Origin: an uncultured Coriobacteriaceae bacterium
Lineage (GTDB): Bacteria > Actinomycetota > Coriobacteriia > Coriobacteriales > Atopobiaceae
Direction: 5' to 3'
Assembly (NCBI GenBank): GCA_902793465.1
Contig: CADBDT010000008.1
Coordinates: 1 to 64,000 of the forward strand
Length of the DNA: 64,000 nt
Position numbers and translations under genes: made by a program. Under the pieces are notes generated by a model that searched no databases, was not told the origin of the DNA, and worked only from the letters and a program-made list of their open reading frames with translations. Of this stretch, positions 1-64,000 are shown one piece after another. Position 1 is the stretch's first letter; the number at the start of each line of letters is the position of its first letter.

Positions 1-50
1 CGTCTACCTGCTTTTGTTTAGGACACTAAACGGGACACCAAATAGGACAC
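1..50 (+). repeat. Direct repeat, copy 1 (3' end of a phage tail operon)
   Basis: The first 50 bases match 18267-18316 with about five mismatches, including a 22-base exact start and a 19-base exact block. At 18248-18285 the same bases form the right arm and T-tract of a hairpin terminator that closes a tail-fibre remnant. By inference this copy is the end of a second tail operon lying left of the window. Its left arm is outside the window. Confidence 0.75.
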
Positions 51-212
51 CAAAAACGGGAGTCTCGTCAAAAGTCGGGTGTTTTCCTCTTTCGGCCGGT
101 TACCTTACAAAACAATCGACAGGCTGAATCACGAATCGTAAGGCCGGGGCCATGGTGTCCACGTTGGGCTTGGTGTCCTGCGTGGTGTCCTTCAGGACAG
201 GCCATGGTGTCC
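21..212. repeat. Cluster of GGACACC / GGTGTCC heptamers
   Basis: GGACAC(C) occurs at 21, 33 and 45, and its reverse complement GGTGTCC at 154, 172, 184 and 206. The spacings are close to one helical turn (12 bases) or a multiple of it within each group. Segment 142-167 recurs at 19518-19541. The arrangement resembles arm-type binding sites of a recombinase or regulator; this is inference. Confidence 0.55.
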
Positions 213-335
213 GGGAAGTCGCTGTTTGGAAAGGAGCTGCACAATGATGAACAATGAGAAATGGCCGAGCCTCAGCAGGTCGAGGACATTGCCTAAACGC
301 TCGCCAAACCCATAGGGGTCCAAAGGAACGCCCTC
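213..335. other. Intergenic stretch with a possible 23-codon ORF
   Basis: A start at 244 is preceded by AAAGGAG (about 230-235) and reads 23 codons to a TAG at 313-315. It has no recognisable relative and may be the start of a deleted gene. Nothing else is seen before the aldo/keto reductase stop codon. Confidence 0.2.
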
Positions 336-1331
336 CTAGTACCAGTCGTGTTTCTCTGCCCTGTCGAGCACGGCGATGCGCGCCATCTCTTCCTCAGTGA
401 GCGAGAAGCCATGTATATCAAGATCCTCATCAATGTGCGCAGGGTTGGACGATCCCGGGATGACGACTATACCGCGCTGACGGTTCCAACGCAGAATCAC
501 CTGAGGCACAGACACGCCGCGCACCTGGGCGATGGCATTGAGCTCGGGGTCTGCAAGCAACCCATCGTTGTGTCCCCGTCCGCCGAGTGGATACCAACCC
601 TCGGCCACGATACCCAAGTTCTGGATATAGGGCACGACGTCCTGCTCTTGGTAATAGGGATGGATCTCGTTCTGCACAAGAGCGGGAACGGTATCCACCT
701 GCGGGAGGAACGATTCGAGCTCATCGATGTACCAGTTGGAGAGCCCGAGCGAGCGCACTTTGCCTGCAGCGACCGCACGTTCCATGGCCCGATAGGCCTC
801 GACGTCCCCCTCGCCGGGGTGGTGCAGCAGCATGAGGTCGATGTAGCCAATGTCCAACTTTGCCATGGCCTCATCGATGGCCGCCTCTGGGTCCGCGAAC
901 TGGCTCGGGTAGAGCTTGGTGGTGACGAAGAGCTCCTCGCGCGGAACGCCGCAGGTTCTCACGCCCTCGCCCACTGCATCCTCGTTGTGATACATGTATG
1001 CCGTGTCGATGAGCCTCCCGCCCGCTGCAGCAAGCGCCTGGATGGAGCCTACGCACGTCGTGTAGTCGAGCGCATACGTGCCGAGCCCCTGCGTTGGCAT
1101 CTCGTAACCGCTGTTCAACGTGACGGTCCTCGACGTTTCCGCGGATGCCCCTTCCGCCTTGACGTTGCCGCCTTGCTCTGCGGCAGGCGAACGGCCGGGC
1201 TCGGCGGCGCCGTCCCCAGCCGTGCGCGATCGGGACGCGTCTCCCTGCGCAACACATCCCGAGAAAGCGAACGCGGCCGAAACTGTCAGCCCCAGCCGCA
1301 CGAAGGAGCGCCTGTTCAATGTGGTGTGCAT
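336..1331 (-). CDS. Aldo/keto reductase, exported (Tat lipoprotein signal)
   Basis: A 331-residue aldo/keto reductase fold enzyme that would reduce small aldehydes or ketones with NADPH. The catalytic tetrad is visible: Asp109 and Tyr114 in DTAYMYHNE, Lys139 in TTKL, and His170 in LLHHP. The first 30 residues carry a twin-arginine motif (RRSFVRLGL) followed by a lipobox-like SGC. The protein is therefore predicted to be exported folded with its cofactor and lipid-anchored at Cys26. A low-complexity linker (residues 27-66) precedes the barrel. The start is preceded by GAGGG. It lies 12 bases after the hydrolase stop, so the two genes form one operon divergent from the LysR gene. The natural substrate is unknown. 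Confidence 0.85.
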   Translation of the reverse strand: MHTTLNRRSFVRLGLTVSAAFAFSGCVAQGDASRSRTAGDGAAEPGRSPAAEQGGNVKAEGASAETSRTVTLNSGYEMPTQGLGTYALDYTTCVGSIQALAAAGGRLIDTAYMYHNEDAVGEGVRTCGVPREELFVTTKLYPSQFADPEAAIDEAMAKLDIGYIDLMLLHHPGEGDVEAYRAMERAVAAGKVRSLGLSNWYIDELESFLPQVDTVPALVQNEIHPYYQEQDVVPYIQNLGIVAEGWYPLGGRGHNDGLLADPELNAIAQVRGVSVPQVILRWNRQRGIVVIPGSSNPAHIDEDLDIHGFSLTEEEMARIAVLDRAEKHDWY

Positions 1332-1343
1332 CCGCTTGGCCCT

Positions 1344-2342
1344 CTACAAGTATTGCCGATAGAAGCCCTCGACCTTGTCCCAGGGGATGGACCCCGTCGA
1401 ACCGCCGTCGTAGAGATCCGTATGCGTAGCGCCGGGAATGATGAGCAGCTCCTTGTTGTCGACGCATGCGTTGCCGTCGACCATGCTCGCATATGCGTCG
1501 CGTCCGAAGTAGCAGCTGTGCGCCTCCTCGCCGTGCATGATGAGCACGGCCGTGCGAATCTCGTTGGAGTAGCGTAGGATGGGCTGGTTCATGAACGACT
1601 GGCAGCCGATGACGTTCCAGCCACCGTTGGAGTTGAGCGAGCGAGGATGGTAGCCACGCGGCGTCTTGTAGTAGTCGTAGTAGTCGGCCACAAACTTGGG
1701 GGCGTCCGCAGGCAGTGGGTCTACCACGCCGCCGCCGAGCGCGTACTCGCCTGCCCGCAGGTCGGCGAGGCGCTGGGCGCACAGCGCCTCACGCTTTGCA
1801 TGGCGGGCCTCCTCGCTGTCCTCGGAGTCGAAGTATCCGTTCGCGTTTACGCGGGTCATGTCGTACATGGTGGAGGCCACGGTCGCCTTAACGCGCGTGT
1901 CGAGCGCCGCGGCGTTGAGCGCCATGCCACCCCATCCGCAGATGCCGCAGATGCCGATTCGCTCGGCATCCACGCGATCGTGCAGGCTGAGGAAGTCCAC
2001 CGCCGCCATAAAGTCCTCGGTGTTGATGTCGGGTGAGGCCATGTAGCGGGGCTGGCCGCCGCTCTCGCCGGTAAAGCTCGGGTCGAAGGCGAGCGTCAAG
2101 AAGCCGTGCTCGGCGAGCGTCTGCGCATAGAGGCCCGAGCACTGCTCCTTCACGGCGCCAAAGGGCCCGCACACAGCGATGGCAGCGAGCCTGCCCTCGC
2201 TTGCCTTGGGTACGTAGAGGTCTGCCGCCAGCGTGATGCCGTAGCGGTTGGGGAAGGTGACCTTCTCGTGGGCTACGAGGTCGCTCTTGGGAAAGGTCTT
2301 GTCCCATTCGGTGACGAGGTTGAGGTTCTCGGTCTGGATCAT
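1344..2342 (-). CDS. Alpha/beta hydrolase (dienelactone hydrolase/YcjY-like)
   Basis: A 332-residue alpha/beta hydrolase. The nucleophile elbow reads GICGWGG near residue 135, so the nucleophile is probably Cys rather than Ser, as in dienelactone hydrolases and related proteins. The catalytic His lies in GATHTDLYD near the C-terminus. No signal peptide is seen, so it should be cytoplasmic. A strong GAGGAG ribosome site precedes the ATG. It is the first gene of a two-gene operon with the exported aldo/keto reductase. The divergent LysR gene and the operator at 2411-2435 suggest the operon is induced by a small molecule. Substrate unknown. Confidence 0.8.
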   Translation of the reverse strand: MIQTENLNLVTEWDKTFPKSDLVAHEKVTFPNRYGITLAADLYVPKASEGRLAAIAVCGPFGAVKEQCSGLYAQTLAEHGFLTLAFDPSFTGESGGQPRYMASPDINTEDFMAAVDFLSLHDRVDAERIGICGICGWGGMALNAAALDTRVKATVASTMYDMTRVNANGYFDSEDSEEARHAKREALCAQRLADLRAGEYALGGGVVDPLPADAPKFVADYYDYYKTPRGYHPRSLNSNGGWNVIGCQSFMNQPILRYSNEIRTAVLIMHGEEAHSCYFGRDAYASMVDGNACVDNKELLIIPGATHTDLYDGGSTGSIPWDKVEGFYRQYL

Positions 2343-2410
2343 GGCGCGCTCCTCTGCTGTGTTGTTCCGCTTATTCGTATTATCCGTCTCTACGCAACAT
2401 CACGCTAATG

Positions 2411-2435
2411 GTAATATCGTATATCGTGATATAAC
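2411..2435. promoter_or_regulatory. LysR-type operator (T-N11-A inverted repeat)
   Basis: Two eight-base arms, GTAATATC (2411-2418) and GATATAAC (2428-2435), are complementary at seven of eight positions and include the classic LysR T-N11-A spacing. The site lies in the short divergent region between the hydrolase and the LysR gene. Confidence 0.6.
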
Positions 2436-2463
2436 ATTTACGACTATCACTGGGATGAGGCCT

Positions 2464-3342
2464 ATGGAGATTCGCACGCTGCGCTACTTCCTGGCTGTGG
2501 CGCAAGAAGAGAACATGACTCGTGCCGCAGCGCGGCTGCACCTGACTCAGCCGACGCTCTCCAAGGCGCTCAAGTCGCTCGAGGCAGAGCTGGATACGTG
2601 CCTCTTCGTACGCCACAGCTTTAGCATCGAACTCACCGACGCGGGACGCCTGCTGCGCGATCGCGCGCGCGACTTGGTGGGGCTCGCAGACAAGATCGAG
2701 GACGAGTTTCGTTCGATAGACGACGTGCTTGCTGGGGAGCTTCGCTTGGGCATGGCGGAGTCGTATCGGATACGCCTCGTTGCACAGGAGCTGCGAAAGC
2801 TCAAGGAGTCGTGTCCCGGACTGCGTTATCACGTGACGAGTGGCGATACCGAGCAGGTGATCGAGCGGCTCGACCGAGGCCTGCTCGACTTTGCGTTGCT
2901 CTGCGAGCGCCCAGACGCTCGGCGCTACGACTGGATCGAGTTGCCCGAGCGCGACTGGTGGGGCGCCGTGATGCGCGACGACCATCCGCTCGCGCGGCAT
3001 GTGACGGTAACGCCATCCGATCTCGTGGGCGAGCCGCTTTTCGTGTCCGAGCAGGGGTGGCGAGGAGACATCGCGCAGTGGGCGGGCGATTGCTTTGCGG
3101 GGTTTCGCCTAGAAGGCTCTTTCAGGCTGTCATACAACGCATCGGTGTTCGCCCGCGAGGGCTTGGGGCTGCTGCTCACCTTCGACCGCCTCGTGGACAC
3201 TTCGCCAGAAAGCGGCCTCGTTTTCCGTCCGCTTGATCCGCCCGTCGAGGTGACGCTCTACCTCGTATGGGGCAAACGACAGCTTATGACTCCCATTGCA
3301 AGTAGGTTCGTTGAACAGGTGCGATCGTCTTTCGAACACTGA
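2464..3342 (+). CDS. LysR family transcriptional regulator
   Basis: A 292-residue LysR regulator when started at the ATG at 2464 (MEIRTLRYFLAVAQE). The N-terminal winged helix-turn-helix covers roughly residues 1-60 (AAARLHLTQPTLSKALKSLE), and the rest is a periplasmic-binding-protein-like effector domain. The frame is open further upstream, but the family always begins at this motif and GATGAGG lies just before it. Divergent from the hydrolase/reductase operon, which it most likely controls through the operator between them. Confidence 0.88.
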   Translation: MEIRTLRYFLAVAQEENMTRAAARLHLTQPTLSKALKSLEAELDTCLFVRHSFSIELTDAGRLLRDRARDLVGLADKIEDEFRSIDDVLAGELRLGMAESYRIRLVAQELRKLKESCPGLRYHVTSGDTEQVIERLDRGLLDFALLCERPDARRYDWIELPERDWWGAVMRDDHPLARHVTVTPSDLVGEPLFVSEQGWRGDIAQWAGDCFAGFRLEGSFRLSYNASVFAREGLGLLLTFDRLVDTSPESGLVFRPLDPPVEVTLYLVWGKRQLMTPIASRFVEQVRSSFEH

Positions 3343-3368
3343 CCTCCGGACTGCGTCCAATTGTCGTC

Positions 3369-3474
3369 CTACGCTATCATGATGTATCCCGGCGTGCTCG
3401 CCGTGTCGATGCGGAAGTACGTGTAACCCGTCTTGCTGCTGGACCACACGGTGCCGTAGCCGCCTACCAGCGAC
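3369..3474 (-). pseudogene. Phage tail-fibre C-terminal remnant
   Basis: Reading the minus strand gives a short end piece (GTVWSSSKTGYTYFRID, then a stop). The same piece is found at the end of the tail-fibre remnant near 18,180 on the plus strand and at 19,831-19,926 on the minus strand. It has no start and abuts a capsid fragment of opposite orientation, so it is debris. Confidence 0.6.
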
Positions 3475-3577
3475 ATGGTGCGAGCCGGTCGCAACGCCAA
3501 GGAGATCCTCATCCCGAAGATAGAGATCACGGGCCTTGGGGACTACACGCGCAACGTGGGCTACAAGACGGGCAGCG
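3475..3577 (+). pseudogene. Phage major capsid/structural protein fragment
   Basis: About 34 codons (AGRNAKEILIPKIEITGLGD and following YTRNVGYKTGS) resemble the N-terminal part of an actinophage-type major capsid protein. The family assignment is from memory of the motif. The frame then runs into unrelated sequence and a stop at about 3645. The bases 3578-3795 hold no gene; TATAAT-like bases near 3745 could serve the next remnant. Confidence 0.45.
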
Positions 3578-3807
3578 CTTTCGCCTCCCGCAGGCGCGAA
3601 AGATCGACTTCGCGACTGCGGGACACCCCCGTTTTGCAGGACTAACCGAAACCCGTTGCGTTTACCCTTGCAACGTTGCGCTTAGTTTTTCGATCAAGCT
3701 TTGTGAGAGTGGATACGCACAGGTCGACCAAAGGGTATAACCTATATAATATGATAGGATGACAGGGTTCCTTTCTGAATCTCTTGTTTCACAGAATGGG
3801 GTTTCGC

Positions 3808-4014
3808 ATGAGGGGAATTGCCAAGGGTGCCGTCGCCCTCTCGCTTTTCGTGTTGCTGGCGTTTTGCGGCATGGGATCGGCAGCTTTTGCCGAGCCTGAC
3901 GATTTGACGGATGGCAGCTTTGGCCTGCTTGTTGGAACCGACGGTGCCCCCGCTCGTTTCGACCTGCGCGACATCGAGGGCGTAAGCTACGTCACGCCCG
4001 TCAAGAACCAAACG
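3808..4014 (+). pseudogene. Papain-like (C1) protease, N-terminal fragment
   Basis: A start (3796 or 3808) is followed by a clean signal peptide (VALSLFVLLAFCGMGSAAFA) and the beginning of a C1-type mature domain (FDLRDIEGVSYVTPVKNQ). Papain relatives continue from this point to the catalytic Cys. Instead the sequence switches, around 4012-4018, into the antisense of a Phd-like antitoxin start. The catalytic domain is lost, so this is a broken gene. Confidence 0.6.
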
Positions 4015-4116
4015 CCCGTGTCCGTTCTTCGTCAGAAAGACCGGCGAGCCTGGCCGCACGTCGTCAAGTACCTCGGTGTAGCTGCGGAGCGTTGAGACTG
4101 GCATTATCACAGGCAT
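4015..4116 (-). pseudogene. Phd/YefM-type antitoxin, N-terminal fragment
   Basis: The minus strand reads MPVIMPVSTLRSYTEVLDDV, then a segment ending VFLTKNGHG, behind a good GGAGGTG ribosome site. This is typical of the DNA-binding N-terminus of Phd/YefM antitoxins. After about 34 codons it runs into the antisense of the protease fragment. Neither the rest of the antitoxin nor a toxin is present. Confidence 0.6.
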
Positions 4117-4264
4117 GGCGCACCTCCCATATGCTGTAGATTCTTGCTACAAATTATGCAGCAAATACGCTCTAGCAATTCCGCAAAGGCATGGTGCTGG
4201 AAAAGACAATGCGAGCTCTCTCAAATTTGGCGTCCCAGAGTGTAGTTATCGAATCATGAAGTTC

Positions 4265-4351
4265 ATGCATTACACGAGTGCGAGCATCCGCAAGCGCAAG
4301 GGCCGGCAAGGCATCCTCAAGTACAAGGACGAAGACACGACCATTCCATAG
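4265..4351 (+). pseudogene. Tyrosine integrase N-terminal remnant
   Basis: The segment ASIRKRKGRQGILKYKDED matches the usual opening of phage and ICE tyrosine recombinases (SIRKRKG...W...YKD...). It ends in a TAG after 28 codons. The family call rests on this motif alone. The flanks 4117-4264 and 4352-4391 hold no gene. Confidence 0.4.
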
Positions 4352-4391
4352 ACGCAGTGCGCTATGCGGCAATGTACGACGTGCTCAGGGG

Positions 4392-5039
4392 TTAGTGCTC
4401 GGCAAGCTTGCTCATTAGTTTCTTCTTCACCTTCTCCAAATCACTGCACGTGAGGAGAGGGATGAGGGCGTTTATCTCTTCAATTTCCTTATCCCACCAC
4501 TTGAACGCAAGGAGCAGGTCAATGAGCTCGTCATCGAAACGCTTGTGCAAGACCTTCGCAGGGTTGCCGACGACGATGGTATAGGGCTTGACGTCTTTCC
4601 CCACTACGCTGTTGGCGCCGATTATTGCCCCGTCCCCGATTTGGACGCCTGGGAGGATGACCGCGTTCTGCCCGATCCAGACGTCGTTGCCGATGACCGT
4701 GTCGCCCTTCAGCGGCAGGTCGGATGGCGACGGTGGCTCCATTTCCCAACCCTCGAGCGTGTAGAACGGGAACGTGGAGACCGCGTTCATCTGGTGGTTG
4801 GCGCCGTTCATCACGAACTCGACGCCTGCGGCTATCTGGCAGAACTTCCCGATGATGAGCTTGTCGCCATTCCACTCGTAGTGGTGCGTCACATGGCTCT
4901 CGAATTCCGAATCCGCGATATAGGTGAAGTCGCCTACGATGATGTTCGGCCTCGTGATGGTCGGCTTCACGTAGATCTCGTTCTCGTAACCGGCTATGGG
5001 GTGAACGGTGTTCGGGTTCGGCACTTTCCCATTCTTCAT
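4392..5039 (-). CDS. Hexapeptide-repeat acetyltransferase, Vat/CatB-like
   Basis: A 215-residue left-handed beta-helix acetyltransferase. It has the layout of streptogramin A (Vat) and xenobiotic (CatB/XAT) acetyltransferases, including the NGANHQM motif. His82 there falls at the catalytic position of VatD, and the hexapeptide turns (VIGNDVWIGQNAVILPGVQI) and C-terminal helices are intact. The ATG at 5039 is chosen because GACGAGG lies eight bases upstream; an in-frame GTG three codons earlier lacks a ribosome site. It stands alone within prophage debris, consistent with acquired cargo. Actual antibiotic resistance is an inference; other acceptors are possible. Confidence 0.82.
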   Translation of the reverse strand: MKNGKVPNPNTVHPIAGYENEIYVKPTITRPNIIVGDFTYIADSEFESHVTHHYEWNGDKLIIGKFCQIAAGVEFVMNGANHQMNAVSTFPFYTLEGWEMEPPSPSDLPLKGDTVIGNDVWIGQNAVILPGVQIGDGAIIGANSVVGKDVKPYTIVVGNPAKVLHKRFDDELIDLLLAFKWWDKEIEEINALIPLLTCSDLEKVKKKLMSKLAEH

Positions 5040-5151
5040 CTGGCGCACCTCGTCAGATCTGATTGCAGTTCATTCTTCTCAGCATTTTAAGGTACAAGTG
5101 TGCACAAGGTGCCTGTGCACGTGAGGGAACACCCGTGCAAACTTGAATTTG

Positions 5152-5574
5152 CTACGCTCTTCCAATCTCTTTAATAAGGTACACACTAACAACCATCATC
5201 ATAACGGCCAATGCATCTGAAGCAATCAGTTGCCCGATCGCAGCCGCTGGAATCGGCTGCAGCGGCCATGGCTCAATGAAACTGGCAAGGCACGCTCTGA
5301 ATATCCAAACCACCGTAAGAAAGAAATAGAAACAGATCACTTCACGATTCATTGCCAAAGCCCGTTTACCCAGCAAGATCAACATGCCGCTTAAACCAAA
5401 CAGCAGCAATGAAAAGCAGTAGTTCGTATAGTCGATCCCAACTATAAGATTCTCGTATTGCGTCGGAAGGTAGTCATACCACTGGAACATCCATGGGACA
5501 AAGAAGTGCCATAACCCCACCAAAGCGCTGATTACTACTGAAACATAATATAGAAGTCTTATTCCTCTTTTCAA
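5152..5574 (-). CDS. Small membrane protein, four predicted helices
   Basis: A 140-residue hydrophobic protein with about four membrane segments (LYYVSVVISALVGLWHFFV; YCFSLLLFGLSGMLILL; ICFYFFLTVVWIFRACLASF; ASDALAVMMMVVSVYLI). It begins at a TTG preceded by AGAGGTGATC, an almost ideal match to the 16S rRNA tail, so this start is preferred over longer readings. Base composition is more AT-rich than the neighbours, suggesting transfer. Function not recognised. Confidence 0.6.
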   Translation of the reverse strand: MKRGIRLLYYVSVVISALVGLWHFFVPWMFQWYDYLPTQYENLIVGIDYTNYCFSLLLFGLSGMLILLGKRALAMNREVICFYFFLTVVWIFRACLASFIEPWPLQPIPAAAIGQLIASDALAVMMMVVSVYLIKEIGRA

Positions 5575-5689
5575 AACGATCACCTCTGCAAACGCCGATT
5601 TGCTCGTCCATATTCTAAGGCACGGGCGAGGTTGTGACGATGGGCGATGCTTCACCAAGACGATTACGACAGCTGATGGAGGTCTTCTC

Positions 5690-6048
5690 ATGAGCTTGAA
5701 TACCATGGACGAGTGCTGGGTGCCCGAGCGCGTTAAGGAGTGCCTGCGGGGCTTGGGTTCGTTCTTCCCCTGGATGACATGGAGCCTTGGATTCGCAGCT
5801 GGGATGACTGGATGGGTGCTCGCGGGGACTTCTACGACTATCGCGACAAGGATGGGCTCGGGCGCGTGCAGCACGACGTCTCCATCATCCAGGATACCGC
5901 CGCCGAGAAGGCGCAGGACATGGCCGAGGTGGGTGTCACCATGCACCCCTGGGAGTATCGGCAGAAATGGTATGGCGAAGACGAGAAGACGGCCAAATCA
6001 AGAGCGCGTGACTTGAAAACCCGCGAAGACGACGAACGGAGACCGTAG
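5690..6048 (+). pseudogene. Phage portal protein remnant (internal deletion, frameshift)
   Basis: The ATG at 5690 overlaps the stop of an upstream fragment (ATGA) and opens a short N-terminal piece. About 5755 the meaningful reading moves to another frame, which carries a portal-like C-terminus (DVSIIQDTAAEKAQDMAEVG, then MHPWEYRQKWYGEDEKTAK). That last motif is characteristic of portal protein ends. The middle is missing. Placed directly before the defence genes. Confidence 0.55.
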
Positions 6049-6083
6049 GCAACCGGCGGCAAACATTCGGGATGGTTTTTCGT

Positions 6084-6162
6084 ATAAAACCCGCTCGGCT
6101 GTGGTAAGCTGTCCTCAGTAAGCCCGCCTGGCCTCTCAACGATGCACACTGGCGGGTTTTTG
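6084..6162 (+). ncRNA. Putative AbiF-associated structured RNA
   Basis: About 80 bases directly before the Abi gene can fold two ways. AAAACCCGC (6086-6094) and CCCGCC (6123-6128) can both pair with the same 3' segment GGCGGGTTTT (6151-6160), which ends in a T-tract. That is the shape of a small RNA with its own terminator, not of an mRNA leader. AbiF/Abi_2 genes are known to be accompanied by a conserved upstream RNA (the abiF RNA motif), and this matches in position and size. TATAAA at 6083-6088 could be a -10 box, but a good -35 is not evident. Exact ends unknown. Confidence 0.55.
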
Positions 6163-6184
6163 CCGTTCTAAGGATGCTTTGCCT

Positions 6185-7111
6185 ATGGAGTACACCAAGC
6201 CGTTCTTGACGTTTGAAGAGCAAGCCGATCTTCTCATAAAGGACCGTGGGATGGTCGCAGACAGAGACGACCTCATCCGCCACCTGCAAGACGTCGGCTA
6301 CTACCGTCTGAGCGGCTATTGGCACATCTACAAGAAACATGGTTCAGATGAGTTCTGGGAAGGAACCACGTTCAAACGCGTCTGGGACATGTACGTGTTC
6401 GACCGGCAGTTCCGCCTCGTCGTCTTGGACGCCGTGGAACGCGTTGAGGTCTACATGCGCACGCAGCTCGCATACCTTCTGGCCGAGCAGACCGGCCCCT
6501 TTGGCTTCCTAGACCGAAACAACCTCCCACGCCTGACCGAGGAGCGTTACGAGCACTTCATGGACAAGTGCCACGACGCGTGCGGAAGGGCAAAAACCGG
6601 CGAGCCCTTCGCCAAGCACTTTCATGACAAGTACGGCGACAAACATGACCTGCCGCCTTACTGGATGCTCGTGAACGTGATGGACTTCGGCATGGTGGTT
6701 ACACTCTACAAGGGCTCACCTGTTCCCGTCCGGCAGCTTATCGCCAAGGAGCTCGGGGTAAGCACCAAGGTCCTCGACTCGTGGCTCGTCACCGTCAACA
6801 CCGTTCGTAACATTTGTGCTCATCACGGACGTCTATGGAACAGGATCATCGGCAACCCGCCCATGATTCCGAGGGCAAGCGAGTGGCACGATCCCCACGA
6901 GGTAAAGAACGACAAAATGTTTGGCACGCTCACCGTGTTGAGCTACCTGCTCGAGCGCGTGGCTCCCGACACTAAATGGCGTGCCAGACTCTTGGACAAG
7001 GTTTTGAAGCTCTCGCGGCGCAATCAGGAGCGCATGGGCTTCGTGGGCAACTGGAAAGAGTGTCCGTATTGGAAGCCGTATCTACCGGCACCTGAGCCTG
7101 CTGAAGAGTAG
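6185..7111 (+). CDS. Abortive infection protein, Abi_2/AbiF (HEPN) family
   Basis: A 308-residue Abi_2-family protein (AbiD/AbiF group). The N-terminal KPFLTFEEQADLLIKDRG and YYRLSGYWHIY motifs are typical of the family. RNICAH (Arg208 to His213) is the R-x4-H signature of HEPN ribonucleases. The ATG at 6185 is preferred (AAGGATG upstream); a TTG two codons earlier is possible. The gene follows a structured RNA with a terminator-like 3' end. That fits the model in which the protein is an RNA-cleaving toxin restrained by the RNA and released during phage infection. It is the first gene of a defence island inside prophage debris. Family call firm; mechanism inferred. Confidence 0.85.
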   Translation: MEYTKPFLTFEEQADLLIKDRGMVADRDDLIRHLQDVGYYRLSGYWHIYKKHGSDEFWEGTTFKRVWDMYVFDRQFRLVVLDAVERVEVYMRTQLAYLLAEQTGPFGFLDRNNLPRLTEERYEHFMDKCHDACGRAKTGEPFAKHFHDKYGDKHDLPPYWMLVNVMDFGMVVTLYKGSPVPVRQLIAKELGVSTKVLDSWLVTVNTVRNICAHHGRLWNRIIGNPPMIPRASEWHDPHEVKNDKMFGTLTVLSYLLERVAPDTKWRARLLDKVLKLSRRNQERMGFVGNWKECPYWKPYLPAPEPAEE

Positions 7112-7881
7112 CTGTCGGCCTCCTGTCTGTGTTGCTGGCTCGTGGGGTTTCGAGCAGCAGACGGTCTCAGGTTAGCTGTATGGAGCCCGAAATGACTCAC
7201 GGTAAGCCTTGTCGGGATTCGGTCGCGTGCTCCGAAAAACGGAGTTCAGATAGCTTGTGGTCGCTGCCAAGTGGCAGCTTGCGGGGTGCCTTTGCCGCCC
7301 GCGCTGGCTGATGGACTGGACGGGCGCGAACGAGTGCGTGACGGCAGCAGGCCGGACGACCGTGCGTAGGGTGTGCGCCGCTGGCCGGGCGTGACGCACG
7401 CTGACCACACGCCCCCGTTGACCTTTCATTAGGCCAGACGGCGGCGTAGGGCAGGCTGAGCACGCGGCCGGAGGCAGACCGCGCCAGCGGGCTGCTGTAG
7501 GCGCGTATGCGAAGTCCGCCCGGAGCCGACGGCTGGCCGTACGGGAGACTCCCATGGGCGCGTGGGCAGCGTACGGCACGAACGGCCCGAGCGCACACCC
7601 GGAGCGTGGGCGGCCGGGCTGCGGACAACCCGTTGTTGGTAGCGTGCGGCCAGGTCAGCAGCCAGGGATGGCGGCAAAACAAATTGAACGACGTGAGGGA
7701 TGTAGACCGTACACACATTGCAATCGGTGACGATGCCGAGCGCATAGCAAAACGTGGATAGTTCGCGGGTATAATTAATCGTTACGAAGAAATGGCTAGT
7801 GGGAGTGATTCGTGTTAGGAGCCTGGCGAACGAGCAGTCGCCCGGCTAATGATCGAGCACTCGGAATGATGGAGACGCGCG
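7112..7881. other. Long non-coding stretch before the restriction gene
   Basis: No convincing gene in 770 bases. From about 7230 to 7680 it is markedly GC-rich and full of short complementary tracts, for example GCTGCC-AAGT-GGCAGC near 7262-7277. A TATAAT at 7770-7775 is a likely -10 box for the downstream gene; the -35 is weak. It may be eroded coding sequence or an unrecognised RNA. Confidence 0.4.
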
Positions 7882-10800
7882 GTGATTACCCGAGAAAACC
7901 TAGAAGCGGTCCTTTCGGCCTTGGGATACACAAAGGACCTGCTGGGTTCTTGCTATACGAAAACCTGGCCTGACACTGGTGCTTCGGTTTCTATTGACTT
8001 CGACTCCGAGAAGATTTCATATCCGACGTCGGTCGGATTCAAGGTCAACGTGGCGACCACCTGCAACTTCTCCGACAACGAGAACTTCGTGGTGCTGGCA
8101 TGCGTCACCAAGCTGTTCGACAAGGGATACCGGCCCGAGTCTATTGAGCTCGAAAGGCAGTGGTCGCTTGGCCACGAGCAGAAGAGCGGACGGGCTGACA
8201 TTTGCGTTAACGACGAGCGAGGCGACACGCTCGCCATCATCGAATGCAAGACGCCGGGCAAGGAGTACCGCGACGAGTGGCGCACGATGCAGTCCGACGG
8301 AGGGCAGCTCTTCTCCTATTGGCAGCAAGAACGGGCATCGCGGTGGCTCGTCCTCTTTGCCTGCGACTATCAGGACGGAGACATCATCCTATTCCAGAAG
8401 TCGGTTACGTGCGAGGATGACGAGAACTACAAGGAGCTAGCGAAGAAAGACGACAGCATCGCGCTGTATGCTACCGCTCACACAGTTGAGATGCTCTACG
8501 AGGTGTGGACCGAGACATACAACCAGCAGACGGAGGGCAACATACTCTTCGGGGAACGCTCTACCGCCTATCACCCAACGATTCCGCCGCTCCTGAAAAA
8601 GGACCTCGTTGATTTCACCGCTGATGACCGCATCGTAAACCGCTTCGAGGAAATCCTTCGCCACAACAATGTCTCGGACAAGGAGAACGCTTTCAACAGG
8701 CTCGTGGCGCTGTTCATCGCTAAGCTCCAAGACGAACTGTCGAAGACCAGCAACCAAGAAGTCGACTTTCAGTATCGGCAGGGGCGCGACACCTACGAGT
8801 CGCTACAGGATAGGCTGCAGAGGCTCCATTCGGAGGGCATGCGCCAGCTCATGCGCGAGGATGTGCTTTACGTGCCGAGCAACTACGCCGAGAGCGTCAT
8901 CAGCAGATACACTGGGCAGAGGAGGGCGAAGCTCATCGCAGAGCTCAACGAGACCCTGCGCAAGCTCAAGTTCTACACAAACAGCGATTTCGCATTCAAG
9001 GATGTCCACAATGAGCAGCTCTTCCTCCAAAACAGTAAGGTACTCGTCGAGGTCGTCCAGCTCCTTCAACCGTATCGAATCGTGGACTCGGGTGATGTGC
9101 AGTTTCTCGGCGACCTATTCGAGCAGCTGCTAAACCAGGGCTTCAAGCAGAACGAGGGTCAGTTCTTTACACCCATGCCCATCACCCGATTCATCTGGAA
9201 ATCACTCCCGCTTGACGATATCCTGCGGGGAAACGGCGAAGAAGTTTACTATCCGCGCGTCATAGACTATGCCTGCGGCGCGGGGCACTTCCTCACCGAG
9301 GGCTTCGAGCAGATTTTGGAAGCAGCTGTTCCGTATGACCCATACTTCCAGTACACACCCAACGAAGACAGGGAGTGGGTACGTAACGGTCTGGTCGGCG
9401 TGGAGAAGGACTACCGTCTCGCTCGAGTGTCGCGCATATCGCTTTTCATGCATGGTGCTGGTCGCGGCGAGATTGTCTTTGGTGACGGCCTAGAGAATTA
9501 CCCTGAGAAGGGCATCGACAGCAGGAGGGATGCTGGTCAATTCGATATTCTCACGGCCAATCCACCCTACTCGGTCGCGGCCTTCAAACCCCATCTCCAG
9601 CTGCACAACAACGACCTTGAGCTGCTCGAACATGTTTCGGACAACGGTTCCGAGATAGAGACGCTCTTCGTGGAGCGCGCTGCGCAGCTGGTACGGCCGG
9701 GTGGATACGCCGCCATCATCCTGCCGAGCTCGATTCTGGATAAGGGGACCAACTCCAGCTTCATCGCGGCAAGGGACGTACTCCTGAGGTCGTTCGAGCT
9801 TGTTGCCATAGCGCGCTTTGGCTCTGGCACGTTCGCCGCAACGGGCACGAACGTCGCAATCCTCTTTCTTAGGCGATTCGACGAGGTGCCCACGCGTGAC
9901 GACTGCGCGCAAGACTTTGTGGAAGCCGTGTTCGGAAAGGCGAACCTCGATGGGTGGAAGGACGCAGACGACTTCGCCGCCTATCTCGACATGATACGGT
10001 GCGATAAGAGCGACTACGCAGCTTTCGTGGGACGCGCGACACCGTGGCAGGAATGGGAGGACTCGCTGCATTTCGGGACGTACTACCGCACATTCGAGAA
10101 ATCCGCTACGCTCCGCAACGTCCGTAAGACCCGTGCTTACAAAGCTGCGTCCCAAGACGACAAGCAGCTGGACGAAGACCTGGCCTTCTATCGCTTCGCT
10201 CATGACGAAGAGCGAGAGCGACTGAGGGTGTTCGCACTCGTGCGAGGCGAGCGTACTCTGGTCGTGAACTCACCCACCCAGACGTCGGAGATAGCGGCAT
10301 TCCTCGGCTACAAGTGGAGCAACCGCAAGGGCAACGAGGGAATACAGATCATCGAAGAAGGCGGCGCGCTCTACGCCAATGGCCCCATGGGTAACGAACC
10401 GAAGCTCTGCGATGTGATACGGACATGGTTTGCAGGCGGCGTTCTGGCGGCAGAAGACCTGTCCCAGTACTTCTATTACGCCGACACGCAGGACTTCATT
10501 GACTTCGACGGCGAGAGGTTCGACAAGTCGCTTCGCATGCCTAGGACATATTACAAGCCGCGAGTGTACGCACCCGGCGTGAAAGTCGCGAGCCTCGGGG
10601 ACGTGGCTGGTTATGTCACGAAGGCCGCAGGCAAGGATAGTATTGTGCTCGATTCCTACGTCACAACCGAAAACATGGTGAAGGGAAGGCTGGGAATCAC
10701 ACCCTACAAGGGGGACGCACCGGCGTCTGGCGGAACCGCGTACAGACAAGACGACACGCTGGTCTCGAACATCCGCCCCTACCTGCAGAAGATTTGGCTG

Positions 10801-11724
10801 GCTGATCGTGACGGCGCTTGCTCGAAGGACGTGCTCGTCTTCCGCAGCAAGGACACGAGCAGGGTCCTCCCGGAGTTTCTGCACATGCTCCTATGGCAGA
10901 GCGATTTCTTTGACTACGACATGTCGACATTCACTGGAACAGGCAGGCCGCGTGGCGATAAGGACGCATTGCTGGGATATCGGATACCTCTGCCCAGCAT
11001 TGGGGAACAGGGCAGAATCGTTCAGGCATTTAAAACGTTGACAGGTTCAATAGAGGACAAAAACGTCGAGCTAACGGCAATCGAAGAGGGCATCAGGGCT
11101 CGATTCATTGAACTATTCGGCGACCCTGCAGACAACCCGCGGAGGTGGAAGACAACTGGCCTCATGGAACTCGGTACTTGTAGAAATGGGCTGAACTACA
11201 GCTCGTCAGAGCATGGGGTGCAAATCCCGTGCCTGGGCGTCGCAGATTTCAAAAACCGTTCCGCAATCGAAGGTACGGGAGAATTGGGGGCCATCAGCCT
11301 TAACACATTGCCAGGCGACGAGTGCTTTTTGAAGGACGGCGATATCGTCTTTGTGCGCTCGAATGGGAACAAAGAACTGGTCGGACGCTGTCTTGTAGTG
11401 TATCCCCACAAGGAGAAGGCGGTCTACAGTGGTTTCTGTATTAGGCTGAGGCTCACTTCGAAACAAGTGCTTGCGCCTTATATCGTAAGCGCCCTGAAAC
11501 AGCCTTCGATGCGAAGCAAGATGTTCGGCAAGGGTTCAAACATACAGAACCTCAATCAAGAGATGTTGGCTGCTATTTCGATACCCGTGCCTCCTATGGA
11601 TTTGCAGGCAGAGTTTGCAGAGTACCTAACGAGCAGCAGTGGCAAACAAGCTGAGCTATACCAGCAAATCGAAGCTTTGTGCAAGGAGCGCGATTCATTA
11701 CTTGACTGCTACCTGAGCAAGTAA
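7882..11724 (+). CDS. Single-chain restriction-methylation-specificity enzyme
   Basis: A 1280-residue protein combining three activities. An N-terminal HsdR_N-like PD-(D/E)xK nuclease carries GRADI and then IIECK near residue 119. An N6-adenine methyltransferase has QFFTP, the SAM motif DYACGAGHF near residue 462 and the catalytic NPPY near residue 560. The C-terminal third, from about residue 890, carries two type I S-like target-recognition segments (SLGDVAGYVTKAAG; ELGTCRNGLNYSSSE) separated by helical spacers. This is the layout of type IIG / fused R-M-S enzymes: methylate host sites and cut unmethylated DNA. It starts at GTG with GGAG eight bases upstream. No separate hsdR, hsdM or hsdS lies nearby, so it should act alone. 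The recognition sequence cannot be read from sequence. Confidence 0.85.
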   Translation: MITRENLEAVLSALGYTKDLLGSCYTKTWPDTGASVSIDFDSEKISYPTSVGFKVNVATTCNFSDNENFVVLACVTKLFDKGYRPESIELERQWSLGHEQKSGRADICVNDERGDTLAIIECKTPGKEYRDEWRTMQSDGGQLFSYWQQERASRWLVLFACDYQDGDIILFQKSVTCEDDENYKELAKKDDSIALYATAHTVEMLYEVWTETYNQQTEGNILFGERSTAYHPTIPPLLKKDLVDFTADDRIVNRFEEILRHNNVSDKENAFNRLVALFIAKLQDELSKTSNQEVDFQYRQGRDTYESLQDRLQRLHSEGMRQLMREDVLYVPSNYAESVISRYTGQRRAKLIAELNETLRKLKFYTNSDFAFKDVHNEQLFLQNSKVLVEVVQLLQPYRIVDSGDVQFLGDLFEQLLNQGFKQNEGQFFTPMPITRFIWKSLPLDDILRGNGEEVYYPRVIDYACGAGHFLTEGFEQILEAAVPYDPYFQYTPNEDREWVRNGLVGVEKDYRLARVSRISLFMHGAGRGEIVFGDGLENYPEKGIDSRRDAGQFDILTANPPYSVAAFKPHLQLHNNDLELLEHVSDNGSEIETLFVERAAQLVRPGGYAAIILPSSILDKGTNSSFIAARDVLLRSFELVAIARFGSGTFAATGTNVAILFLRRFDEVPTRDDCAQDFVEAVFGKANLDGWKDADDFAAYLDMIRCDKSDYAAFVGRATPWQEWEDSLHFGTYYRTFEKSATLRNVRKTRAYKAASQDDKQLDEDLAFYRFAHDEERERLRVFALVRGERTLVVNSPTQTSEIAAFLGYKWSNRKGNEGIQIIEEGGALYANGPMGNEPKLCDVIRTWFAGGVLAAEDLSQYFYYADTQDFIDFDGERFDKSLRMPRTYYKPRVYAPGVKVASLGDVAGYVTKAAGKDSIVLDSYVTTENMVKGRLGITPYKGDAPASGGTAYRQDDTLVSNIRPYLQKIWLADRDGACSKDVLVFRSKDTSRVLPEFLHMLLWQSDFFDYDMSTFTGTGRPRGDKDALLGYRIPLPSIGEQGRIVQAFKTLTGSIEDKNVELTAIEEGIRARFIELFGDPADNPRRWKTTGLMELGTCRNGLNYSSSEHGVQIPCLGVADFKNRSAIEGTGELGAISLNTLPGDECFLKDGDIVFVRSNGNKELVGRCLVVYPHKEKAVYSGFCIRLRLTSKQVLAPYIVSALKQPSMRSKMFGKGSNIQNLNQEMLAAISIPVPPMDLQAEFAEYLTSSSGKQAELYQQIEALCKERDSLLDCYLSK

Positions 11725-11895
11725 ATACCGAACACAAGCGAGCGACCATGTGACCCTCCCTTACGGTGGGCATGGCTGATTGCCAGCCTTGTGCGCATTT
11801 GCCGAAGGTTGACTGTGACCTATAGCCATGTTCACAAAATCGCCATATAATCTAATGTTGCGAATGTGACGATATGAAGGGAGGATGTGAGGCTT

Positions 11896-12858
11896 ATGGC
11901 TACAAACGACCAAGTAAAGCAGCTCGCCAAAGCTCACTACTCCGGCGATGATGATGCGTTTAGGTCGTGCCTGTTACAAATAGCAGCCTATGAGGCTAAG
12001 CGTGGACACGCCCAAGCTGCAAGAGAATTCAAGACTCTTGCCGAGCAGCAGCGACAAAAGGCGAAGATAGTTAACCTCACGCAAATTGAGGGTCTTTTTC
12101 AGGTGGCTTATCCTACGACACCCTTGAACAGGCTCATCGTTTCTGATGCGCTCATGACCAAGTTGCAGCGCATCATTGACGAATACCGTCAGCGTGGCAA
12201 GCTTGCTGATTACGGGTATGCCAACAGGCGGCGCATCCTCCTTGAAGGCGCCCCAGGCACGGGAAAGACTATGACGGCAACCGTAATTGCGGCTGAGTTG
12301 TCTTTGCCTCTGTTCACGGTGCAGATGGACAAGCTCATAACTAAGTACATGGGTGAGACAAGCGTCAAGCTTCGTCAGATATTCAGTGCCATCGAGCGCA
12401 ACGTAGGTGTATATCTCTTCGACGAATTTGATGCAATTGGTGCAGACCGCAGCCTCGATAACGAAGTCGGCGAGATGAGGCGCATCCTCAACTCGTTCCT
12501 GCAGTTCATCGAAAGCGACAGCTCGGATAGCATTATCATCGCCGCCACAAACAATAGGCAGATGTTGGATCATGCCCTATTTCGCAGGTTTGATGACGTG
12601 CTTCATTATGAGCTCCCCACAGCCGAAGAGGCCAAGCACATCATCGACTCGGTTATCGGCGGTTACGATACGACTTTCTATACCACCGACGAGCTTGCCG
12701 AGAAGGCCTCCTTGCTGTGTCAAGCAGAGATTGTGCAGGTGTGCAACGACGCCATCAAGGGTTCATTGCTCTCCAATGAGCCTATAACTGAGGAAATACT
12801 TTCTACGCTCCTTGGTGAGCGGCTTGGTGTTTACAAAGTCGACCAGAAGGTTAGCTAG
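11896..12858 (+). CDS. ietA: AAA+ ATPase, IetA-like defence component
   Basis: A 320-residue AAA+ ATPase: Walker A APGTGKT near residue 119, Walker B YLFDEFD near residue 173, sensor-1 AATNN, and an arginine-finger region LFRRFDD. It resembles the SpoVK/FtsH-type ATPases that pair with a subtilisin-like protease in the IetAS antiphage system. The next gene, three bases downstream, is exactly such a protease. The ATG at 11896 is chosen; a GTG at 11887 is in frame but sits too close to AAGGGAGG (11877-11884). By family knowledge the ATPase probably senses the trigger or unfolds the substrate for the protease. Confidence 0.82.
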   Translation: MATNDQVKQLAKAHYSGDDDAFRSCLLQIAAYEAKRGHAQAAREFKTLAEQQRQKAKIVNLTQIEGLFQVAYPTTPLNRLIVSDALMTKLQRIIDEYRQRGKLADYGYANRRRILLEGAPGTGKTMTATVIAAELSLPLFTVQMDKLITKYMGETSVKLRQIFSAIERNVGVYLFDEFDAIGADRSLDNEVGEMRRILNSFLQFIESDSSDSIIIAATNNRQMLDHALFRRFDDVLHYELPTAEEAKHIIDSVIGGYDTTFYTTDELAEKASLLCQAEIVQVCNDAIKGSLLSNEPITEEILSTLLGERLGVYKVDQKVS

Positions 12859-12861
12859 CCT

Positions 12862-15309
12862 ATGCTTCCAAATATCTTCCTTGCCGATACTTCCGAAACG
12901 CGCCCTTACGAGCGGCCGAGCGGGGGTGGCGGCGAGGCTAAGCGTCCCGAGAGGGATAGAAAAGCGCATGCGGACAAGCTTGTACGACAAATCGATGCAG
13001 CCATAGCTGAAGAGGATGAGGACGCCGAGGAGCGCGGTGGTACCTATCTCCAATTCAATAGCTCCCCTCGTTTTCCTCTCGATCCCGAGGCTTTCGAGAA
13101 TCGCACCCATAAAGTCGTACTCCTGCGCATGGATACCGACGAGGACACCGGCAGAACATCGGCTACTGTATTCGTGCCGCGAGGGAAAGAGGGTTTCTTT
13201 CGCAAGAAAGTAACGGATTATGCTGACGAGTCGCAAGCAACCAAGAAAGGGCATCCACGTAATCAGGAATTCGTTGAAGATGTCGATGAAGTTTCAAGGC
13301 CAACTGCGAAGTCCTTTTGGAGTGGAGAGGCAGACGAGTACCCAGATAGGGTTGCCATCTGGTGTGAGATTTGGATAAACACTTCTCAGACTTCTGCCGA
13401 GGATGCCCTCGGCAAATTCGCAGCGTACTGCGAAGGCCACAATATCCAGAAATCGGCCGATCACCTCGTCTTTCCAGAATGCGCTGTCGTTATGGCAAAG
13501 CTCAACGGAAAAGGCATTGAAGAAATGCTTCGCGCGGTCGGGGCTGTTTCGGAGATTCGACGGGCTGCGGAGCCGACGTCAACCTTTGTCAATGCGGACG
13601 CGCGCTTTCAGAAAGAGCTTGTCGACGATCTTGTTGGACGTTTGACTGCTGACGCTTTTGACACGTCCGTTTGCATTCTCGACACGGGAGTCAACGCCAG
13701 CCACCCATTGTTGAGGCCAGCAGTGCAGGATGGTACCGTCCTTTCTGCCCGTAGCGGATGGCCTTCGTCCGATGCGGATGGGCATGGGACCAGCATGGCG
13801 GGCGTTGCGCTCTACAACGACCTGAAATCGGCGGTTCTAAGCCGAAAGCCGGTTAGCGTAGGCCATCATATTGAGTCCGTAAGAATCTTCCCCCCTTCCG
13901 GCGCAAACGAACAGAGTATGTATGGCGTCATAACGCGAGATGCAGTCAGCGAAATCGAGTTTGCGCAGCCCGCCTCAAACAGGGTTTTCTGCATGGCGGT
14001 GACTGATGACGGCAGCATTACTGATGGTTCGCCGACATCTTGGTCTGCGGAAGTTGATAAGCTGGCCGCTGCGGTCGGCGAAGATGATGAGGACAAGCGG
14101 CTCCTGCTCGTAAGCGCCGGTAATGTAGATACAAATGAGTTTCGCGCTGAGCCCTATCCTGGGACAAACCTGACTTCGCCAGTAGAGAGTCCCGCACAGG
14201 CATGGAACGCCTTAACGGTCGGCGCATACTCAGATGATGTGACAACGAACGAGGTAGGCTTCGAAAGCTATATGGGAATGGCTGAGAAGGGTGCCCTCTG
14301 CCCGTATAGCCGGACGTCGCACATATGGGATGACATGTGGCCAATAAAACCAGAGATATGCTGCGATGGTGGCAATCTCGCAACTGATGGTTTCAACTGG
14401 CTAGACAGCCTTGACATGAGCAAGCTGAGCACCAGCAACGACCTACCTTCAAGTTACTTCACAAGCATTAGGGCAACGAGTTCAGCGACAGCCCAAGCGT
14501 CTTGGATGGCAGCGCGCATCATGGATGCCCATCCAGGGATTTGGCCCGAAACCGTACGCGCCCTCCTCGTGCATTCGGCACGATGGACTGACGCGATGAA
14601 GCGGCAGTTCCTCCCTGAGTACGATACGACGAAAGGGCCTAGGCGCGATCTTCTACGAACATGTGGATGGGGCATTCCGAGCATTAACTATGCACTGGGT
14701 TCACTCGACAATCGGGTTAACCTCATCATTCAGGGCGAGATTCAGCCTTTCAAGGAAGACGGGACCTGCAATGAAATGCGCGTGCATGAGCTCCCCTGGC
14801 CAAAGGAAGAGCTCCTCGGGCTCGGCGAAAAAGAAGTTGAACTCAGAGTGACGCTCTCGTATTTCATTGAGCCAAATCCTGGCGAGCGTGGTTGGACAGA
14901 CAAGTTCCAGTATCAGTCATGCGGACTGAGGTTCCAAGTAATCGGCAAGAATCAAGACTACGACGAGTTCCTAGGATTCGTTAGCAAGAAGATGCGTGAT
15001 GGCGAGACAGACTATGCCAGAGGCTCGGCTTCGAGCGAGTGGTATCTTGGCCAGGATAATCGCGATGTAGGTTTCATACACAGCGATTTCAAACGAATGA
15101 GCGCAGCAGATCTTTGTGATGCCCGCTATGTAGCCGTATACCCTGTAGGAGGTTGGTGGAAGATACTCAAGTCTCTCGGAAAGCGTACAGAAAAGCTTCG
15201 ATATGCACTTGTCGTCTCAATTGACTCCGAGGAAGTTGAGGCCGATTTCTACAACGAGATTGTCACGAAGATCAAGATTCCTACCGAAACAACGATACCT
15301 ACTCCATAG
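12862..15309 (+). CDS. ietS: Subtilisin-like serine protease, IetS-like
   Basis: An 815-residue S8 peptidase without signal peptide, so it should act in the cytoplasm. The catalytic triad is visible: Asp near residue 274 (CILDTGVN), His near 308 (DGHGTSMAG) and Ser near 540 (ATSSATAQAS, replacing the usual GTSMA). The oxyanion Asn lies in LLVSAGN. About 230 extra residues precede the protease domain and about 200 follow it. It starts three bases after the ATPase stop, so the two are co-translated. AAA ATPase plus cytoplasmic subtilisin is the signature of the IetAS defence pair, first described as a plasmid-exclusion locus in Agrobacterium. The target substrate is unknown. Confidence 0.85.
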   Translation: MLPNIFLADTSETRPYERPSGGGGEAKRPERDRKAHADKLVRQIDAAIAEEDEDAEERGGTYLQFNSSPRFPLDPEAFENRTHKVVLLRMDTDEDTGRTSATVFVPRGKEGFFRKKVTDYADESQATKKGHPRNQEFVEDVDEVSRPTAKSFWSGEADEYPDRVAIWCEIWINTSQTSAEDALGKFAAYCEGHNIQKSADHLVFPECAVVMAKLNGKGIEEMLRAVGAVSEIRRAAEPTSTFVNADARFQKELVDDLVGRLTADAFDTSVCILDTGVNASHPLLRPAVQDGTVLSARSGWPSSDADGHGTSMAGVALYNDLKSAVLSRKPVSVGHHIESVRIFPPSGANEQSMYGVITRDAVSEIEFAQPASNRVFCMAVTDDGSITDGSPTSWSAEVDKLAAAVGEDDEDKRLLLVSAGNVDTNEFRAEPYPGTNLTSPVESPAQAWNALTVGAYSDDVTTNEVGFESYMGMAEKGALCPYSRTSHIWDDMWPIKPEICCDGGNLATDGFNWLDSLDMSKLSTSNDLPSSYFTSIRATSSATAQASWMAARIMDAHPGIWPETVRALLVHSARWTDAMKRQFLPEYDTTKGPRRDLLRTCGWGIPSINYALGSLDNRVNLIIQGEIQPFKEDGTCNEMRVHELPWPKEELLGLGEKEVELRVTLSYFIEPNPGERGWTDKFQYQSCGLRFQVIGKNQDYDEFLGFVSKKMRDGETDYARGSASSEWYLGQDNRDVGFIHSDFKRMSAADLCDARYVAVYPVGGWWKILKSLGKRTEKLRYALVVSIDSEEVEADFYNEIVTKIKIPTETTIPTP

Positions 15310-15334
15310 CCTGAATCGCAGAGCGACTTTGTGA

Positions 15335-15368
15335 CGGCCCCTTAGCCTTGTAGCAGGTTAAGGGGCCG
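15335..15368 (+). terminator. Strong hairpin after ietS
   Basis: CGGCCCCTTAGCCT and AGGTTAAGGGGCCG form a 14-base-pair stem (one G-T pair) with a six-base loop, 25 bases after the ietS stop. No long T-tract follows, so termination efficiency is uncertain. Confidence 0.6.
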
Positions 15369-15402
15369 AATTCATTGTCGGCCACGATACGAAAGGTGCT
15401 GG

Positions 15403-16275
15403 TCGGTCGCATCGTGCGACGTTGCCGGCACGGCGGGCTGCGTGCTCTACCACGTGAACGCGCTCTGGGCGCTGCGGAGGGTCGCCGAGGTCTGGGGCGG
15501 CGAGGTCGAGCCCGTGATAACGATTGTTGGCGGTCGGGTGACTTCGAGGGCCATACGCTTCAAGACACAGCTCGGAAGCTGGAACGGGCTGCGCTTCACC
15601 TATGGCAAGAACATGGCAGGGTGCACGCGCACGGTCCTGGAGCAGGACGTCTACACGGCACTCTACGGGTTCGGCGCGGGCTTGCCCGTGACCGACGAGG
15701 ACGGGCGCTACACCGGCGGTTACCGCAAGAAGCTCACCTTCGGCGAGGTGAACGGCGGGGTCAACTGGGTCGGTGACGAGGACGCGCGGCTGGTTTGGGG
15801 GCGCTGGAACGCCGACAGGACGACGAAGGTTCATTCGTTCGGGCAGGTGACCTTCTCGGAGTGCGACGACCCCACCAGGCTACTGGCACTGACGAGGAAG
15901 GCTCTTCTCGATGCGGTTCAGCCCAAAGTCTCCTACGAGATAGACGTCGCGGCCCTGGATGGCGGCGAGTGCGGGCTGGGCGACGAGGTGGCGGTCGTCG
16001 ATTCGAGCAGGACTCCCGAGTGGCGGCTCAGGGCTCGCGTCGTGAAGCGCGTGCGCGCGTTCGGCGATGCCGTCGTCTGCCGCGTGACCATCGGGACGGT
16101 GCAGCAGGTCGACTACGCGGTTACGAGCTCTCTTGCAGCCGACATTGCCGCCCTGCGGGACGACGTGGCGGGCATCGACGGCAACCTGAGCGTGGTGACC
16201 TCGGTGCAGGTCGTGGAGAGCACGGTGACCACCGCCATCGACAACCTGGACGAGCTGGCCGACCTCAACTTCTAG
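15403..16275 (+). pseudogene. Phage tail protein, 3' part
   Basis: About 290 codons in one frame (CDVAGTAGCVLYHVNALWAL, KKLTFGEVNGGVNWVGDED, YEIDVAALDGGECGLGDEV, ending DNLDELADLNF). They resemble the C-terminal two thirds of phage tail/minor structural proteins of the prophage endopeptidase-tail type. No start codon fits the family and the frame simply emerges from the ietS terminator region, so the 5' part was lost where the defence island begins. The GC-rich codon use matches the other phage pieces here. Confidence 0.6.
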
Positions 16276-16892
16276 CTGCGCATGCCCGAAACCACCTTGC
16301 GCATGCGGGCTGGGATGGTGCGCGGGTCGACCCCGAAGGAGCGCCAGACCATAACCTCCATGCATGCGAATATGGCGAGGTAGCACACAACCGCGAGCGC
16401 CCATCCGCCTACCCCGATGCCGGGCGTGGCGAGCATGACGATGGCGACCGAGCTCGGCAGCAGGCACAGCAGCGCCGTCGCCATGCCGGGCGAGTACGGG
16501 TGCGGCAGGTTGTGTATCCTGATGCCCACGACGTGGATGACGGCCTCGAAGAACCCGAGGATGACGGGGATGCCCGCGAGCCAGGGCGCCCGCTCCCACA
16601 GCAGGAACGGCACGAAGGCGAAGAGCGCGATGGCGACCACCACCGCGCCATGTGAGAGGCCGGCCTGTTGCTGGGTGTAGCCTTCGATACCGAACTTCCT
16701 GGTCATGAGGTCGTAGAAGCCGCCCGGGAAGCGCATCTCCTCCCACTCGTGCAGGACGATGGCGACCACGAAGAAGCCGAGCGCCCTCTGTCCGGCGAGC
16801 ATCGCGTCCCATGCGAGCGCCATGTAGGCCGCCACGGCGATCCCGGCCGCCGTGAGTATCCAGATGTTCGACTTCGCCCAGAGCTCCTTCAT
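16272..16892 (-). CDS. HXXEE domain membrane protein
   Basis: A 206-residue protein with about six membrane segments and the defining HEWEE motif after the second helix (VLHEWEEMRFPGGF), with a second conserved site AVIHVVGIRIHN. HXXEE proteins are predicted membrane enzymes of unknown reaction. The ATG at 16892 is preferred (GCGAGG before it). It is divergent from a TetR regulator across about 116 bases, the usual arrangement for a TetR-controlled membrane protein. Its stop overlaps the end of the phage tail remnant by four bases. Confidence 0.8.
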   Translation of the reverse strand: MKELWAKSNIWILTAAGIAVAAYMALAWDAMLAGQRALGFFVVAIVLHEWEEMRFPGGFYDLMTRKFGIEGYTQQQAGLSHGAVVVAIALFAFVPFLLWERAPWLAGIPVILGFFEAVIHVVGIRIHNLPHPYSPGMATALLCLLPSSVAIVMLATPGIGVGGWALAVVCYLAIFACMEVMVWRSFGVDPRTIPARMRKVVSGMRS

Positions 16893-17008
16893 ACGCAACC
16901 TCGCTTCCGAAGATTATCCGATACACTGTCTGATGATTAGCCTACGGCGTCTGGGATGCATCATCAACAGCCAATCCGGGCGCGAGTGTCGGACGATGGG
17001 AGGACTGC

Positions 17009-17569
17009 ATGGCGAACAAGGACCCCGAGCGCAGGGCGGCGACTCGGCGGCGCATCATGGACGCATGCTGGAAGGCCTACGCGGCCGACCCCGCGCGGGC
17101 GGTGACGGTGAGCGCGATCGTGAAGGCAGCGGGCGTGCATCGCTCCACCTTCTACGAGTACTTCGACGACGCGCTATCGGTGATGAATGCCATGGAGGAC
17201 GAGCTCGCGGCGGCGTTCGGCGCGGAGGCAGAGCGCGCCTTCGCCACCGGCGGAGCCGACCCGGCGGGCATCGTGCAGCGCGTGTACGTCGCTCACGGCG
17301 AGAGGATGTCGCTTTTGCTGGGTGATGCGGGCGACCCCGGCTTCTCCCGAAAGCTCAAGGACGCGCTGAGGCCAGTTGCGGAGCGCGGGCTGGGCCTGGA
17401 TGGCGGGGCGTTCGACCCCTACCTGTTCGAGTTCGCGGCCTCGGGCATATTGGCGGCTGCGACGCTGTGGTACGAGCGCGGGCGCGATCTCGGCCCCGCA
17501 GAGCTCGGCGAGGGTCTGCGCTCGCTGCTGTCGTCCGTGCAGGAATCGGCTGCTCGGAATAGCTTGTGA
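17009..17569 (+). CDS. TetR/AcrR family transcriptional regulator
   Basis: A 186-residue TetR-type repressor. The N-terminal helix-turn-helix covers about residues 8-55 (RRIMDACWKAYA...VSAIVKAAGVHRSTFYEYF); the remainder is a ligand-binding helical domain. GGGAGG precedes the start. Divergent from the HXXEE gene, its likely target. Two similar segments in the intergenic region (ACTGTCTGATGATT near 16925 and AGTGTCGGACGATG near 16986) could be operator sites. Confidence 0.85.
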   Translation: MANKDPERRAATRRRIMDACWKAYAADPARAVTVSAIVKAAGVHRSTFYEYFDDALSVMNAMEDELAAAFGAEAERAFATGGADPAGIVQRVYVAHGERMSLLLGDAGDPGFSRKLKDALRPVAERGLGLDGGAFDPYLFEFAASGILAAATLWYERGRDLGPAELGEGLRSLLSSVQESAARNSL

Positions 17570-17712
17570 CGGGGCCGTAGCATCATCCTGCAATAGAAAT
17601 GCGGGAGGTGCTTCGTGCTCGACGGATACGGACTTCATAAGCTGGTTTGGGACGCCTGCGACGAGCGTTTCGGCGACGTATTGGCGGCTTCCCTGCCGAC
17701 GCTTGCGGGCGC

Positions 17713-18247
17713 GGGATTTCGCTTACTGTCAGACAGAACGGCGCAGCGGCCAACCTCACCGGCGCGACGGTCTACTTCGTGTGGAAGCACAAGGTGACCG
17801 GCGAGCGCGGGACCGAGCCCTTCTCGGCCGTCGACGCGTCTTCCGGGACGTTCGAGGTCTACTATCCTGCGGCGATGCAGGAGGCTGAGGGCGCCGTGCA
17901 GGCGCAACCGGACCACAAGGTCCAAAAGGCGATAAGGGCGACACAGGCGCAACAGGGGCTCAAGGGCCGAAAGGCGATACCGGCGATACTGGTCCACAAG
18001 GCTTGACCAGCCCTGCAGGCGTTGATGGCGTCTCTTGCACGCACAGCTGGAACGGCTCGGTGCTGACCGTAACGAGCGCGTCTGGAACCAGCTCTGCAGA
18101 TCTTCGCGGACCGCAGGGCGTCCAGGACATCCAAGGCGAAACCGGGCCTCAGGGTGAAATCGGAGTGGCAACGGCACCGTGTGGTCGAGCTCGAATACCG
18201 GTTACTCGTACATGAGAATCGATCTTGTAACGCCCACCACAAAAGAC
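17713..18247 (+). pseudogene. Phage tail fibre: BppU-like domain, collagen repeats, end piece
   Basis: Three linked pieces of one tail-fibre gene. First is a BppU_N-like domain (ISLTVRQNGAAANLTGATVY, then VYYPAAM). A frameshift near 17902 follows, then collagen-like Gly-x-y repeats (GPQGPKGDKGDTGATGAQGP and on). Last is the C-terminal GTVWSSSNTGYSYMRID piece near 18,180. The frameshift breaks the gene, but the order is that of a complete tail fibre. The GTVWSS end piece recurs, inverted, at 3369 and 19,831. The bases 17570-17712 may hold more of the same operon but are not readable as a gene. Confidence 0.65.
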
Positions 18248-18285
18248 GCAGGTAGATGGCTTATACCGTCTACCTGCTTTTGTTT
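18248..18285 (+). terminator. Rho-independent terminator of the tail-fibre remnant
   Basis: GCAGGTAGA (18248-18256) pairs perfectly with TCTACCTGC (18269-18277), followed by TTTTGTTT. Its right half is what is repeated at the start of the window. Confidence 0.8.
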
Positions 18286-18316
18286 AGGGCGCAAAACGGG
18301 ACACCAAATAGGGCAC
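18267..18316 (+). repeat. Direct repeat, copy 2
   Basis: Matches bases 1-50 of the window with about five differences, same orientation. It contains one full GGGACACC heptamer and two degenerate ones. Confidence 0.75.
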
Positions 18317-18455
18317 ATCTCATGGATGAGGTTGTTGTGGGCTGCGACTTGGTGGAAAATTGTTCGTAGGAACACAAGCGGCCCAAGGTTTCCATCGCAG
18401 TCCGTTCCATAAAGGGGACGCATCTCTAGTGCGACAACGAGAGGGGAACATAATC

Positions 18456-18668
18456 ATGGCACACGACAACTCCTACGATAGCCTGTCCGACGAGGCAAAA
18501 GCGAAGCTCAAGGGCTGCGAGACGCCCGAGGAGGTTATGGCACTTGCCAAAGAAGAGGGCTATGAGCTTTCCAACGAAGAGCTGGAGGGCATATCTGGCG
18601 GCTGGGGCAAGCCGTGCCCCAACAGGGACTGGGGCTGTGATGCCGACGGATACAACCCGGGCGAGTGA
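18456..18668 (+). CDS. Nif11-type leader peptide (RiPP precursor candidate)
   Basis: A 70-residue peptide. The first 49 residues are a Nif11-like leader (SDEAKAKLKGCETPEEVMAL, AKEEGYELSNEELEGISGG) ending in the double glycine where such precursors are cut. The remaining 21-residue core is short and polar with two Cys, two Trp and two Gly-Asx turns (WGKPCPNRDWGCDADGYNPG). A GAGAGGGG ribosome site precedes the ATG. The next gene, 88 bases downstream, is a QueC-like enzyme, the only modifying-enzyme candidate nearby; no transporter-protease or lanthipeptide synthetase is seen. The leader assignment is firm by motif; the product is unknown. Confidence 0.75.
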   Translation: MAHDNSYDSLSDEAKAKLKGCETPEEVMALAKEEGYELSNEELEGISGGWGKPCPNRDWGCDADGYNPGE

Positions 18669-18756
18669 TTGGGCAGAGGCACCCGTCCGGTTGACGAACT
18701 GGACAGGTACCGTGCCCTGCAAATCGAATCGCTCTTAATGGATGAAGGAAGTTCTG

Positions 18757-19491
18757 GTGGACCGTAAAGTCAGGCTTTTTTGGAGCGGGGGCTGGGACTC
18801 CACATTCCGACTCCTCCAACTCTCCCAGGAAGATGGCCTTTCAATACGCCCCATGTACATCCGAGACCACAATAGGAAGGGCATGCCCTTCGAGCTCTTG
18901 GCCATGTGCAATATCCTGCAGGATGTCCGTGGCATAGCGAAAGCTCGTGTGCTGGACGTGGAGCTCTACGACCGCAACGCAATAGCCCACGACTTCCCTG
19001 ACGATAAGATATCCGAGGCCTACGCAAGGCTCGCGGACGGTTTTAAGCTCGGCTACCAGTACGAGCTGTTCGCCTTGCTCTGCAAAGGGCTCGGCGTGCG
19101 CGTCGAGTGCGCCGTGGAAAACTCGCGACGCAGCAAGGCGAGAACCGCCATCAACGCGCAATGCCGGCTGGTGGCATGCGAGGAGGGACGTCTTGGGGCG
19201 GAGGTGCGCTATCGCGCCGTATCGAAAGGGAAAAGCACGGACGCGGAGCTAGTCTTCGGTCTCCTTGATTTCGGAACGCTGGGCGTGAGCAAACTCGATG
19301 CGCTGCAAGCCGCGGAACAAAACGGATGGATGCCGATCATGCGCAAGACTTGGTTTTGCCATACCCCGGTGAACGGAAAGCCGTGTGGCATCTGCAATCC
19401 CTGCAGAGACGCCATGAACGAGGGCATGGGATGGCGGATGCCGCTTTCGTCCCGGCTGCGATACCATATGTGGCATCTGCGTACGCGATGA
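18757..19491 (+). CDS. QueC-like 7-cyano-7-deazaguanine synthase homologue
   Basis: A 244-residue PP-loop ATPase. The ATP motif SGGWDST lies near residue 10, and a QueC-type zinc site C-x8-C-x2-C-x2-C (FCHTPVNGKPCGICNPC) near the C-terminus. Classical QueC makes preQ0 for queuosine, but queD, queE and queF are absent here. QueC-like proteins also act outside tRNA modification, as in the QatABCD and type IV CBASS defence systems, where the enzyme acts on a protein or peptide. The GTG at 18757 is preferred because AAGGA lies seven bases before it; an ATG at 18742 is in frame without a ribosome site. It follows a Nif11-type precursor, so peptide modification is plausible. Function inferred. Confidence 0.8.
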   Translation: MDRKVRLFWSGGWDSTFRLLQLSQEDGLSIRPMYIRDHNRKGMPFELLAMCNILQDVRGIAKARVLDVELYDRNAIAHDFPDDKISEAYARLADGFKLGYQYELFALLCKGLGVRVECAVENSRRSKARTAINAQCRLVACEEGRLGAEVRYRAVSKGKSTDAELVFGLLDFGTLGVSKLDALQAAEQNGWMPIMRKTWFCHTPVNGKPCGICNPCRDAMNEGMGWRMPLSSRLRYHMWHLRTR

Positions 19492-19517
19492 TGGCATCGC
19501 TGTTCTCAAAGTATTAC

Positions 19518-19541
19518 GGCCGGGGCCATGGTGTCAACGTT
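19518..19541 (+). repeat. Second copy of the 142-167 segment
   Basis: GGCCGGGGCCATGGTGTC followed by ACGTTGG matches 142-167 in the same orientation. In copy 1 this block lies about 140 bases after the terminator repeat; here it lies about 1.25 kb after it. The Nif11/QueC genes occupy the extra space. A TTGGCA-ACGA-TGCCAA hairpin follows directly. Confidence 0.55.
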
Positions 19542-19576
19542 GGCAACGATGCCAACTAGGGAAGAATCTTTAAGGG

Positions 19577-19729
19577 GTAATCGGCGCGCTCATCATGTCA
19601 GTCATTCAGATACCCCTCGTGGCAGGGATAATCGCCTCTTACGGCTTAGACGACAACATGGTGCAGCTTACCTGGCAATACGCCATAGGCATCATGATCG
19701 CCACGCCGTTCGGGCTCGTTTTCGGCCGA
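19577..19729 (+). pseudogene. Transporter-like membrane protein fragment
   Basis: About 50 codons read as two hydrophobic segments (VIGALIMSVIQIPLVAGIIA and WQYAIGIMIATPFGLVFG). They look like the inside of a larger transporter; neither end is present and the frame dissolves after 19729. Family not recognised. Confidence 0.4.
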
Positions 19730-19830
19730 CGTGGGCATGTGCGAGTTGATGTTCTCCAAAAACGCCACCGGGTCGCCCTAAACGAGCTCTACCGCTGTGG
19801 CGAGGCCCACATGCGCGCATCGAATAGCAC

Positions 19831-19926
19831 TTAGAAGCCCGTCAGGTACCCCGACGTTCCCGCCGTATCTATGCGGAAGTAGGCGTACAACGTCTTATTG
19901 CTTGCCCACACGGTACCGTCTGCAAC
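19831..19926 (-). pseudogene. Phage tail-fibre C-terminal remnant
   Basis: The minus strand reads DGTVWASNKTLYAYFRID then TAGTSGYLTGF and a stop. It is the same end piece as at about 18,180 (plus) and 3369-3474 (minus). It runs head-on into the truncated Nif11 leader at about 19,919. Confidence 0.6.
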
Positions 19927-20197
19927 ACCCGAGGACCTTATTGAGCTTGCGAAGGACGAGGGATACGACCTCAGCGACGAGGAGCTAGAGGCGATCAACG
20001 GCGGAGAAAAAAAGCTGGGGTGGAAGATGACAAGTGCGCCTGCCAACGAGCTGCCGTTGTCGTCCATTACGTCAATTTACGACATAGAGTCGTTCCGCTG
20101 GTCGGCGCACCCCATGTACCGCTACTGCGCCAACGACCAGATGGGCATCGTAACATGGTGCCGGTCGCGTTTAGACGAAAGCGAGTGGCGCGCGTAA
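19919..20197 (+). pseudogene. Truncated Nif11-type leader peptide gene
   Basis: The frame enters from tail-fibre debris directly into the second half of a Nif11 leader (TPEDLIELAKDEGYDLSDEE, then LEAINGG). It continues for about 60 residues of core with two Cys and several Trp (ending ESEWRA). The first 25 or so leader residues and the start codon are missing. The core is unlike that of the intact precursor at 18456, so it was a second peptide of the same type. Confidence 0.6.
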
Positions 20198-20276
20198 ACA
20201 ACGGGCATTTTCCAGAATGCGGCACACGTCTAGAGGGCAACTCAGCGGACATGCTGGTAAGGGTAACGAACTCAGC

Positions 20277-20414
20277 TCATTGCAGAGCCAAGCCATCGGC
20301 CGGAATTCCAATATCGCTCAGGTTTGTCCAGCCGGACAAGGCCTTCGTGATTCTCTGATACCAGCCGCCATCTATATCTTTGAGCTTTTCTTCGTCCAGT
20401 TTATTCAGTACCAT
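20277..20414 (-). CDS. 45-residue double-glycine peptide
   Basis: A short minus-strand gene with a very strong ribosome site (AAGGAGG, seven bases before ATG). The product begins MVLNKLDEEKLKDIDGGWYQ. Residues 1-17 fit a double-glycine leader cut by bacteriocin/peptide exporters (LDEEKLKDIDGG). The core continues RITKALSGWTNLSDIGIPAD and ends GLALQ; it is amphipathic with two Trp and no Cys. Both this core and the Nif11 core at 18456 begin with Trp directly after GG. No immunity gene is evident. It lies divergent to the lipoprotein gene, with a T-tract and AT-rich promoter-like bases between them. Confidence 0.5.
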   Translation of the reverse strand: MVLNKLDEEKLKDIDGGWYQRITKALSGWTNLSDIGIPADGLALQ

Positions 20415-20483
20415 GGTACGCGCCTCCTTATTTTTTTAAATATAAGTACGGTGCATTCCCGTATCAATTACGAGGAGCCACAA

Positions 20484-21413
20484 ATGGAGCGGAAAATCGT
20501 AGTGCACAGTCGGTTCAAAGGTGCATTCGCGGCAATTGCAGTCTCGCTGGCCGTCGTTTTACCTATAGCGGGATGCGCGCAAAGCACATCGGCTCCCAAC
20601 AATGGGGGCAGCACAGATACCCAATCGAGATTCCTTACCAAGACGGTAGAGGTTGATGGCAGGCAGGGAGTCGCAACCGAAAACGGGCAGTATTGGATTA
20701 GCGGATCGACCGCCCTATCGAAATATGACGGCAAGTGGAACTGCATAAAGGTAAATAGCGCCCCCTTCGATAAGGGCTATGAGCTCGAGGTTAACCACAT
20801 CGGCGACATTGACGTATACAACAACGAGGTGTACTGCGGGGTAGAGCTCTTCAAGGATGGCGTTGCCTCTAACATACAGATTGCCATCTACGACGGAGAC
20901 ACGCTGGAGCTCAAACGCACGTTTAACTTCGAGCAAAAAAGTGGCCAGGACGAGTGCAGTGGCATCTGCGTGAACCCCGATACGAGGGTCGTTTCCATGT
21001 GCGCATGGACTAACACTGGCAACCACATTTACAACTACAACCTCGATACGGGCGAATACCTGGGAAAAGTGCGACTCTCCCCTTCTCCAAAATGGATACA
21101 GGGAATCGCCTATTGCAATGGCACGTACTACCTTACCGCCGACGATGGCGATGCCGACAAGGACTCCCCGGACCATGTCTACTGCTTTGAGCTGCCTGAT
21201 GGGGCATCCGAAGTTAAGGTGAGGCTCGCGGGGACACTCGACGACGTCCAACGACAAGGCGAGATCGAAGGTTTGAGCTTTAACAAGAGTTCGGACGAGA
21301 TGCTCGTGCTGTACAACCGCGGCGCAAGAATCGTGCAGGGCATGCCGGTCGGCTTCTACGATGGCTATGACCACGAGATTCACGAGGTGTATTCGTACAG
21401 CACGAAACCATAG
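20484..21413 (+). CDS. Secreted lipoprotein, possible beta-propeller
   Basis: A 309-residue protein with a lipoprotein signal (FAAIAVSLAVVLPIAGC, lipid on Cys near residue 29) and a Ser/Asn/Gly linker. The rest is rich in repeated short beta motifs ending in Asp/Gly turns (IAIYDGDTLELKRTFNFE; YNYNLDTGEYLGKV; YYLTADDGD; VYCFELPDG; IEGLSFN), suggesting a beta-propeller. ATG at 20484 with CGAGGAG upstream. Function not recognised; it could bind or process an extracellular ligand. The frame is open upstream, but that part lacks a start signal and overlaps the peptide gene on the other strand. Confidence 0.65.
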   Translation: MERKIVVHSRFKGAFAAIAVSLAVVLPIAGCAQSTSAPNNGGSTDTQSRFLTKTVEVDGRQGVATENGQYWISGSTALSKYDGKWNCIKVNSAPFDKGYELEVNHIGDIDVYNNEVYCGVELFKDGVASNIQIAIYDGDTLELKRTFNFEQKSGQDECSGICVNPDTRVVSMCAWTNTGNHIYNYNLDTGEYLGKVRLSPSPKWIQGIAYCNGTYYLTADDGDADKDSPDHVYCFELPDGASEVKVRLAGTLDDVQRQGEIEGLSFNKSSDEMLVLYNRGARIVQGMPVGFYDGYDHEIHEVYSYSTKP

Positions 21414-21499
21414 GCCCCAGACAATTGAATTGCGCAGAGCCAGCCTCATCTCGCCGATGACTGTCCGAAAACGGCGACTTACGCTTTGTTGTCGCGTCC

Positions 21500-21790
21500 C
21501 TACCTATCGCGGATGGTGTAGAAGGGGTCCTGCAGTTTGGCGAGCACCTCCGCCACGTTTTATTGCAAGAAGCACGGTGAGCCTACCAAGGCCTCGGCCA
21601 CCTCCACGACGGCTGGGGTACCAAACTCCACGCGCTCGGTCTCTGCCAGCGCTTCGGCCCGGCGTTCGGCAAGCATCAAAACGTCCTCTCGCGTGATCGA
21701 GAAGCCGCTTGCAGTTAGACGCCCATTCACCTTGGCAAACATCGACTCCGCAACGCCCGCCGGCAATGCACGCCACATTCCAATCTCCAT
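21500..21790 (-). pseudogene. DUF6323-like gene with in-frame stop
   Basis: From the ATG at 21790 (AGAAGGGG upstream) the minus strand reads a short DUF6323-like protein (SITREDVLMLAERRAEALAE, ERVEFG). A TAA interrupts it at 21560-21562, after which the family-typical NVAEVLAKLQDPFYTIRD continues in the same frame to a TAG. One base change would restore it, so the gene was lost recently or the stop is read through. Assignment from motif memory. Confidence 0.5.
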
Positions 21791-21875
21791 GAGCACACCC
21801 CTTCTAAAATTGCGGTCAATGCTTAATACCGCGAAGAGGAGCGCATTTCAAGACTACAAATAATGATGCATTTGT

Positions 21876-22048
21876 GGTATTGTGATACCCGATTCACGGG
21901 GCAAGGGAGCCCCGAGCCGACGACCATCCAAGGGGATGTCTTTTTGGTCATTGTTCTGTAGGGAACGCTAGAACCTAACGATTTAAGAAGGGCACATAGG
22001 TTGCCCCAGGTTTGTTGCGTTCCGAATCCCTGCACCAGTAACGGATTC
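21876..22048 (+). ncRNA. Highly structured leader before the methyltransferase
   Basis: At least five hairpins in 170 bases: GGTAT-TGTG-ATACC (21876-21889); CGGGGC/GCCCCG (21897-21914); CATCC-aagg-GGATG followed by TCTTTTT (21925-21945, terminator-like); a seven-base stem GGAACGC/GCGTTCC (21962-21968 with 22017-22023) enclosing GGGCA/TGCCC; and GAATCC/GGATTC (22024-22048) just before the ribosome site AGGA. This looks like a regulatory leader, riboswitch or separate RNA. It does not match the riboswitch consensus sequences I know (cobalamin, SAM-I, THF, c-di-GMP, fluoride, T-box). Confidence 0.45.
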
Positions 22049-22068
22049 TCATAGAACAGGACAAAAAA

Positions 22069-22785
22069 ATGAATTTCCCGAAGGCAGGCACCTTCCCTCT
22101 ATCCACCATGCGCAAGCGCAGCATGGGACCAAACCCGCTCAAGCTCTGCGAGGAGCTGCTCGGCTACGCAAGCATTCCGACAGGCTCAGTCGTGCTCGAC
22201 CTCGGCAGCGGCGCGGGCCTCACGAGTGCCCTCATGGCGCGCGAGTATAGACTCATCGTATATGCCGCCGACCTGTGGAGCGACCCTTCCGACAACATGC
22301 GATTCTTCGAGGAATGCGGCCTCACCAACCGTCAGGCCATCCCGATAAAGGCCGATGCAACCGCACTCCCCTTCGCGCACGGGTTCTTTAAAGCCGTGGT
22401 ATGCGTCGACTCGTACAACTACTTCGGCCGCGACCCGGGCTACCTTGGCAATCACCTGCTGCCGCTCGTAAAGCGAAGCGGCGAACTTCTTTTTGCCATA
22501 CCTGGCATGACGCGCGACTGCCACGACAACCTGCCCGCGTGCCTGCTCGCGTCCTGGACCCCCGAGCAGCTCGACTACATGCACGACATAGGCTGGTGGA
22601 GGACCAACCTCTCACAGACGCAGGGCGTCGACATTCTCGATATGCGCGAGATGGCCTGCACACGCGAGGCGTGGGCAGACTGGATCGAATGCGATAACGA
22701 GTACGCCAAGGGCGATCGAGCCGCCGTTGAGACAGGCGCGCTCGACTACCTTAGCACCATCGCTGTGAGACTCAGACGCAGGTAG
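22069..22785 (+). CDS. Class I SAM-dependent methyltransferase
   Basis: A 238-residue Rossmann-fold methyltransferase: motif I VVLDLGSGAGLTSAL near residues 41-55, an acidic motif II at the end of strand 2 (YAADLW), and KADATALPF before strand 4. It groups with small-molecule methyltransferases of the UbiE/arsenite type by general layout. It lacks the three cysteines of ArsM, and its substrate is unknown. It stands behind an unusually structured leader and before a broken MATE transporter gene, a setting that suggests drug or metabolite handling. Confidence 0.75.
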   Translation: MNFPKAGTFPLSTMRKRSMGPNPLKLCEELLGYASIPTGSVVLDLGSGAGLTSALMAREYRLIVYAADLWSDPSDNMRFFEECGLTNRQAIPIKADATALPFAHGFFKAVVCVDSYNYFGRDPGYLGNHLLPLVKRSGELLFAIPGMTRDCHDNLPACLLASWTPEQLDYMHDIGWWRTNLSQTQGVDILDMREMACTREAWADWIECDNEYAKGDRAAVETGALDYLSTIAVRLRRR

Positions 22786-22929
22786 CGCAAAACACCTGCT
22801 AGAGAGCGATGACACGGACCGTGTCGCCAACGTGGCGGCACGGCTCTTTTCCAGTAGCCCCATGGCACGTACATTCGCCTTGCCATGGTGCCACCAACTG
22901 AGAGGAGAGTCGAAGTGAAAAAGATAACA

Positions 22930-23382
22930 ATGATGCAAAAGGCAAACGGCGACCTCGTAGCGGGGACGACGCTGCTCGCCGCCAACGGAGACTCGGCCAA
23001 CCTACTGCCCGACCTCGAGATGCACCTCAAGGGCCTTGCGGTCGGCACGCCGGGAGTCGTAATGTTTAGCCTGCTCATCCCCATCGTGCAGATGAACGGC
23101 GGCGGTAAGGTGGTCCGCATTACGGTTATAGTTGGGGTTATTGTAAATGCGGTGCTCGACATCTTGGCTGGCACACTCGGCTGGGGCATGCTTGGCATGG
23201 GGCTCGCAACCAGCATTTCTGCTTGGGCGGAGTACCTATTGCTGCTCGTCTACTCCCTCAGCTCGAAGTCTTCCGTTCACTTCTCGTACGAGGACGCCGA
23301 TTGGTCCAAGTCCAATAAGATAAAAGCTGGCAAGCAATTTAGCGCTTGCCAGCTTTTTTATGACAGGTACAATTACCCCTGA
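22930..23382 (+). pseudogene. MATE efflux transporter, internal fragment
   Basis: About 130 codons correspond to the middle of a MATE-family transporter (LLPDLEMHLKGLAVGTPGVV; NGGGKVVRITVIVGVIVNAV; MLGMGLATSISAWAEYLLLL). The family is normally about 450 residues, so both ends are missing. The frame runs on through a terminator hairpin to a stop at 23382. A GACACGG-A-CCGTGTC palindrome lies upstream near 22809. Confidence 0.6.
23322..23360 (+). terminator. Rho-independent terminator
   Basis: AAAAGCTGGCAAGC pairs with GCTTGCCAGCTTTT over 14 bases with an eight-base loop and runs into a T-tract. It probably ended the original MATE operon. Confidence 0.85.
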
Positions 23383-23402
23383 AACCAAAATGGGGAGGTT
23401 TT

Positions 23403-24086
23403 ATGGCAAAACGGACGGCGCTTCGCAACAGCGTGCTATCCGCGCTCGGACGCACGTATGAATTGCGGCAAGAAGATCTGGGCTCAGACGCTCACCTTTC
23501 TGCAAAGGGCATGACATTCGAAACCGAGAGTTGGAAAATCCCTGGGGTCGGCCACCTCTGCGTCATGCAGATGAAGGCGTTTTTGGGGCTCATGCGCATG
23601 GAGACGGTTATCGTAGCCCCTACAGATGTTGATGTCCCATTGTTCAACCTGGACTGGGTAAAGGCCTTTGGTACCGAGACTCAGATTGCCGAGTTGTACA
23701 ACATGCAGCTAGTGCCCTGGCCAGACGAGTGCAACGACGCGTTTGAATGCGCCCGCAACCAATACGCAGACCTTCCTGACGCCCCAGCAGGGGAGCCCCA
23801 TTGGTACGACGACATCTTGTATCCCTGCTCGCTCCACAAAAAGGGCAGGGGGCAAACGGAACGCATGTCAAACGCCGCCCAGGATTACCTCACGACCTAT
23901 GTCGAACTGCTTGCGGCTGCACCGACCTGCAATCCCAAGAAAAAAGCAGCAAAGGTTCAGTCCTTCGCCGAGAGGCTGTTCGAAGAAGGCGGGCCGGCAG
24001 TCAACCAGGTTACCAAGCTCTTTGGCAAGCAAACGGCAAGGCGGGTCATTCTGCAGCACATGTACGGTGTCAAGGAATCCGAATAA
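23403..24086 (+). CDS. Protein of unknown function, 227 residues
   Basis: A soluble protein without signal peptide or membrane segment. The middle reads VIVAPTDVDVPLFNLDWVKA, and the C-terminus FAERLFEEGGPAVNQVTKLF then GKQTARRVILQHMYG. The PLFNLDWV stretch and the GGPAV...LFGKQTAR end faintly recall ferredoxin-dependent bilin reductases, but this is weak and should not be taken as an assignment. GGGAGG precedes the ATG. It is followed after 23 bases by a DUF1295 membrane enzyme and the two are probably co-transcribed. Confidence 0.6.
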   Translation: MAKRTALRNSVLSALGRTYELRQEDLGSDAHLSAKGMTFETESWKIPGVGHLCVMQMKAFLGLMRMETVIVAPTDVDVPLFNLDWVKAFGTETQIAELYNMQLVPWPDECNDAFECARNQYADLPDAPAGEPHWYDDILYPCSLHKKGRGQTERMSNAAQDYLTTYVELLAAAPTCNPKKKAAKVQSFAERLFEEGGPAVNQVTKLFGKQTARRVILQHMYGVKESE

Positions 24087-24109
24087 CTAAACCCTACACG
24101 GAGGTTAGC

Positions 24110-24904
24110 ATGCTCTTGTTTTTGGCAATGTTCGTTGTTGCGCTCGTTTTTAGCAGTATGGGGTTTAAGAAGTACGTCTGGTTTATTTCGATTGGCTACG
24201 GCTTTGCCGTTGCGGCAATTGGCACAGCATTGCTTATTGCCGGACGCGCGCAACTAACTCCGGGAACAATATGCGCTTGCGTACTGTTTATTGTGTATGG
24301 TCTTAGGCTCGGAGGGTACCTCGCGTTTAGGGAATTACGATCCTCGAGCTACAACTCAAAGATGAAAACAGAAATCAAGAGCGGCAAGGGTATGAGCATA
24401 GCCGCCAAGTGTGCCATTTGGATTAGCGCTGCCCTCCTCTACACTTGCGAGACCTCCCCCGTTATCTTTAGGTTCGTTAACGGTTCCGGGACCGACGCCC
24501 TGCTCGTCGTTGGGCTAATTATTAGCGTTGTGGGCCTTATTGTTGAATCCGTTGCGGACCTGCAAAAAAACGCAGCGAAAAAGGTGAATCCACGCCGCTT
24601 TGTGGACACGGGACTGTATCGCATAGTTCGTTGCCCAAACTACTTTGGCGAGATGCTGTTTTGGACGGGCGTATTTGTTAGCGGCATTACGATCTACGTT
24701 GGTCCCCTACAGTGGATTGCGGCACTCCTCGGCTATATAGGCATCATCTACGTCATGTTTGGCGGGGCCCGCAGGCTGGAGATCCGCCAGAACAAGTCGT
24801 ACGGAAACGACCCGCAATACCAACGCTATGTTAAAACGACGCCCATCATGATTCCGCTTATCCCTCTTTACAGCGTCGAAAAACACAAGTGGCTGGTGGC
24901 GTAA
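24110..24904 (+). CDS. DUF1295 / steroid 5-alpha-reductase-like membrane protein
   Basis: A 264-residue polytopic membrane protein of the DUF1295 / isoprenylcysteine methyltransferase-like group. The C-terminal signature is clear: VDTGLYRIVRCPNYFGEMLF, then VMFGGARRLEIRQNKSYG and YQRYVKTTP. Related proteins bind NADPH or SAM on the cytoplasmic side and modify hydrophobic substrates. The ATG at 24110 follows a GGAGG ribosome site. Probably in an operon with the preceding unknown gene. Confidence 0.8.
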   Translation: MLLFLAMFVVALVFSSMGFKKYVWFISIGYGFAVAAIGTALLIAGRAQLTPGTICACVLFIVYGLRLGGYLAFRELRSSSYNSKMKTEIKSGKGMSIAAKCAIWISAALLYTCETSPVIFRFVNGSGTDALLVVGLIISVVGLIVESVADLQKNAAKKVNPRRFVDTGLYRIVRCPNYFGEMLFWTGVFVSGITIYVGPLQWIAALLGYIGIIYVMFGGARRLEIRQNKSYGNDPQYQRYVKTTPIMIPLIPLYSVEKHKWLVA

Positions 24905-24946
24905 AGAGCAAAGCAACCGCGTATGCCGTGACCTGCCAATCTCTGC

Positions 24947-25035
24947 CAAGACCTGCCCCTAAACAAAGGCCGAAACATCGTGGTGCCATGGATAAGCGCC
25001 GGGAGGTTTCGACCTTTGTTTAGGGGCAGGTCTTG
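24947..25035. repeat. Intergenic inverted repeat, family Q (short variant)
   Basis: Thirty-base arms (24947-24976 and 25006-25035, about one mismatch) flank a 29-base centre containing GCCATGGATAAGCGCC. It lies between convergent genes. It shares CCATGGA(T/C)AAGCGCC with the other family Q repeats but lacks their long core. Confidence 0.8.
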
Positions 25036-25040
25036 ATAGG

Positions 25041-27092
25041 TTACTCTGCCAGCAGCTCCTCCAGGGTTTCGAACAGCAGATCGGGCTCGACCGGCTTCGA
25101 GAGATGGGCGTTAAGTCCCGCCTGCATGCTGCGCTGCACGTCTTCGTCAAAAGCGTTTGCGGTAAGCGCGATAATCGGGATGGTTTTGGCGTCCGCCTGG
25201 CCTGTGGCCCTTATGGTCCGCGTCGCTTCCAGGCCGTCCATCTCTGGCATACGCAAATCCATTAGAATGGCGTCGTAATAGCCTGCCCCATGATCTTGGT
25301 ACATCTCTACCGCAACTTTGCCATTCTGCGCGTGATCCACGTCCATTTCCCGCATAGACAGCACCATCATCATTATTTCTGCGTTAACCATCATGTCTTC
25401 GGCAAGCAGTATGCGACGGCCTTTAAGGTCCACCGTAGAGCGAGACGAAACGGGGTTCTTCTTTCGAAACGCCGCGCGGAACTCGTCCAAAACCGTGCCG
25501 GCAAACAGCGGTTTGGAGGCAAAGGTATCCACTCCGGCCTCGCGCGCCTCCCCCTCTATGTCTTCCCAATTGTAGGAAGTAAGAATAATGATGGGCGTAT
25601 CCTTGCCCACGGTCGAGCGGATTTGCCGGGTCGTCTCTACCCCATCCATACCCGGCATCTTCCAGTCCACAAGAATGAGGTTGAAGTCCTCTCGGCGAGC
25701 ATGGCGTATTCTTACCAGCTCCACTGCTTCTTCGCCAGAAAGTACCGTCTCGCACGTAATTCCCATATGACTCAGGACGAGTTGTGCATGGTCGCACGCA
25801 ATGCGGTCGTCGTCGATTACCAGCACGCTCATCTCGTGTGGATGCAGCTCGAACTCATCCGCTTCGCTCATTGGGTGATCGGCTTGCATTAGGGTAACGG
25901 TCACGACAAACGTCGTTCCTACGCCCTTTTTGCTTTCCACCTCAATATGTCCGTTCATGAGCTCAACGATGCTCTTGGTAATGGGCATACCCAATCCCGT
26001 ACTGCCATAATTGCTGGTTGAGGTGGAGTCCTCTTGGCTAAAGGCATCAAAGATGTGGGGCAGGTATTCCTCGCTCATGCCAATCCCGGTGTCACGGATG
26101 GTAAAGCGCAGCGTAGCCTGGTGGTTAAGCCTGTTTACGTCTTCGATGGTAAAGCCAACCGCGCCACCTTCCGGAGTAAACTTTACCGCGTTACCCAAAA
26201 TGTTGATGAGCACCTGGCGAAGCTTCATGTTGTCGCCAATGTAGCTGTCCTCAATCTGCCCAACAGTCCTGCAATCGTATTGCAGTCCCTTGTCGTTGCA
26301 TTGCCCGCTCACAATCGTGTTTATTTGCTCCAACATCTTTGCGAACGAGAATTCCTCGCTCTTAATTACCATGCGACCAGACTCAATGCGGCTCATGTCC
26401 AAAATGTCGTTTATGATTCCCAGCAAATGATGGGCCGACATCCCTATTCGCTCCAGGTACTCCCGCGTTTTAGCAGAAATCGTCGGGTCGTTTAGCGCAA
26501 TGTTGTTTAGGCCTATTATGGCGTTCATCGGGGTTCTAATTTCGTGGCTCATGTTAGAAAGGAACGCCGTCTTGGCCTTGTTGGCCTGATTCGCCTCCTC
26601 AAGGGCCGCGTTCAGCGATTCCTGCTGCTGCGCCAACTTGCTGAACATATCTTTTTGGTCGGTAATGTCCAAAAACACACCCACATAGGTAATTGGCGAG
26701 CCGTCTTGCCTGCGCGTAGGCTTTCCAACTGCGCGGTACCAGCGGTAACCCCTGTTCTTTGTGAGGAGCCGGTATTCAACGTCGTAGGTCATTTTGCCGG
26801 TATAGTCGGCAATCGTTTTGTTGAACTCCTTAAGGACGCGCTCTTTGTCGTCGGGATGCAGCAGGTCGGACCAGGATTCCAATACGCCAGGAAAGTCGTC
26901 CCAGTCGTTATAGCCCAGCATCCGACGAAACTCGTCACTCCAGTTAACACTGGTCATGGCTCCAGATTCGTCGAAGTCCATGGTCCACTTACCCGAACCG
27001 AGCATCTCGTGAATCGTATCCAAGGACGCCGCCTCGTTCCGAAGCTGTTCGTAGAGCGCGTTTTGCTCCTCTGAATCCGCGGTGTGCTCCAT
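25041..27092 (-). CDS. Hybrid sensor histidine kinase with two receiver domains
   Basis: A 683-residue hybrid kinase without membrane segments. A PAS domain of the PAS_3 fold lies near residues 30-150. HisKA follows with phospho-acceptor His183 in MSHEIRTPMNAIIG, then HATPase_c (GSTGLGMPITKSIVELMNG). Two C-terminal receivers each have a phosphorylatable Asp (LVDWKMPGMDG and LMDLRMPEMDG). No output domain, so the signal probably passes to another protein. The ATG at 27092 follows GAAGGGA; earlier in-frame starts lack one. Divergent from the CmpB gene across a region containing a 68-base palindrome. Confidence 0.88.
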   Translation of the reverse strand: MEHTADSEEQNALYEQLRNEAASLDTIHEMLGSGKWTMDFDESGAMTSVNWSDEFRRMLGYNDWDDFPGVLESWSDLLHPDDKERVLKEFNKTIADYTGKMTYDVEYRLLTKNRGYRWYRAVGKPTRRQDGSPITYVGVFLDITDQKDMFSKLAQQQESLNAALEEANQANKAKTAFLSNMSHEIRTPMNAIIGLNNIALNDPTISAKTREYLERIGMSAHHLLGIINDILDMSRIESGRMVIKSEEFSFAKMLEQINTIVSGQCNDKGLQYDCRTVGQIEDSYIGDNMKLRQVLINILGNAVKFTPEGGAVGFTIEDVNRLNHQATLRFTIRDTGIGMSEEYLPHIFDAFSQEDSTSTSNYGSTGLGMPITKSIVELMNGHIEVESKKGVGTTFVVTVTLMQADHPMSEADEFELHPHEMSVLVIDDDRIACDHAQLVLSHMGITCETVLSGEEAVELVRIRHARREDFNLILVDWKMPGMDGVETTRQIRSTVGKDTPIIILTSYNWEDIEGEAREAGVDTFASKPLFAGTVLDEFRAAFRKKNPVSSRSTVDLKGRRILLAEDMMVNAEIMMMVLSMREMDVDHAQNGKVAVEMYQDHGAGYYDAILMDLRMPEMDGLEATRTIRATGQADAKTIPIIALTANAFDEDVQRSMQAGLNAHLSKPVEPDLLFETLEELLAE

Positions 27093-27337
27093 GAATTGTC
27101 CCTTCATATCGCTATACATAATATCGTAGTGCATGGCCAAGATTCTGCAAGGGCGCTTTGCCGCAAGTCCGCTGATGGTTGGACGCGACCAAGAGCTCGT
27201 GCAGGGCTTACGGTTGTTCGCCCTTGCTGACTACAATGCATACGTTGGCTACACCGACTTTCCCAATAATTTTGGAGAACTCGTTTCCCAGCTGTTCGTA
27301 TCGCAGCGAGAATACGTGAATAAAATTGCCTCGGCCT

Positions 27338-27405
27338 GACCTATCAAGGGGGAGTATCCCTCTTGATAGGTGCCTATCAAGAGGGATACTCCCCCTTGAT
27401 AGGTC
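27338..27405. repeat. Perfect 33-bp inverted repeat in a divergent promoter region
   Basis: Arms 27338-27370 and 27373-27405 are perfectly complementary with a two-base gap. Each arm is itself an imperfect palindrome (CTATCAAG...CTTGATAG around GGAGTATCC). The outer part GACCTATCAAG recurs at 45853, 46417 and 57969. It lies between two genes transcribed away from each other, so it is not a terminator for either. Confidence 0.85.
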
Positions 27406-27541
27406 CGAATGCTACAATACTCTTGCTAAGGCGGGGCCGCAGTTTACAACAGCCGAACAATTGTTGCGCGGTTCCCATGCGATCTGCTCATGGGTAAGAC
27501 AGCGCACAAGCTTGCCCAACGCAATTAGATTGGACAAACGT

Positions 27542-28876
27542 ATGGCAGAAATCGACATTTTGGAAGTGACGCGCAACGCTGTTTCCGATGGATTGCTCGA
27601 CGAACAAGACGTCGAAACCATTCTTTTGGCAGCGCGCGAACGCAGCGAGGAGCAGCCACTCACTACCAAGGAACGCTCCGAGATCATGATGATCGTGCGT
27701 AACCGCACAAAAGGGTTAGCCTTCGACAAGCTTCCCATGCCACTACGTGTTTTTAGCATCCTCCTAATTGCGGGGAGCATTCTGAGCATAGTCGCTGCCG
27801 TCATGGCCCTGCTTCCCCTTATAAACAGTGGATGGCTGCAAGAGCAACTGGGAAAAATAACCATAACCACTGCAGTGGTCATTATCTTGGCTTCGGTCTG
27901 CGCATTTGCTTCCTCGGTAATTTCTTTCCTTGTGGGATACCGCCTTATAAAGGGACGGCGAGGAGCCGCCAGCGCCCTCATTAACGTGAACATAGGCGTA
28001 ACCGTAATCTCATTGATTTGCGAGTTTATGCTGTATGGCATAGGCTGGGTTCTTCTGTTCAACTTTGTTACGTTGGCGGTGCAAATTGCGCTTTCGGCTT
28101 ACCTCAATCCCTCGCTAACAAACGAGAACAACCTTAACGCGGGTCTTCGAAAGCTGGATACGGAGGTTCATGCAAAGCAAGGCACGCTTGGCTTGGCCGA
28201 CCCGGGCGAAGGCTACATACGTCTCGACTTCTTTAACCTGTTCTGGATATTTATGGTGGGATGCGTCGTTGGCCTTTTTGTAGAGATCATCTTCCATATG
28301 GTCGTTGTTGAGCCTGGCGTCTATCAGGATCGCGCTGGCCTGCTCTGGGGTCCGTTCTCCCCCATCTACGGCATTGGCGGCGTGCTTATGACCATGGCGC
28401 TCAACCGCTTCAAAGACCGCAACATCATATTCATATTTATTGTGTGCACCATAATTGGCGGTGCCTTTGAGTACTTTGTTAGCTGGTTTATGGAAGTGTC
28501 GTTTGGCGCAACGGCCTGGGACTACTCCAACGAGTTCCTTGGCGACATATTTGGCGGGCGCACCTGCCTGCTCTTTGCCTCCATGTTCGGTTTTCTTGGC
28601 ACGGTGTGGATCAAGCTGCTGCTGCCAATATTCCTTAAGCTCTTTAACGCCATTCCTTGGAAGTGGCGCTACAGCGTAACTGCCGTATGCGCTACTCTAA
28701 TGCTCATTAATTGCGTTATGACCCTGCAGGCGCTCGACAATTGGGGCGCACGCCGAGCGGGACACGTGCCACAGCCAGGCATCGAACAGTTCTATGCCGA
28801 GCACTTTAACGATGAGTACATGCAAAATCGCTTCCAGTCCATGACCATCGATCCCAACAAGTCGGTCCGCGCATAA
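27542..28876 (+). CDS. Membrane protein with CmpB (putative ABC-type IV) domain
   Basis: A 444-residue membrane protein. Residues 1-75 are soluble and helical. Four or five membrane helices follow, then a C-terminal CmpB/PF06541-type domain (FWIFMVGCVVGLFVEIIFHM; LLWGPFSPIYGIGGVLMTM; WDYSNEFLGDIFGGRTCLL). Family members are called putative ABC permeases, but no ATPase gene is nearby. The ATG at 27542 has a weak ribosome site, so the start is uncertain. A paralogue of the CmpB segment lies at 37223. Confidence 0.78.
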   Translation: MAEIDILEVTRNAVSDGLLDEQDVETILLAARERSEEQPLTTKERSEIMMIVRNRTKGLAFDKLPMPLRVFSILLIAGSILSIVAAVMALLPLINSGWLQEQLGKITITTAVVIILASVCAFASSVISFLVGYRLIKGRRGAASALINVNIGVTVISLICEFMLYGIGWVLLFNFVTLAVQIALSAYLNPSLTNENNLNAGLRKLDTEVHAKQGTLGLADPGEGYIRLDFFNLFWIFMVGCVVGLFVEIIFHMVVVEPGVYQDRAGLLWGPFSPIYGIGGVLMTMALNRFKDRNIIFIFIVCTIIGGAFEYFVSWFMEVSFGATAWDYSNEFLGDIFGGRTCLLFASMFGFLGTVWIKLLLPIFLKLFNAIPWKWRYSVTAVCATLMLINCVMTLQALDNWGARRAGHVPQPGIEQFYAEHFNDEYMQNRFQSMTIDPNKSVRA

Positions 28877-28908
28877 CACCAGATAACCAACGGGTCGAGC
28901 TAACCGCG

Positions 28909-28941
28909 GCCACAAGCAAGGGACTATCCCTTGCTTGTGGC
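28909..28941 (+). terminator. 15-bp hairpin after the CmpB gene
   Basis: GCCACAAGCAAGGGA-cta-TCCCTTGCTTGTGGC is a perfect palindrome followed by TCTATTAAT. The centre (GGGACTATCCC) resembles the other small palindromes in this window. Confidence 0.65.
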
Positions 28942-29073
28942 TCTATTAATACTGAAGGCGTGTAGATTAGCTCGAATCGTGAACGACCGCAGTTGTCGTG
29001 CATCTAAACGTAAGTATTCACTACAATAAGCGCCGCACACCATAAGTTTTTATGATAAAAAGTAAGGAAAGGC

Positions 29074-29958
29074 ATGTCTGACTACATAATTGCAACCGCC
29101 TCAACGTCCGACCTTCCGCGCACGTGGCTCGATGAACACCACATTCCCTTTATTGCCTATAGTTATACCGTTGGCACCACGCCTTACCAAGACGACTGCA
29201 AAGAAGAAAGCCGCGAGGCCGTCTATGCGGGAATGAGGTCGGGCGATCTTCTGCATACGTCTATGATCAACGAATTTGCCTACGTCGAATTCTTCCGCGA
29301 GCTGCTGCAGACGGGCAAGGACGTCGTGTTTTGCGACATGTCGCAAGAGATGTCCACCTCCTACGCAAATTCGATAAACGCAGCCGAGAAGGTACGTGCC
29401 GAATTTCCCGACCAGCAGTTTTACCTCATGGACACGCGTTGTATTTCCGGCGGGCTGGGCACACTGGTCTACGAGATGGTTCGCCGCAAAGAGGAAGGCG
29501 CGAGCTTTGACGAGGTAGTAGCGTGGGGCGAGGCAAACAAACTCAACATTGCCCATCGCTTTACAGTTGACGACCTAAAGTACCTGAAGGCAGGCGGTCG
29601 CGTATCCAACGCATCGGCGCTCATTGGAACCATGCTTAGCATTAAGCCGGTTCTCTATGTGCCAGACAAGGGCACGCTCGACGTGGTGAGCAAGGTGCGC
29701 GGACGCAAGTCGTCGCTCAAGACCATCCGTGACAGCATCCTAAACGACCTTGCGAAGATTGACCCAACGGGCGTTGAGTTTCATATCCTACATGCCGACT
29801 GCAAGAAGGATGCCGAATTCATACGCGACGAGATTAAGGCCGCCTATCCGCAGGTGGGAAACATCTCCATTACCTCGCTTGGCGTGGTAATTGGCGCTCA
29901 CTGCGGCCCGGGCCTGCTGGCCGTATTCTACCTGTGCGACGGCCGCATGCCCGCATAG
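29074..29958 (+). CDS. DegV family fatty-acid-binding protein
   Basis: A 294-residue DegV/FakB-type protein that would carry a fatty acid for phosphorylation by FakA. Family motifs are present: STSDLP near the start, DGSF-like DDCKEES, TSMINEFAYVEFF, RCISGGLGTLVYE, VDDLKYLKAGGRV and the C-terminal SLGVVIGAHCGPG. GTAAGGAAAGGC precedes the start. Single gene; no fakA nearby. Confidence 0.88.
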   Translation: MSDYIIATASTSDLPRTWLDEHHIPFIAYSYTVGTTPYQDDCKEESREAVYAGMRSGDLLHTSMINEFAYVEFFRELLQTGKDVVFCDMSQEMSTSYANSINAAEKVRAEFPDQQFYLMDTRCISGGLGTLVYEMVRRKEEGASFDEVVAWGEANKLNIAHRFTVDDLKYLKAGGRVSNASALIGTMLSIKPVLYVPDKGTLDVVSKVRGRKSSLKTIRDSILNDLAKIDPTGVEFHILHADCKKDAEFIRDEIKAAYPQVGNISITSLGVVIGAHCGPGLLAVFYLCDGRMPA

Positions 29959-29975
29959 ACAAGAAGTCAATCCGT

Positions 29976-30029
29976 GAACGGGGGACGTGTCAGGTGTTCA
30001 TTTTTGAACACCTGACACGTCCCCCGTTC
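29976..30029. terminator. Perfect 25-bp hairpin between convergent genes
   Basis: Arms 29976-30000 and 30005-30029 are fully complementary around TTTT. The hairpin end overlaps the DUF1836 stop codon (30028-30030). It could serve both convergent genes, though it lacks T-tracts outside the stem. Confidence 0.75.
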
Positions 30030-30549
30030 ATTCGCAATCCATCTGCAAAAAGTACGCGAGGGCAACGTTTCGCTGCGCTTGGGCGTTGAGCGTCGCCACA
30101 ACTATCGCATTCTGCGGTTCGGACGTCTTGCTTAACGACTCAATGAGCTCGAGTGCCGAACGCTCGGCTTCCTCAAAGTATTCGCAAAAGGCGTCGTACG
30201 TCTCTTCCAGCGTGTTCTCTGCAAGTCTTTTGGCCAATATCTGCCGTATTATCTCCAGGGGAAGCACTGGCTTGAGGGCACACACCACAATCAAGCAGGC
30301 TAGATGCGGGCGCCCGTACTTCTTCTTTTGTGGAGGAGGCACGACCCCCGTCTTTACATAGTTGTTTACCATCGACGTCGTAAGGCCCCGCTCCCCTGGC
30401 GCTACGGGTTGCCCCAAATATCGCTCCATGAGCGAGATAACCTGGTCCATATAGAGCCCAAAGTCGGGAAGCTCGTCCCACCGCGGCAATGTGCGCGCTT
30501 CATAGGCACACGAGCCGCAAGCAGAGTCAAATTCCTTGTTGTCCTTCAT
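30028..30549 (-). CDS. DUF1836 domain protein (predicted regulator)
   Basis: A 173-residue DUF1836 protein. The family core is clear (TTSMVNNYVKTGVVPPPQKK, KYGRPHLACLIVVCALKPVL, EIIRQIL) and has the character of a MerR-like DNA-binding domain. An N-terminal C-x2-C pair (CGSCAYE) is visible. The ATG at 30549 fits GGGATG better than the GTG two codons upstream. A promoter TTGAAA-N18-TAGAAT lies ahead of it and is overlapped by the inverted repeat at 30602-30624, suggesting autoregulation. Confidence 0.78.
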   Translation of the reverse strand: MKDNKEFDSACGSCAYEARTLPRWDELPDFGLYMDQVISLMERYLGQPVAPGERGLTTSMVNNYVKTGVVPPPQKKKYGRPHLACLIVVCALKPVLPLEIIRQILAKRLAENTLEETYDAFCEYFEEAERSALELIESLSKTSEPQNAIVVATLNAQAQRNVALAYFLQMDCE

Positions 30550-30601
30550 ACGCACATCCCGTCACATTGAAACATGCCTGTCCTTATTCTACTTATTACC
30601 T

Positions 30602-30624
30602 TATCTAGTTTTCAACTCTAGATA
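30602..30624. promoter_or_regulatory. Operator candidate TATCTAG-N9-CTAGATA
   Basis: A perfect seven-base inverted repeat with nine-base spacer, between the divergent DUF1836 and hemolysin III genes. It covers the -35 box of the DUF1836 promoter (minus-strand TTGAAA). Confidence 0.5.
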
Positions 30625-30683
30625 TGGTATTATATATAACTATAAGGACTGAGAAACACGCGAGCATTGTTTGGGTGATTGCC

Positions 30684-31337
30684 ATGGAGAATGCGATGTC
30701 TAGGATCTCGATTCCAAACTACAGCGTTGGTGAGGAGCTTGTAAACTCCATCACGCATGGAATAGGCGCTCTCTTTAGTGTGGCGGCCCTCATCCTTATG
30801 GTAAACAGGGCACACAGCGCTCTATCGCTAACCTGCGCCTGGGTATTTGGCATATCCATGATATTGCTGTACACCGTATCGTGCGTATACCACGCGCTTC
30901 CCCCCACGCTCATGGGCAAACGCGTGCTAAGGGTAGTCGATCACTGCAACGTGTACCTTCTTGTGTTTGGCACCTATGTTCCCGCTGCGCTGCTTGGCGT
31001 TGGTGGACCGCTTGGTTGGACGCTCTTTGGCATAGTCGCCCTGTTTACGGTGCTCGGAATCACATTCTCTGCCATAGATGTGGACAAGTACACAAAGATC
31101 CAGGTGGCATGCCATCTAATTAGCGGTTGGTCGTTTTTGGCGGGACTTCCCACCTTGGCTGCCACGGCAGGCATCACCTGCGCGGTGCTCGTAGTGGCAG
31201 GAGGCGTCTCCTATACCGTCGGATCGGTGCTCTACGGCCTGGGCAAAAACCGGCCGTACATGCACAGCGTGTTTCACGTCCTGTGCCTTGTGGGCACCTT
31301 CCTGCACTTTTGGGCAATCTATGCCTACCTGCTCTAA
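30684..31337 (+). CDS. Hemolysin III family membrane protein
   Basis: A 217-residue protein with seven membrane segments of the PAQR/hemolysin III (TrhA) family. Conserved residues: EELVNSITHGIGA at the start, SCVYHALP with its His in helix 3, VDHCNVYLLVFGTY, and HSVFHVLCLVGTFLHF at the end, supplying the metal-binding His residues. Likely role is membrane energetics or fluidity; true haemolysis is not implied. The ATG at 30684 follows GGGTGAT. Confidence 0.85.
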   Translation: MENAMSRISIPNYSVGEELVNSITHGIGALFSVAALILMVNRAHSALSLTCAWVFGISMILLYTVSCVYHALPPTLMGKRVLRVVDHCNVYLLVFGTYVPAALLGVGGPLGWTLFGIVALFTVLGITFSAIDVDKYTKIQVACHLISGWSFLAGLPTLAATAGITCAVLVVAGGVSYTVGSVLYGLGKNRPYMHSVFHVLCLVGTFLHFWAIYAYLL

Positions 31338-31360
31338 CACGAGAAGAGAAGACCCTAAAG

Positions 31361-31503
31361 AAGAGCCGAATCCGCGAGACACCATGGAAAGCGCCGTGCT
31401 CAGACAGTCCTCGCGCGATAAGCTCCCACGAACCTTCTCGGTTGCCCGCGCTGCGGAACTGCGCGCGGCCGCTTTCCATGGTGTCTCGCGGATTCGGCTT
31501 TTC
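31361..31503. repeat. Intergenic inverted repeat, family Q (full core)
   Basis: Arms of about 32 bases (31361-31392 and 31471-31503) enclose a core with GCCGTGCTCAGACAGTCCTC and, 50 bases later, TGCGGAACTGCGCGCGGC. Located between convergent genes. The same core occurs at 45881-46042 (reverse orientation) and 50787-50939 with different arms. Confidence 0.85.
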
Positions 31504-31546
31504 TTTTGGGACAGTCCCTTCTTGTTGCCCCTCAACGCAAAGCTTC

Positions 31547-32644
31547 CTACCAGACTCCCAGGCCGCGGGCAACTATGGTTATGAAGTCTTGCACGTTGGT
31601 TACCACCGTGGTTGCGGAAAGGCTGCCGCGATCGAGGAGCTTGTTTACCACAAACTCGTCTGCGTCCACCGCGTAGAAGTACACGGGACGGACCGTGTTG
31701 TTGACCACGCGATACGAGGGAACCATGTTTCCCGTGGCAATGGTGTGTAGCATGGTGGCAAGGCAGATTACGGTGGTGGCATCGCGCACCATGTCCCTCA
31801 TGGCCGCTTGCCCGGCATAGGCATCCCCCACTACCTCGGGCAGCGGACCGTCGTCGCGGATGGATCCCGTAAGAACAAAGGGAACGTCGCGCTGTACTAG
31901 GCTCCACATTATTCCGTCATGGATGTTGTGATCCTTCACGAACTGCGGAATGGAGCCACTTCTACGCACCTCGTTTATTACATCCAAGTGGTTATAGTGG
32001 CCGTTTTTTACCGACTCTTGGGTGTAGATGTCCTGCCCGAGCGCCGTGTGGAGCATCGAAGCCTCAAGGTCATGCGTGGCCAATGCGTTGCCTGCCATAA
32101 CGCCTTGCACATAACCCGCCTCAACAATGCGCTGCATCGCAAAGCGCGCGTCGTGGTCGAACGCAAACGCAGGACCCATAACCCACACTATCTTCCCGTG
32201 ATCGCGCTCGTACTTAAGCAGCTCGAACAACCGGTCGTAGTCGCGTGCAAACGCCGTCTCGCGACTTCTTCCCTGCCTGAACACAAACTTGTCGGAGCTC
32301 TTTGCAGCCCTTGGGTCCACAAATCCATCCGTATGGACGTAGATGCCCTCCGACCCGTCTTCCGTGCGACCCAAGACCACCTGGTCGCCCTCCATCAGGT
32401 TACGGTTTTCGACCACCAGCAGCTCGCCATCTGGGCTAACCACAACAGAAGAGTCCATCCTGCTGTCCTTGGCCAGCCTCCATGTTCCTGCGACCTTAAC
32501 GTATTCGGGATACATCGAGGTGCTGTGGTAACCACGTGGCGCAACGCCGTTGGCCTCCACCCTGGCGGTTGTGGCATCGGGAGCGTTTAGGAACTCCTCA
32601 CGCTCGAAATCTGGCGCATAGTAGGTAGGCAGGGAAAACTTCAC
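31547..32644 (-). CDS. TIGR00300 family protein (LOR/SDH-like domain)
   Basis: A 365-residue protein similar throughout to TIGR00300 proteins, a group related to the conserved domain of the lysine-ketoglutarate reductase/saccharopine dehydrogenase region. It is also related to the ornithine cyclodeaminase domain of cyanobacterial ArgZ/AgrE. Visible motifs: VWVMGPAFAFDHDAR, VQGVMAGNALATHDLEASML, GHYNHLDVINEVRRSGSI. An ornithine-related NAD-dependent reaction is inferred. It starts at GTG with GGAGGAG upstream. Not in an operon. Confidence 0.72.
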   Translation of the reverse strand: MKFSLPTYYAPDFEREEFLNAPDATTARVEANGVAPRGYHSTSMYPEYVKVAGTWRLAKDSRMDSSVVVSPDGELLVVENRNLMEGDQVVLGRTEDGSEGIYVHTDGFVDPRAAKSSDKFVFRQGRSRETAFARDYDRLFELLKYERDHGKIVWVMGPAFAFDHDARFAMQRIVEAGYVQGVMAGNALATHDLEASMLHTALGQDIYTQESVKNGHYNHLDVINEVRRSGSIPQFVKDHNIHDGIMWSLVQRDVPFVLTGSIRDDGPLPEVVGDAYAGQAAMRDMVRDATTVICLATMLHTIATGNMVPSYRVVNNTVRPVYFYAVDADEFVVNKLLDRGSLSATTVVTNVQDFITIVARGLGVW

Positions 32645-32692
32645 GATTACTCCTCCACATTAAAACGAGCCTTCATTATGCCACAGCCCGCG

Positions 32693-34264
32693 CTATCTCT
32701 GAAGCTCCTCCAAAAACGCCTCGCCGTAGCTCGCAAATTTCTTTTGTCCTACGCCAGAAACCTGCAGGAGTTCCTCCTCCGTCTGGGGACGCATACGCAC
32801 CATGCCCTTGAGGGTCTTGTCGGAAAACACAATGTAGGGCGGCATTCCGGCATCGTCTGCAATCTGCTTGCGAAGCGCTCGCAGGCGATTGAAAAGTTCC
32901 TCGTCCTCCCCCTCCAAAGTCTCGTTGTCCATAGCTCCAGCACTTGTTCGCACATGGGCACGCGTCGTTTCCAACTCCTCCAGAGGCGAAGGTCCCAAGT
33001 CCTTGTTTGGCTCCTCCCAGCCACATACGGAGCACGTTGTGCACTTTTGGTCCACCCCATCGAACTGTTGGCCAAAGTAGCGCAAGATCCTGCGCCTTAG
33101 GCAGGACGTACTCATGGCATAGCCAATCATGGCACCGAGCAGGCGGTTGCGGTTGTCTATAAGGGCGTTGCATTCTACCTGCTGCAGGCCCTCGGGAAAC
33201 TCGGTCCTGTCTATGAGGTAATGGGCCGTGCGTATGTCTCCCTTGCTCCATAGCAGGTGACATTCGGCCGGCTCCCCGTCACGTCCCGCACGTCCAGCCT
33301 CCTGGTAGTACTCCTCGAGTGACAAGGGCATGCCGTCGTTTACCACAAACCTCACATTGGACTTGTCTATGCCCATGCCAAAGGCGTTTGTTGCCACCAT
33401 AACCTGCACATCATCGCGGGCAAAGCTCTCTTGGGCCGCGCTGCGTTCTTCGTTGGAGTACCCCGCATGATACGAGGTTACGCTAAAGCCCTCCAGCTGG
33501 AGCTTGTCCCACAGCTCGTCCACGCGCTTCCGCGTCATGGCATACACGATTCCGGACTCGCCCTTATGCCTGCGCAGGTATTGCACGAGCCATCGCTCTC
33601 GCTCGCGCGGCGTAAGCATGTGGGTGGCAAGCCGCAGGTTGGGGCGATCAAAACCGCTAACCTGCACAAGAGGGTCTTGCAGCCCCAGCAAATACGAAAT
33701 GTCGCCGCGTACGCGATGGGTAGCCGTGGCGGTAAGAGCCGCGACCACTGGTCGATGCGGAAGCCGTTCCACAAACTCGCGAATCGCACTGTACGCCGGC
33801 CTAAAGTCCTGGCCCCACTGGCTCACGCAGTGTGCCTCGTCCACCGCCAAGAGCGGCACGTTTGCCGCCGCGGCAAACTCCACAAAGGCCGGGTCGCTCA
33901 GTCGCTCTGGAGCCACATACATAATGTCGTACCATCCCTCGCGCGCCCGTCGCAGCACTTCGGGCCGCACGCGAGGCTTGAGCGTGGAGTTAAAGTACGA
34001 GCCTCGAATACCAACCTCTCTAAGCGAGCGCACTTGATCGTCCATAAGTGATATGAGGGGCGAAACCACCAGCGTAAGCCCAGAAAACAACACAGCAGGC
34101 ACTTGGTAGCACAGGGATTTGCCAGCACCGGTAGGCATTACGGCAAGGGCATCGCGACCTTCTAGAAGCGCCTGAATTACCTTTTCCTGCCCTGGCCTAA
34201 AGTCATCGTACCCAAAGCGCTCCTTTAGCACGCTGCGCGCATCTTCCATGGTTGGGCTCGGCAT
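32693..34264 (-). CDS. recQ: ATP-dependent DNA helicase RecQ
   Basis: A 523-residue RecQ-family 3'-5' helicase for replication-fork repair. Walker A with Lys49 (MPTGAGKS), DEAH-box motif (AVDEAHCVSQWG), motif VI QEAGRAGRDG, a RecQ-C zinc segment (CLRRRILRYFG ... CTTC-x2-C) and a C-terminal HRDC domain (LFNRLRALRKQIADDAGMPP ... LLQVSGVGQKKFASYG). The set is complete. Forty-eight bases separate it from the GTG of the TIGR00300 gene downstream. Confidence 0.93.
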   Translation of the reverse strand: MPSPTMEDARSVLKERFGYDDFRPGQEKVIQALLEGRDALAVMPTGAGKSLCYQVPAVLFSGLTLVVSPLISLMDDQVRSLREVGIRGSYFNSTLKPRVRPEVLRRAREGWYDIMYVAPERLSDPAFVEFAAAANVPLLAVDEAHCVSQWGQDFRPAYSAIREFVERLPHRPVVAALTATATHRVRGDISYLLGLQDPLVQVSGFDRPNLRLATHMLTPRERERWLVQYLRRHKGESGIVYAMTRKRVDELWDKLQLEGFSVTSYHAGYSNEERSAAQESFARDDVQVMVATNAFGMGIDKSNVRFVVNDGMPLSLEEYYQEAGRAGRDGEPAECHLLWSKGDIRTAHYLIDRTEFPEGLQQVECNALIDNRNRLLGAMIGYAMSTSCLRRRILRYFGQQFDGVDQKCTTCSVCGWEEPNKDLGPSPLEELETTRAHVRTSAGAMDNETLEGEDEELFNRLRALRKQIADDAGMPPYIVFSDKTLKGMVRMRPQTEEELLQVSGVGQKKFASYGEAFLEELQR

Positions 34265-34403
34265 GGCATTACCCCCTTTCCCGTTGGGATGCCAAGCATA
34301 CTACGCAAGGGGCTCTCAATCCAGCCAATTGTGTCGACCTGTTTTGAAGAGAGAAATATTGTGATATAATTGTGCACGATTATTTGAGGAAATAGAGGTT
34401 ATT

Positions 34404-34844
34404 ATGGATACATTCGATTCCTTGGCACTGGACAACCAACTGTGTTTTCCGCTGTACGCTGCCTCAAAGGAGCTCACGCGTAGATATAAGCCGTTTTTGG
34501 ATCCGCTTGGCCTCACGTACACGCAATATGTGGCAATGATGGCCCTATGGGAACAAGACGGTGTTGCCGTAAAGGATCTTGGCAAGCGTCTGTACCTGGA
34601 CTCGGCTACGCTCACTCCCCTGCTCAAGCGCCTGGAGTCGCATGGGTACGTATTGCGCCAGCGCTCGAAGGAGGATGAGCGATCGGTGCTCATCTACCTT
34701 ACCGACGAGGGCCGTGCCCTGCGCGAGAAGGCCTTGGAAGTCCCAAGGTGCATTGGCGGATGCGTTCGCATGAATCGCGACGATGCCTTGCAGCTCAAGA
34801 CGCTTTTGGAGCAGCTGCTGCGGTCGATGGATTCCAACGACTGA
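34404..34844 (+). CDS. MarR family regulator, OhrR-like
   Basis: A 146-residue MarR-type winged-helix protein. The start LDNQLCFPLYAASKELTRRY and the recognition helix region LYLDSATLTPLLKRLESHGY are typical of OhrR, the organic-peroxide sensor. The Cys in NQLCF matches the redox-sensing Cys. OhrR usually sits next to ohr, which is absent here, so the target is elsewhere. A TATAAT box lies at about 34360, ahead of the ATG. Divergent from recQ. Confidence 0.82.
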   Translation: MDTFDSLALDNQLCFPLYAASKELTRRYKPFLDPLGLTYTQYVAMMALWEQDGVAVKDLGKRLYLDSATLTPLLKRLESHGYVLRQRSKEDERSVLIYLTDEGRALREKALEVPRCIGGCVRMNRDDALQLKTLLEQLLRSMDSND

Positions 34845-34998
34845 TTAGCTAATCGAAAATGGGCGTAGCAGGTGCTTGAAAAATGTTACAGCCTAAATAC
34901 GGAAAGCGTATCGAAATAATGTGGCTATAGAATAGCCCCCATATGTGCGGTACTGGCACGATGCCTTGGCCGTGCGCGAGTGTAAAAGGGAGGCAGTT
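34845..34998. other. Promoter region of the paaK operon
   Basis: Contains a 12-base palindrome GATTAGCTAATC (34842-34853) just at the end of the MarR gene and AT-rich bases near 34,910-34,935. No gene. Confidence 0.35.
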
Positions 34999-36306
34999 AT
35001 GAAAAAGCCGCAAGACATCCTTACGGCACCTCACGAGGAGCTGGAGGCGCTCCAGCTCGAGGGAGTAAAGAAGACCGTTATTGACTGTTATGAGAACGTT
35101 CCGTTTTATCATGACCTGTTTGACGAAGCCGGATTCGATCCTTACGCGGTCGAGACGCTTGCAGACATTGCCAAGGCACCATTTACCACCAAGCAGGACC
35201 TGCGGGACAACTATCCCTTTAATATGTTCGCCGTACCCATGGACGACGTTCGCGAGATTCACATGTCGTCTGGTACCACCGGCATTGCGACCGTAGGTGG
35301 CTATACCGAGCATGATCTGGACATCTGGAGCGACTGCTTTGCGCGCGGAATCTGGTATGCCGACGGAGGCCCCTCCGACATTGCCCACATATGCTACGGT
35401 TACGGCCTGTTTACCGGCGGACTTGGCGCGCACTACGGCTGCGTGAGGGCTGGCTGCACCACCATTCCCATGAGCGCGGGAAATACCGAGCGCCAGATTC
35501 GCATTATGCGCGAGATGGGCTCCACCATCCTGTGCTGCACGCCCAGCTATGCCATGCACCTTGCCGACACGGCCCTTGCCATGGGCATCGATCCAAAGAA
35601 GGAGTTCAAGCTTAGGGCAGGCATCCATGGCGCGGAGGCGTTTAGCGACAACTTCCGCCGCGACCTAGAGAAGAAGCTTGGATACAAGGTTCTGGACGTC
35701 TATGGCCTTACCGAGACCATGGGACCTGGCGTCGCAATTGAGTGCATGGAGCAAAACGGGCTTCATCTGGCGGAGGACCACTTCTACGCCGAGATCATTG
35801 ACCCCAAGACGGGAGAGGTGCTGCCCGACGGCGAGTGGGGCGAGCTCGTTCTTACCACGGTTGACCGCGAGGCCACACCGGTAGTTCGCTACCGCACGCG
35901 CGACATTACGCGCATCCTGCCTGGTCCCTGCAAATGCGGAAGGACGCACAAGAGGATCGACCGCCTGCACGGCCGCACCGACGACATGCTCATCATTCGC
36001 GGCGTAAACGTGTTCCCAAGCCAGATTGAGGACGTAATGAAGACCTTCGACCAGGTTTCGTCCTGGTACCAGATCGAGCTCACGCGCAAGGGGCATCTGG
36101 ACGTGGTTACGCTCAAGGTGGAGCCCAATCCCGACTTCGACTTCGACGAGGTACGCGCCATCGAGCAGCTCCAGCGCGAGATGCAGTCGCGGCTTAAGAG
36201 CGCGCTCTCCGTTGGCATTCGCGTACGCGTTGTGGAGCCGCGCTCCATACCGCGCTCGGAGGGCAAGGCCGTCCGCGTGGTTGACAACAGAGGAGATGAC
36301 CAGTAA
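34999..36306 (+). CDS. paaK: Phenylacetate-CoA ligase (AMP-forming)
   Basis: A 435-residue acyl-adenylate enzyme of the PaaK family, activating phenylacetate or another aryl/indole acetate to its CoA ester. The ATP motif SSGTTGIATVGGY is present, followed by YGLTETMGPGV and the C-terminal RTDDMLIIRGVNVFPSQIED hinge. GGGAGG precedes the ATG. Its stop overlaps the start of an ACT-domain gene (TAATG), a pairing frequent in anaerobes, where the enzyme may work with indolepyruvate or phenylpyruvate oxidoreductases. None of those is in the window. Confidence 0.9.
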   Translation: MKKPQDILTAPHEELEALQLEGVKKTVIDCYENVPFYHDLFDEAGFDPYAVETLADIAKAPFTTKQDLRDNYPFNMFAVPMDDVREIHMSSGTTGIATVGGYTEHDLDIWSDCFARGIWYADGGPSDIAHICYGYGLFTGGLGAHYGCVRAGCTTIPMSAGNTERQIRIMREMGSTILCCTPSYAMHLADTALAMGIDPKKEFKLRAGIHGAEAFSDNFRRDLEKKLGYKVLDVYGLTETMGPGVAIECMEQNGLHLAEDHFYAEIIDPKTGEVLPDGEWGELVLTTVDREATPVVRYRTRDITRILPGPCKCGRTHKRIDRLHGRTDDMLIIRGVNVFPSQIEDVMKTFDQVSSWYQIELTRKGHLDVVTLKVEPNPDFDFDEVRAIEQLQREMQSRLKSALSVGIRVRVVEPRSIPRSEGKAVRVVDNRGDDQ

Positions 36307-36725
36307 TGCTCAAGCAGGTTACGGTATTCCTAGAAAACAAAAAGGGACGCTTGTCCGAACTCACGCGCGTACTGGCCAATGCTGGCATAAACATGTATGC
36401 GCTTACGATAGCCGAGACAAGTGACTACGGCCTAGTGCGCATCGTATGCGACAAGCCCGAGGAAGCGGTGGACGCCTTGCGTGCCGCCAACCTTCGCGCG
36501 TTGGTTACAAAGGTGCTTGCGGTCGAGGTACCAAACCGCCCTGGCGGTCTTGCGGAGCTTCTGGAGACCTTCGATTCGCTGGACCTCAACATCGAGTACG
36601 GCTACTGCTTCTCGGTCGGCAAGACCGAGGCTGTGGACGTCCTCAAGGTGTCCGAAATCGAAACAGCCGCAAAGAAGATAGCCGATGCGGGCTATCGTGT
36701 TGTTACCGCAGACGACTTGGCATAG
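36306..36725 (+). CDS. Tandem ACT domain protein
   Basis: A 139-residue protein made of two ACT domains (QVTVFLENKKGRLSELTRVL, residues 1-68; KVLAVEVPNRPGGLAELLET, residues 70-139). ACT domains bind amino acids; this type is usually coupled to a PaaK-like ligase and probably senses aromatic amino acids. Translationally coupled to paaK by a one-base overlap. A paralogue (same length and layout) lies at 49450. Confidence 0.85.
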   Translation: MLKQVTVFLENKKGRLSELTRVLANAGINMYALTIAETSDYGLVRIVCDKPEEAVDALRAANLRALVTKVLAVEVPNRPGGLAELLETFDSLDLNIEYGYCFSVGKTEAVDVLKVSEIETAAKKIADAGYRVVTADDLA

Positions 36726-36728
36726 GTA

Positions 36729-36808
36729 TAAAAAGCTGACAGGGTCTCAGGAAGACTGTCGCAGGTGTAAAAGGCTGACAGGGTTTCAGGAGCCCTGTCA
36801 GCCTTTTT
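36729..36808 (+). terminator. Terminator with a degenerate tandem copy
   Basis: AGGCTGACAGGG and CCCTGTCAGCCT (36772-36804) form a perfect 12-base stem followed by TTTTT. The bases 36729-36760 are a decayed copy of the same unit (AAAAAGCTGACAGGGTCTCA) that can no longer fold as well. Confidence 0.88.
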
Positions 36809-36871
36809 GTGGTCAGACGCACGCAAAGATGCGCTAAGCTAGAGAAGGCAATACTTACGAAAGGAACTCCC

Positions 36872-37210
36872 ATGAGGTGGCCGTGGACAAGGAAGCCAAA
36901 AGTTGAGCCTTCCATCCCTGCAGGCGCCATTCGAAAGCGCCTTACCTACACCGGTAAGGTTCAGGCGGTTGGCTTTAGGTTTACTGTTGACGGATGTGCC
37001 CAGGAAGCAGGGGTAACCGGCTGGGTACGCAACATGGACGACGGGTCGGTAACCTGCGAGGTACAAGGCACGTCGGAGCAGGTATCCACATTCATGCGGC
37101 TTGTTCAGGAGGCAATCGACAATCCCAAGACGTGGATTGAGGGCAGGCTGAGCAACGCAGTGGCCATCGAACCCAAACCAGACACTAGATTCTCCATTCT
37201 CAACCTATAG
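36872..37210 (+). CDS. acyP: Acylphosphatase
   Basis: A 112-residue acylphosphatase hydrolysing acyl phosphates. The catalytic motif GKVQAVGFRFTVDGCAQEAG (Arg in GFRF) and the conserved Asn region GWVRNMDDGSVTCEVQG are present. A 20-residue basic N-terminal extension precedes the domain. ATG with AAGGA upstream. Twelve bases before the next gene, probably same transcript. Confidence 0.85.
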   Translation: MRWPWTRKPKVEPSIPAGAIRKRLTYTGKVQAVGFRFTVDGCAQEAGVTGWVRNMDDGSVTCEVQGTSEQVSTFMRLVQEAIDNPKTWIEGRLSNAVAIEPKPDTRFSILNL

Positions 37211-37222
37211 AAGGGACAACGT

Positions 37223-38221
37223 ATGGGTGCATTATTCGAAGGCGTTCTGGATGCAGCTCTCGGGCACGGACAGGCAATCATAGAAAGGCTGGAGTCGGCA
37301 ACGCGCCATCGGCCACACGACTACTACTATGGATGGCACACGCTGCGAGACATCTATCAGGTAGCCACCTCTGGCACCACAATGTGGCTCCTGCACAAGC
37401 ACAAGCGCCTTGCACTCCCCTTCTCCATAGCATCAACCGCCGTAACAGCTGGGCTTTCTGCCATATCAGCCTGGCGCGACCCGCTTCCCAACGACGATGG
37501 CGAACAGCCAAAGGAGCAAACGATTGGCGACAAGGTAGCAGATGTTGTTTCGTACACAATACCAAGCCTGGTCGGCACGCTCTCGCTTGCACTTAACCCA
37601 GACTCTCGCCAGCTGCTAGACCAGCCCATGGACCTAGCTCCACGCGATCCGTCCATTCCCTTTACGGTTGGGGAGCACATACGCAACGGAGTGTCGCTCT
37701 ATGCCACATACACAATTGTGGGCCATTGGCTAGAGATGGCATTTTGCCAGCTGATTCGCCTTGGAGTCATGGGTGGTGACTACGACAGGTCCAATGCCAT
37801 GCTCTGGGATTGGTGGTTGCATCCCTTCCCGGCGGAGGGCATTGCCGGCGTCCTGATTGCGGGTGTGCTTTCTCCGCTACGCGAGGTCCTGCTCAAGACG
37901 TTTGGTGGGCGCCTGTTGCCGGCGGTTGCCGTAAGCTTCCTTGCAAACCAGATCGTCTGCACCTCCATCGACTACCTTACCGGCATGGTAGCCAATCGCA
38001 ACTACGAGCTGTGGGACTATCGCAACATGCCCTTTAACTTCCAGGGGCAAATTTGCCTGCAAAACTCGCTGGTTTACTCCATCGCCGCAACCCTCGTGGC
38101 ATGGATCGCATACCCCGCACGTCAGAGGTGGCTCTCTCGCCTACCGTCCGACGTGGCAAACGCAGGGTTCTCCGCCATTCTTCCCACGTACGCATACCTC
38201 TGCCTGCTCTACTTCCTGTAG
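37223..38221 (+). CDS. Membrane protein with CmpB-like C-terminus
   Basis: A 332-residue protein with about five membrane helices. The C-terminal segment YELWDYRNMPFNFQGQICLQ corresponds to the WDY...PFNFQG...ICL signature of the CmpB family, shared with the gene at 27542. The N-terminal 75 residues differ and are specific to this protein. Likely co-transcribed with acylphosphatase. Function unknown. Confidence 0.7.
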   Translation: MGALFEGVLDAALGHGQAIIERLESATRHRPHDYYYGWHTLRDIYQVATSGTTMWLLHKHKRLALPFSIASTAVTAGLSAISAWRDPLPNDDGEQPKEQTIGDKVADVVSYTIPSLVGTLSLALNPDSRQLLDQPMDLAPRDPSIPFTVGEHIRNGVSLYATYTIVGHWLEMAFCQLIRLGVMGGDYDRSNAMLWDWWLHPFPAEGIAGVLIAGVLSPLREVLLKTFGGRLLPAVAVSFLANQIVCTSIDYLTGMVANRNYELWDYRNMPFNFQGQICLQNSLVYSIAATLVAWIAYPARQRWLSRLPSDVANAGFSAILPTYAYLCLLYFL

Positions 38222-38283
38222 CAAGGGTACGAGTCGAAAAAGGTACGTCACGGGGTGCCGTGAGGGGATGTTAAGGGTCTGGG

Positions 38284-38397
38284 GCGCTGTGCACATAGGG
38301 GATACTCCCCATCGGGTACATCGCGAGCAGGGCTTCCGTTGGAGTCCGGCTCATCCGCGATGTACCCGCAGGGGAATATCCCCTATGTGCACAGCGC
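38284..38397. repeat. Intergenic inverted repeat, family P (copy 1)
   Basis: Complementary ends (outer arm GCGCTGTGCACATA) lead to GGGGATACTCCCC and CGGGTACATCGCG; the right side mirrors this (CGCGATGTACCCG, GGGGAATATCCCC). About 29 bases form the centre. Between convergent genes. Other copies: 53350, 60046, 63284. Confidence 0.88.
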
Positions 38398-38453
38398 TAA
38401 CTTAATGGCGTTGGGATGCTCCCCACTACAACACGACGTTTTCAAAGTGACCC

Positions 38454-39896
38454 TTACGCCTGGATGTCCCACAGACGTATTTCGGCGCTTGGCGCCTCTA
38501 CCTCAACGGAGTAGGTCTTGGGATAGTAACGTGTGGAGAAGGCCAGGATGCCGTCGTTCACAAAGACCTCGATGGACGAGGCGTCGCCCACCACGCGAAC
38601 CTTGTTGAGGTAGTCCAGACGCTCGAAGCGCTGCATGCGGCCGGCGCCAACGGACTTCTCGTCCTGGTCTGTAAAGCGCATGGCAAAGCGGCCCTTTTCC
38701 CACGTGAGTACCAGTTCCTCGGCAATCGTTGCCTTAAACTCCCTGCTCTGAATGCCTACGACCTCCATATCAAAGCACTTTGTGCCCTCGGCAGAAAGCG
38801 AGGCGTTGGAAAAGCGTCCGTTGTGACGATACCGCTCCAGCTCGCGCACCGGCATTTGCAGGATGCGGCCGTTGCGAGCGGTAATCTCGCGAGGGATGGT
38901 AAAGCAGTGCTGCCAGCCATCATCCACGGTAAGGTTGGAATAGTACTTCTCGTCCGGCATGCCCATCCAGCCTATTAGAATTCGGCGACCGCCGGCCGTA
39001 GCAAACGTTTGAGGAGCATAGAAGTCAAACCCGGCATCCCAGAGCGCAAACGGGTTGAGCTTGCACTCTCCCAGAATGTCGCCGTGCAGTACAAAGTATC
39101 CGGACGCATACACGTTGCGGCGATCCCAGTCCTCGCCCGAAAGGCCCTGCGGCGAAACCGAGAGTACCTTGGCAATGGGATCCGTATGCCTGCGGGCGTC
39201 ATCGGTAACCTCAAAGTAGTCGGGGCACTCCCACATGTAGCCAAAGGGCTCGTCGGAGGTAATGCGGTTTACCAGACGCCAGGCATCCATGTCGTCAGAC
39301 TCGAACACCAGCACCTCGCCCGTGTCGTTTTTCTTGCGTGCACCCTGTACCATGTAGTACTTGTCGCCAGAGCGCCATACCTTGGGGTCGCGCACGTGAT
39401 TGGTGTCGTCCGCGGGATAGTCGGCATTGTCGAGCACGAGCTTCTTGTGCGAGAAGTGCGTGCCATCCTTGGACGTCACATGAATGGTGTTTGCCTCGCG
39501 TCCGGTGATAACGTAGTCGTATCCCTCGTCGTCCTCGCGCTTTACGTTTCCGGTGTAGAACACGTGCAAGGTGTCGTCCTCCACCAGAGCGCTGCCAGAA
39601 TACACGCCGCCCACGTCAAACGGCTGGTCGGGGTAAAGTGCGGTGCCCTCGTATTCCCACATTACCATGTCGTCACTCGTGGAGTGACCCCACATCTTTA
39701 TGCCGCCTTCGGCATTAAAGGGCGAGTACTGGAAGTACGCATGAAAAACGTCTCCGAGCTGGGCAAGCCCGTTGGGGTCGTTAAGCCAGCCCACCGGAGG
39801 GGTAAGGTGGAAAAACTGGGCATAGCGTCCCTGATTTGCAGTGCTTTCTACGATCTTTCGTAGTGTGTCGAGGTCGGCGGCAAGCGGATTGCTCAT
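38454..39896 (-). CDS. Glycoside hydrolase family 32 beta-fructosidase
   Basis: A 480-residue GH32 enzyme cleaving sucrose, sucrose-6-phosphate or fructans. The catalytic residues are visible: nucleophile Asp40 in WLNDPNG, stabiliser Asp170 in VRDP and acid/base Glu223 in WECPDYF. The C-terminal beta-sandwich is present (KVRVVGDASSIEVFVNDG). No signal peptide, so it acts on imported sugar. The ATG at 39896 follows GGAG. No PTS or other sugar gene is adjacent. Confidence 0.9.
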   Translation of the reverse strand: MSNPLAADLDTLRKIVESTANQGRYAQFFHLTPPVGWLNDPNGLAQLGDVFHAYFQYSPFNAEGGIKMWGHSTSDDMVMWEYEGTALYPDQPFDVGGVYSGSALVEDDTLHVFYTGNVKREDDEGYDYVITGREANTIHVTSKDGTHFSHKKLVLDNADYPADDTNHVRDPKVWRSGDKYYMVQGARKKNDTGEVLVFESDDMDAWRLVNRITSDEPFGYMWECPDYFEVTDDARRHTDPIAKVLSVSPQGLSGEDWDRRNVYASGYFVLHGDILGECKLNPFALWDAGFDFYAPQTFATAGGRRILIGWMGMPDEKYYSNLTVDDGWQHCFTIPREITARNGRILQMPVRELERYRHNGRFSNASLSAEGTKCFDMEVVGIQSREFKATIAEELVLTWEKGRFAMRFTDQDEKSVGAGRMQRFERLDYLNKVRVVGDASSIEVFVNDGILAFSTRYYPKTYSVEVEAPSAEIRLWDIQA

Positions 39897-39937
39897 TATG
39901 GCTCCTTGCACATGGATGGTGGATAATGCGGACGATC

Positions 39938-39967
39938 TCTATACCATTGTATTTTAATCCATAACAA
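39938..39967 (-). promoter_or_regulatory. Probable promoter of the GH32 gene
   Basis: Minus-strand TTGTTA (39967-39962), an 18-base spacer and TATAGA (39943-39938), about 40 bases before the start codon. Confidence 0.45.
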
Positions 39968-40027
39968 GGAGCGCATCCTCCACGGGATGGGTAGACGTTA
40001 AGTTAGATTAAGATTTGGATGGCTGGG

Positions 40028-40070
40028 AGTCCCTTGCAACGAAGGGGTACCCCCTTCGTTGCAAGGGACT
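40028..40070. repeat. Perfect small inverted repeat
   Basis: AGTCCCTTGCAACGAAGGGG pairs with its complement around TA/C (GGGGTACCCCC centre). It sits between two minus-strand genes, 38 bases after the protease stop, and could terminate it. One of the small palindromes centred on GGG-TA-CCC. Confidence 0.8.
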
Positions 40071-40108
40071 TTCGGACATACCGTGGGAGAAACAGCAGAC
40101 TACAATGG

Positions 40109-43000
40109 CTATTTAGACCTAAAGGCTCCGCTTGTGGTTCCTGGAGCAGCGCTACCTTTGGGCAGCATTACGATTTGGATGGCCTCCAAGCGCTTGGCCA
40201 TACCCGCAGTACCCGATTGCTCGCCGTTCTTGGCCCAACCCATCCATCCAAAGGTCTGCGCATGCACGCGGTACCAGATGTCATACTTGCTGGCCATCGT
40301 GCCCGTAAGCTGTATCTGGATTGCCTCCAGACGCTTAGCCTGGCCTGAGGTGCCGCTCATGGCGCCATTGCTCTTCCAGCCCTGCCAGCCGTAGGTCTGC
40401 ACGTGGGTGCGGTAGGTAATACCACCCGAATACGTGGGGCTTACCAAGCTAATGTTTATGCCCTCCAGACGCTTTGCAGACCCAGTCGTACCACTTGTGA
40501 GCCCATTGAACGTGTATCCCTGCCATCCAAATGTTTGAACATGAGTGCGGTAGGTAACCTGCGCCAAAACGAACGGTTGCGCCGTGGACCCAGGAGCGGC
40601 AGAGCCTTTGGGCAGAACCCTTATCTGTATTGCCTCCAGACGCTTAGCCATACCGGCCGTTCCTGCACTCGCACCGTTTTTGGCCCATCCCAGCCATCCA
40701 TAGCTCTGTGCGTGCACGCGATACCAGATGTCGTACTTCTCGGACATCTTTCCCGTAAGCTCTAGCTCGATTGCCTCCATGCGCTTGGCTTGGCCAGAGG
40801 TGCCGCTCATAACACCGTTGCTCTTCCAGCCCATCCAACCGTAGGACTGTACGTGGGTGCGGTAGATAACGCCGCCTGCGTACGGCGCGTTTACCAGCTT
40901 TATGTTTATGGCCTCCATGCGTTTGGCCTCTCCAGAGGTCCCGCTCATGGCGCCGTTGCTCTTCCAGCCCATCCATCCATGCGACTGTACGTGAGTGCGG
41001 TAGGTAATGCTGCGCGCGGCCGCGTCTACACGAAGCCTTTCTTGCTTTGCATTAAGGTTCGCCTGCTCGGTAAGCTTGCTTGCAGGTAGCCCGTTTTTTG
41101 CAGCATTTACCGCGCCGTATGCGTTAACCTCACCCCAGCCATAGTTTACGTCCCAGCCCGCAGCTCCCAGGTCGGTCGTCGTGCCATACAGGATAGACAC
41201 GGCATCCTTGGCCGTAAGCTTTGGGTTGGCCGCGAACTCAAGCGCCAGAACGGACGACACGAACGGCGTTGCCATAGACGTGCCAGAGAAGCTCTCGTAT
41301 TTTTTGTCCGTCCCAGTAGTACTCAGAATGTCGACGCCAGGCGCGCAGATGTCCTTAAAGTCGTAGGCGTTTCGGTTGTAGTTGGAGTCAGAGGCTCGCG
41401 CTACGCCAGATCCCGACTTTCTAAGGCTCATTACGGCAACGCATTCCTCTATGTCGCTTGGGTAGTGCTCGTATGCCGTGTAGTTGGGATAGACGAGGTT
41501 ACCCGCCGAAGTTACCGTTACGATGTTCTGCTTATAGGCCTGCTCCACGTACCTGCGCGCCCAGGACTCAACATTCATTGCCGGCGACCCGATGCTCATG
41601 TTTATTACTCTAATATTCATTTTGGCTGCGTTGTTGAGGACGTACCTGAACGACCTGTAAAAGCTCTCGCTCGTTGCGGCCCATTCGCCTTTTACTATTC
41701 CAGCCGCCATTATGGGCAGAACCTTTGCGTTGTAGGTTACTCCCGCCACACCAAGTTCGTTGTTGGTTACCGCTCCAATTATTCCAGCAACATGCGTGCC
41801 ATGTTGCCGGTGGTCGCTGGAGCCAGTATAAACGTCATAGTTGTTTGCAAAAGCGTTGTATCCAGGGAGCATGTTGTCTTTAAGGTCCTCGGCATCCTTG
41901 TTAAAGCCCATGTCCACAACCGCAACGGTAACGGCGCCAGAGACCTTTTGCAGGGTCCACGCCTCACGTGCATGGATGGAATCGAGGCCCCATTGATCGT
42001 TGGCAAACTCGTCGTTTACCTGCTCCTTGGAGGCCTCTGCCTCAACCTTTGCAGTTTCGCGCACCCCCGCGGCTGCTTCCCCGGCTGGAGACAAGACCTC
42101 GGTTCCGCTCTCTGCGCTAACAACGCCCTCTTTTGCGTCTTCGGCCTCATCGCTGGGTGTCGTCTTGGGCTCACTCGTTCCCGCCGTGGCATTGCCCACG
42201 GTGCCGACTGGCTCGTCCGAGGTATCCTTCGTTACATTAGAGTTCGTGCTAGAAGTGTTGCTTGTCGGAGCCTCCGCGGCATCCTCCCCCACGGTACCCG
42301 CGGCGGAATTCGCACTGCCCGCGCCATCAGAAGACGCACTGCCCGCGCCACCAGTGGCGTCCTGCGCCGACTCGTCGTCCTTTGCCGCATTGCTCGAAAG
42401 AAGATCTGAGGCCCGATATATGTAGTTTGGCTGCGCGGCACTAACCACATCTGCCGCCAGAAGCTGGTTGACCCCCTCCTCTACGGAAATACCTTCGGAA
42501 AGCCTTACGCGAATGAGTCCAAGCTCAATCTGCTCGTCTGTAACCGGTTCGAACGAGATTCCCTCTATGGCCTGTAGGGCCTCGTTTACCTCGCTCGCAG
42601 ACGCCGAAGGACTAACGGTTATGAGTGCGGTTTCTGGCTCGCACTCCATACCCTCCGGCATTGCAAACGGCTCCTTGGTTGCCGGGGCCTCTTGTTGCTC
42701 GCCGCTGTCAATCAAAACGACATTGTCCGCATCTTCCGAATCGCCAGAGGGGGCGTCTTCCTCCATGCTGGGCGTGGCAACGGTTGCGGCAGCCTCCTGC
42801 GCCACAGCGGTGTCGCTCGGTGGTGTATCCGACGGAGTTTTTGCCGGACCATCCTGCCTCTGTGGCATAACCACATCTCCACCGCCTACCGTGGCGGCAG
42901 GACGCTGTAATCCACCCGAAAAAATGGTCACCATTAGAATGAGAGAGAACACAACGCAAAGGCTTACGGCTGCCTCACGTTTTCCAAAACGCTTCTTCAT
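40109..43000 (-). CDS. Secreted subtilisin with six ChW repeats
   Basis: A 963-residue extracellular S8 protease. Signal or anchor helix at residues 10-28. A propeptide-like domain follows (about 120-195). A long Ala/Ser/Thr/Glu-rich linker extends to about 330. The catalytic domain has Asp363 (VAVVDMGF, Met replacing the usual Thr), His400 (HGTHVAG), Asn499 (TSAGN) and Ser575 (SGTSMATP). Six ChW repeats close the protein (about 665-958; YRTHVQSYGWMGWKSNG, SGTSGQAKRMEAI). ChW repeats, known from clostridia, bind cell surface or host glycans. The ATG at 43000 follows GGGGAA; an earlier in-frame ATG has no ribosome site. Single gene. Confidence 0.88.
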   Translation of the reverse strand: MKKRFGKREAAVSLCVVFSLILMVTIFSGGLQRPAATVGGGDVVMPQRQDGPAKTPSDTPPSDTAVAQEAAATVATPSMEEDAPSGDSEDADNVVLIDSGEQQEAPATKEPFAMPEGMECEPETALITVSPSASASEVNEALQAIEGISFEPVTDEQIELGLIRVRLSEGISVEEGVNQLLAADVVSAAQPNYIYRASDLLSSNAAKDDESAQDATGGAGSASSDGAGSANSAAGTVGEDAAEAPTSNTSSTNSNVTKDTSDEPVGTVGNATAGTSEPKTTPSDEAEDAKEGVVSAESGTEVLSPAGEAAAGVRETAKVEAEASKEQVNDEFANDQWGLDSIHAREAWTLQKVSGAVTVAVVDMGFNKDAEDLKDNMLPGYNAFANNYDVYTGSSDHRQHGTHVAGIIGAVTNNELGVAGVTYNAKVLPIMAAGIVKGEWAATSESFYRSFRYVLNNAAKMNIRVINMSIGSPAMNVESWARRYVEQAYKQNIVTVTSAGNLVYPNYTAYEHYPSDIEECVAVMSLRKSGSGVARASDSNYNRNAYDFKDICAPGVDILSTTGTDKKYESFSGTSMATPFVSSVLALEFAANPKLTAKDAVSILYGTTTDLGAAGWDVNYGWGEVNAYGAVNAAKNGLPASKLTEQANLNAKQERLRVDAAARSITYRTHVQSHGWMGWKSNGAMSGTSGEAKRMEAINIKLVNAPYAGGVIYRTHVQSYGWMGWKSNGVMSGTSGQAKRMEAIELELTGKMSEKYDIWYRVHAQSYGWLGWAKNGASAGTAGMAKRLEAIQIRVLPKGSAAPGSTAQPFVLAQVTYRTHVQTFGWQGYTFNGLTSGTTGSAKRLEGINISLVSPTYSGGITYRTHVQTYGWQGWKSNGAMSGTSGQAKRLEAIQIQLTGTMASKYDIWYRVHAQTFGWMGWAKNGEQSGTAGMAKRLEAIQIVMLPKGSAAPGTTSGAFRSK

Positions 43001-43073
43001 GCGCTTCCCCTTTAACGGCATGCTTTAATCTGATAATTATTGCATAGGACGAGGCGATTTGCCTTGAGTAGCC

Positions 43074-43457
43074 CTAAGTCTCGTCCTCATGCACACGCTT
43101 TCGCGATTGTTTGATTAGCGATCTGGCGTGCTTTGCGCCAAGACGGCGCTGCTTGGAGGCATTGGAGGGTTTTGTGGCCTTTCGCACGGTCGGGCGTCTG
43201 GACCTAATTTCAAGCTCACGGCGTATTTTTTGCAAACAGAGCTGGCGGTTCCTAAACTGACTCCGCGACTCGCGGCTAACCACCACAATGCCCGTGGGCA
43301 CGTGCGTCATGCGAACCGCGGAATCCGTTGTGTTTATGCCCTGGCCACCGGGGCCGTGTCCACGAAAGGCCTCCGCAACGCAGTCGCGCGCCAGCTCGTC
43401 CACAGACATTGCCGCCATGCGTGCATAGTCGCCGTATTTTGGTTCGGTTGCTTCCAT
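43074..43457 (-). CDS. ArfB-like peptidyl-tRNA hydrolase (RF-1 domain)
   Basis: A 127-residue class I release-factor domain with the GGQ motif (residues 37-39, HGPGGQGINTTDSAVRMTH) but no codon-recognition domain. A basic C-terminal tail (KQRRLGAKHARSLIKQSRKR) resembles that with which ArfB enters the mRNA channel of stalled ribosomes. It should rescue stalled ribosomes by hydrolysing peptidyl-tRNA. The start at 43457 is used because upstream codons overlap mnmA. Seven bases after the mnmA stop; last gene of the desulfurase-mnmA operon. Confidence 0.82.
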   Translation of the reverse strand: MEATEPKYGDYARMAAMSVDELARDCVAEAFRGHGPGGQGINTTDSAVRMTHVPTGIVVVSRESRSQFRNRQLCLQKIRRELEIRSRRPTVRKATKPSNASKQRRLGAKHARSLIKQSRKRVHEDET

Positions 43458-43464
43458 GTGCGCA

Positions 43465-44562
43465 CTACTCCCGAATAGCCCCATTGGTCTCTTTTGCAGC
43501 AATACCGCCACCCAAACATTCCCTACCATCGTAGACGACCACAGACTGGCCAGGCGCAACAGCCTGTATGGGAGCATCAAAAACAACGTTCGTGCGCCCG
43601 TCCGCACCCAGTTGAACACGAGCCTCCCTCAGTGTGCCCGTATGGCGCGTTCGCACCAAATAGCGACCAGGCTCCGGAGAGGAGCCAGCTATCCAGCACA
43701 CGTCGTCGAGCACGAGCGTGGTTGTCCAAAGCGCGGGACAGTTTTTGTCTGCCGTAACGTAGACCACGTTGCTTGTGGTATCGGTACTCACCACATAGCG
43801 CGCGGGTCCACCACCAAGGTCGAGTCCCCTTCGCTGACCTACCGTAAACAGGAAGGCGCCGTCGTGACGTCCCAGAACCTCACCCGTCTCCCATTCAACC
43901 ACGTCTCCTGCACGGCGCTCAAGCGCATCGAGCAGGAAGGTGCGCAGGCCCACAGGGCCCACAAAGCAGATGCCGTCCGAGTCGGGCTTGTTTTCCACAC
44001 CCAGCCCACGCTCCGCACACATGCGGCGCACCTCGTCCTTTGTGGCTATGTTGCCAACAGGAAAAAGGGTCCGAGCAAACATGCTGCCAGGAACTCGCCA
44101 CAAAAAGTAGGTCTGGTCCTTATGTTCGTTGGCAGACCTTAGCAGATGCGGCACGTTGCCCTCATAGCACGCAGGCTCTACGCAGGCGTAATGACCTGTA
44201 GAAATGTAGTCTGCGCCCTCCGCGAACGCCCGCTGGGCAAAGGTACCAAACTTTATGGTCTGGTTGCACATTACGTCTGGGTTGGGAGTGTACCCGTGCG
44301 CGTAGGCATCCACCAAATAGTCCACAACGGTCTTTTGATACTCCCGCTCGTAGTCCCACACCTGCAGGTCTATGCCAAGCGTGCAGGCCACGCGTTCGGC
44401 GTCCGCCAGATCGTCTGCCCAAGGACACGAGAAGCCCGGCAAGTCGCGAGACCAATTGCGCATGTATATGCCCCGCACGTCGTAGCCCTGCTCAACCAGC
44501 AGAGCCGCCGCCAAGGCGGAGTCCACGCCCCCGCTCATGCCCACATACACCAGCTCGCTCAT
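43465..44562 (-). CDS. mnmA: tRNA-specific 2-thiouridylase MnmA
   Basis: A 365-residue enzyme placing sulfur on U34 of tRNA Lys, Glu and Gln. PP-loop SGGVDS (residues 10-15), catalytic Cys99 (NPDVMCN) and persulfide Cys199 (DSDGICFVG). Start with GGAGG five bases upstream; the start codon overlaps the desulfurase stop (ATGA), so the two are translationally coupled. Confidence 0.95.
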   Translation of the reverse strand: MSELVYVGMSGGVDSALAAALLVEQGYDVRGIYMRNWSRDLPGFSCPWADDLADAERVACTLGIDLQVWDYEREYQKTVVDYLVDAYAHGYTPNPDVMCNQTIKFGTFAQRAFAEGADYISTGHYACVEPACYEGNVPHLLRSANEHKDQTYFLWRVPGSMFARTLFPVGNIATKDEVRRMCAERGLGVENKPDSDGICFVGPVGLRTFLLDALERRAGDVVEWETGEVLGRHDGAFLFTVGQRRGLDLGGGPARYVVSTDTTSNVVYVTADKNCPALWTTTLVLDDVCWIAGSSPEPGRYLVRTRHTGTLREARVQLGADGRTNVVFDAPIQAVAPGQSVVVYDGRECLGGGIAAKETNGAIRE

Positions 44563-45716
44563 ATGTTCCTCCAGCCCACTCGTTCGCGCTCCTCGGTAAC
44601 GCACGCAACAATTGCCTCTAGGGCAACGTCCACGTCCTCGGCGCTCGTCAGACGTCCCATGGTCATGCGCAGGCTTCCCTGCGCCACGGACTCATCCATC
44701 CCAATTGCTGTGAGCACGTGACTCACACGCATCTTACTTGCCGCGCAGGCGCTCCCCGTGCCAACGAGCACGTTTCGCCGTTCAAGCGCAATAACCAAGC
44801 GTCTTGCCTCCACGCCCAAAAAGCTTGCGTGAACAAGCCCGGGCAACCGATTCTTGGTATTTGCGGGGCCAGAGAACACCACGCCCTCCAGACGCTTGCT
44901 GAGTCCCGATCTCAGACGGCCAGAGAGTCCTCGCAGGCGCTTGGCTTCCTGCGTCCTCATCTGCTCCGCAATCTCCAACGCATGGGCAAAACCCACGGCA
45001 CCGGCAACGTTTTCCGTTCCCGAGCGCAGACCGCCCTCTTGTCCTCCACCCAGCACAAGCGGGCGTAGCGCAACGCCGTCCGCATGCCAGAGCAAACCCA
45101 CTTGCTTGGGCCCATAGATCTTTGCGGCAGAAAGCGTCATAAGGTCTGCGCCAAGCGTGGAAACGTTAATGGACACCTGCCCCGCCGCTTGGGACGCATC
45201 CACATGCAAAAGGAGCGGACGGGGATCGCCGCACTCGAGGCGCCTCACGCGCTCCTCGTTAACAACGCCCGCAATCTTTCGTATTGGCTGTATGGTACCA
45301 ATCTCTCCATTTGCAAGCTCGATGCTCACCAGCTCGGTAAGAGGACCAACTGCCTCGCGTACCGCCTCGGGACTCACAAAGCCAGCGGAATCAACGCCCA
45401 CTACGGTACCGCCTCGCGCGTTAACGCATGCCAAAACGCTATCGTGCTCGATCGCGTCGGCAACCACCTGACCATCCACAGCGGCAAACGCAAGGTTGTT
45501 TGCCTCCGTCGCCCCTGCCGTAAGCGTAATGTTTCCCGCACGAGAGCCCAACACGCGCCCGAGCCTTGCACGTGCGGCCTCTAGGTCTGCCCGAGCAGAA
45601 CGCGCAGGCGCATAGGGCGCCGAGGGATTAAAGAAGCACTTGTCGTAATACGGCAACATGGACCGCTGCACCTCTGGGTCCAGCGGCGTAGCCGCGGCAT
45701 GGTCCAAATACACCAT
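44559..45716 (-). CDS. Cysteine desulfurase (NifS/IscS-like)
   Basis: A 385-residue PLP enzyme taking sulfur from cysteine. PLP-binding Lys199 in SAAKIYGPK (the common His before Lys is replaced by Ala), stacking His91, and active-site Cys324 in VGTGSACAAS. No scaffold iscU or nifU follows; instead it overlaps mnmA. This arrangement, as with Bacillus yrvO-mnmA, suggests a dedicated sulfur supplier for 2-thiouridine. The ATG at 45716 is preferred over a TTG eight codons upstream; the ribosome site is weak. Confidence 0.88.
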   Translation of the reverse strand: MVYLDHAAATPLDPEVQRSMLPYYDKCFFNPSAPYAPARSARADLEAARARLGRVLGSRAGNITLTAGATEANNLAFAAVDGQVVADAIEHDSVLACVNARGGTVVGVDSAGFVSPEAVREAVGPLTELVSIELANGEIGTIQPIRKIAGVVNEERVRRLECGDPRPLLLHVDASQAAGQVSINVSTLGADLMTLSAAKIYGPKQVGLLWHADGVALRPLVLGGGQEGGLRSGTENVAGAVGFAHALEIAEQMRTQEAKRLRGLSGRLRSGLSKRLEGVVFSGPANTKNRLPGLVHASFLGVEARRLVIALERRNVLVGTGSACAASKMRVSHVLTAIGMDESVAQGSLRMTMGRLTSAEDVDVALEAIVACVTEERERVGWRNI

Positions 45717-45852
45717 CCTATTATGTACTGTTGCGCACAATGCTGTATACGCTCCGTTCGCTGCAGGTAATTGCCAGTGAGTCTATTGTCGTATGGTAGC
45801 AAACACACGCGACACATAAGAAAAAACCAGAGCAGCTGCAGGAGCGGCCGCA

Positions 45853-46055
45853 GACCTATCAAGCGGGGGTACCCCCTAGTACCCCTTTTGATTCCTGCCC
45901 CTAAAGAAGCTTCAGATCCGTGAGGCGGCCCAAAAAGCAGCCGCGCGCAGTTCCGCAGCTATGCGAGGACTGTTTGAGCACGGCGCTTTCTGGGCCGCCG
46001 GAAGGATCTGACGCTTCTTTAGGGGCAGGAATCAAAAGGGGTGCTCCCCTATTTG
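45853..46055. repeat. Composite inverted repeat: family Q core inside small-palindrome arms
   Basis: Outer pieces GACCTATCAAGCGGGGGTACC (45853 on) and GGGGTGCTCCCC belong to the small GGG-TA-CCC family. Inside, arms 45881-45910 and 46013-46042 (CCCCTTTTGATTCCTGCCCC and complement) enclose the family Q core in reverse orientation (GAGGACTGTTTGAGCACGGC, GCCGCGCGCAGTTCCGCA). It lies between minus-strand tRNA genes and the desulfurase gene. Confidence 0.82.
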
Positions 46056-46081
46056 TGGTCACACTCAGGTGGGCGCACCAC

Positions 46082-46122
46082 AAAAAGAAACCAGCTCAGA
46101 CGCCATATGGCATCTGAGCTGG
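46082..46122 (-). terminator. Terminator of the tRNA pair
   Basis: CCAGCTCAGA and TCTGAGCTGG enclose GCCATATGGC; on the minus strand the stem is followed by TTTCTTTTTG. It lies nine bases downstream of the tRNA-Cys 3' end. Confidence 0.85.
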
Positions 46123-46130
46123 GAAAACTC

Positions 46131-46204
46131 TGGAGGCGAAGCCCGGATTCGAACCGGGGATAAAGGCTTTGCAGGCCTCTGCCTTACCACTTGGCCACTT
46201 CGCC
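46131..46204 (-). tRNA. tRNA-Cys (GCA)
   Basis: Minus strand, 74 bases including encoded CCA. Acceptor GGCGAAG/CTTCGCC, D arm with AAGTGGTAAGGC, anticodon loop CTGCAAA (GCA), and T loop GGTTCGAATCC are all in place. Confidence 0.96.
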
Positions 46205-46246
46205 ATGTATTAAAAAGGCCGATTAAATAACCGGCCGGAGAATACA

Positions 46247-46322
46247 TGGAGCGGGCTACGGGGTTCGAACCCGCGACCTCAACCTTGGCAAGGTTGCGCG
46301 CTACCAACTGCGCTAAGCCCGC
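46247..46322 (-). tRNA. tRNA-Gly (GCC)
   Basis: Minus strand, 76 bases including encoded CCA. Acceptor GCGGGCT/AGCCCGC, D loop AGTTGGTAGCGC, anticodon loop TTGCCAA (GCC), T loop GGTTCGAACCC. Transcribed ahead of tRNA-Cys, 42 bases apart, so likely one transcript. Confidence 0.96.
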
Positions 46323-46416
46323 GTCGCAGGAATTACTATACGCAACGTTGGGCAAAGATGCAAGCACTTTTTTCAAAAAAATTTGCCTCGCTTTGAAAAA
46401 GGGTCATATCCAGGCC

Positions 46417-46446
46417 TATCAAGGGAGGGGTACCCCCTATTTGTGG
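46417..46446. repeat. Half-copy of the small palindrome family
   Basis: CCTATCAAGGGAGGGGTACC then CCCTATTTGTGGTC matches parts of the composite at 45853-46060, but lacks a full partner arm. Lies just after the STAS-kinase stop. Confidence 0.5.
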
Positions 46447-46448
46447 TC

Positions 46449-47174
46449 TTAAAGCAGCTTGGTAAGGCGCACCACCGTGCCAGTGGCACCCTTTCGCTCC
46501 TCTATTGTTACCTCGTCCACCAGCAGCCTCATGAGCTTAATTCCCCTACCGCGCTCGCAGTCCATCGTTAAGCAGGGGTCGTCGCCCTCCGCAATGGCAT
46601 AGCCTTCGCCGCAATCTGTAACCTCAACCACCATGCGGTCGGGATACGCGCTCACCGTTGTTAGGACACCGGTTCCACAGGTATGGTCCACCGCATTGCC
46701 CATGGCTTCCCCTGCCGCAAGTGTAAGATCAAACACATCGTCGCACGTAAAGGAAAGGCGCTGCGCCAGCTGTTCTATTCGAGCCCGTACCCCATGAAGG
46801 TCCTCTGCATTAACGGGGATGGTCGTGCGCCAAAGCGGCTGGACCGAGGGATCCAGCGCCTGCACCTCGCAATGCGCATCCGCAGCGCTCACAGGTATAA
46901 GATCCACAATCCGCGATATCTTGAGCGTTCGCAACACATCGGGCGTAACGTTTACCAGCGAAAGAAGTCCACCGCGCTCGCGCATGCGCCTTGTTGTGGC
47001 AATGAGTACCGACATGCCGGCCGAGTCCACATATCGGACGTCTGCCATGTTTATTACAATGCGTCGACTCCCCTTTTGCAAAAAGCCATCGAGCGTATCG
47101 CGCAAGGCAGGCGCACTACGAACGCACAAGTCGCCCGAAAGGGGAAGCAATACTATGTCGTGTTCATGAGACAT
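46449..47174 (-). CDS. STAS - HATPase fusion (anti-anti-sigma / anti-sigma kinase type)
   Basis: A 241-residue protein joining two modules that are usually separate. A SpoIIAA-like STAS domain (residues 1-105) has phosphorylatable Ser51 in YVDSAGMSVL. An RsbW/SpoIIAB-like GHKL ATPase (about 120-241) has the N box AGEAMGNAVDH, a G1 box TDCGEGY and G2 CERGRGIKLM. Kinase and its substrate domain are thus in one chain. It is followed upstream by a PP2C phosphatase that would remove the phosphate. The partner sigma factor is not in the window. Confidence 0.85.
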   Translation of the reverse strand: MSHEHDIVLLPLSGDLCVRSAPALRDTLDGFLQKGSRRIVINMADVRYVDSAGMSVLIATTRRMRERGGLLSLVNVTPDVLRTLKISRIVDLIPVSAADAHCEVQALDPSVQPLWRTTIPVNAEDLHGVRARIEQLAQRLSFTCDDVFDLTLAAGEAMGNAVDHTCGTGVLTTVSAYPDRMVVEVTDCGEGYAIAEGDDPCLTMDCERGRGIKLMRLLVDEVTIEERKGATGTVVRLTKLL

Positions 47175-47229
47175 ACTTCTCTTGTTCCCTATTTTTCACA
47201 ACATAATGCGCACAATATGATTTTTTCGC

Positions 47230-49446
47230 CTAAACCTTTTGTTCGCTCGGGTTGCCAACGTGGTCGAACCTCATGACCACCAACGAAACGTCGTCTTCCA
47301 GGCTGCCGCCGGCAAATGCGGACACAGAGTCAAGGATCCTGTCGCAGAGCCCGTCGAATCCAGCCGATACCTCGCGCAGCAACGCGTCACGCAGTCCGTC
47401 CTCCCCAAAAAAGGCACCCTCGCTGTTGCGCGCCTCGGTTACGCCGTCGGTATAGAGGACCAATATGTCGCCATCTTCCACCGCCACCTCACCGTTAAGA
47501 TAGCGCAGACCCTCGAATGCACCCACCACGCCAGACTGAACACCCAGCATAACGAGCTCGCTCGTTCGCGCACGAAATAGCAATGCGGGCGGATGGCCGG
47601 CAGAGCAATACGAAAGCGTTGCGTTTTCCAAATCGGCAATTCCCACAAACATGGTCGCAAAGGTCTCGATACGCGAGAATCCCAACAAGAAGTCGTTGAG
47701 CAGGCTCACCATGCGCGCGGGAGTAAGGCCTTCCCACGCATATGCCGCCAGCGCGGTTTTTACCGCCGACGATACCGACGCCGCCTCGACCCCCTTGCCC
47801 GACACATCGCCCATAATGGCGCACGCACGGCGTTGGGGAAGACGCACTAGGTCGTAAAAGTCTCCGCCCACATATGCCGCCTCGGTTGCAGAGAGATACT
47901 TGCTCTGAGCGGAAAGCCCATCTACCTTCTGGAGCTTGTTGCGCATGCCAAGCTGCAATGCCTGAGAAATGCGCTTGTCGCGGTTTCTTAGACGCTCCCC
48001 TGCCTCAATCTCCCTCACGTCGTCGGCCAGCCTTCGCACAAACGTTACGTCCACGTCCTCAAAGGGCTCCATGTCCTGATCGCGCAAAAGGAGGAATGCG
48101 TAATACACGTCCTCAAACCGGCCAAGCGCAACTAGCAAGCCACAGCGAAACGCACCGCGCGATTCAAGCCAGTCGCGTAGTTCCCGGACCTCTTTCACGT
48201 TTGTGACGCAGGGCACCTCGTGTACCTTGCAGTATTCGCAAAGATCAAACGGCATCGACTCAATATGCGTGCTGTCCAGCGTTGCAATCGTTGCGTTTTG
48301 GTAGTGGTTGCCCGCAAGAGAGACGCACGTTGCCTCTACGCCCTCGGCAGCCTGCTTAAACACAGAATCCAGCAACGCTGCATCCACTGTTGGGCCACTC
48401 AAGAGCTCTTCCCTCAGGCTGGCACCCAACGACTCGAGCTTGTCGGCATGTTGTGCCTTGAGCGTGGCAAACGCACCGGCAAGTTGGACGGAAAGATACT
48501 CCGCAACCGCATCCAGCAAGCGGATGTCATCCTTTCGGAGGGTGTGCACGTTTTTCCAACCAACCACCAGCAGCGCTATAACGTGCCCGCCAAACCACAC
48601 CGGCACGACCACAAAAGTCGAGAACGGCGGCATGAGTTCGGCAGGAACGGCCAACGACATACCCGCCTCCTCGCACAGGACCGTACGCGTAAGCACCTCT
48701 CCCTTACGCAACTCCTCCTTGGTTGGCGTCTGCACGCGCATGCAGAGCGACTTGCCCTCTCTGTACACAATCTCGGCCAAGGGATGGTTATACGGCACGA
48801 ATGCAGGGGCACTGGCGTTTCCGAGCGACTCCGTAGAGCCACGCAACCTGTAGCCGTCCTGCTCCGCCATGTAGGCAAGCGTTGCCCACGCGTCCATCGT
48901 ATTGGTTATCCTGTCTAGGATGCGCGAAAAGAGCGTTCCCATGTCCAAGGAATCCAGCGTCCCCAACACGATGCTCAACGTACCAGAAAGCCTCCGGTTG
49001 GTACGAGACAACTCCTCAACCAGACGCTCGTTCTCCCTTTGGACCTTCTCTTCGTCCGCCAATGCAAGGGCTGTGAGCACGTATGACTCGCTGGTGGCGG
49101 ACGCGCGCTCGCAACGAACGCGCACGCGCACCGGCTTGTTGTCGCCACCAACACAGGTTATTACAGACGAGCTACCATCCAACCCAAAGGGCAGCGCGGC
49201 CTCCAGCGGTCCCTCCATTATGTCGACGGTCGCGGCAGGGGGAAACAGCGACCTAACGTTTTGCTCCACCAAGCCCCCAGGCAGCATGCGAAACGTTTGC
49301 CGTGCCTCTTCGTTTGCCAGAAGAATGGTACCGCTCTGGTCAAACACCAACACAGCGTCGGACATAAGCGTAAGCAGCGTAGACAAGAGATCTGCCTCGT
49401 TACCCAGACCCGTATTGGCGTGAACTATGCCGTTGGACATTGTCAA
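47230..49446 (-). CDS. RsbU/SpoIIE-type PP2C phosphatase with PAS and GAF domains
   Basis: A 738-residue signalling phosphatase. N-terminal PAS (LMSDAVLVFDQSGTILLANE), a coiled linker, one or two GAF domains (about 150-480), and a C-terminal SpoIIE phosphatase with the metal-binding motifs YVGGDFYDLV and CAIMGDVSGKGVEAA, then LYTDGVTEARN. It should dephosphorylate a STAS-domain Ser, most simply that of the downstream gene. A TTG at 49446 is six bases after GGAG and three after the ACT gene stop; an ATG two codons later is the alternative. Confidence 0.87.
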   Translation of the reverse strand: MTMSNGIVHANTGLGNEADLLSTLLTLMSDAVLVFDQSGTILLANEEARQTFRMLPGGLVEQNVRSLFPPAATVDIMEGPLEAALPFGLDGSSSVITCVGGDNKPVRVRVRCERASATSESYVLTALALADEEKVQRENERLVEELSRTNRRLSGTLSIVLGTLDSLDMGTLFSRILDRITNTMDAWATLAYMAEQDGYRLRGSTESLGNASAPAFVPYNHPLAEIVYREGKSLCMRVQTPTKEELRKGEVLTRTVLCEEAGMSLAVPAELMPPFSTFVVVPVWFGGHVIALLVVGWKNVHTLRKDDIRLLDAVAEYLSVQLAGAFATLKAQHADKLESLGASLREELLSGPTVDAALLDSVFKQAAEGVEATCVSLAGNHYQNATIATLDSTHIESMPFDLCEYCKVHEVPCVTNVKEVRELRDWLESRGAFRCGLLVALGRFEDVYYAFLLLRDQDMEPFEDVDVTFVRRLADDVREIEAGERLRNRDKRISQALQLGMRNKLQKVDGLSAQSKYLSATEAAYVGGDFYDLVRLPQRRACAIMGDVSGKGVEAASVSSAVKTALAAYAWEGLTPARMVSLLNDFLLGFSRIETFATMFVGIADLENATLSYCSAGHPPALLFRARTSELVMLGVQSGVVGAFEGLRYLNGEVAVEDGDILVLYTDGVTEARNSEGAFFGEDGLRDALLREVSAGFDGLCDRILDSVSAFAGGSLEDDVSLVVMRFDHVGNPSEQKV

Positions 49447-49449
49447 TTG

Positions 49450-49878
49450 CTACTCCGCGTCTGGCACGTACACATCTGCGGGATCGAGCTCTTTGAGTCC
49501 CGCACGTACCAGCTTTGCCCCAATGGGCTCTCCCGTAAGCTTTAGCACGTCTATGGTGCGCGACCCTATGGAGGCGCAGTAGGCGTATTCCACGTTGAGC
49601 TTAACCTCACTGAGCTTGGAGAGGATTTTTGCAAGACCGCCTGGAACGTTGTCGATCTCGAAAGCGGCAACCTGCGTGGTGGTGGCACGGTATCCGTTTT
49701 CTGCCAGTGCCCGCGATGCCTTTTTTGGATTGTCGCAAATAATGCGTACGATGCCAAACTCCGTGGTATCGGCAACCATAAGGGCATGCATCTGAATGTT
49801 GTTGCTGCCAAGTACATGCGCCAATTGCGCAAGCGTTCCTGGTTCATTTGGCAAGAATACCGTTAGCTGATCAATCAT
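49450..49878 (-). CDS. Tandem ACT domain protein (paralogue)
   Basis: A 142-residue double ACT protein (QLTVFLPNEPGTLAQLAHVL; QVAAFEIDNVPGGLAKILSK) clearly paralogous to that at 36306. Here it is coupled to the PP2C phosphatase: its stop lies within the ribosome site of the next gene (GGAGTAG). The context suggests amino-acid sensing linked to the phosphatase module; this is inference. Confidence 0.83.
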   Translation of the reverse strand: MIDQLTVFLPNEPGTLAQLAHVLGSNNIQMHALMVADTTEFGIVRIICDNPKKASRALAENGYRATTTQVAAFEIDNVPGGLAKILSKLSEVKLNVEYAYCASIGSRTIDVLKLTGEPIGAKLVRAGLKELDPADVYVPDAE

Positions 49879-49950
49879 AAGTGCCCCTTCCCCGTTATCG
49901 ATACCTCTGCGCTTGCTTACATCTTAGCGAAAGTAGGAGACACAGCTAAC

Positions 49951-49977
49951 AAAAAACGAGCCCCATTCGGGACTCGT
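49951..49977 (-). terminator. Terminator after tRNA-Leu
   Basis: Minus strand: ACGAGTCCC-gaat-GGGGCTCGT followed by TTTTTT, about 10 bases past the tRNA 3' end. Confidence 0.85.
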
Positions 49978-49986
49978 CTTAATTTC

Positions 49987-50077
49987 TGGTGTCGGAGGCG
50001 GGACTTGAACCCGCACGACCGTGTAGTTAGTCACTAGCACCTCAAGCTAGCGCGTCTGCCAATTCCGCCACTCCGAC
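49987..50077 (-). tRNA. tRNA-Leu (GAG)
   Basis: Minus strand, 91 bases including encoded CCA, with the long variable arm of a class II tRNA (TGACTAACTACACGGTCG region). Acceptor GTCGGAG/CTCCGAC, anticodon loop CTTGAGG (GAG), T loop GGTTCAAGTCC. Confidence 0.95.
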
Positions 50078-50144
50078 TTATGCGCCTTTCGGCAAAAAGA
50101 AGATTAACACACCCATACCCTAATGTGCAAGAGTTTTTTTGCAA

Positions 50145-50402
50145 TTATGCGCCAGCGATTGTTCCCACAGGGAACGTGAGCGCCATTACGCAAATACAAA
50201 TGCCAAAGATAACAGCAAAAATAACGGTTAGGCGGTCAAGATTCTTTTCCCAAATGCCCGAACCTGCAGTCGCGTTGTACATGGACGAAGCAATCATGTC
50301 CGAAACGCCCGTGCCCTTGCCCGAGTGCATGAGGATAAGGATAATAGTAAACAGTGCCGATATGGCCATGATTATGAGAAGTGCGATGTTAAGAGGACCC
50401 AC
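50145..50402 (-). CDS. secG: Preprotein translocase subunit SecG
   Basis: An 85-residue SecG with two membrane helices (IALLIIMAISALFTIILILM and LTVIFAVIFGICICVMALTF) joined by the conserved loop (HSGKGTGVSDMIAS, then GIWEKNLDRLT). GTG start with AAGGAG five bases upstream. In many actinobacteria secG ends the gap-pgk-tpi operon; here the P-type ATPase and two membrane genes have come between. Confidence 0.92.
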   Translation of the reverse strand: MGPLNIALLIIMAISALFTIILILMHSGKGTGVSDMIASSMYNATAGSGIWEKNLDRLTVIFAVIFGICICVMALTFPVGTIAGA

Positions 50403-50514
50403 GAGAACTCCTTGTGTTGGATACAGTCAATAGGGCAGCATTCTAGCACAAACTCTCCACGAATTACAATACTTCCTTTGCCGCCCCAAAATCAGCATCT
50501 GTTGCGCCCGCGGT

Positions 50515-50711
50515 GCGCCCCGCCGGCCCTCGGGCTCTCCCACACGCTTGGTCTACGTAGGTCGCGCTGCCCGGCCCCCGTTTTCTCCCGCACGCTCAGC
50601 GCTCACTTCGTTCGCTCACTCGCTTCGCTCGTGATTCGCTTGCGGGAGAAAACGGGGGCCGGGCAGCGCTCATCGTTCGCTTGCGGGAGAGTTCGAGGGC
50701 CGGCGGGGGCG
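50515..50711. repeat. Large nested inverted repeat (about 200 bp)
   Basis: An inner perfect 29-bp repeat (50564-50592 with 50641-50669; centred on CCCCCGTTTTCTCCCGC) has a 48-base loop of CTTCGTTCGCTCACTCGC-type repeats. Around it lies an outer, imperfect 27-bp repeat (50515-50541 with 50685-50711; CGCCGGCCCTCGGGCTCTCC). No gene in 50403-50786 apart from this structure, which lies upstream of secG. Confidence 0.8.
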
Positions 50712-50786
50712 CGCGGAATTCGCGGCGGGGAGAAAGTATGTGCGGTGACAAGCACCGCGTTTTGTATTCGAACGCTCGTATGAACA

Positions 50787-50939
50787 GGGGACGGCCCCTA
50801 AGCAAAGGCCTGAACCTCCCGGCGCCATGGACAAGCGCCGTGCTCAGACAGTCCTCGTTCCTGCGGAACTGCGCGCGGCTGCTTTCCATGGCGCCTCGCG
50901 GTTCAGGCCTTTGCTTAGGGGCTGTCCCCATTCGTGGTT
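50787..50939. repeat. Intergenic inverted repeat, family Q (full core)
   Basis: Arms of about 40 bases (GGGGACGGCCCCTAAGCAAA outward, then CTGAACC and CGCCATGG inward) enclose the conserved GCCGTGCTCAGACAGTCCTC and TGCGGAACTGCGCGCGGC. It ends three bases before the P-type ATPase stop codon on the minus strand. Confidence 0.86.
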
Positions 50940-50941
50940 CC

Positions 50942-53254
50942 CTATCGGGCGTCTATGCGTCGTTTTAGCCACATGATGGACGCTTCCAGTATTCCCATTA
51001 CGCCCACCTCGGCAAAGGCAAAGACGCCGCACAGCACCCAGCTGCGCGTGGACATGTTGTAGATGTCAAACAGGTTCCAAAAGAAGCCGCATCCCGCAAT
51101 AAAGCCCACCACGCATATGGCAACCACTCCCAAACGGTATGCGTTGGGTGGCTTAATGAGTCCAAGGAGAATGAGAAAGCCCACCACGGAAAGCAAATAC
51201 GTACTTGCGGTTGCCACGTCCGTTTGGGATATGTCAAACAGGTTTGCAAACATCATCATGCAGGCAATGGCGGTAAAGGAGGTAAAGGCCGCCGGCAAAG
51301 ACCGAATAAACACCTCGGTTGCAAAGCGCCCCTCTTGCTTGTGCTCGTTTGGCTCGAACGCCAAAAGAAAAGCTGGAACACCTATGTTGAACATGGATAT
51401 GAGCGATACTTGGCTGGGTGTGAGCGGATAGGTAAACGACCCAAAGATCGTAAACAGCGCCAACGACAGCGAGAATATGTTCTTGTACAGGAACAAGGTC
51501 GCAGAGCGCGTTATGTTGTTGATGTCGCGTCTTCCCTCCGACACTATCTCCTTCATATGCGAGAAGTCCGAATCCAAAAGCACAACCTGTGCTGCCTGGC
51601 GCGCAGCATCGCTTCCCCCACCCATGGCGATGGAGCAATCTGCCTCCTTCATGGCCAGGATGTCGTTTACGCCGTCGCCTGTCATGGCAACCTTAAGGCC
51701 GTCGCTCTTAAAGGCCTGCACCAGCTGTTTCTTCTGCTCCGGCTTTACACGCCCAAACACCACGTACGAACGAATCGCTTCCGCAACGTCCTCATCGGTC
51801 TTGAGCGTAGATGCGTCCACATAGCGATTGGCGTCCGCAATGCCCGCATCCTCGGCAACCTTCGAGACGGTAAGGGGATTGTCTCCCGAAATAACCACGG
51901 TACGCACGCCCTGCTCCGCAAAGTGCAAGAAGGTCTCACGCGCGTCTGGACGCACCTCGTTTCGCAAGGCAAGAAATAGCAGCGGCTTGGTCTCGCTCCC
52001 CTCCCCCTCTGCAAAAACAAGAACCCTCATGCCCTCGGCCGCACGGCTCCTTACATCGTCCTCGCACGTCGCAAGCACATTGCTTGGCAGGACGAACTCG
52101 GGGGCACCCAGGCGATACACCGCATTGCTCGTAGCTATGCTTGAGTACTTGAGTGCCGAGCTAAACGGCGTTACTTCCTCGCATTCCAGCGGCTCCGCCG
52201 ATCCGTAGCTTTCCCTTATTGCCGCCATAGTCGCGTTGTTGTCGGGAACCGTGCAAACGTACGAGCGAAGCGTCTGTTTGTACTGCTCGACCGTGGTTTT
52301 ATCGATCCCAGGCGCCGCAAACGTCTCGCAAAGCGCCATGTTGTCGTTGGTTATGGTCCCGGTCTTGTCCACACAAAGAATGTCCACTCGCGCAAGCGTC
52401 TCTATGCTGCGCATGTCGTGCAAGAGCACCATGTTCTGCGCGAGCCTCATGGCGCTCAACGCCAGCGCAATTGTTACCAAAAGGTAGAGTCCCTCGGGTA
52501 TCATGCCGGTAACGGCACCCACCATGGAGGTTATTGCCACCGAAAAAGACGCACCGTTTTGCGTGATTGCCTGCGAATACAGAAGCCACCCCACAGGGAT
52601 AATAAGAATTCCCGCAACGAGGATTATTCGCTCGATGTCCTGCACCATCTCGGACTTCTTGTCCTTAACTTCCTTTGCCTTTGCCGTGAGCCGCGAGGCA
52701 TACGAGTTTTCGCCCACGCATGTGAGTCGCGCCAGCACCGTACCCGCCACCACAAAGCTTCCCGACATAAGCTCGTCGCCCACGCCCTTTTCTACTTCGT
52801 CTGCCTCGCCCGTAAGCAGCGACTCGTTTGCGCTCGCCTCTCCCTCTACCACCACGGCATCCGCTGGGACCTGCTGCCCGCTTTCCAGGCGCACCAAGTC
52901 CCCAAGCACCAGGGACTCAGAGGCAACGCGCACTTCTTGGCCGTCTCGTATGGCCACGTACTCGCTCACGTCCAAAAGCGCCAGCTTGTCCAATACCTTT
53001 TTTGATCGGAGCTGCTGTACGATGCCAATAATCATGTTTGCAATTACCACGGGCAAAAACGTAAGGCTTTTAAACGAGCCTGCCGCAATAACCAGGACTG
53101 CCAAAAGCGCAAAGATGGCGTTAAAGTAGGTAAAGACGTTCGACGCCACAATACGGGCAACGCTCATGCTGGACTTGGATGGTGCCGAGTTTACTTTTCC
53201 CTGCTTTACAAGAGCTTCGACCTCTTTGTTGGTTAGTCCCGCATAGCTTGACAA
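50942..53254 (-). CDS. Cation-translocating P-type ATPase, CtpE-like
   Basis: A 770-residue P-type ATPase. Actuator motif LTGEADEV, phosphorylation site DKTGTITNDN, nucleotide domain, hinge MTGDGVNDILAMKEADCSIA and about ten membrane helices. The short N-terminus without metal-binding domain and the absence of a CPC motif exclude a heavy-metal pump. The overall pattern (GLTNKEVEALVKQGKVN; FTYFNAIFALLAVLV) fits actinobacterial CtpE, linked to calcium uptake. Starts at TTG with AGGGGGA upstream. Confidence 0.85.
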   Translation of the reverse strand: MSSYAGLTNKEVEALVKQGKVNSAPSKSSMSVARIVASNVFTYFNAIFALLAVLVIAAGSFKSLTFLPVVIANMIIGIVQQLRSKKVLDKLALLDVSEYVAIRDGQEVRVASESLVLGDLVRLESGQQVPADAVVVEGEASANESLLTGEADEVEKGVGDELMSGSFVVAGTVLARLTCVGENSYASRLTAKAKEVKDKKSEMVQDIERIILVAGILIIPVGWLLYSQAITQNGASFSVAITSMVGAVTGMIPEGLYLLVTIALALSAMRLAQNMVLLHDMRSIETLARVDILCVDKTGTITNDNMALCETFAAPGIDKTTVEQYKQTLRSYVCTVPDNNATMAAIRESYGSAEPLECEEVTPFSSALKYSSIATSNAVYRLGAPEFVLPSNVLATCEDDVRSRAAEGMRVLVFAEGEGSETKPLLFLALRNEVRPDARETFLHFAEQGVRTVVISGDNPLTVSKVAEDAGIADANRYVDASTLKTDEDVAEAIRSYVVFGRVKPEQKKQLVQAFKSDGLKVAMTGDGVNDILAMKEADCSIAMGGGSDAARQAAQVVLLDSDFSHMKEIVSEGRRDINNITRSATLFLYKNIFSLSLALFTIFGSFTYPLTPSQVSLISMFNIGVPAFLLAFEPNEHKQEGRFATEVFIRSLPAAFTSFTAIACMMMFANLFDISQTDVATASTYLLSVVGFLILLGLIKPPNAYRLGVVAICVVGFIAGCGFFWNLFDIYNMSTRSWVLCGVFAFAEVGVMGILEASIMWLKRRIDAR

Positions 53255-53349
53255 TTTGTCCCCCTGACGTTGATCCTAACCATTATAGATTAAGCGCCCG
53301 CTAGCAACCTTAGGGTGCTGTACCCGCGGTTTGTTGGAGAACCCATGGC

Positions 53350-53459
53350 GGCGTGCCTATTGGGGATACTCCCCTACGGGTACATCGCGAATAGTCTTCT
53401 CATAATTAGACGGATTTCCTGCGATGTACCCGATGGGGAGTATCCCCAATAGGCACGCC
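53350..53459. repeat. Intergenic inverted repeat, family P (copy 2)
   Basis: Outer arms GGCGTGCCTATT and complement, then GGGGATACTCCCC and CGGGTACATCGCG with mirror image. It lies between the divergent ATPase and membrane-protein genes, so it sits in a promoter region, not behind a gene. Confidence 0.88.
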
Positions 53460-53528
53460 TCTGGGCAACGTACCCTATGGGCACAGCGCTGTTGGAAAAC
53501 GCGTCGGGGTTTGCGCTACACTGTGCGT

Positions 53529-54059
53529 ATGAATACGCAACCTTCAGAGCAGGCGCTACGACGCCAATACGAGGACACGCTGGTAATCACAGGTACCGGC
53601 GTTATGGCCTTTGGTGTTTGGAGTCTGGCAAAGACGGTGGTCGTTGCCGTGCTTAGGATGGATTTGCTTATGTGGGAGGTTTTTGGCAGAGAAGTCTCCG
53701 GCAAAGAGGCACTTCTATTCTTTTTTGTCCTAGGCGTCATGCTCCTAATTGACCTTGTTATTCGCTTGCGTTTGGGTCTGGCTGCACGCGCGGAGGGTCA
53801 TGGCAAAAGTGGACAAAAGACCAGTTTGGTGCTTGCGACGCTGCTTGCAATACCGTCGCTCGCATCCATCCTGTTTAGCCTCTTTTCCTTTATTACGGGC
53901 TCTCATTCCCCGTTCGAGCTGGTCGATATGGTTGTTACAGTGGCCATCGAGCTCACCTCTTTTGTTTTGCTCGTAGAGATGATAATGGCAGTCGTGCGTT
54001 TGCGGGCACTACGGGCTTCAAGCCAGCCAATGGGTTCCGAGGGGCACGGCAATGAGTAA
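53529..54059 (+). CDS. Membrane protein, 176 residues
   Basis: Four predicted membrane helices (GVMAFGVWSLAKTVVVAVL; LLFFFVLGVMLLIDLVIRLRL; LATLLAIPSLASILFSLFSF; VTVAIELTSFVLLVEMIMAV). No recognised motif. Overlaps the next gene by eight bases, which encodes a protein of equal length and similar topology; the two probably form a complex. Confidence 0.7.
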   Translation: MNTQPSEQALRRQYEDTLVITGTGVMAFGVWSLAKTVVVAVLRMDLLMWEVFGREVSGKEALLFFFVLGVMLLIDLVIRLRLGLAARAEGHGKSGQKTSLVLATLLAIPSLASILFSLFSFITGSHSPFELVDMVVTVAIELTSFVLLVEMIMAVVRLRALRASSQPMGSEGHGNE

Positions 54060-54582
54060 CTTTCAGAAGGCAAAGAGCGTCCTTTTTGCACTGGCGATGA
54101 TAGCCAGTGGTGTCTTACTGCTTGTGGCTGGCCAGAGCGGCATAGTTTTTGTAGCACTTGCACTTAGCGTCCTGCTCATGGCGTACGGCATAAAAAAGCT
54201 GGCGTTTTACCTCACGATGGCAAGGCACATGGTGGGTGGAAAGATGCTCTTGTATCTTGGCATTATCGCTTTGGACGTGGGCACGCTCGCCCTTACGTTT
54301 TTGGACAGCCCCAATATTATTGTTGTGCTCTACCTCGTGGGAGCCTATGCGTTATCGGGCGTGCTTAGCGTTCTTCGGAGCAGAGAGGCCCAAAAGTTGG
54401 GCGGAAGTTGGAAGCTCAGAATGTGTTCGGGCGTTGTAAGTTTGCTTGTGGCCGCCACGTGCATTGTTTTTATACAGGACGCCACCATATTGCTGTACGT
54501 CTTTGCGGCGGGACTCATCTACTCGGCATGCCTGCGCATAATACAGACGCTCAGGACCACCGACATCATATACATAGCATAG
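54052..54582 (+). CDS. Membrane protein, 176 residues, partner of the preceding
   Basis: Six predicted helices in three close pairs (VLFALAMIASGVLLLVAGQS; IVFVALALSVLLMAYGI; MLLYLGIIALDVGTLALTFL; IIVVLYLVGAYALSGVLSVL; VVSLLVAATCIVFIQ; LLYVFAAGLIYSACLRII). The layout resembles HdeD/DUF308-type proteins, but identity is uncertain. Translationally coupled to the preceding gene. Confidence 0.68.
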   Translation: MSNFQKAKSVLFALAMIASGVLLLVAGQSGIVFVALALSVLLMAYGIKKLAFYLTMARHMVGGKMLLYLGIIALDVGTLALTFLDSPNIIVVLYLVGAYALSGVLSVLRSREAQKLGGSWKLRMCSGVVSLLVAATCIVFIQDATILLYVFAAGLIYSACLRIIQTLRTTDIIYIA

Positions 54583-54588
54583 TGCAAA

Positions 54589-54617
54589 TAAAAAAGGCCC
54601 GAGCCGAAGCCCGGGCC
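54589..54617 (-). terminator. Terminator of the gap-pgk-tpi operon
   Basis: Minus strand GGCCCGGGC-TTCG-GCTCGGGCC followed by TTTTTT, 25 bases after the tpiA stop. A UUCG tetraloop hairpin. Confidence 0.9.
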
Positions 54618-54641
54618 ATAAGGTTGCGTCTAAGGCAACTG

Positions 54642-55409
54642 TTATGCCATAGCGGAGCGAACCATGTCGGCAAAGCCGTCGGCCTTGAGGGAAGCGCCGC
54701 CCACAAGGGCGCCGTCCACGTCTTCCTTCTCCAGGAAGCCGGCAATGTTGCTCGGGTTGGCGGAGCCGCCGTACAGCACGCGGATGCCTGCGGCCGTCTC
54801 TGCGCCAAAGATCTCCACCAGGGTCTTGCGGATGGCACCGCAAACTTCCTGGGCGTCGTCGGCCGTGGCGGTCTTGCCGGTGCCAATGGCCCAAATGGGC
54901 TCGTAGGCGATCACGTACTTAGAGGGATCGCTGATCTCGAGGCCAGCGGTGTCCTTCTTGATCTGGTCCACCACGAACTCGACGTGGGTGCCAGCCTCGC
55001 GGATCTCCAGCGACTCACCACAGCAGGAGATGGGCACGATGCCGTGGGCCATAAGGGCCTTGGCCTTCTTGTTGATGTCCTCGTCGGTCTCGCCAAAGTA
55101 GTCGCGACGCTCGGAGTGGCCAATGATGCAGTGCGTGGCACCAACGGCCTCGAGCATGTTGGGAGCCGTCTCGCCGGTGTAGGCGCCGGCCTCCTCCCAG
55201 TACACGTTCTGGGCAGAGAGGGCGAACGGGGCCTTCTCCTGCTCGATAACCTCGGCAACGCCCTTGAGGTCCACTGCCGGCGGAGCAACGACAACGTCCA
55301 CGTCGCCTGTGCCGTCCTTCAGCTCGGCGGCGAGCCCGGTTGCGAGCTCCACTGCCTCGGAGAAGGTCTTGTTCATCTTCCAGTTACCCGCGATCATCCT
55401 CTTACGCAT
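54642..55409 (-). CDS. tpiA: Triosephosphate isomerase
   Basis: A 255-residue TIM barrel interconverting dihydroxyacetone phosphate and glyceraldehyde-3-phosphate. GNWKMN with catalytic Lys, IIGHSERR with His, and AYEPIWAIGTG with Glu. The ATG at 55409 overlaps the pgk stop by eight bases, giving translational coupling. Confidence 0.96.
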   Translation of the reverse strand: MRKRMIAGNWKMNKTFSEAVELATGLAAELKDGTGDVDVVVAPPAVDLKGVAEVIEQEKAPFALSAQNVYWEEAGAYTGETAPNMLEAVGATHCIIGHSERRDYFGETDEDINKKAKALMAHGIVPISCCGESLEIREAGTHVEFVVDQIKKDTAGLEISDPSKYVIAYEPIWAIGTGKTATADDAQEVCGAIRKTLVEIFGAETAAGIRVLYGGSANPSNIAGFLEKEDVDGALVGGASLKADGFADMVRSAMA

Positions 55410-56592
55410 CGAGAAGCGCCTCCACTCCAGGAAGGGCCTTGCCCTCGACGAGCTCCATGGACGCGCCACCACCGGTGGAAATCCAGCTCATCTGGTCGGC
55501 CAGGCCAAACTTATTGATTGCTGCGACGGAATCGCCACCGCCGATGATGGACGTGCAGTCCGAAGCGCCAATCGCGCGAGCGACGGCCTCGGTGCCCTTG
55601 GCAAACTGATCAAACTCAAAGACGCCCATGGGGCCGTTCCAGAACACAGTGGCGGCCTTCTTTACGGCGTCGCAGTACAGCTCGATGGTCTTGGGGCCAA
55701 TGTCCATGCCCATCATGTTGTCGGGAATGGCGTCGGAAGCAACCACGGTGCCCTCGGCGTCCTCGCCAAAGTGGTCGGCGACCACGTTGTCGATGGGGAG
55801 CAGGATCTTGCAGCCCTTCTCCTCGGCCTTCTTGAGCATCTCGCCGGCGCGCTCGATCCAGTCCTCCTCCTTGAGGGAGGTGCCCACGCCATAGCCCTTG
55901 GCCAGGAAGAAGGTGTAGGCCATGCCGCCACCGATGATCAGGGTGTCAGCGGACTCAATGAGGTTCTCCAGAACGCCAATCTTGGAGGAGACCTTGGAGC
56001 CACCCACGACTGCCACGAACGGACGCTCGGGCTCGGCGAAGATGCTGGTCAGGGTGTCAACCTCTTTCTCCAGCAGGAAGCCGGCCACGGCCGGGATGTA
56101 CTCGGCGGCGCCCACGACGGAGCCCTGCGCACGGTGCGCGGTGCCAAAGGCGTCGAGCACGAAGATGTCGGCGTAGGAGGCGAACTTCTTGGCAACCTCG
56201 GGGTCGTTCTTCTTCTCGGCCTTGAGGAAGCGGACGTTCTCGAGCACCAGGATGTCGCCGGGCTTGACGGCGGCGCAGGCCTCGGCGGCCTCTTCGTCGT
56301 AGGTGTGCTCAATGAACTTCACGTCGTAGCCGGTGAGCTCGGCGAGCTTCTCGGCTGCCGGACGCAGGGAAAGCTCGGGCTCGAAGCCGTCGCCCTTGGG
56401 GCGTCCAAGGTGGCTCATAAGAATGATGCCAGCGTTGTGCTCCTTGAGGTACTTGATGGTGGGGATTGCCGCGCGGACACGCGTGTCGTCGGTAACGACA
56501 CCGTCCTTAAGAGGCACATTGAAGTCGACGCGCATAAGGATTTTCTTGCCGTCGACATCGATGTCCCGCACGGTCTTCTTGGTAAAGGCCAT
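55402..56592 (-). CDS. pgk: Phosphoglycerate kinase
   Basis: A 396-residue kinase making ATP from 1,3-bisphosphoglycerate. RVDFNVPLKDG near the start, LMSHLGRPKG, the hinge region and the C-terminal GGGDSVAAINKFGL nucleotide loop are intact. AAGGAG lies eight bases before the ATG at 56592. Confidence 0.96.
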   Translation of the reverse strand: MAFTKKTVRDIDVDGKKILMRVDFNVPLKDGVVTDDTRVRAAIPTIKYLKEHNAGIILMSHLGRPKGDGFEPELSLRPAAEKLAELTGYDVKFIEHTYDEEAAEACAAVKPGDILVLENVRFLKAEKKNDPEVAKKFASYADIFVLDAFGTAHRAQGSVVGAAEYIPAVAGFLLEKEVDTLTSIFAEPERPFVAVVGGSKVSSKIGVLENLIESADTLIIGGGMAYTFFLAKGYGVGTSLKEEDWIERAGEMLKKAEEKGCKILLPIDNVVADHFGEDAEGTVVASDAIPDNMMGMDIGPKTIELYCDAVKKAATVFWNGPMGVFEFDQFAKGTEAVARAIGASDCTSIIGGGDSVAAINKFGLADQMSWISTGGGASMELVEGKALPGVEALLDA

Positions 56593-56640
56593 GGGAATCA
56601 CTCCTTAGATCGAAACTAACAGACACACTTGCACAAACAG

Positions 56641-56680
56641 AAAAGGGCGCGGCGCGGCCCGAGAGCTGCAACCGCGCCCC
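56641..56680 (-). terminator. Intercistronic hairpin between gapA and pgk
   Basis: Minus strand GGGCGCGG and CCGCGCCC with a roughly 19-base loop, followed by TTTT. It may be an attenuator letting gapA be expressed above pgk, or an mRNA-stability element. Confidence 0.55.
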
Positions 56681-56700
56681 AGTTCCCTGAGGAGAACGTA

Positions 56701-57723
56701 CTAGGCGACGAACTTCTCGAAGTACTTGATGGTGCGGACCATCTGGGAGGTGTAGGAGTTCTCGTTGTCGTACCAAGAGACGACCTGGACCAGATACTCG
56801 TCGTCGGAGACCTGGGAAACCATGGTCTGGGTGGCGTCGAACAGCGAGCCGTACATCATGCCCACGATGTCGGAGGAGACGATCTCGTCCTCGTTGTAGC
56901 CAAAGGACTCGTTGGACTGAGCCTTCATGGCAGCGTTGATGGCGTCAACGGTAACCTCTTTGTCCGTCTTGATGACGGCGAACAGCAGCGTGGTGGAGCC
57001 GGTGGGCGTCGGGACGCGCTGGGCGGCGCCGATGAGCTTGCCGTTGAGCTCGGGGATAACCAGGCCGATGGCCTTAGCAGCACCGGTGCTGTTGGGAACG
57101 ATGTTCACAGCGCCAGCGCGGGCACGACGGAGGTCGCCCTTGCGCTGCGGGCCGTCGAGGATCATCTGGTCGCCGGTGTAGGCGTGGATGGTCGCCATGA
57201 TGCCGCTCTGGATGGGCGCGAAGTCGTTGAGGGCCTTGGCCATAGGAGCGAGGCAGTTGGTGGTGCAGGAGGCGGCGGAGATGATGTCGTCGTCTGCGGT
57301 CAGCGTCTCGTGGTTGACGTTGTAAACGATGGTGGGGAGGTCGTTGCCCGCAGGAGCGGAGATGACGACCTTCTTGGCGCCGGCCTTGATGTGGGCGGCA
57401 GCCTTGTCCTTAGCGGTGAAGAAGCCAGTGCACTCGAGCACTACGTCAACACCGAGCTCGCCCCAGGGCAGCTCCTCGGGGTTGGGCTTCGCGTAAATGG
57501 TGATCTCCTTGCCATCAACGGTAATGGAGTTCTCGCCAGCGACGACCTCGTGATCGCGGGCGTAGTTGCCCTGCGAGGAGTCATACTTCAGAAGGTGCGC
57601 AAGCATCTTGGGGGAGGTGAGGTCGTTGATAGCGACGATCTCGGAGCCCTCGTGACCAAACATCTGACGGAACGCCAAGCGGCCGATGCGGCCAAAACCG
57701 TTGATAGCAACCTTAACTGCCAT
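56701..57723 (-). CDS. gapA: Glyceraldehyde-3-phosphate dehydrogenase, type I
   Basis: A 340-residue NAD-dependent GAPDH. NAD motif INGFGRIGR, catalytic Cys in [12 protein letters not shown], and the C-terminal [15 protein letters not shown]. Strong AAAGGAG before the ATG at 57723. First gene of the glycolytic operon, downstream of whiA. Confidence 0.97.
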
Positions 57724-57964
57724 ACTTTCTCCTTTCGTGAGGCCGTCGGGGCACATCCCCGATTCAGCCAAACTCAACACTGCGATTGATTATACCCTCG
57801 TGTGGCCATCGACCGTCCGCGACTCCGTGAGCGTAGGCAAATTGAGGTGCAACGGATACCACTTGACAAAGCCGCACATAACACGAACACACTACAAGTT
57901 GTTGTGGTGCGGCTTCCCACCACATCAGGTTGCGTTGAACGCTAGGCCGTGCCCTTGTTCATTT

Positions 57965-58009
57965 GGGGCGACCTATCAAGAGGGGTACTCCCCCTTGATA
58001 GGTCGCCCC
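57965..58009. repeat. Small inverted repeat after whiA
   Basis: GGGGCGACCTATCAAGAGGG pairs with CCCCTTGATAGGTCGCCCC around TAC. It lies five bases past the whiA stop and shares GACCTATCAAG with the repeats at 27338 and 45853. It may act as a terminator, although no T-tract follows. The 57724-57964 stretch holds only the gapA promoter region. Confidence 0.8.
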
Positions 58010-58013
58010 CTGC

Positions 58014-58934
58014 TCATTCGGCAAGCTTTTGCAGGCGCAGGACACGATGGTACATGGCCGACTTGGAGGCAGGCGGATCGCAGAGCTTTCCCAAGTCGGC
58101 AAGGGACATTTCTGGGTTGCGAACCCGCAGCTCACAGAACTCTCTGAGTGCAGGAGGCAAGCTTGCCAGCCCAACCTTCCTGAGCACGTTTTCTATAAGG
58201 TGAAGCTGATCTGCGCCAGACCTTGAGGAGCGCCTGCCGTTTGCCAACTCGGCGTTGACCCTTCGGTTAACGTCGTTCTTTACGTTCTTTAGATGGCGAA
58301 CGTTGTCTACCGCACGTGCAGAGCGTTCCGCACCCATCGACTTAAGCAGCAGCCGCACGTCCTCGAAGCTCTTGAGGTATACGGCATACGACCCACGGCG
58401 GTGGTTGAGCCTTGCAGTCGCGCCCATGTGGTTAACGAGGCTCGCTATATCGTTGGCAAACTCCTCCCCCGTTACGGCAATTTCCAAGTGAAAGTCGCCA
58501 CGGGGGTCGGCCACAAAACCGCCGGCCATAAACGCTCCTCGAATAAAGGAACGCACGGCCCCCATGCTGGGAAGCAAGTTTTGGGGAACGCCCGAGGCCA
58601 GCCCGCGACCTGGCACAATGATTCCCAGCCTTACCAGGTCGTCCGCAAGCCCTTCCTGTTCGGGTATCTCTATAAGGTAGTTTCTGGACTTGCGCTGCAC
58701 GGATCGCCTTACGGTGAGCATGGTTTGCAGGTCCAGCTGCTTGTGTACCAGCCTCATTACCGTACGCGCCACAGAGCCCGTCTCGGTTGCAACTCGCAAA
58801 GAATACCGCCCCGGTCCATGGAAGGAAAGCGTTCCGCACACCCGCATGAGGGCCGAAAGCTCGGCCAGCACGCAGTTGGGATCGGCGTCTTCCACGCGCG
58901 AGAGCTCGTCCTTTACCTCCGCAGTAAAGCTCAT
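58014..58934 (-). CDS. whiA: DNA-binding protein WhiA
   Basis: A 306-residue WhiA: an N-terminal LAGLIDADG-homing-endonuclease-like fold (MSFTAEVKDELSRV; AFMAGGFVADPRGDFHLEIA) and a C-terminal helix-turn-helix (MSLADLGKLCDPPASKSAMY). In actinobacteria it links growth to division and sporulation genes. Starts two bases after the rapZ stop; the yvcK gene normally between them is missing. Confidence 0.94.
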   Translation of the reverse strand: MSFTAEVKDELSRVEDADPNCVLAELSALMRVCGTLSFHGPGRYSLRVATETGSVARTVMRLVHKQLDLQTMLTVRRSVQRKSRNYLIEIPEQEGLADDLVRLGIIVPGRGLASGVPQNLLPSMGAVRSFIRGAFMAGGFVADPRGDFHLEIAVTGEEFANDIASLVNHMGATARLNHRRGSYAVYLKSFEDVRLLLKSMGAERSARAVDNVRHLKNVKNDVNRRVNAELANGRRSSRSGADQLHLIENVLRKVGLASLPPALREFCELRVRNPEMSLADLGKLCDPPASKSAMYHRVLRLQKLAE

Positions 58935-58936
58935 GG

Positions 58937-59869
58937 CTAGTCGTTTCTAACGTTTGCGAGCATGAGGTCGCGGTGCGATGCCGCCACGTGGTAGTCCTTC
59001 TGGCGCAGGTAGTCGGCGGTCGCGTTTGCGATCGCAACGCTTCGATGCTGCCCGCCCGTGCAGCCAATGGCAATGGAGACCCTGGACTTGCCCTCCGCAA
59101 TATAGCCCGGAACAACCACATCCAACAGGCGCTTCCACGCAGCGAGGAACTCCTGAGTTACGGGATGCTCCATAACAAAGTCGCGCACCATGGGGTCTTC
59201 GCCCGTAAGGGTTCTCATCTTTGGATCCCAGAACGGGTTTGGCAAAAAGCGCACGTCTATAAGGAGGTCCGCCTCCACGGGCATGCCGTGCTTGAACCCA
59301 AACGAGAACACGTGAACCTCCAGCAGCTGCTGGTCGCTTAGCTCGGCAAACTCGCCTCGAATAATCGTACGCAGCTCGCTGGCCAGCATGTTGGAAGTAT
59401 CGATTATTAGGTCGGCTATCTCGCGTGTTGGCTCCAGACCCGCGCGCTCGCGTGCGATGGCGTCGGACAAAATCTCGCCTTCCCGCGCAATGGGATGGCG
59501 GCGGCGGTTCTCGTTGTAGCGACGGATAAGAACCTCGTCGGACGCGTCCAGGAATATGACCTTGTACGAGAGGTCGTGCTCGCTCAGCTCGGCAAGCGTG
59601 TGCGTAAGGTCCCCAAACAGGTCTTGGCTGCGCAGGTCGCAGGTTACCGCCAGATGCCTGCCGGCGCCCGAACCCACGCCAATTGCATTAGCAATTTGCA
59701 GGACGAGTCCCGTGGGAAGGTTGTCTATGCAAAAGTAGCCCATGTCCTCGAACACATGCATTACCTGCGTGCGTCCGCTGCCCGAAAGACCTGTGATAAT
59801 AACGACGTCGGCATCGCGATCGCGCTTTGCTGCCTCGCGCATGCTCTCTTCGGATGCTATGTGGGTCAT
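58937..59869 (-). CDS. rapZ: RapZ/YvcJ nucleotide-binding protein
   Basis: A 310-residue P-loop protein of the RapZ/YvcJ family, an adaptor in small-RNA or amino-sugar control. Walker A reads GLSGSGRT, with Arg in place of the usual Lys. VFEDMGYFCIDNLPTGLV and the C-terminal IGCTGGQHRSVAIA are conserved. The ATG at 59869 follows AAAGGAGG; the nine codons upstream are not used. Confidence 0.93.
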   Translation of the reverse strand: MTHIASEESMREAAKRDRDADVVIITGLSGSGRTQVMHVFEDMGYFCIDNLPTGLVLQIANAIGVGSGAGRHLAVTCDLRSQDLFGDLTHTLAELSEHDLSYKVIFLDASDEVLIRRYNENRRRHPIAREGEILSDAIARERAGLEPTREIADLIIDTSNMLASELRTIIRGEFAELSDQQLLEVHVFSFGFKHGMPVEADLLIDVRFLPNPFWDPKMRTLTGEDPMVRDFVMEHPVTQEFLAAWKRLLDVVVPGYIAEGKSRVSIAIGCTGGQHRSVAIANATADYLRQKDYHVAASHRDLMLANVRND

Positions 59870-60045
59870 GCTGGCCTCCTTTGCAACGGAATACATCTAG
59901 CATAACGCAAAAGGCGGCATGTAGAACCGCTCATGCCCATCGTACCCGCATCCCTATCGTCGAGCGTCCAGTCGAGCCAGCCGTGCACAGCAAACGGCCT
60001 TAACCGTTCTACACGGTGACAAGCACGGGAGGTTGTGCGAAAGGG

Positions 60046-60151
60046 GGTGCTGTGAGGGGATATTCCCCTACGGGTACATCGCGGATAGGCCGATTTGCAA
60101 AGAAATCCCTGCTCGCGATGTACCCGATGGGGAGTATCCCCTCACAGCACC
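60046..60151. repeat. Intergenic inverted repeat, family P (copy 3)
   Basis: Outer arm GGTGCTGTGA and complement, then GGGGATATTCCCC, CGGGTACATCGCG and the mirror side. It lies between the ChW surface gene and rapZ (same strand), about 20 bases past the surface-gene stop. The rest of 59870-60169 holds no gene. Confidence 0.88.
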
Positions 60152-60169
60152 TCCAGGCCCGACTCGAGG

Positions 60170-62806
60170 CTATGCGCTCTTCAACGCAGGTCGAGCGGCG
60201 TCGTATCCGCTGGGGACTTGGCCACTGGGAAGGATCTGCACGTCTATGGCCTCGGCTCGCTTAGCAAGGCCCGTGGTGCCAGCCGCCTGACCGTCATGGG
60301 CCCAACCCAGCCAGCCATAGGTCTGCGAGTGAGCGCGGTACCACACGGAATACTTATTGGACGCGGCCATCTGCCCGGTAAGGCGGATTCTAATAGCCTC
60401 GAGGCGCCTCGCCTCGCCAATGGTACCGGCCAGCGCACCATCGCGGGCGCCGTCGGCCCAGCCCGTCTTCTGCAGGTGCACGTCGTACTCGATCCCACCG
60501 GCAAGCGGCTGGTTGGCAATATCAAGCCTTATGGCCTCGAGGCGCCTGGCCTGGCCAGTCGTCCCGAAGGAAACCGAAGACGCGACGCCTGTCCAGCCAA
60601 CCTTTTGCAGGTGTACGTTAGCAACCACCGCACCCACGTAAGAGGCCTGCTGCTCCACGAAGCCCTCGGGCTTCTGACCCTTGGGAAGCACCTGCACCTC
60701 CACGGCCTCACCGCGCTTGGACAAGCCCGCCGTACCGGCAGTCTCTCCGTCGTGGGCCCAGCCTAGCCAGCCATAGGTCTGGGAGTGCACGCGATACCAC
60801 ACGCTGTAGTCCTCGGCAACCTTGCCGGAGAGGCTTATCTGCACGGCCTCAAGGCGTCTGGCCTCGCCGGTGGTGCCACACTGCCGACCGCCCTCGGTCC
60901 AGTTAGTCCACCCAATTCCTTGCAGGTGACCGCGATACTCCAAGACACCGTTGGTGCCTTTGGGAAGGCTGACCGTAAGCGCCTCCAAGCGCCTGGCCTC
61001 GCCGATGGTGCCGATAAGAATGCCCTTGCCGGACTTCGTTGCCGCCACGTTGCCATAGGTCTGCACGTGGCCTAAGCCCGTTAGCTCGATCGGCTCGAGT
61101 TTGGGGTCGGGCGTTGGCCCGGCCTTCTTAGAAAACGTCGCCGAGACCGTTACGTTGGAGAAAGGCATGGTAAACGAGCCGTTCTTAGTTTCGATCGACT
61201 TGCCCTCTGCGTCCTTTACGGTTACGGTGTCGAGCTCGTAGCCGTCTGCAGCCTTGGCAGCGACCTTTACGGTTTCCTTTGCGAAGGCGCTGCTCTTGTC
61301 GACCTCTACGGTACCGTTCTTGATGCCGTCGGCGACGGCGACGCTGTACTTAAGCTCCGTGTGCGCCCACTTTTGGTCGTGGGCCTGCGCGAAGGTGCCG
61401 GTAACGTCGACGGCAGTCGCCTTGCTCTTCCCGGCAAGCACGCCGACGCCTTTGCCAAGGGTTACGGTACCGGCGGCCTTGCCAGTACTGCTGCCGATGC
61501 CCCATGCGGAAGTGCTCGTAGCGGTTACCGTACCACCGTTGATGGCAATGGCGTATTTATATTCACTGTTAGGTGCATCATCGCCAGCGCCGATTCCTGC
61601 CCCCATATTGCCGGTGGCGTTCACAGTCCCACCGTTTACGGTGACGTTAATCGAACGATAGCCGTTGGTGGTTCCGTCGGAGCCGCAGCCAATCCCCGCG
61701 CCATACCTGTTGCCAGTGGCGGTTACCGTGCCGCCATTGATGGTTATGGTACAGCTACCGCCGTCGTGGCCGCTGCCGATGCCCGCGCCATCTCTGCCGG
61801 TGGCATTCACCACACCTCCGTTGATGGTGATGTTGTTGTTGCCATCTATAGTGTCGCTAGAATTGCCGCCACCGATGCCTGCGCCACTGTCGCTGGTGGC
61901 AGCCACAGTACCGCCGTTGATGGTGATGTTGCCACTGTCGGCTACGTAGCCACCTCCAATACCCGCAGATACTGCGCCAGCAGTTGCGTTCACGGTACCG
62001 CCGTAGATGGTGATGGTCCCGCCGTTGATCTTGTGATATATATTACTACCTAAGCCGCTGCCGATGCCCGCCGCATTTATACCACCGATGGCAGTCACGG
62101 AGCCGCCGTAGATGTTGACGGTGCCGCCTGACCCTTCATGGCCACCTCCTATGCCTGCTCCGCCTGCGAGATCACCACCGCCCTTATTGCCACCGATGGC
62201 AGTCACGGAGCCACCGTGGATGTTGACGGTGCCGCCAGAGTTTTCAGGGTTCCCGCCGATACCTGCGCTACCCAGAGCGCAGGTGCTCGTCGTACCATCG
62301 GTTGTGCCGGCGTAGAGCACGCCCGAGCCGCCACTCTGGGCGTAGATGTTGAGCATCGCACCCGTGGTCGTGATGCCCTGTTGTACGGTGAGCTTCGCGC
62401 CGTCACACAGAATCAGGTTGGCCTCGTCTGTTATGGAAAGGCGGCCAGCGATTTCCTTTTCACCTTGGACCACGTACCAGCCGCTTCCCCAGCTGGTGTC
62501 GTTACTGGTAACCAACGTATAGCTCGTGCATTCCTTCACTTCTTCTATAACCGCACCCGTATTATCGTCCCATCTCCGCTCGATGTAAGACACGGCCTGC
62601 GACTGCGGCTCCATCGACTCGGGCGCAACCCGCATCTGCGGTGTCGTGTTTGTCAGCGGCCTCGCATCCGGCGATTCCTGCACATCGTTTGCCGGCGGCT
62701 CCATTGGCTCCTCTGCGAACGCCGTCGGTGCCGTCCCCGGCATGAGCCCCAACACCAAGGCAAGGCTGAGCAGCGCACTCGCAAGCCTCTTTGCCTCTCG
62801 TTTCAT
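60170..62806 (-). CDS. Secreted beta-repeat surface protein with ChW repeats
   Basis: An 878-residue extracellular protein. A signal peptide (LASALLSLALVLGLMPGTAP) is followed by about ten glycine-rich repeats of the type GIGGG..GTVTINGGTVTATG (residues about 170-450), predicted to form a beta-solenoid. A bacterial repeat domain (VAAKAADGYELDTVTVKDAE) comes next, then about seven ChW repeats (YRVHSQTYGWLGWAHDG and relatives) to the end. A role in adhesion or surface binding is inferred. AGGGAGG precedes the ATG at 62806. Inserted between uvrC and rapZ, which are adjacent in many relatives. Confidence 0.85.
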   Translation of the reverse strand: MKREAKRLASALLSLALVLGLMPGTAPTAFAEEPMEPPANDVQESPDARPLTNTTPQMRVAPESMEPQSQAVSYIERRWDDNTGAVIEEVKECTSYTLVTSNDTSWGSGWYVVQGEKEIAGRLSITDEANLILCDGAKLTVQQGITTTGAMLNIYAQSGGSGVLYAGTTDGTTSTCALGSAGIGGNPENSGGTVNIHGGSVTAIGGNKGGGDLAGGAGIGGGHEGSGGTVNIYGGSVTAIGGINAAGIGSGLGSNIYHKINGGTITIYGGTVNATAGAVSAGIGGGYVADSGNITINGGTVAATSDSGAGIGGGNSSDTIDGNNNITINGGVVNATGRDGAGIGSGHDGGSCTITINGGTVTATGNRYGAGIGCGSDGTTNGYRSINVTVNGGTVNATGNMGAGIGAGDDAPNSEYKYAIAINGGTVTATSTSAWGIGSSTGKAAGTVTLGKGVGVLAGKSKATAVDVTGTFAQAHDQKWAHTELKYSVAVADGIKNGTVEVDKSSAFAKETVKVAAKAADGYELDTVTVKDAEGKSIETKNGSFTMPFSNVTVSATFSKKAGPTPDPKLEPIELTGLGHVQTYGNVAATKSGKGILIGTIGEARRLEALTVSLPKGTNGVLEYRGHLQGIGWTNWTEGGRQCGTTGEARRLEAVQISLSGKVAEDYSVWYRVHSQTYGWLGWAHDGETAGTAGLSKRGEAVEVQVLPKGQKPEGFVEQQASYVGAVVANVHLQKVGWTGVASSVSFGTTGQARRLEAIRLDIANQPLAGGIEYDVHLQKTGWADGARDGALAGTIGEARRLEAIRIRLTGQMAASNKYSVWYRAHSQTYGWLGWAHDGQAAGTTGLAKRAEAIDVQILPSGQVPSGYDAARPALKSA

Positions 62807-63093
62807 GGGACGCCTCCCTACCTCGTCTTGCCCTAGCCGCGCGAGCCGCAAAAGCGCCTCCACGCCATTTTATCCATTTTGAGAAATACTGCTTCGATAA
62901 TACCCAAAAGCCAGCCAATTTTGTCGTCATGTGCCAGTTACGTTACAGTCCGCGGCTGGGCAGGCTTGGCATGGCGTGCGTTCTGTAGGCTACAGAATGT
63001 GCTTTTTGCGGGCCGCGAAATGCAGCCGCTTATCGAAATGCCGCAAAACCGCAGGTTGAGGATTTGTCAATAAACCTGATGCATTCTGTGGCA

Positions 63094-63113
63094 CGCAAAA
63101 TGTGTGTTTTGCG
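63094..63113. repeat. CGCAAAA / TTTTGCG palindrome
   Basis: A seven-base perfect inverted repeat around TGTGTG, within a region of similar short words (TTCTGTAG-G-CTACAGAA near 62985, TGCGGG and GCCGCAAAA around 63007-63050). Upstream of the surface-protein gene, so possibly regulatory. Confidence 0.4.
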
Positions 63114-63116
63114 GCA

Positions 63117-63263
63117 TGCGAGCTGCTGCTGTACAACAAGGGCGAGGAAGAGCCCTTTGTGATCATCCCCCTAACGGACGAGTTCAGAATCGGCGACGTG
63201 TATTCCGTAAGCGTATTTGGCATCGATTACGAGCACCCCTGCGGTACATTGCAAGCAATATGA
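63117..63263 (+). pseudogene. C-terminal fragment of an unknown gene
   Basis: Forty-eight codons read cleanly to a TGA (CELLLYNKGEEEPFVIIPLT, then DEFRIGDVYSVSVFGIDYEH). Composition and codon use are gene-like, but there is no start and no recognised family. Confidence 0.4.
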
Positions 63264-63283
63264 TTACTCCACAGGTGCGCGCA

Positions 63284-63391
63284 GGGTGCCGCTTGGGGAT
63301 ACTCCCCATCGGGTACATCGCGAGAAACCCTACTCGTTGTAATTGGGCTATCCGCGATGTACCCGCAGGGGAGTATCCCCAAGCGGCACCC
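63284..63391. repeat. Intergenic inverted repeat, family P (copy 4)
   Basis: Outer arm GGGTGCCGCTT and complement, GGGGATACTCCCC, CGGGTACATCGCG and mirror. It lies 29 bases downstream of the uvrC stop. Confidence 0.88.
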
Positions 63392-63419
63392 CCTCGTTGC
63401 AACCGTGTCACACGTGTCT

Positions 63420-64000
63420 TCACTCGGCCTTTGCAGCCACAGACTCTCGTTCGGCGTCCCATGCACGCAGCTCGCGCCATATGTTTTCGGCAACCTGTGC
63501 CGGGACGCCCTTGACCTGCGCGATCTCCTCTGGACTCGCGGCGCGCAGCTTCTTGAGCGAGCCGAAGTGACGCATGATTGCCCGCTTGCGCTTGGGACCC
63601 ACGCCCTCTATCTCGTCGAGCACGCTTACGGTCATGGCCTTGTCGCGCAGCTCGCGGTGGAAGGTAATGGCAAAGCGGTGACTCTCGTCGCGCACCTGCT
63701 TTATGAGGTAGAGCGAAGCAGAGCCGGAGGGCAGCACTATGGGGGTCTCGTCCCAAGGCACGAACACCTCTTCGTCGGACTTGGCAAGCCCGCATACCGG
63801 AATGTCCAGCCCCAGCTCCTCCAACTGGTTTATTGCCGCGGTGAGCTGCGGCTTTCCCCCGTCCACCACAAGAAGGTCCGGTCGCGATCCAAACCGCTCG
63901 TCCGCCATCCGCTCGGGCGAGTAACGCCTGCCCAGCACCTCGCTCATGGACACGAAGTCGTTTGCCTCGTCGAGCTCCGCGCGAATCTTAAACCGGCGGT
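63420..64000 (-). CDS. uvrC: Excinuclease ABC subunit C, C-terminal part
   Basis: The gene continues past the window edge. The visible 193 codons hold the RNase H-like 5' incision domain (LLVVDGGKPQLTAA; AKSDEEVFVP; SHRFAITFHR) and the C-terminal double helix-hairpin-helix (LDEIEGVGPKRKRAIMRHFG). UvrC makes both cuts in nucleotide-excision repair. Upstream of the rapZ-whiA cluster, as is common in actinobacteria and Firmicutes. Confidence 0.93.
   Translation of the reverse strand, partial: RRFKIRAELDEANDFVSMSEVLGRRYSPERMADERFGSRPDLLVVDGGKPQLTAAINQLEELGLDIPVCGLAKSDEEVFVPWDETPIVLPSGSASLYLIKQVRDESHRFAITFHRELRDKAMTVSVLDEIEGVGPKRKRAIMRHFGSLKKLRAASPEEIAQVKGVPAQVAENIWRELRAWDAERESVAAKAE

Follow-up and report, generated by a model that had tools for sequence, protein, structure and literature searches.

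A conserved leader of a coriobacterial methyltransferase gene as a probable five-codon, leader-peptide translational attenuator

Introduction

The leader that precedes a methyltransferase gene in an uncultured Coriobacteriaceae bacterium (GenBank contig CADBDT010000008.1) raises the question of what it senses and by which route the signal reaches the gene. It occupies 21876-22068 of the plus strand in the window, by which is meant the whole stretch of 64,000 nucleotides that was analysed. An initial annotation, made from the letters alone, described an unclassified leader of five hairpins and suggested that it is a small-molecule sensor. Here, the leader is examined by folding, by comparison with its relatives and by the properties of the gene that it appears to govern.

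Results

The plus strand of 21876-22068 folds at -67.7 kcal/mol (z = -3.1), a stability reached by 0 of 200 dinucleotide shuffles, while the reverse strand gives z = -1.9. All five annotated hairpins appear in this fold where they had been placed, among them the seven perfect pairs closing a multi-branch (21962-21968 with 22017-22023) and the last hairpin near the ribosome site (22024-22029 with 22043-22048). The hairpin farthest 5′, GGTATTGTGATACC (21876-21889), is present in the sequence; however, it overlaps an extended -10 promoter, TG-n-TATTGT (21875-21883, plus strand), that recurs in most relatives, in which TGnTATNNT or TANNNT elements (e.g., TGnTATGAT and TATAAT) stand 32-56 nt before the core. 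The transcript thus probably begins near 21890, which leaves this hairpin outside the RNA, probably as a DNA signal rather than a transcript structure. The hairpin that follows, CGGGGC/GCCCCG (21897-21914), carries compensatory changes at five of six pairs in 38 relatives and is absent from some distant lineages. A small hairpin, CATCC-AAGG-GGATG followed by T5 (21925-21938), contains the Shine-Dalgarno of an upstream open reading frame (uORF). Both the fold and a terminator scan recover the terminator-like pattern ascribed to it, and it is retained in the 38 close relatives; however, it is weaker in distant ones, and as a terminator it is probably not conserved in other lineages. The inner 7-bp stem, whose strands GGAACGC (21962-21968) and GCGTTCC (22017-22023) join the uORF to the ribosome-binding site (RBS) of the methyltransferase, is also found in the consensus fold, and among the 38 relatives it is mostly invariant, with 99.2% of cells paired. 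Within the junction, the consensus fold of 20 close leaders contains a hairpin GAATCC/GGATTC (22024-22048) that is not present in every lineage, and the internal helices of the leader vary between lineages generally. The most informative feature of the leader is a stem that the annotation had not singled out, formed by 21947-21959 with 22051-22062, which closes the multibranch around the RBS.

An Rfam search with the leader gave no match at the gathering threshold and no credible one up to E = 10, in keeping with the earlier statement that no known riboswitch core is recognisable. It had been allowed that the leader might prove to lack conservation in related genomes, or to be a decayed tRNA or phage element. 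The latter is ruled out, as no tRNA lies near the leader and no viral or phage match was obtained; the former is contradicted by a DNA search that detected the leader in 27 of 100 related genomes, some with several copies. Members of the close set are approximately 79-88% identical, over the full leader or over 21897-22064 of the window, and distant ones are matched over a shorter core. When the genomes of 84,980 species were scanned with a core pattern, 82 stretches were found, all from Coriobacteriia but three (Marinomonas, a Verrucomicrobium and Enterococcus), which are without the rest of the element. Over all searches, 82 distinct coriobacterial loci carry the leader (the count of distinct cores, which coincides with the number of stretches from the pattern scan), nearly all of them directly upstream of one methyltransferase family, so that an unclassified, structured leader before a methyltransferase gene is borne out and conserved. 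It occurs, among others, in Collinsella, Adlercreutzia, Slackia, Parafannyhessea and Ellagibacter, and in numerous metagenome bins from rumen or gut; Parafannyhessea umbonata is a cultured example. A protein search of 296 genomes of the class gave a methyltransferase match in 33; the leader accompanies the close full-length matches and is absent from three distant ones (L065-L067). Four nearly identical orphan leaders (L018, L032, L033 and L036), found in several genomes, keep the promoter, the uORF and the inner stem and have lost the methyltransferase; they are preceded by a MATE gene and some are followed by an ATPase gene, as if the methyltransferase had been repeatedly replaced.

The core of the leader is the uORF TTG GTC ATT GTT CTG TAG (21944-21961, plus strand), encoding fMet-Val-Ile-Val-Leu-stop, with the Shine-Dalgarno AAGGGG at 21930-21935. 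Frame and length are identical in 82 of 82 coriobacterial loci, each with AAGGGG, 8 nt, a TTG start, four codons and TAR; a conserved short reading frame with its own Shine-Dalgarno, start and stop, as a leader-peptide attenuator would possess, is therefore present throughout. At L014/L064 the uORF start carries a one-base deletion. Counting changes per column on a tree of 66 of the methyltransferases, columns 1-5 (Shine-Dalgarno) show no change and its leading A one, and the eight columns of the spacer ATGTCTTT between Shine-Dalgarno and TTG (21936-21943) have two changes in total. At codon 5, the third base has changed five times and uses all four letters. The T and A of the stop have never changed, its third base has done so nine times, exclusively between G and A, and the columns 3′ of the stop show 7-11 changes each; conservation thus goes no further than the stop codon. 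Although columns 1-23 were in part fixed by the search pattern, the columns left free (6, 9, 18, 20 and 24 onward), together with loci found by protein alone, give the same picture. The peptides are MVIVL (with Leu as CTG, CTT, CTC or CTA), MVLVL, MDLVL, MVLAL, MVFVL, MDLVQ and MVVVF, with MNLVR at one decayed locus. In 80 of 82 loci the third residue is Ile or Leu, and by this residue, together with a very short hydrophobic peptide ending at the stop, the uORF would pass as MsrDL-like, although the match is a resemblance, short hydrophobic peptides being common. A search of the TTG frame for an ATG or GTG farther upstream that the loci have in common gave none.

The uORF also provides one strand of the stem that hides the RBS. 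In the consensus fold of the 20 close leaders, uORF bases GUC.UUGUUCUGU (within 21947-21959) form 12 pairs with ACAGAACAGGAC (22051-22062), which holds the methyltransferase Shine-Dalgarno AGGA (22058-22061). In the 38 relatives, 99.3% of cells are paired and changes are one-sided only. Covariation of homologous leaders, which the annotation had proposed as a check, is found between lineages, where the two strands change together: GUUCUUU with AAAGAAC (L054), GUCUUU with AAAGAC (L149), UUCUAUAAAG with CUUUAUAGAA (L099), CUUGUCCU with AGGACAAG (L027 and L121) and UUCUGUAG with CUACAGAA (L023). In a swap test, uORF and RBS strands from the same leader pair at a mean of -16.5 kcal/mol, versus -14.6 (sd 0.24) for permuted partners, and 0 of 20,000 permutations reached so low a value. 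When each distinct uORF arm was represented by a single row (23 rows), 1 of 20,000 was as low as the observed pairing. As the rows are related and not independent, these counts are a guide and not exact probabilities. Ensemble prediction gives 12.9 uORF-RBS pairs per leader, compared with 2.4 when linker and RBS are dinucleotide-shuffled, and at least 5 in 71 of 71 leaders. An RBS-hiding structure that involves the uORF region, the other element expected of attenuation, is thus found in the 12-pair stem and upheld by the swap and shuffle tests. Placing a ribosome in the model with codon 5 in the P site, such that the bases beneath it are held single-stranded, raises the mean unpaired probability of the methyltransferase Shine-Dalgarno region from 0.23 to 0.51 and that of the start codon from 0.40 to 0.65. 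Of 71 loci, 33 show a gain of over 0.3 at the Shine-Dalgarno and a few show a loss, and opening of the RBS by a ribosome on the uORF is accordingly predicted to be partial and lineage-dependent. At L037, L099 and L126, the distance from core to methyltransferase start is approximately 270-290 nt, compared with approximately 137 usually, with extra sequence between uORF and RBS; L037 and L099 retain uORF-RBS complementarity despite the longer spacing.

The gene downstream (22069-22785, plus strand) encodes a class I SAM-dependent methyltransferase of 238 aa with a Pfam match to Methyltransf_11 and an AlphaFold2 model of pLDDT 91.9. By model and profile it lies nearest to the small-molecule methyltransferases MitM, BezA, RebM, TleD and AtmM, which makes a role in resistance or detoxification plausible. 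In Pfam it has no match to the Erm/KsgA family (PF00398), and there is no rRNA methyltransferase among its top fold matches, an absence that excludes nothing. E. coli YjhP (1nkv) is a weak structural relative, and the fold that the two have in common is no evidence of function. In most loci the gene stands alone, and no neighbour is conserved across loci. Directly after it in the window lies a truncated MATE/MurJ-like transporter fragment (22885-23382) fused to unrelated start and end sequence. Such a fragment is not commonly found next to the gene at other loci; its place is taken, in a few close relatives only, by genes for a PAP2 phosphatase and a helix-turn-helix membrane protein. Farther on, 23403-24086 encodes a protein of 227 aa that matches Fe_bilin_red, the ferredoxin-dependent bilin reductases, weakly and below threshold (E 1.9e-5), which is unexpected in a gut coriobacterium. 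The window's own genome also holds a decayed second copy of the methyltransferase (contig C5, L157:1501-1644), of which the last 46 residues only are left, joined to a foreign ATP-binding protein fragment. Distant relatives of the enzyme, in actinomycetes and on Streptomyces and Peptoclostridium plasmids (the plasmid-borne ones at 34-36% identity), have neither the core nor a telling common context. Upstream of one distant methyltransferase without the core (L165, genome G227), a frame upstream of position 2441 begins MHRTRLRRF, whose Arg-X-Arg motifs are like those of macrolide-arrest leaders; as a single case, this may be chance.

Discussion

Taking the loci together, sequence comparison establishes the uORF, the RBS-hiding stem and their joint conservation, and the leader is probably a leader-peptide translational attenuator. 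Since the invariant core is a five-codon uORF that forms one strand of the RBS-hiding stem, the sensor is most likely the translating ribosome. This model proposes that, in the resting state, a ribosome would complete the uORF fast and depart, upon which the stem would close and the methyltransferase would not be made. A ribosome lingering or stalled on the uORF would instead free the methyltransferase RBS and turn the gene on, the stall being caused, probably, by a drug that acts at the exit tunnel or the peptidyl-transferase centre, and the enzyme might then methylate the inducer or another toxic small molecule. We lean slightly towards an inducer that is a ribosome-targeting small molecule; that the methyltransferase itself detoxifies such a molecule is proposed more tentatively. 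Against attenuation stand a start codon, TTG, that is weaker than ATG, a stem with one-sided changes only inside the close set, the covariation lying between lineages, a predicted opening of the RBS that is only partial, and the nearly invariant spacer ATGTCTTT, for which the model gives no account.

The proposed exposure of a methyltransferase RBS recalls ermC and ermB, in which a ribosome halted by a drug on the leader peptide uncovers the methyltransferase RBS. The ermC and ermB peptides are longer than five residues, and the erm product belongs to the rRNA dimethylase family, which the present enzyme does not match. The tlrB gene of Bacillus subtilis (yxjB, RlmAII) likewise has a leader peptide, MIIQFIRYR, 5′ of a methyltransferase and a hairpin that hides its Shine-Dalgarno until a ribosome stalls (PMC6851288). 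However, the tlrB peptide has 9 residues with an RYR arrest motif, a terminator is added, and the product is an rRNA methyltransferase, whereas the uORF here has 5 residues and no +X+ motif and precedes an enzyme nearest to small-molecule methyltransferases. In E. coli toiL (topAI-yjhQ-yjhP), a uORF pairs with a downstream Shine-Dalgarno, and ribosomes stalled by several antibiotic classes open the pairing (PMC12121999). The likeness extends to the operon encoding YjhP, although that operon begins with a toxin gene, its uORF has no sequence relationship to the present one and its regulation involves Rho as well. MsrDL (MYLIFM-stop) is stalled by erythromycin at its stop codon, with Leu3 and Ile4 critical, as Leu or Ile at position 3 is for erythromycin-resistance pentapeptides (PMC10314930). 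In common with it, the peptide here is hydrophobic and very short, has Leu or Ile at positions 3-4 with a stop directly after, and precedes a single gene, a resistance gene in msrD and a putative one here; however, MsrDL governs the intrinsic terminator of an ABC-F gene, whereas the uORF here pairs with a methyltransferase RBS and its drug response is putative.

The leader probably senses a small molecule, as the initial annotation suggested, although it is better read otherwise than as an aptamer-type riboswitch and the MATE fragment on which the suggestion partly leaned is not a conserved neighbour. A metabolite-binding riboswitch would place the invariant core AAGGGGATGTCTTTTTGG within an aptamer, with the RBS stem serving as its expression platform, and would suit a conserved multi-hairpin leader, a single gene family downstream and a spacer whose near-invariance is not explained by any coding frame. 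However, conservation that obeys codon rules and stops exactly at an in-frame stop, invariant bases that lie in an unpaired or RBS-pairing stretch rather than in a multi-helix pocket, internal helices that differ among lineages and the want of an Rfam family make this quite improbable. Leaders of ilv and leu operons sense the charging of branched-chain tRNAs, and the Val-Ile-Val-Leu codons might do the same for amino-acid supply, as every residue that follows the start is branched-chain in MVIVL, the commonest peptide. Since Asp, Asn, Ala, Phe, Gln and Arg are substituted in other lineages, such a sensor is less likely; moreover, each kind of codon occurs once and forms no run, and the downstream gene is not one of amino-acid biosynthesis, leaving the proposal very improbable. 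It has also been considered that the hairpin at 21925-21938 with its T5 acts as a terminator, relieved by uORF translation or a ligand, to which the RBS stem is secondary. The terminator-like pattern and its retention in close relatives agree with transcription attenuation of this kind; however, the short hairpin loses pairs in distant lineages that retain the uORF and the RBS-hiding stem, and its T run overlaps the uORF start codon, so that this is the least probable of the explanations weighed.

No structure or frame was found that accounts for the near-invariance of the spacer, which lends some interest to a variant in which translation initiates at ATG 21936 and reads MSFW..., perhaps slipping by -1 within the T run so as to yield MSFLVIVL-stop. 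The near-invariance itself speaks for such a start, as does the sole first-base change of the spacer, ATG to TTG (L060), which still gives a start codon. Column 20, which changes faster than any other up to codon 5, is also silent in that frame. However, column 20 is the lone unpaired base of the RBS-hiding stem and is free to change on that account, the Shine-Dalgarno would abut the ATG at 0 nt spacing, and the unshifted frame has 17 different end lengths, with a stop at codon 4 in one locus. The variant is thus unlikely, and a second initiation at ATG 21936, or a -1 slip giving the longer peptide, is speculative.

The leader is real and conserved, and probably a leader-peptide attenuator; a literature search returned no description of the leader or of an MVIVL leader peptide, and the class of mechanism is already known. 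Its widest interpretation, of which we are doubtful, is an inducible resistance system running through the gut and rumen Coriobacteriia as a lineage. Its five-codon, drug-sensing peptide would control an enzyme that inactivates a ribosome-targeting small molecule by methylating that molecule and not the ribosome, with the spacer hinting at a second layer in the form of a second start or a frameshift. With codons that double as an RBS lock, a five-codon uORF is near the smallest possible sensor of its type, and the case illustrates how the codon pattern of a leader can move an apparent orphan riboswitch to another class. For a widespread, uncharacterised methyltransferase of gut Actinomycetota, the leader provides a predicted trigger, ribosome stalling, and a possible role in drug or natural-product resistance that the annotation 'methyltransferase domain protein' may mask.
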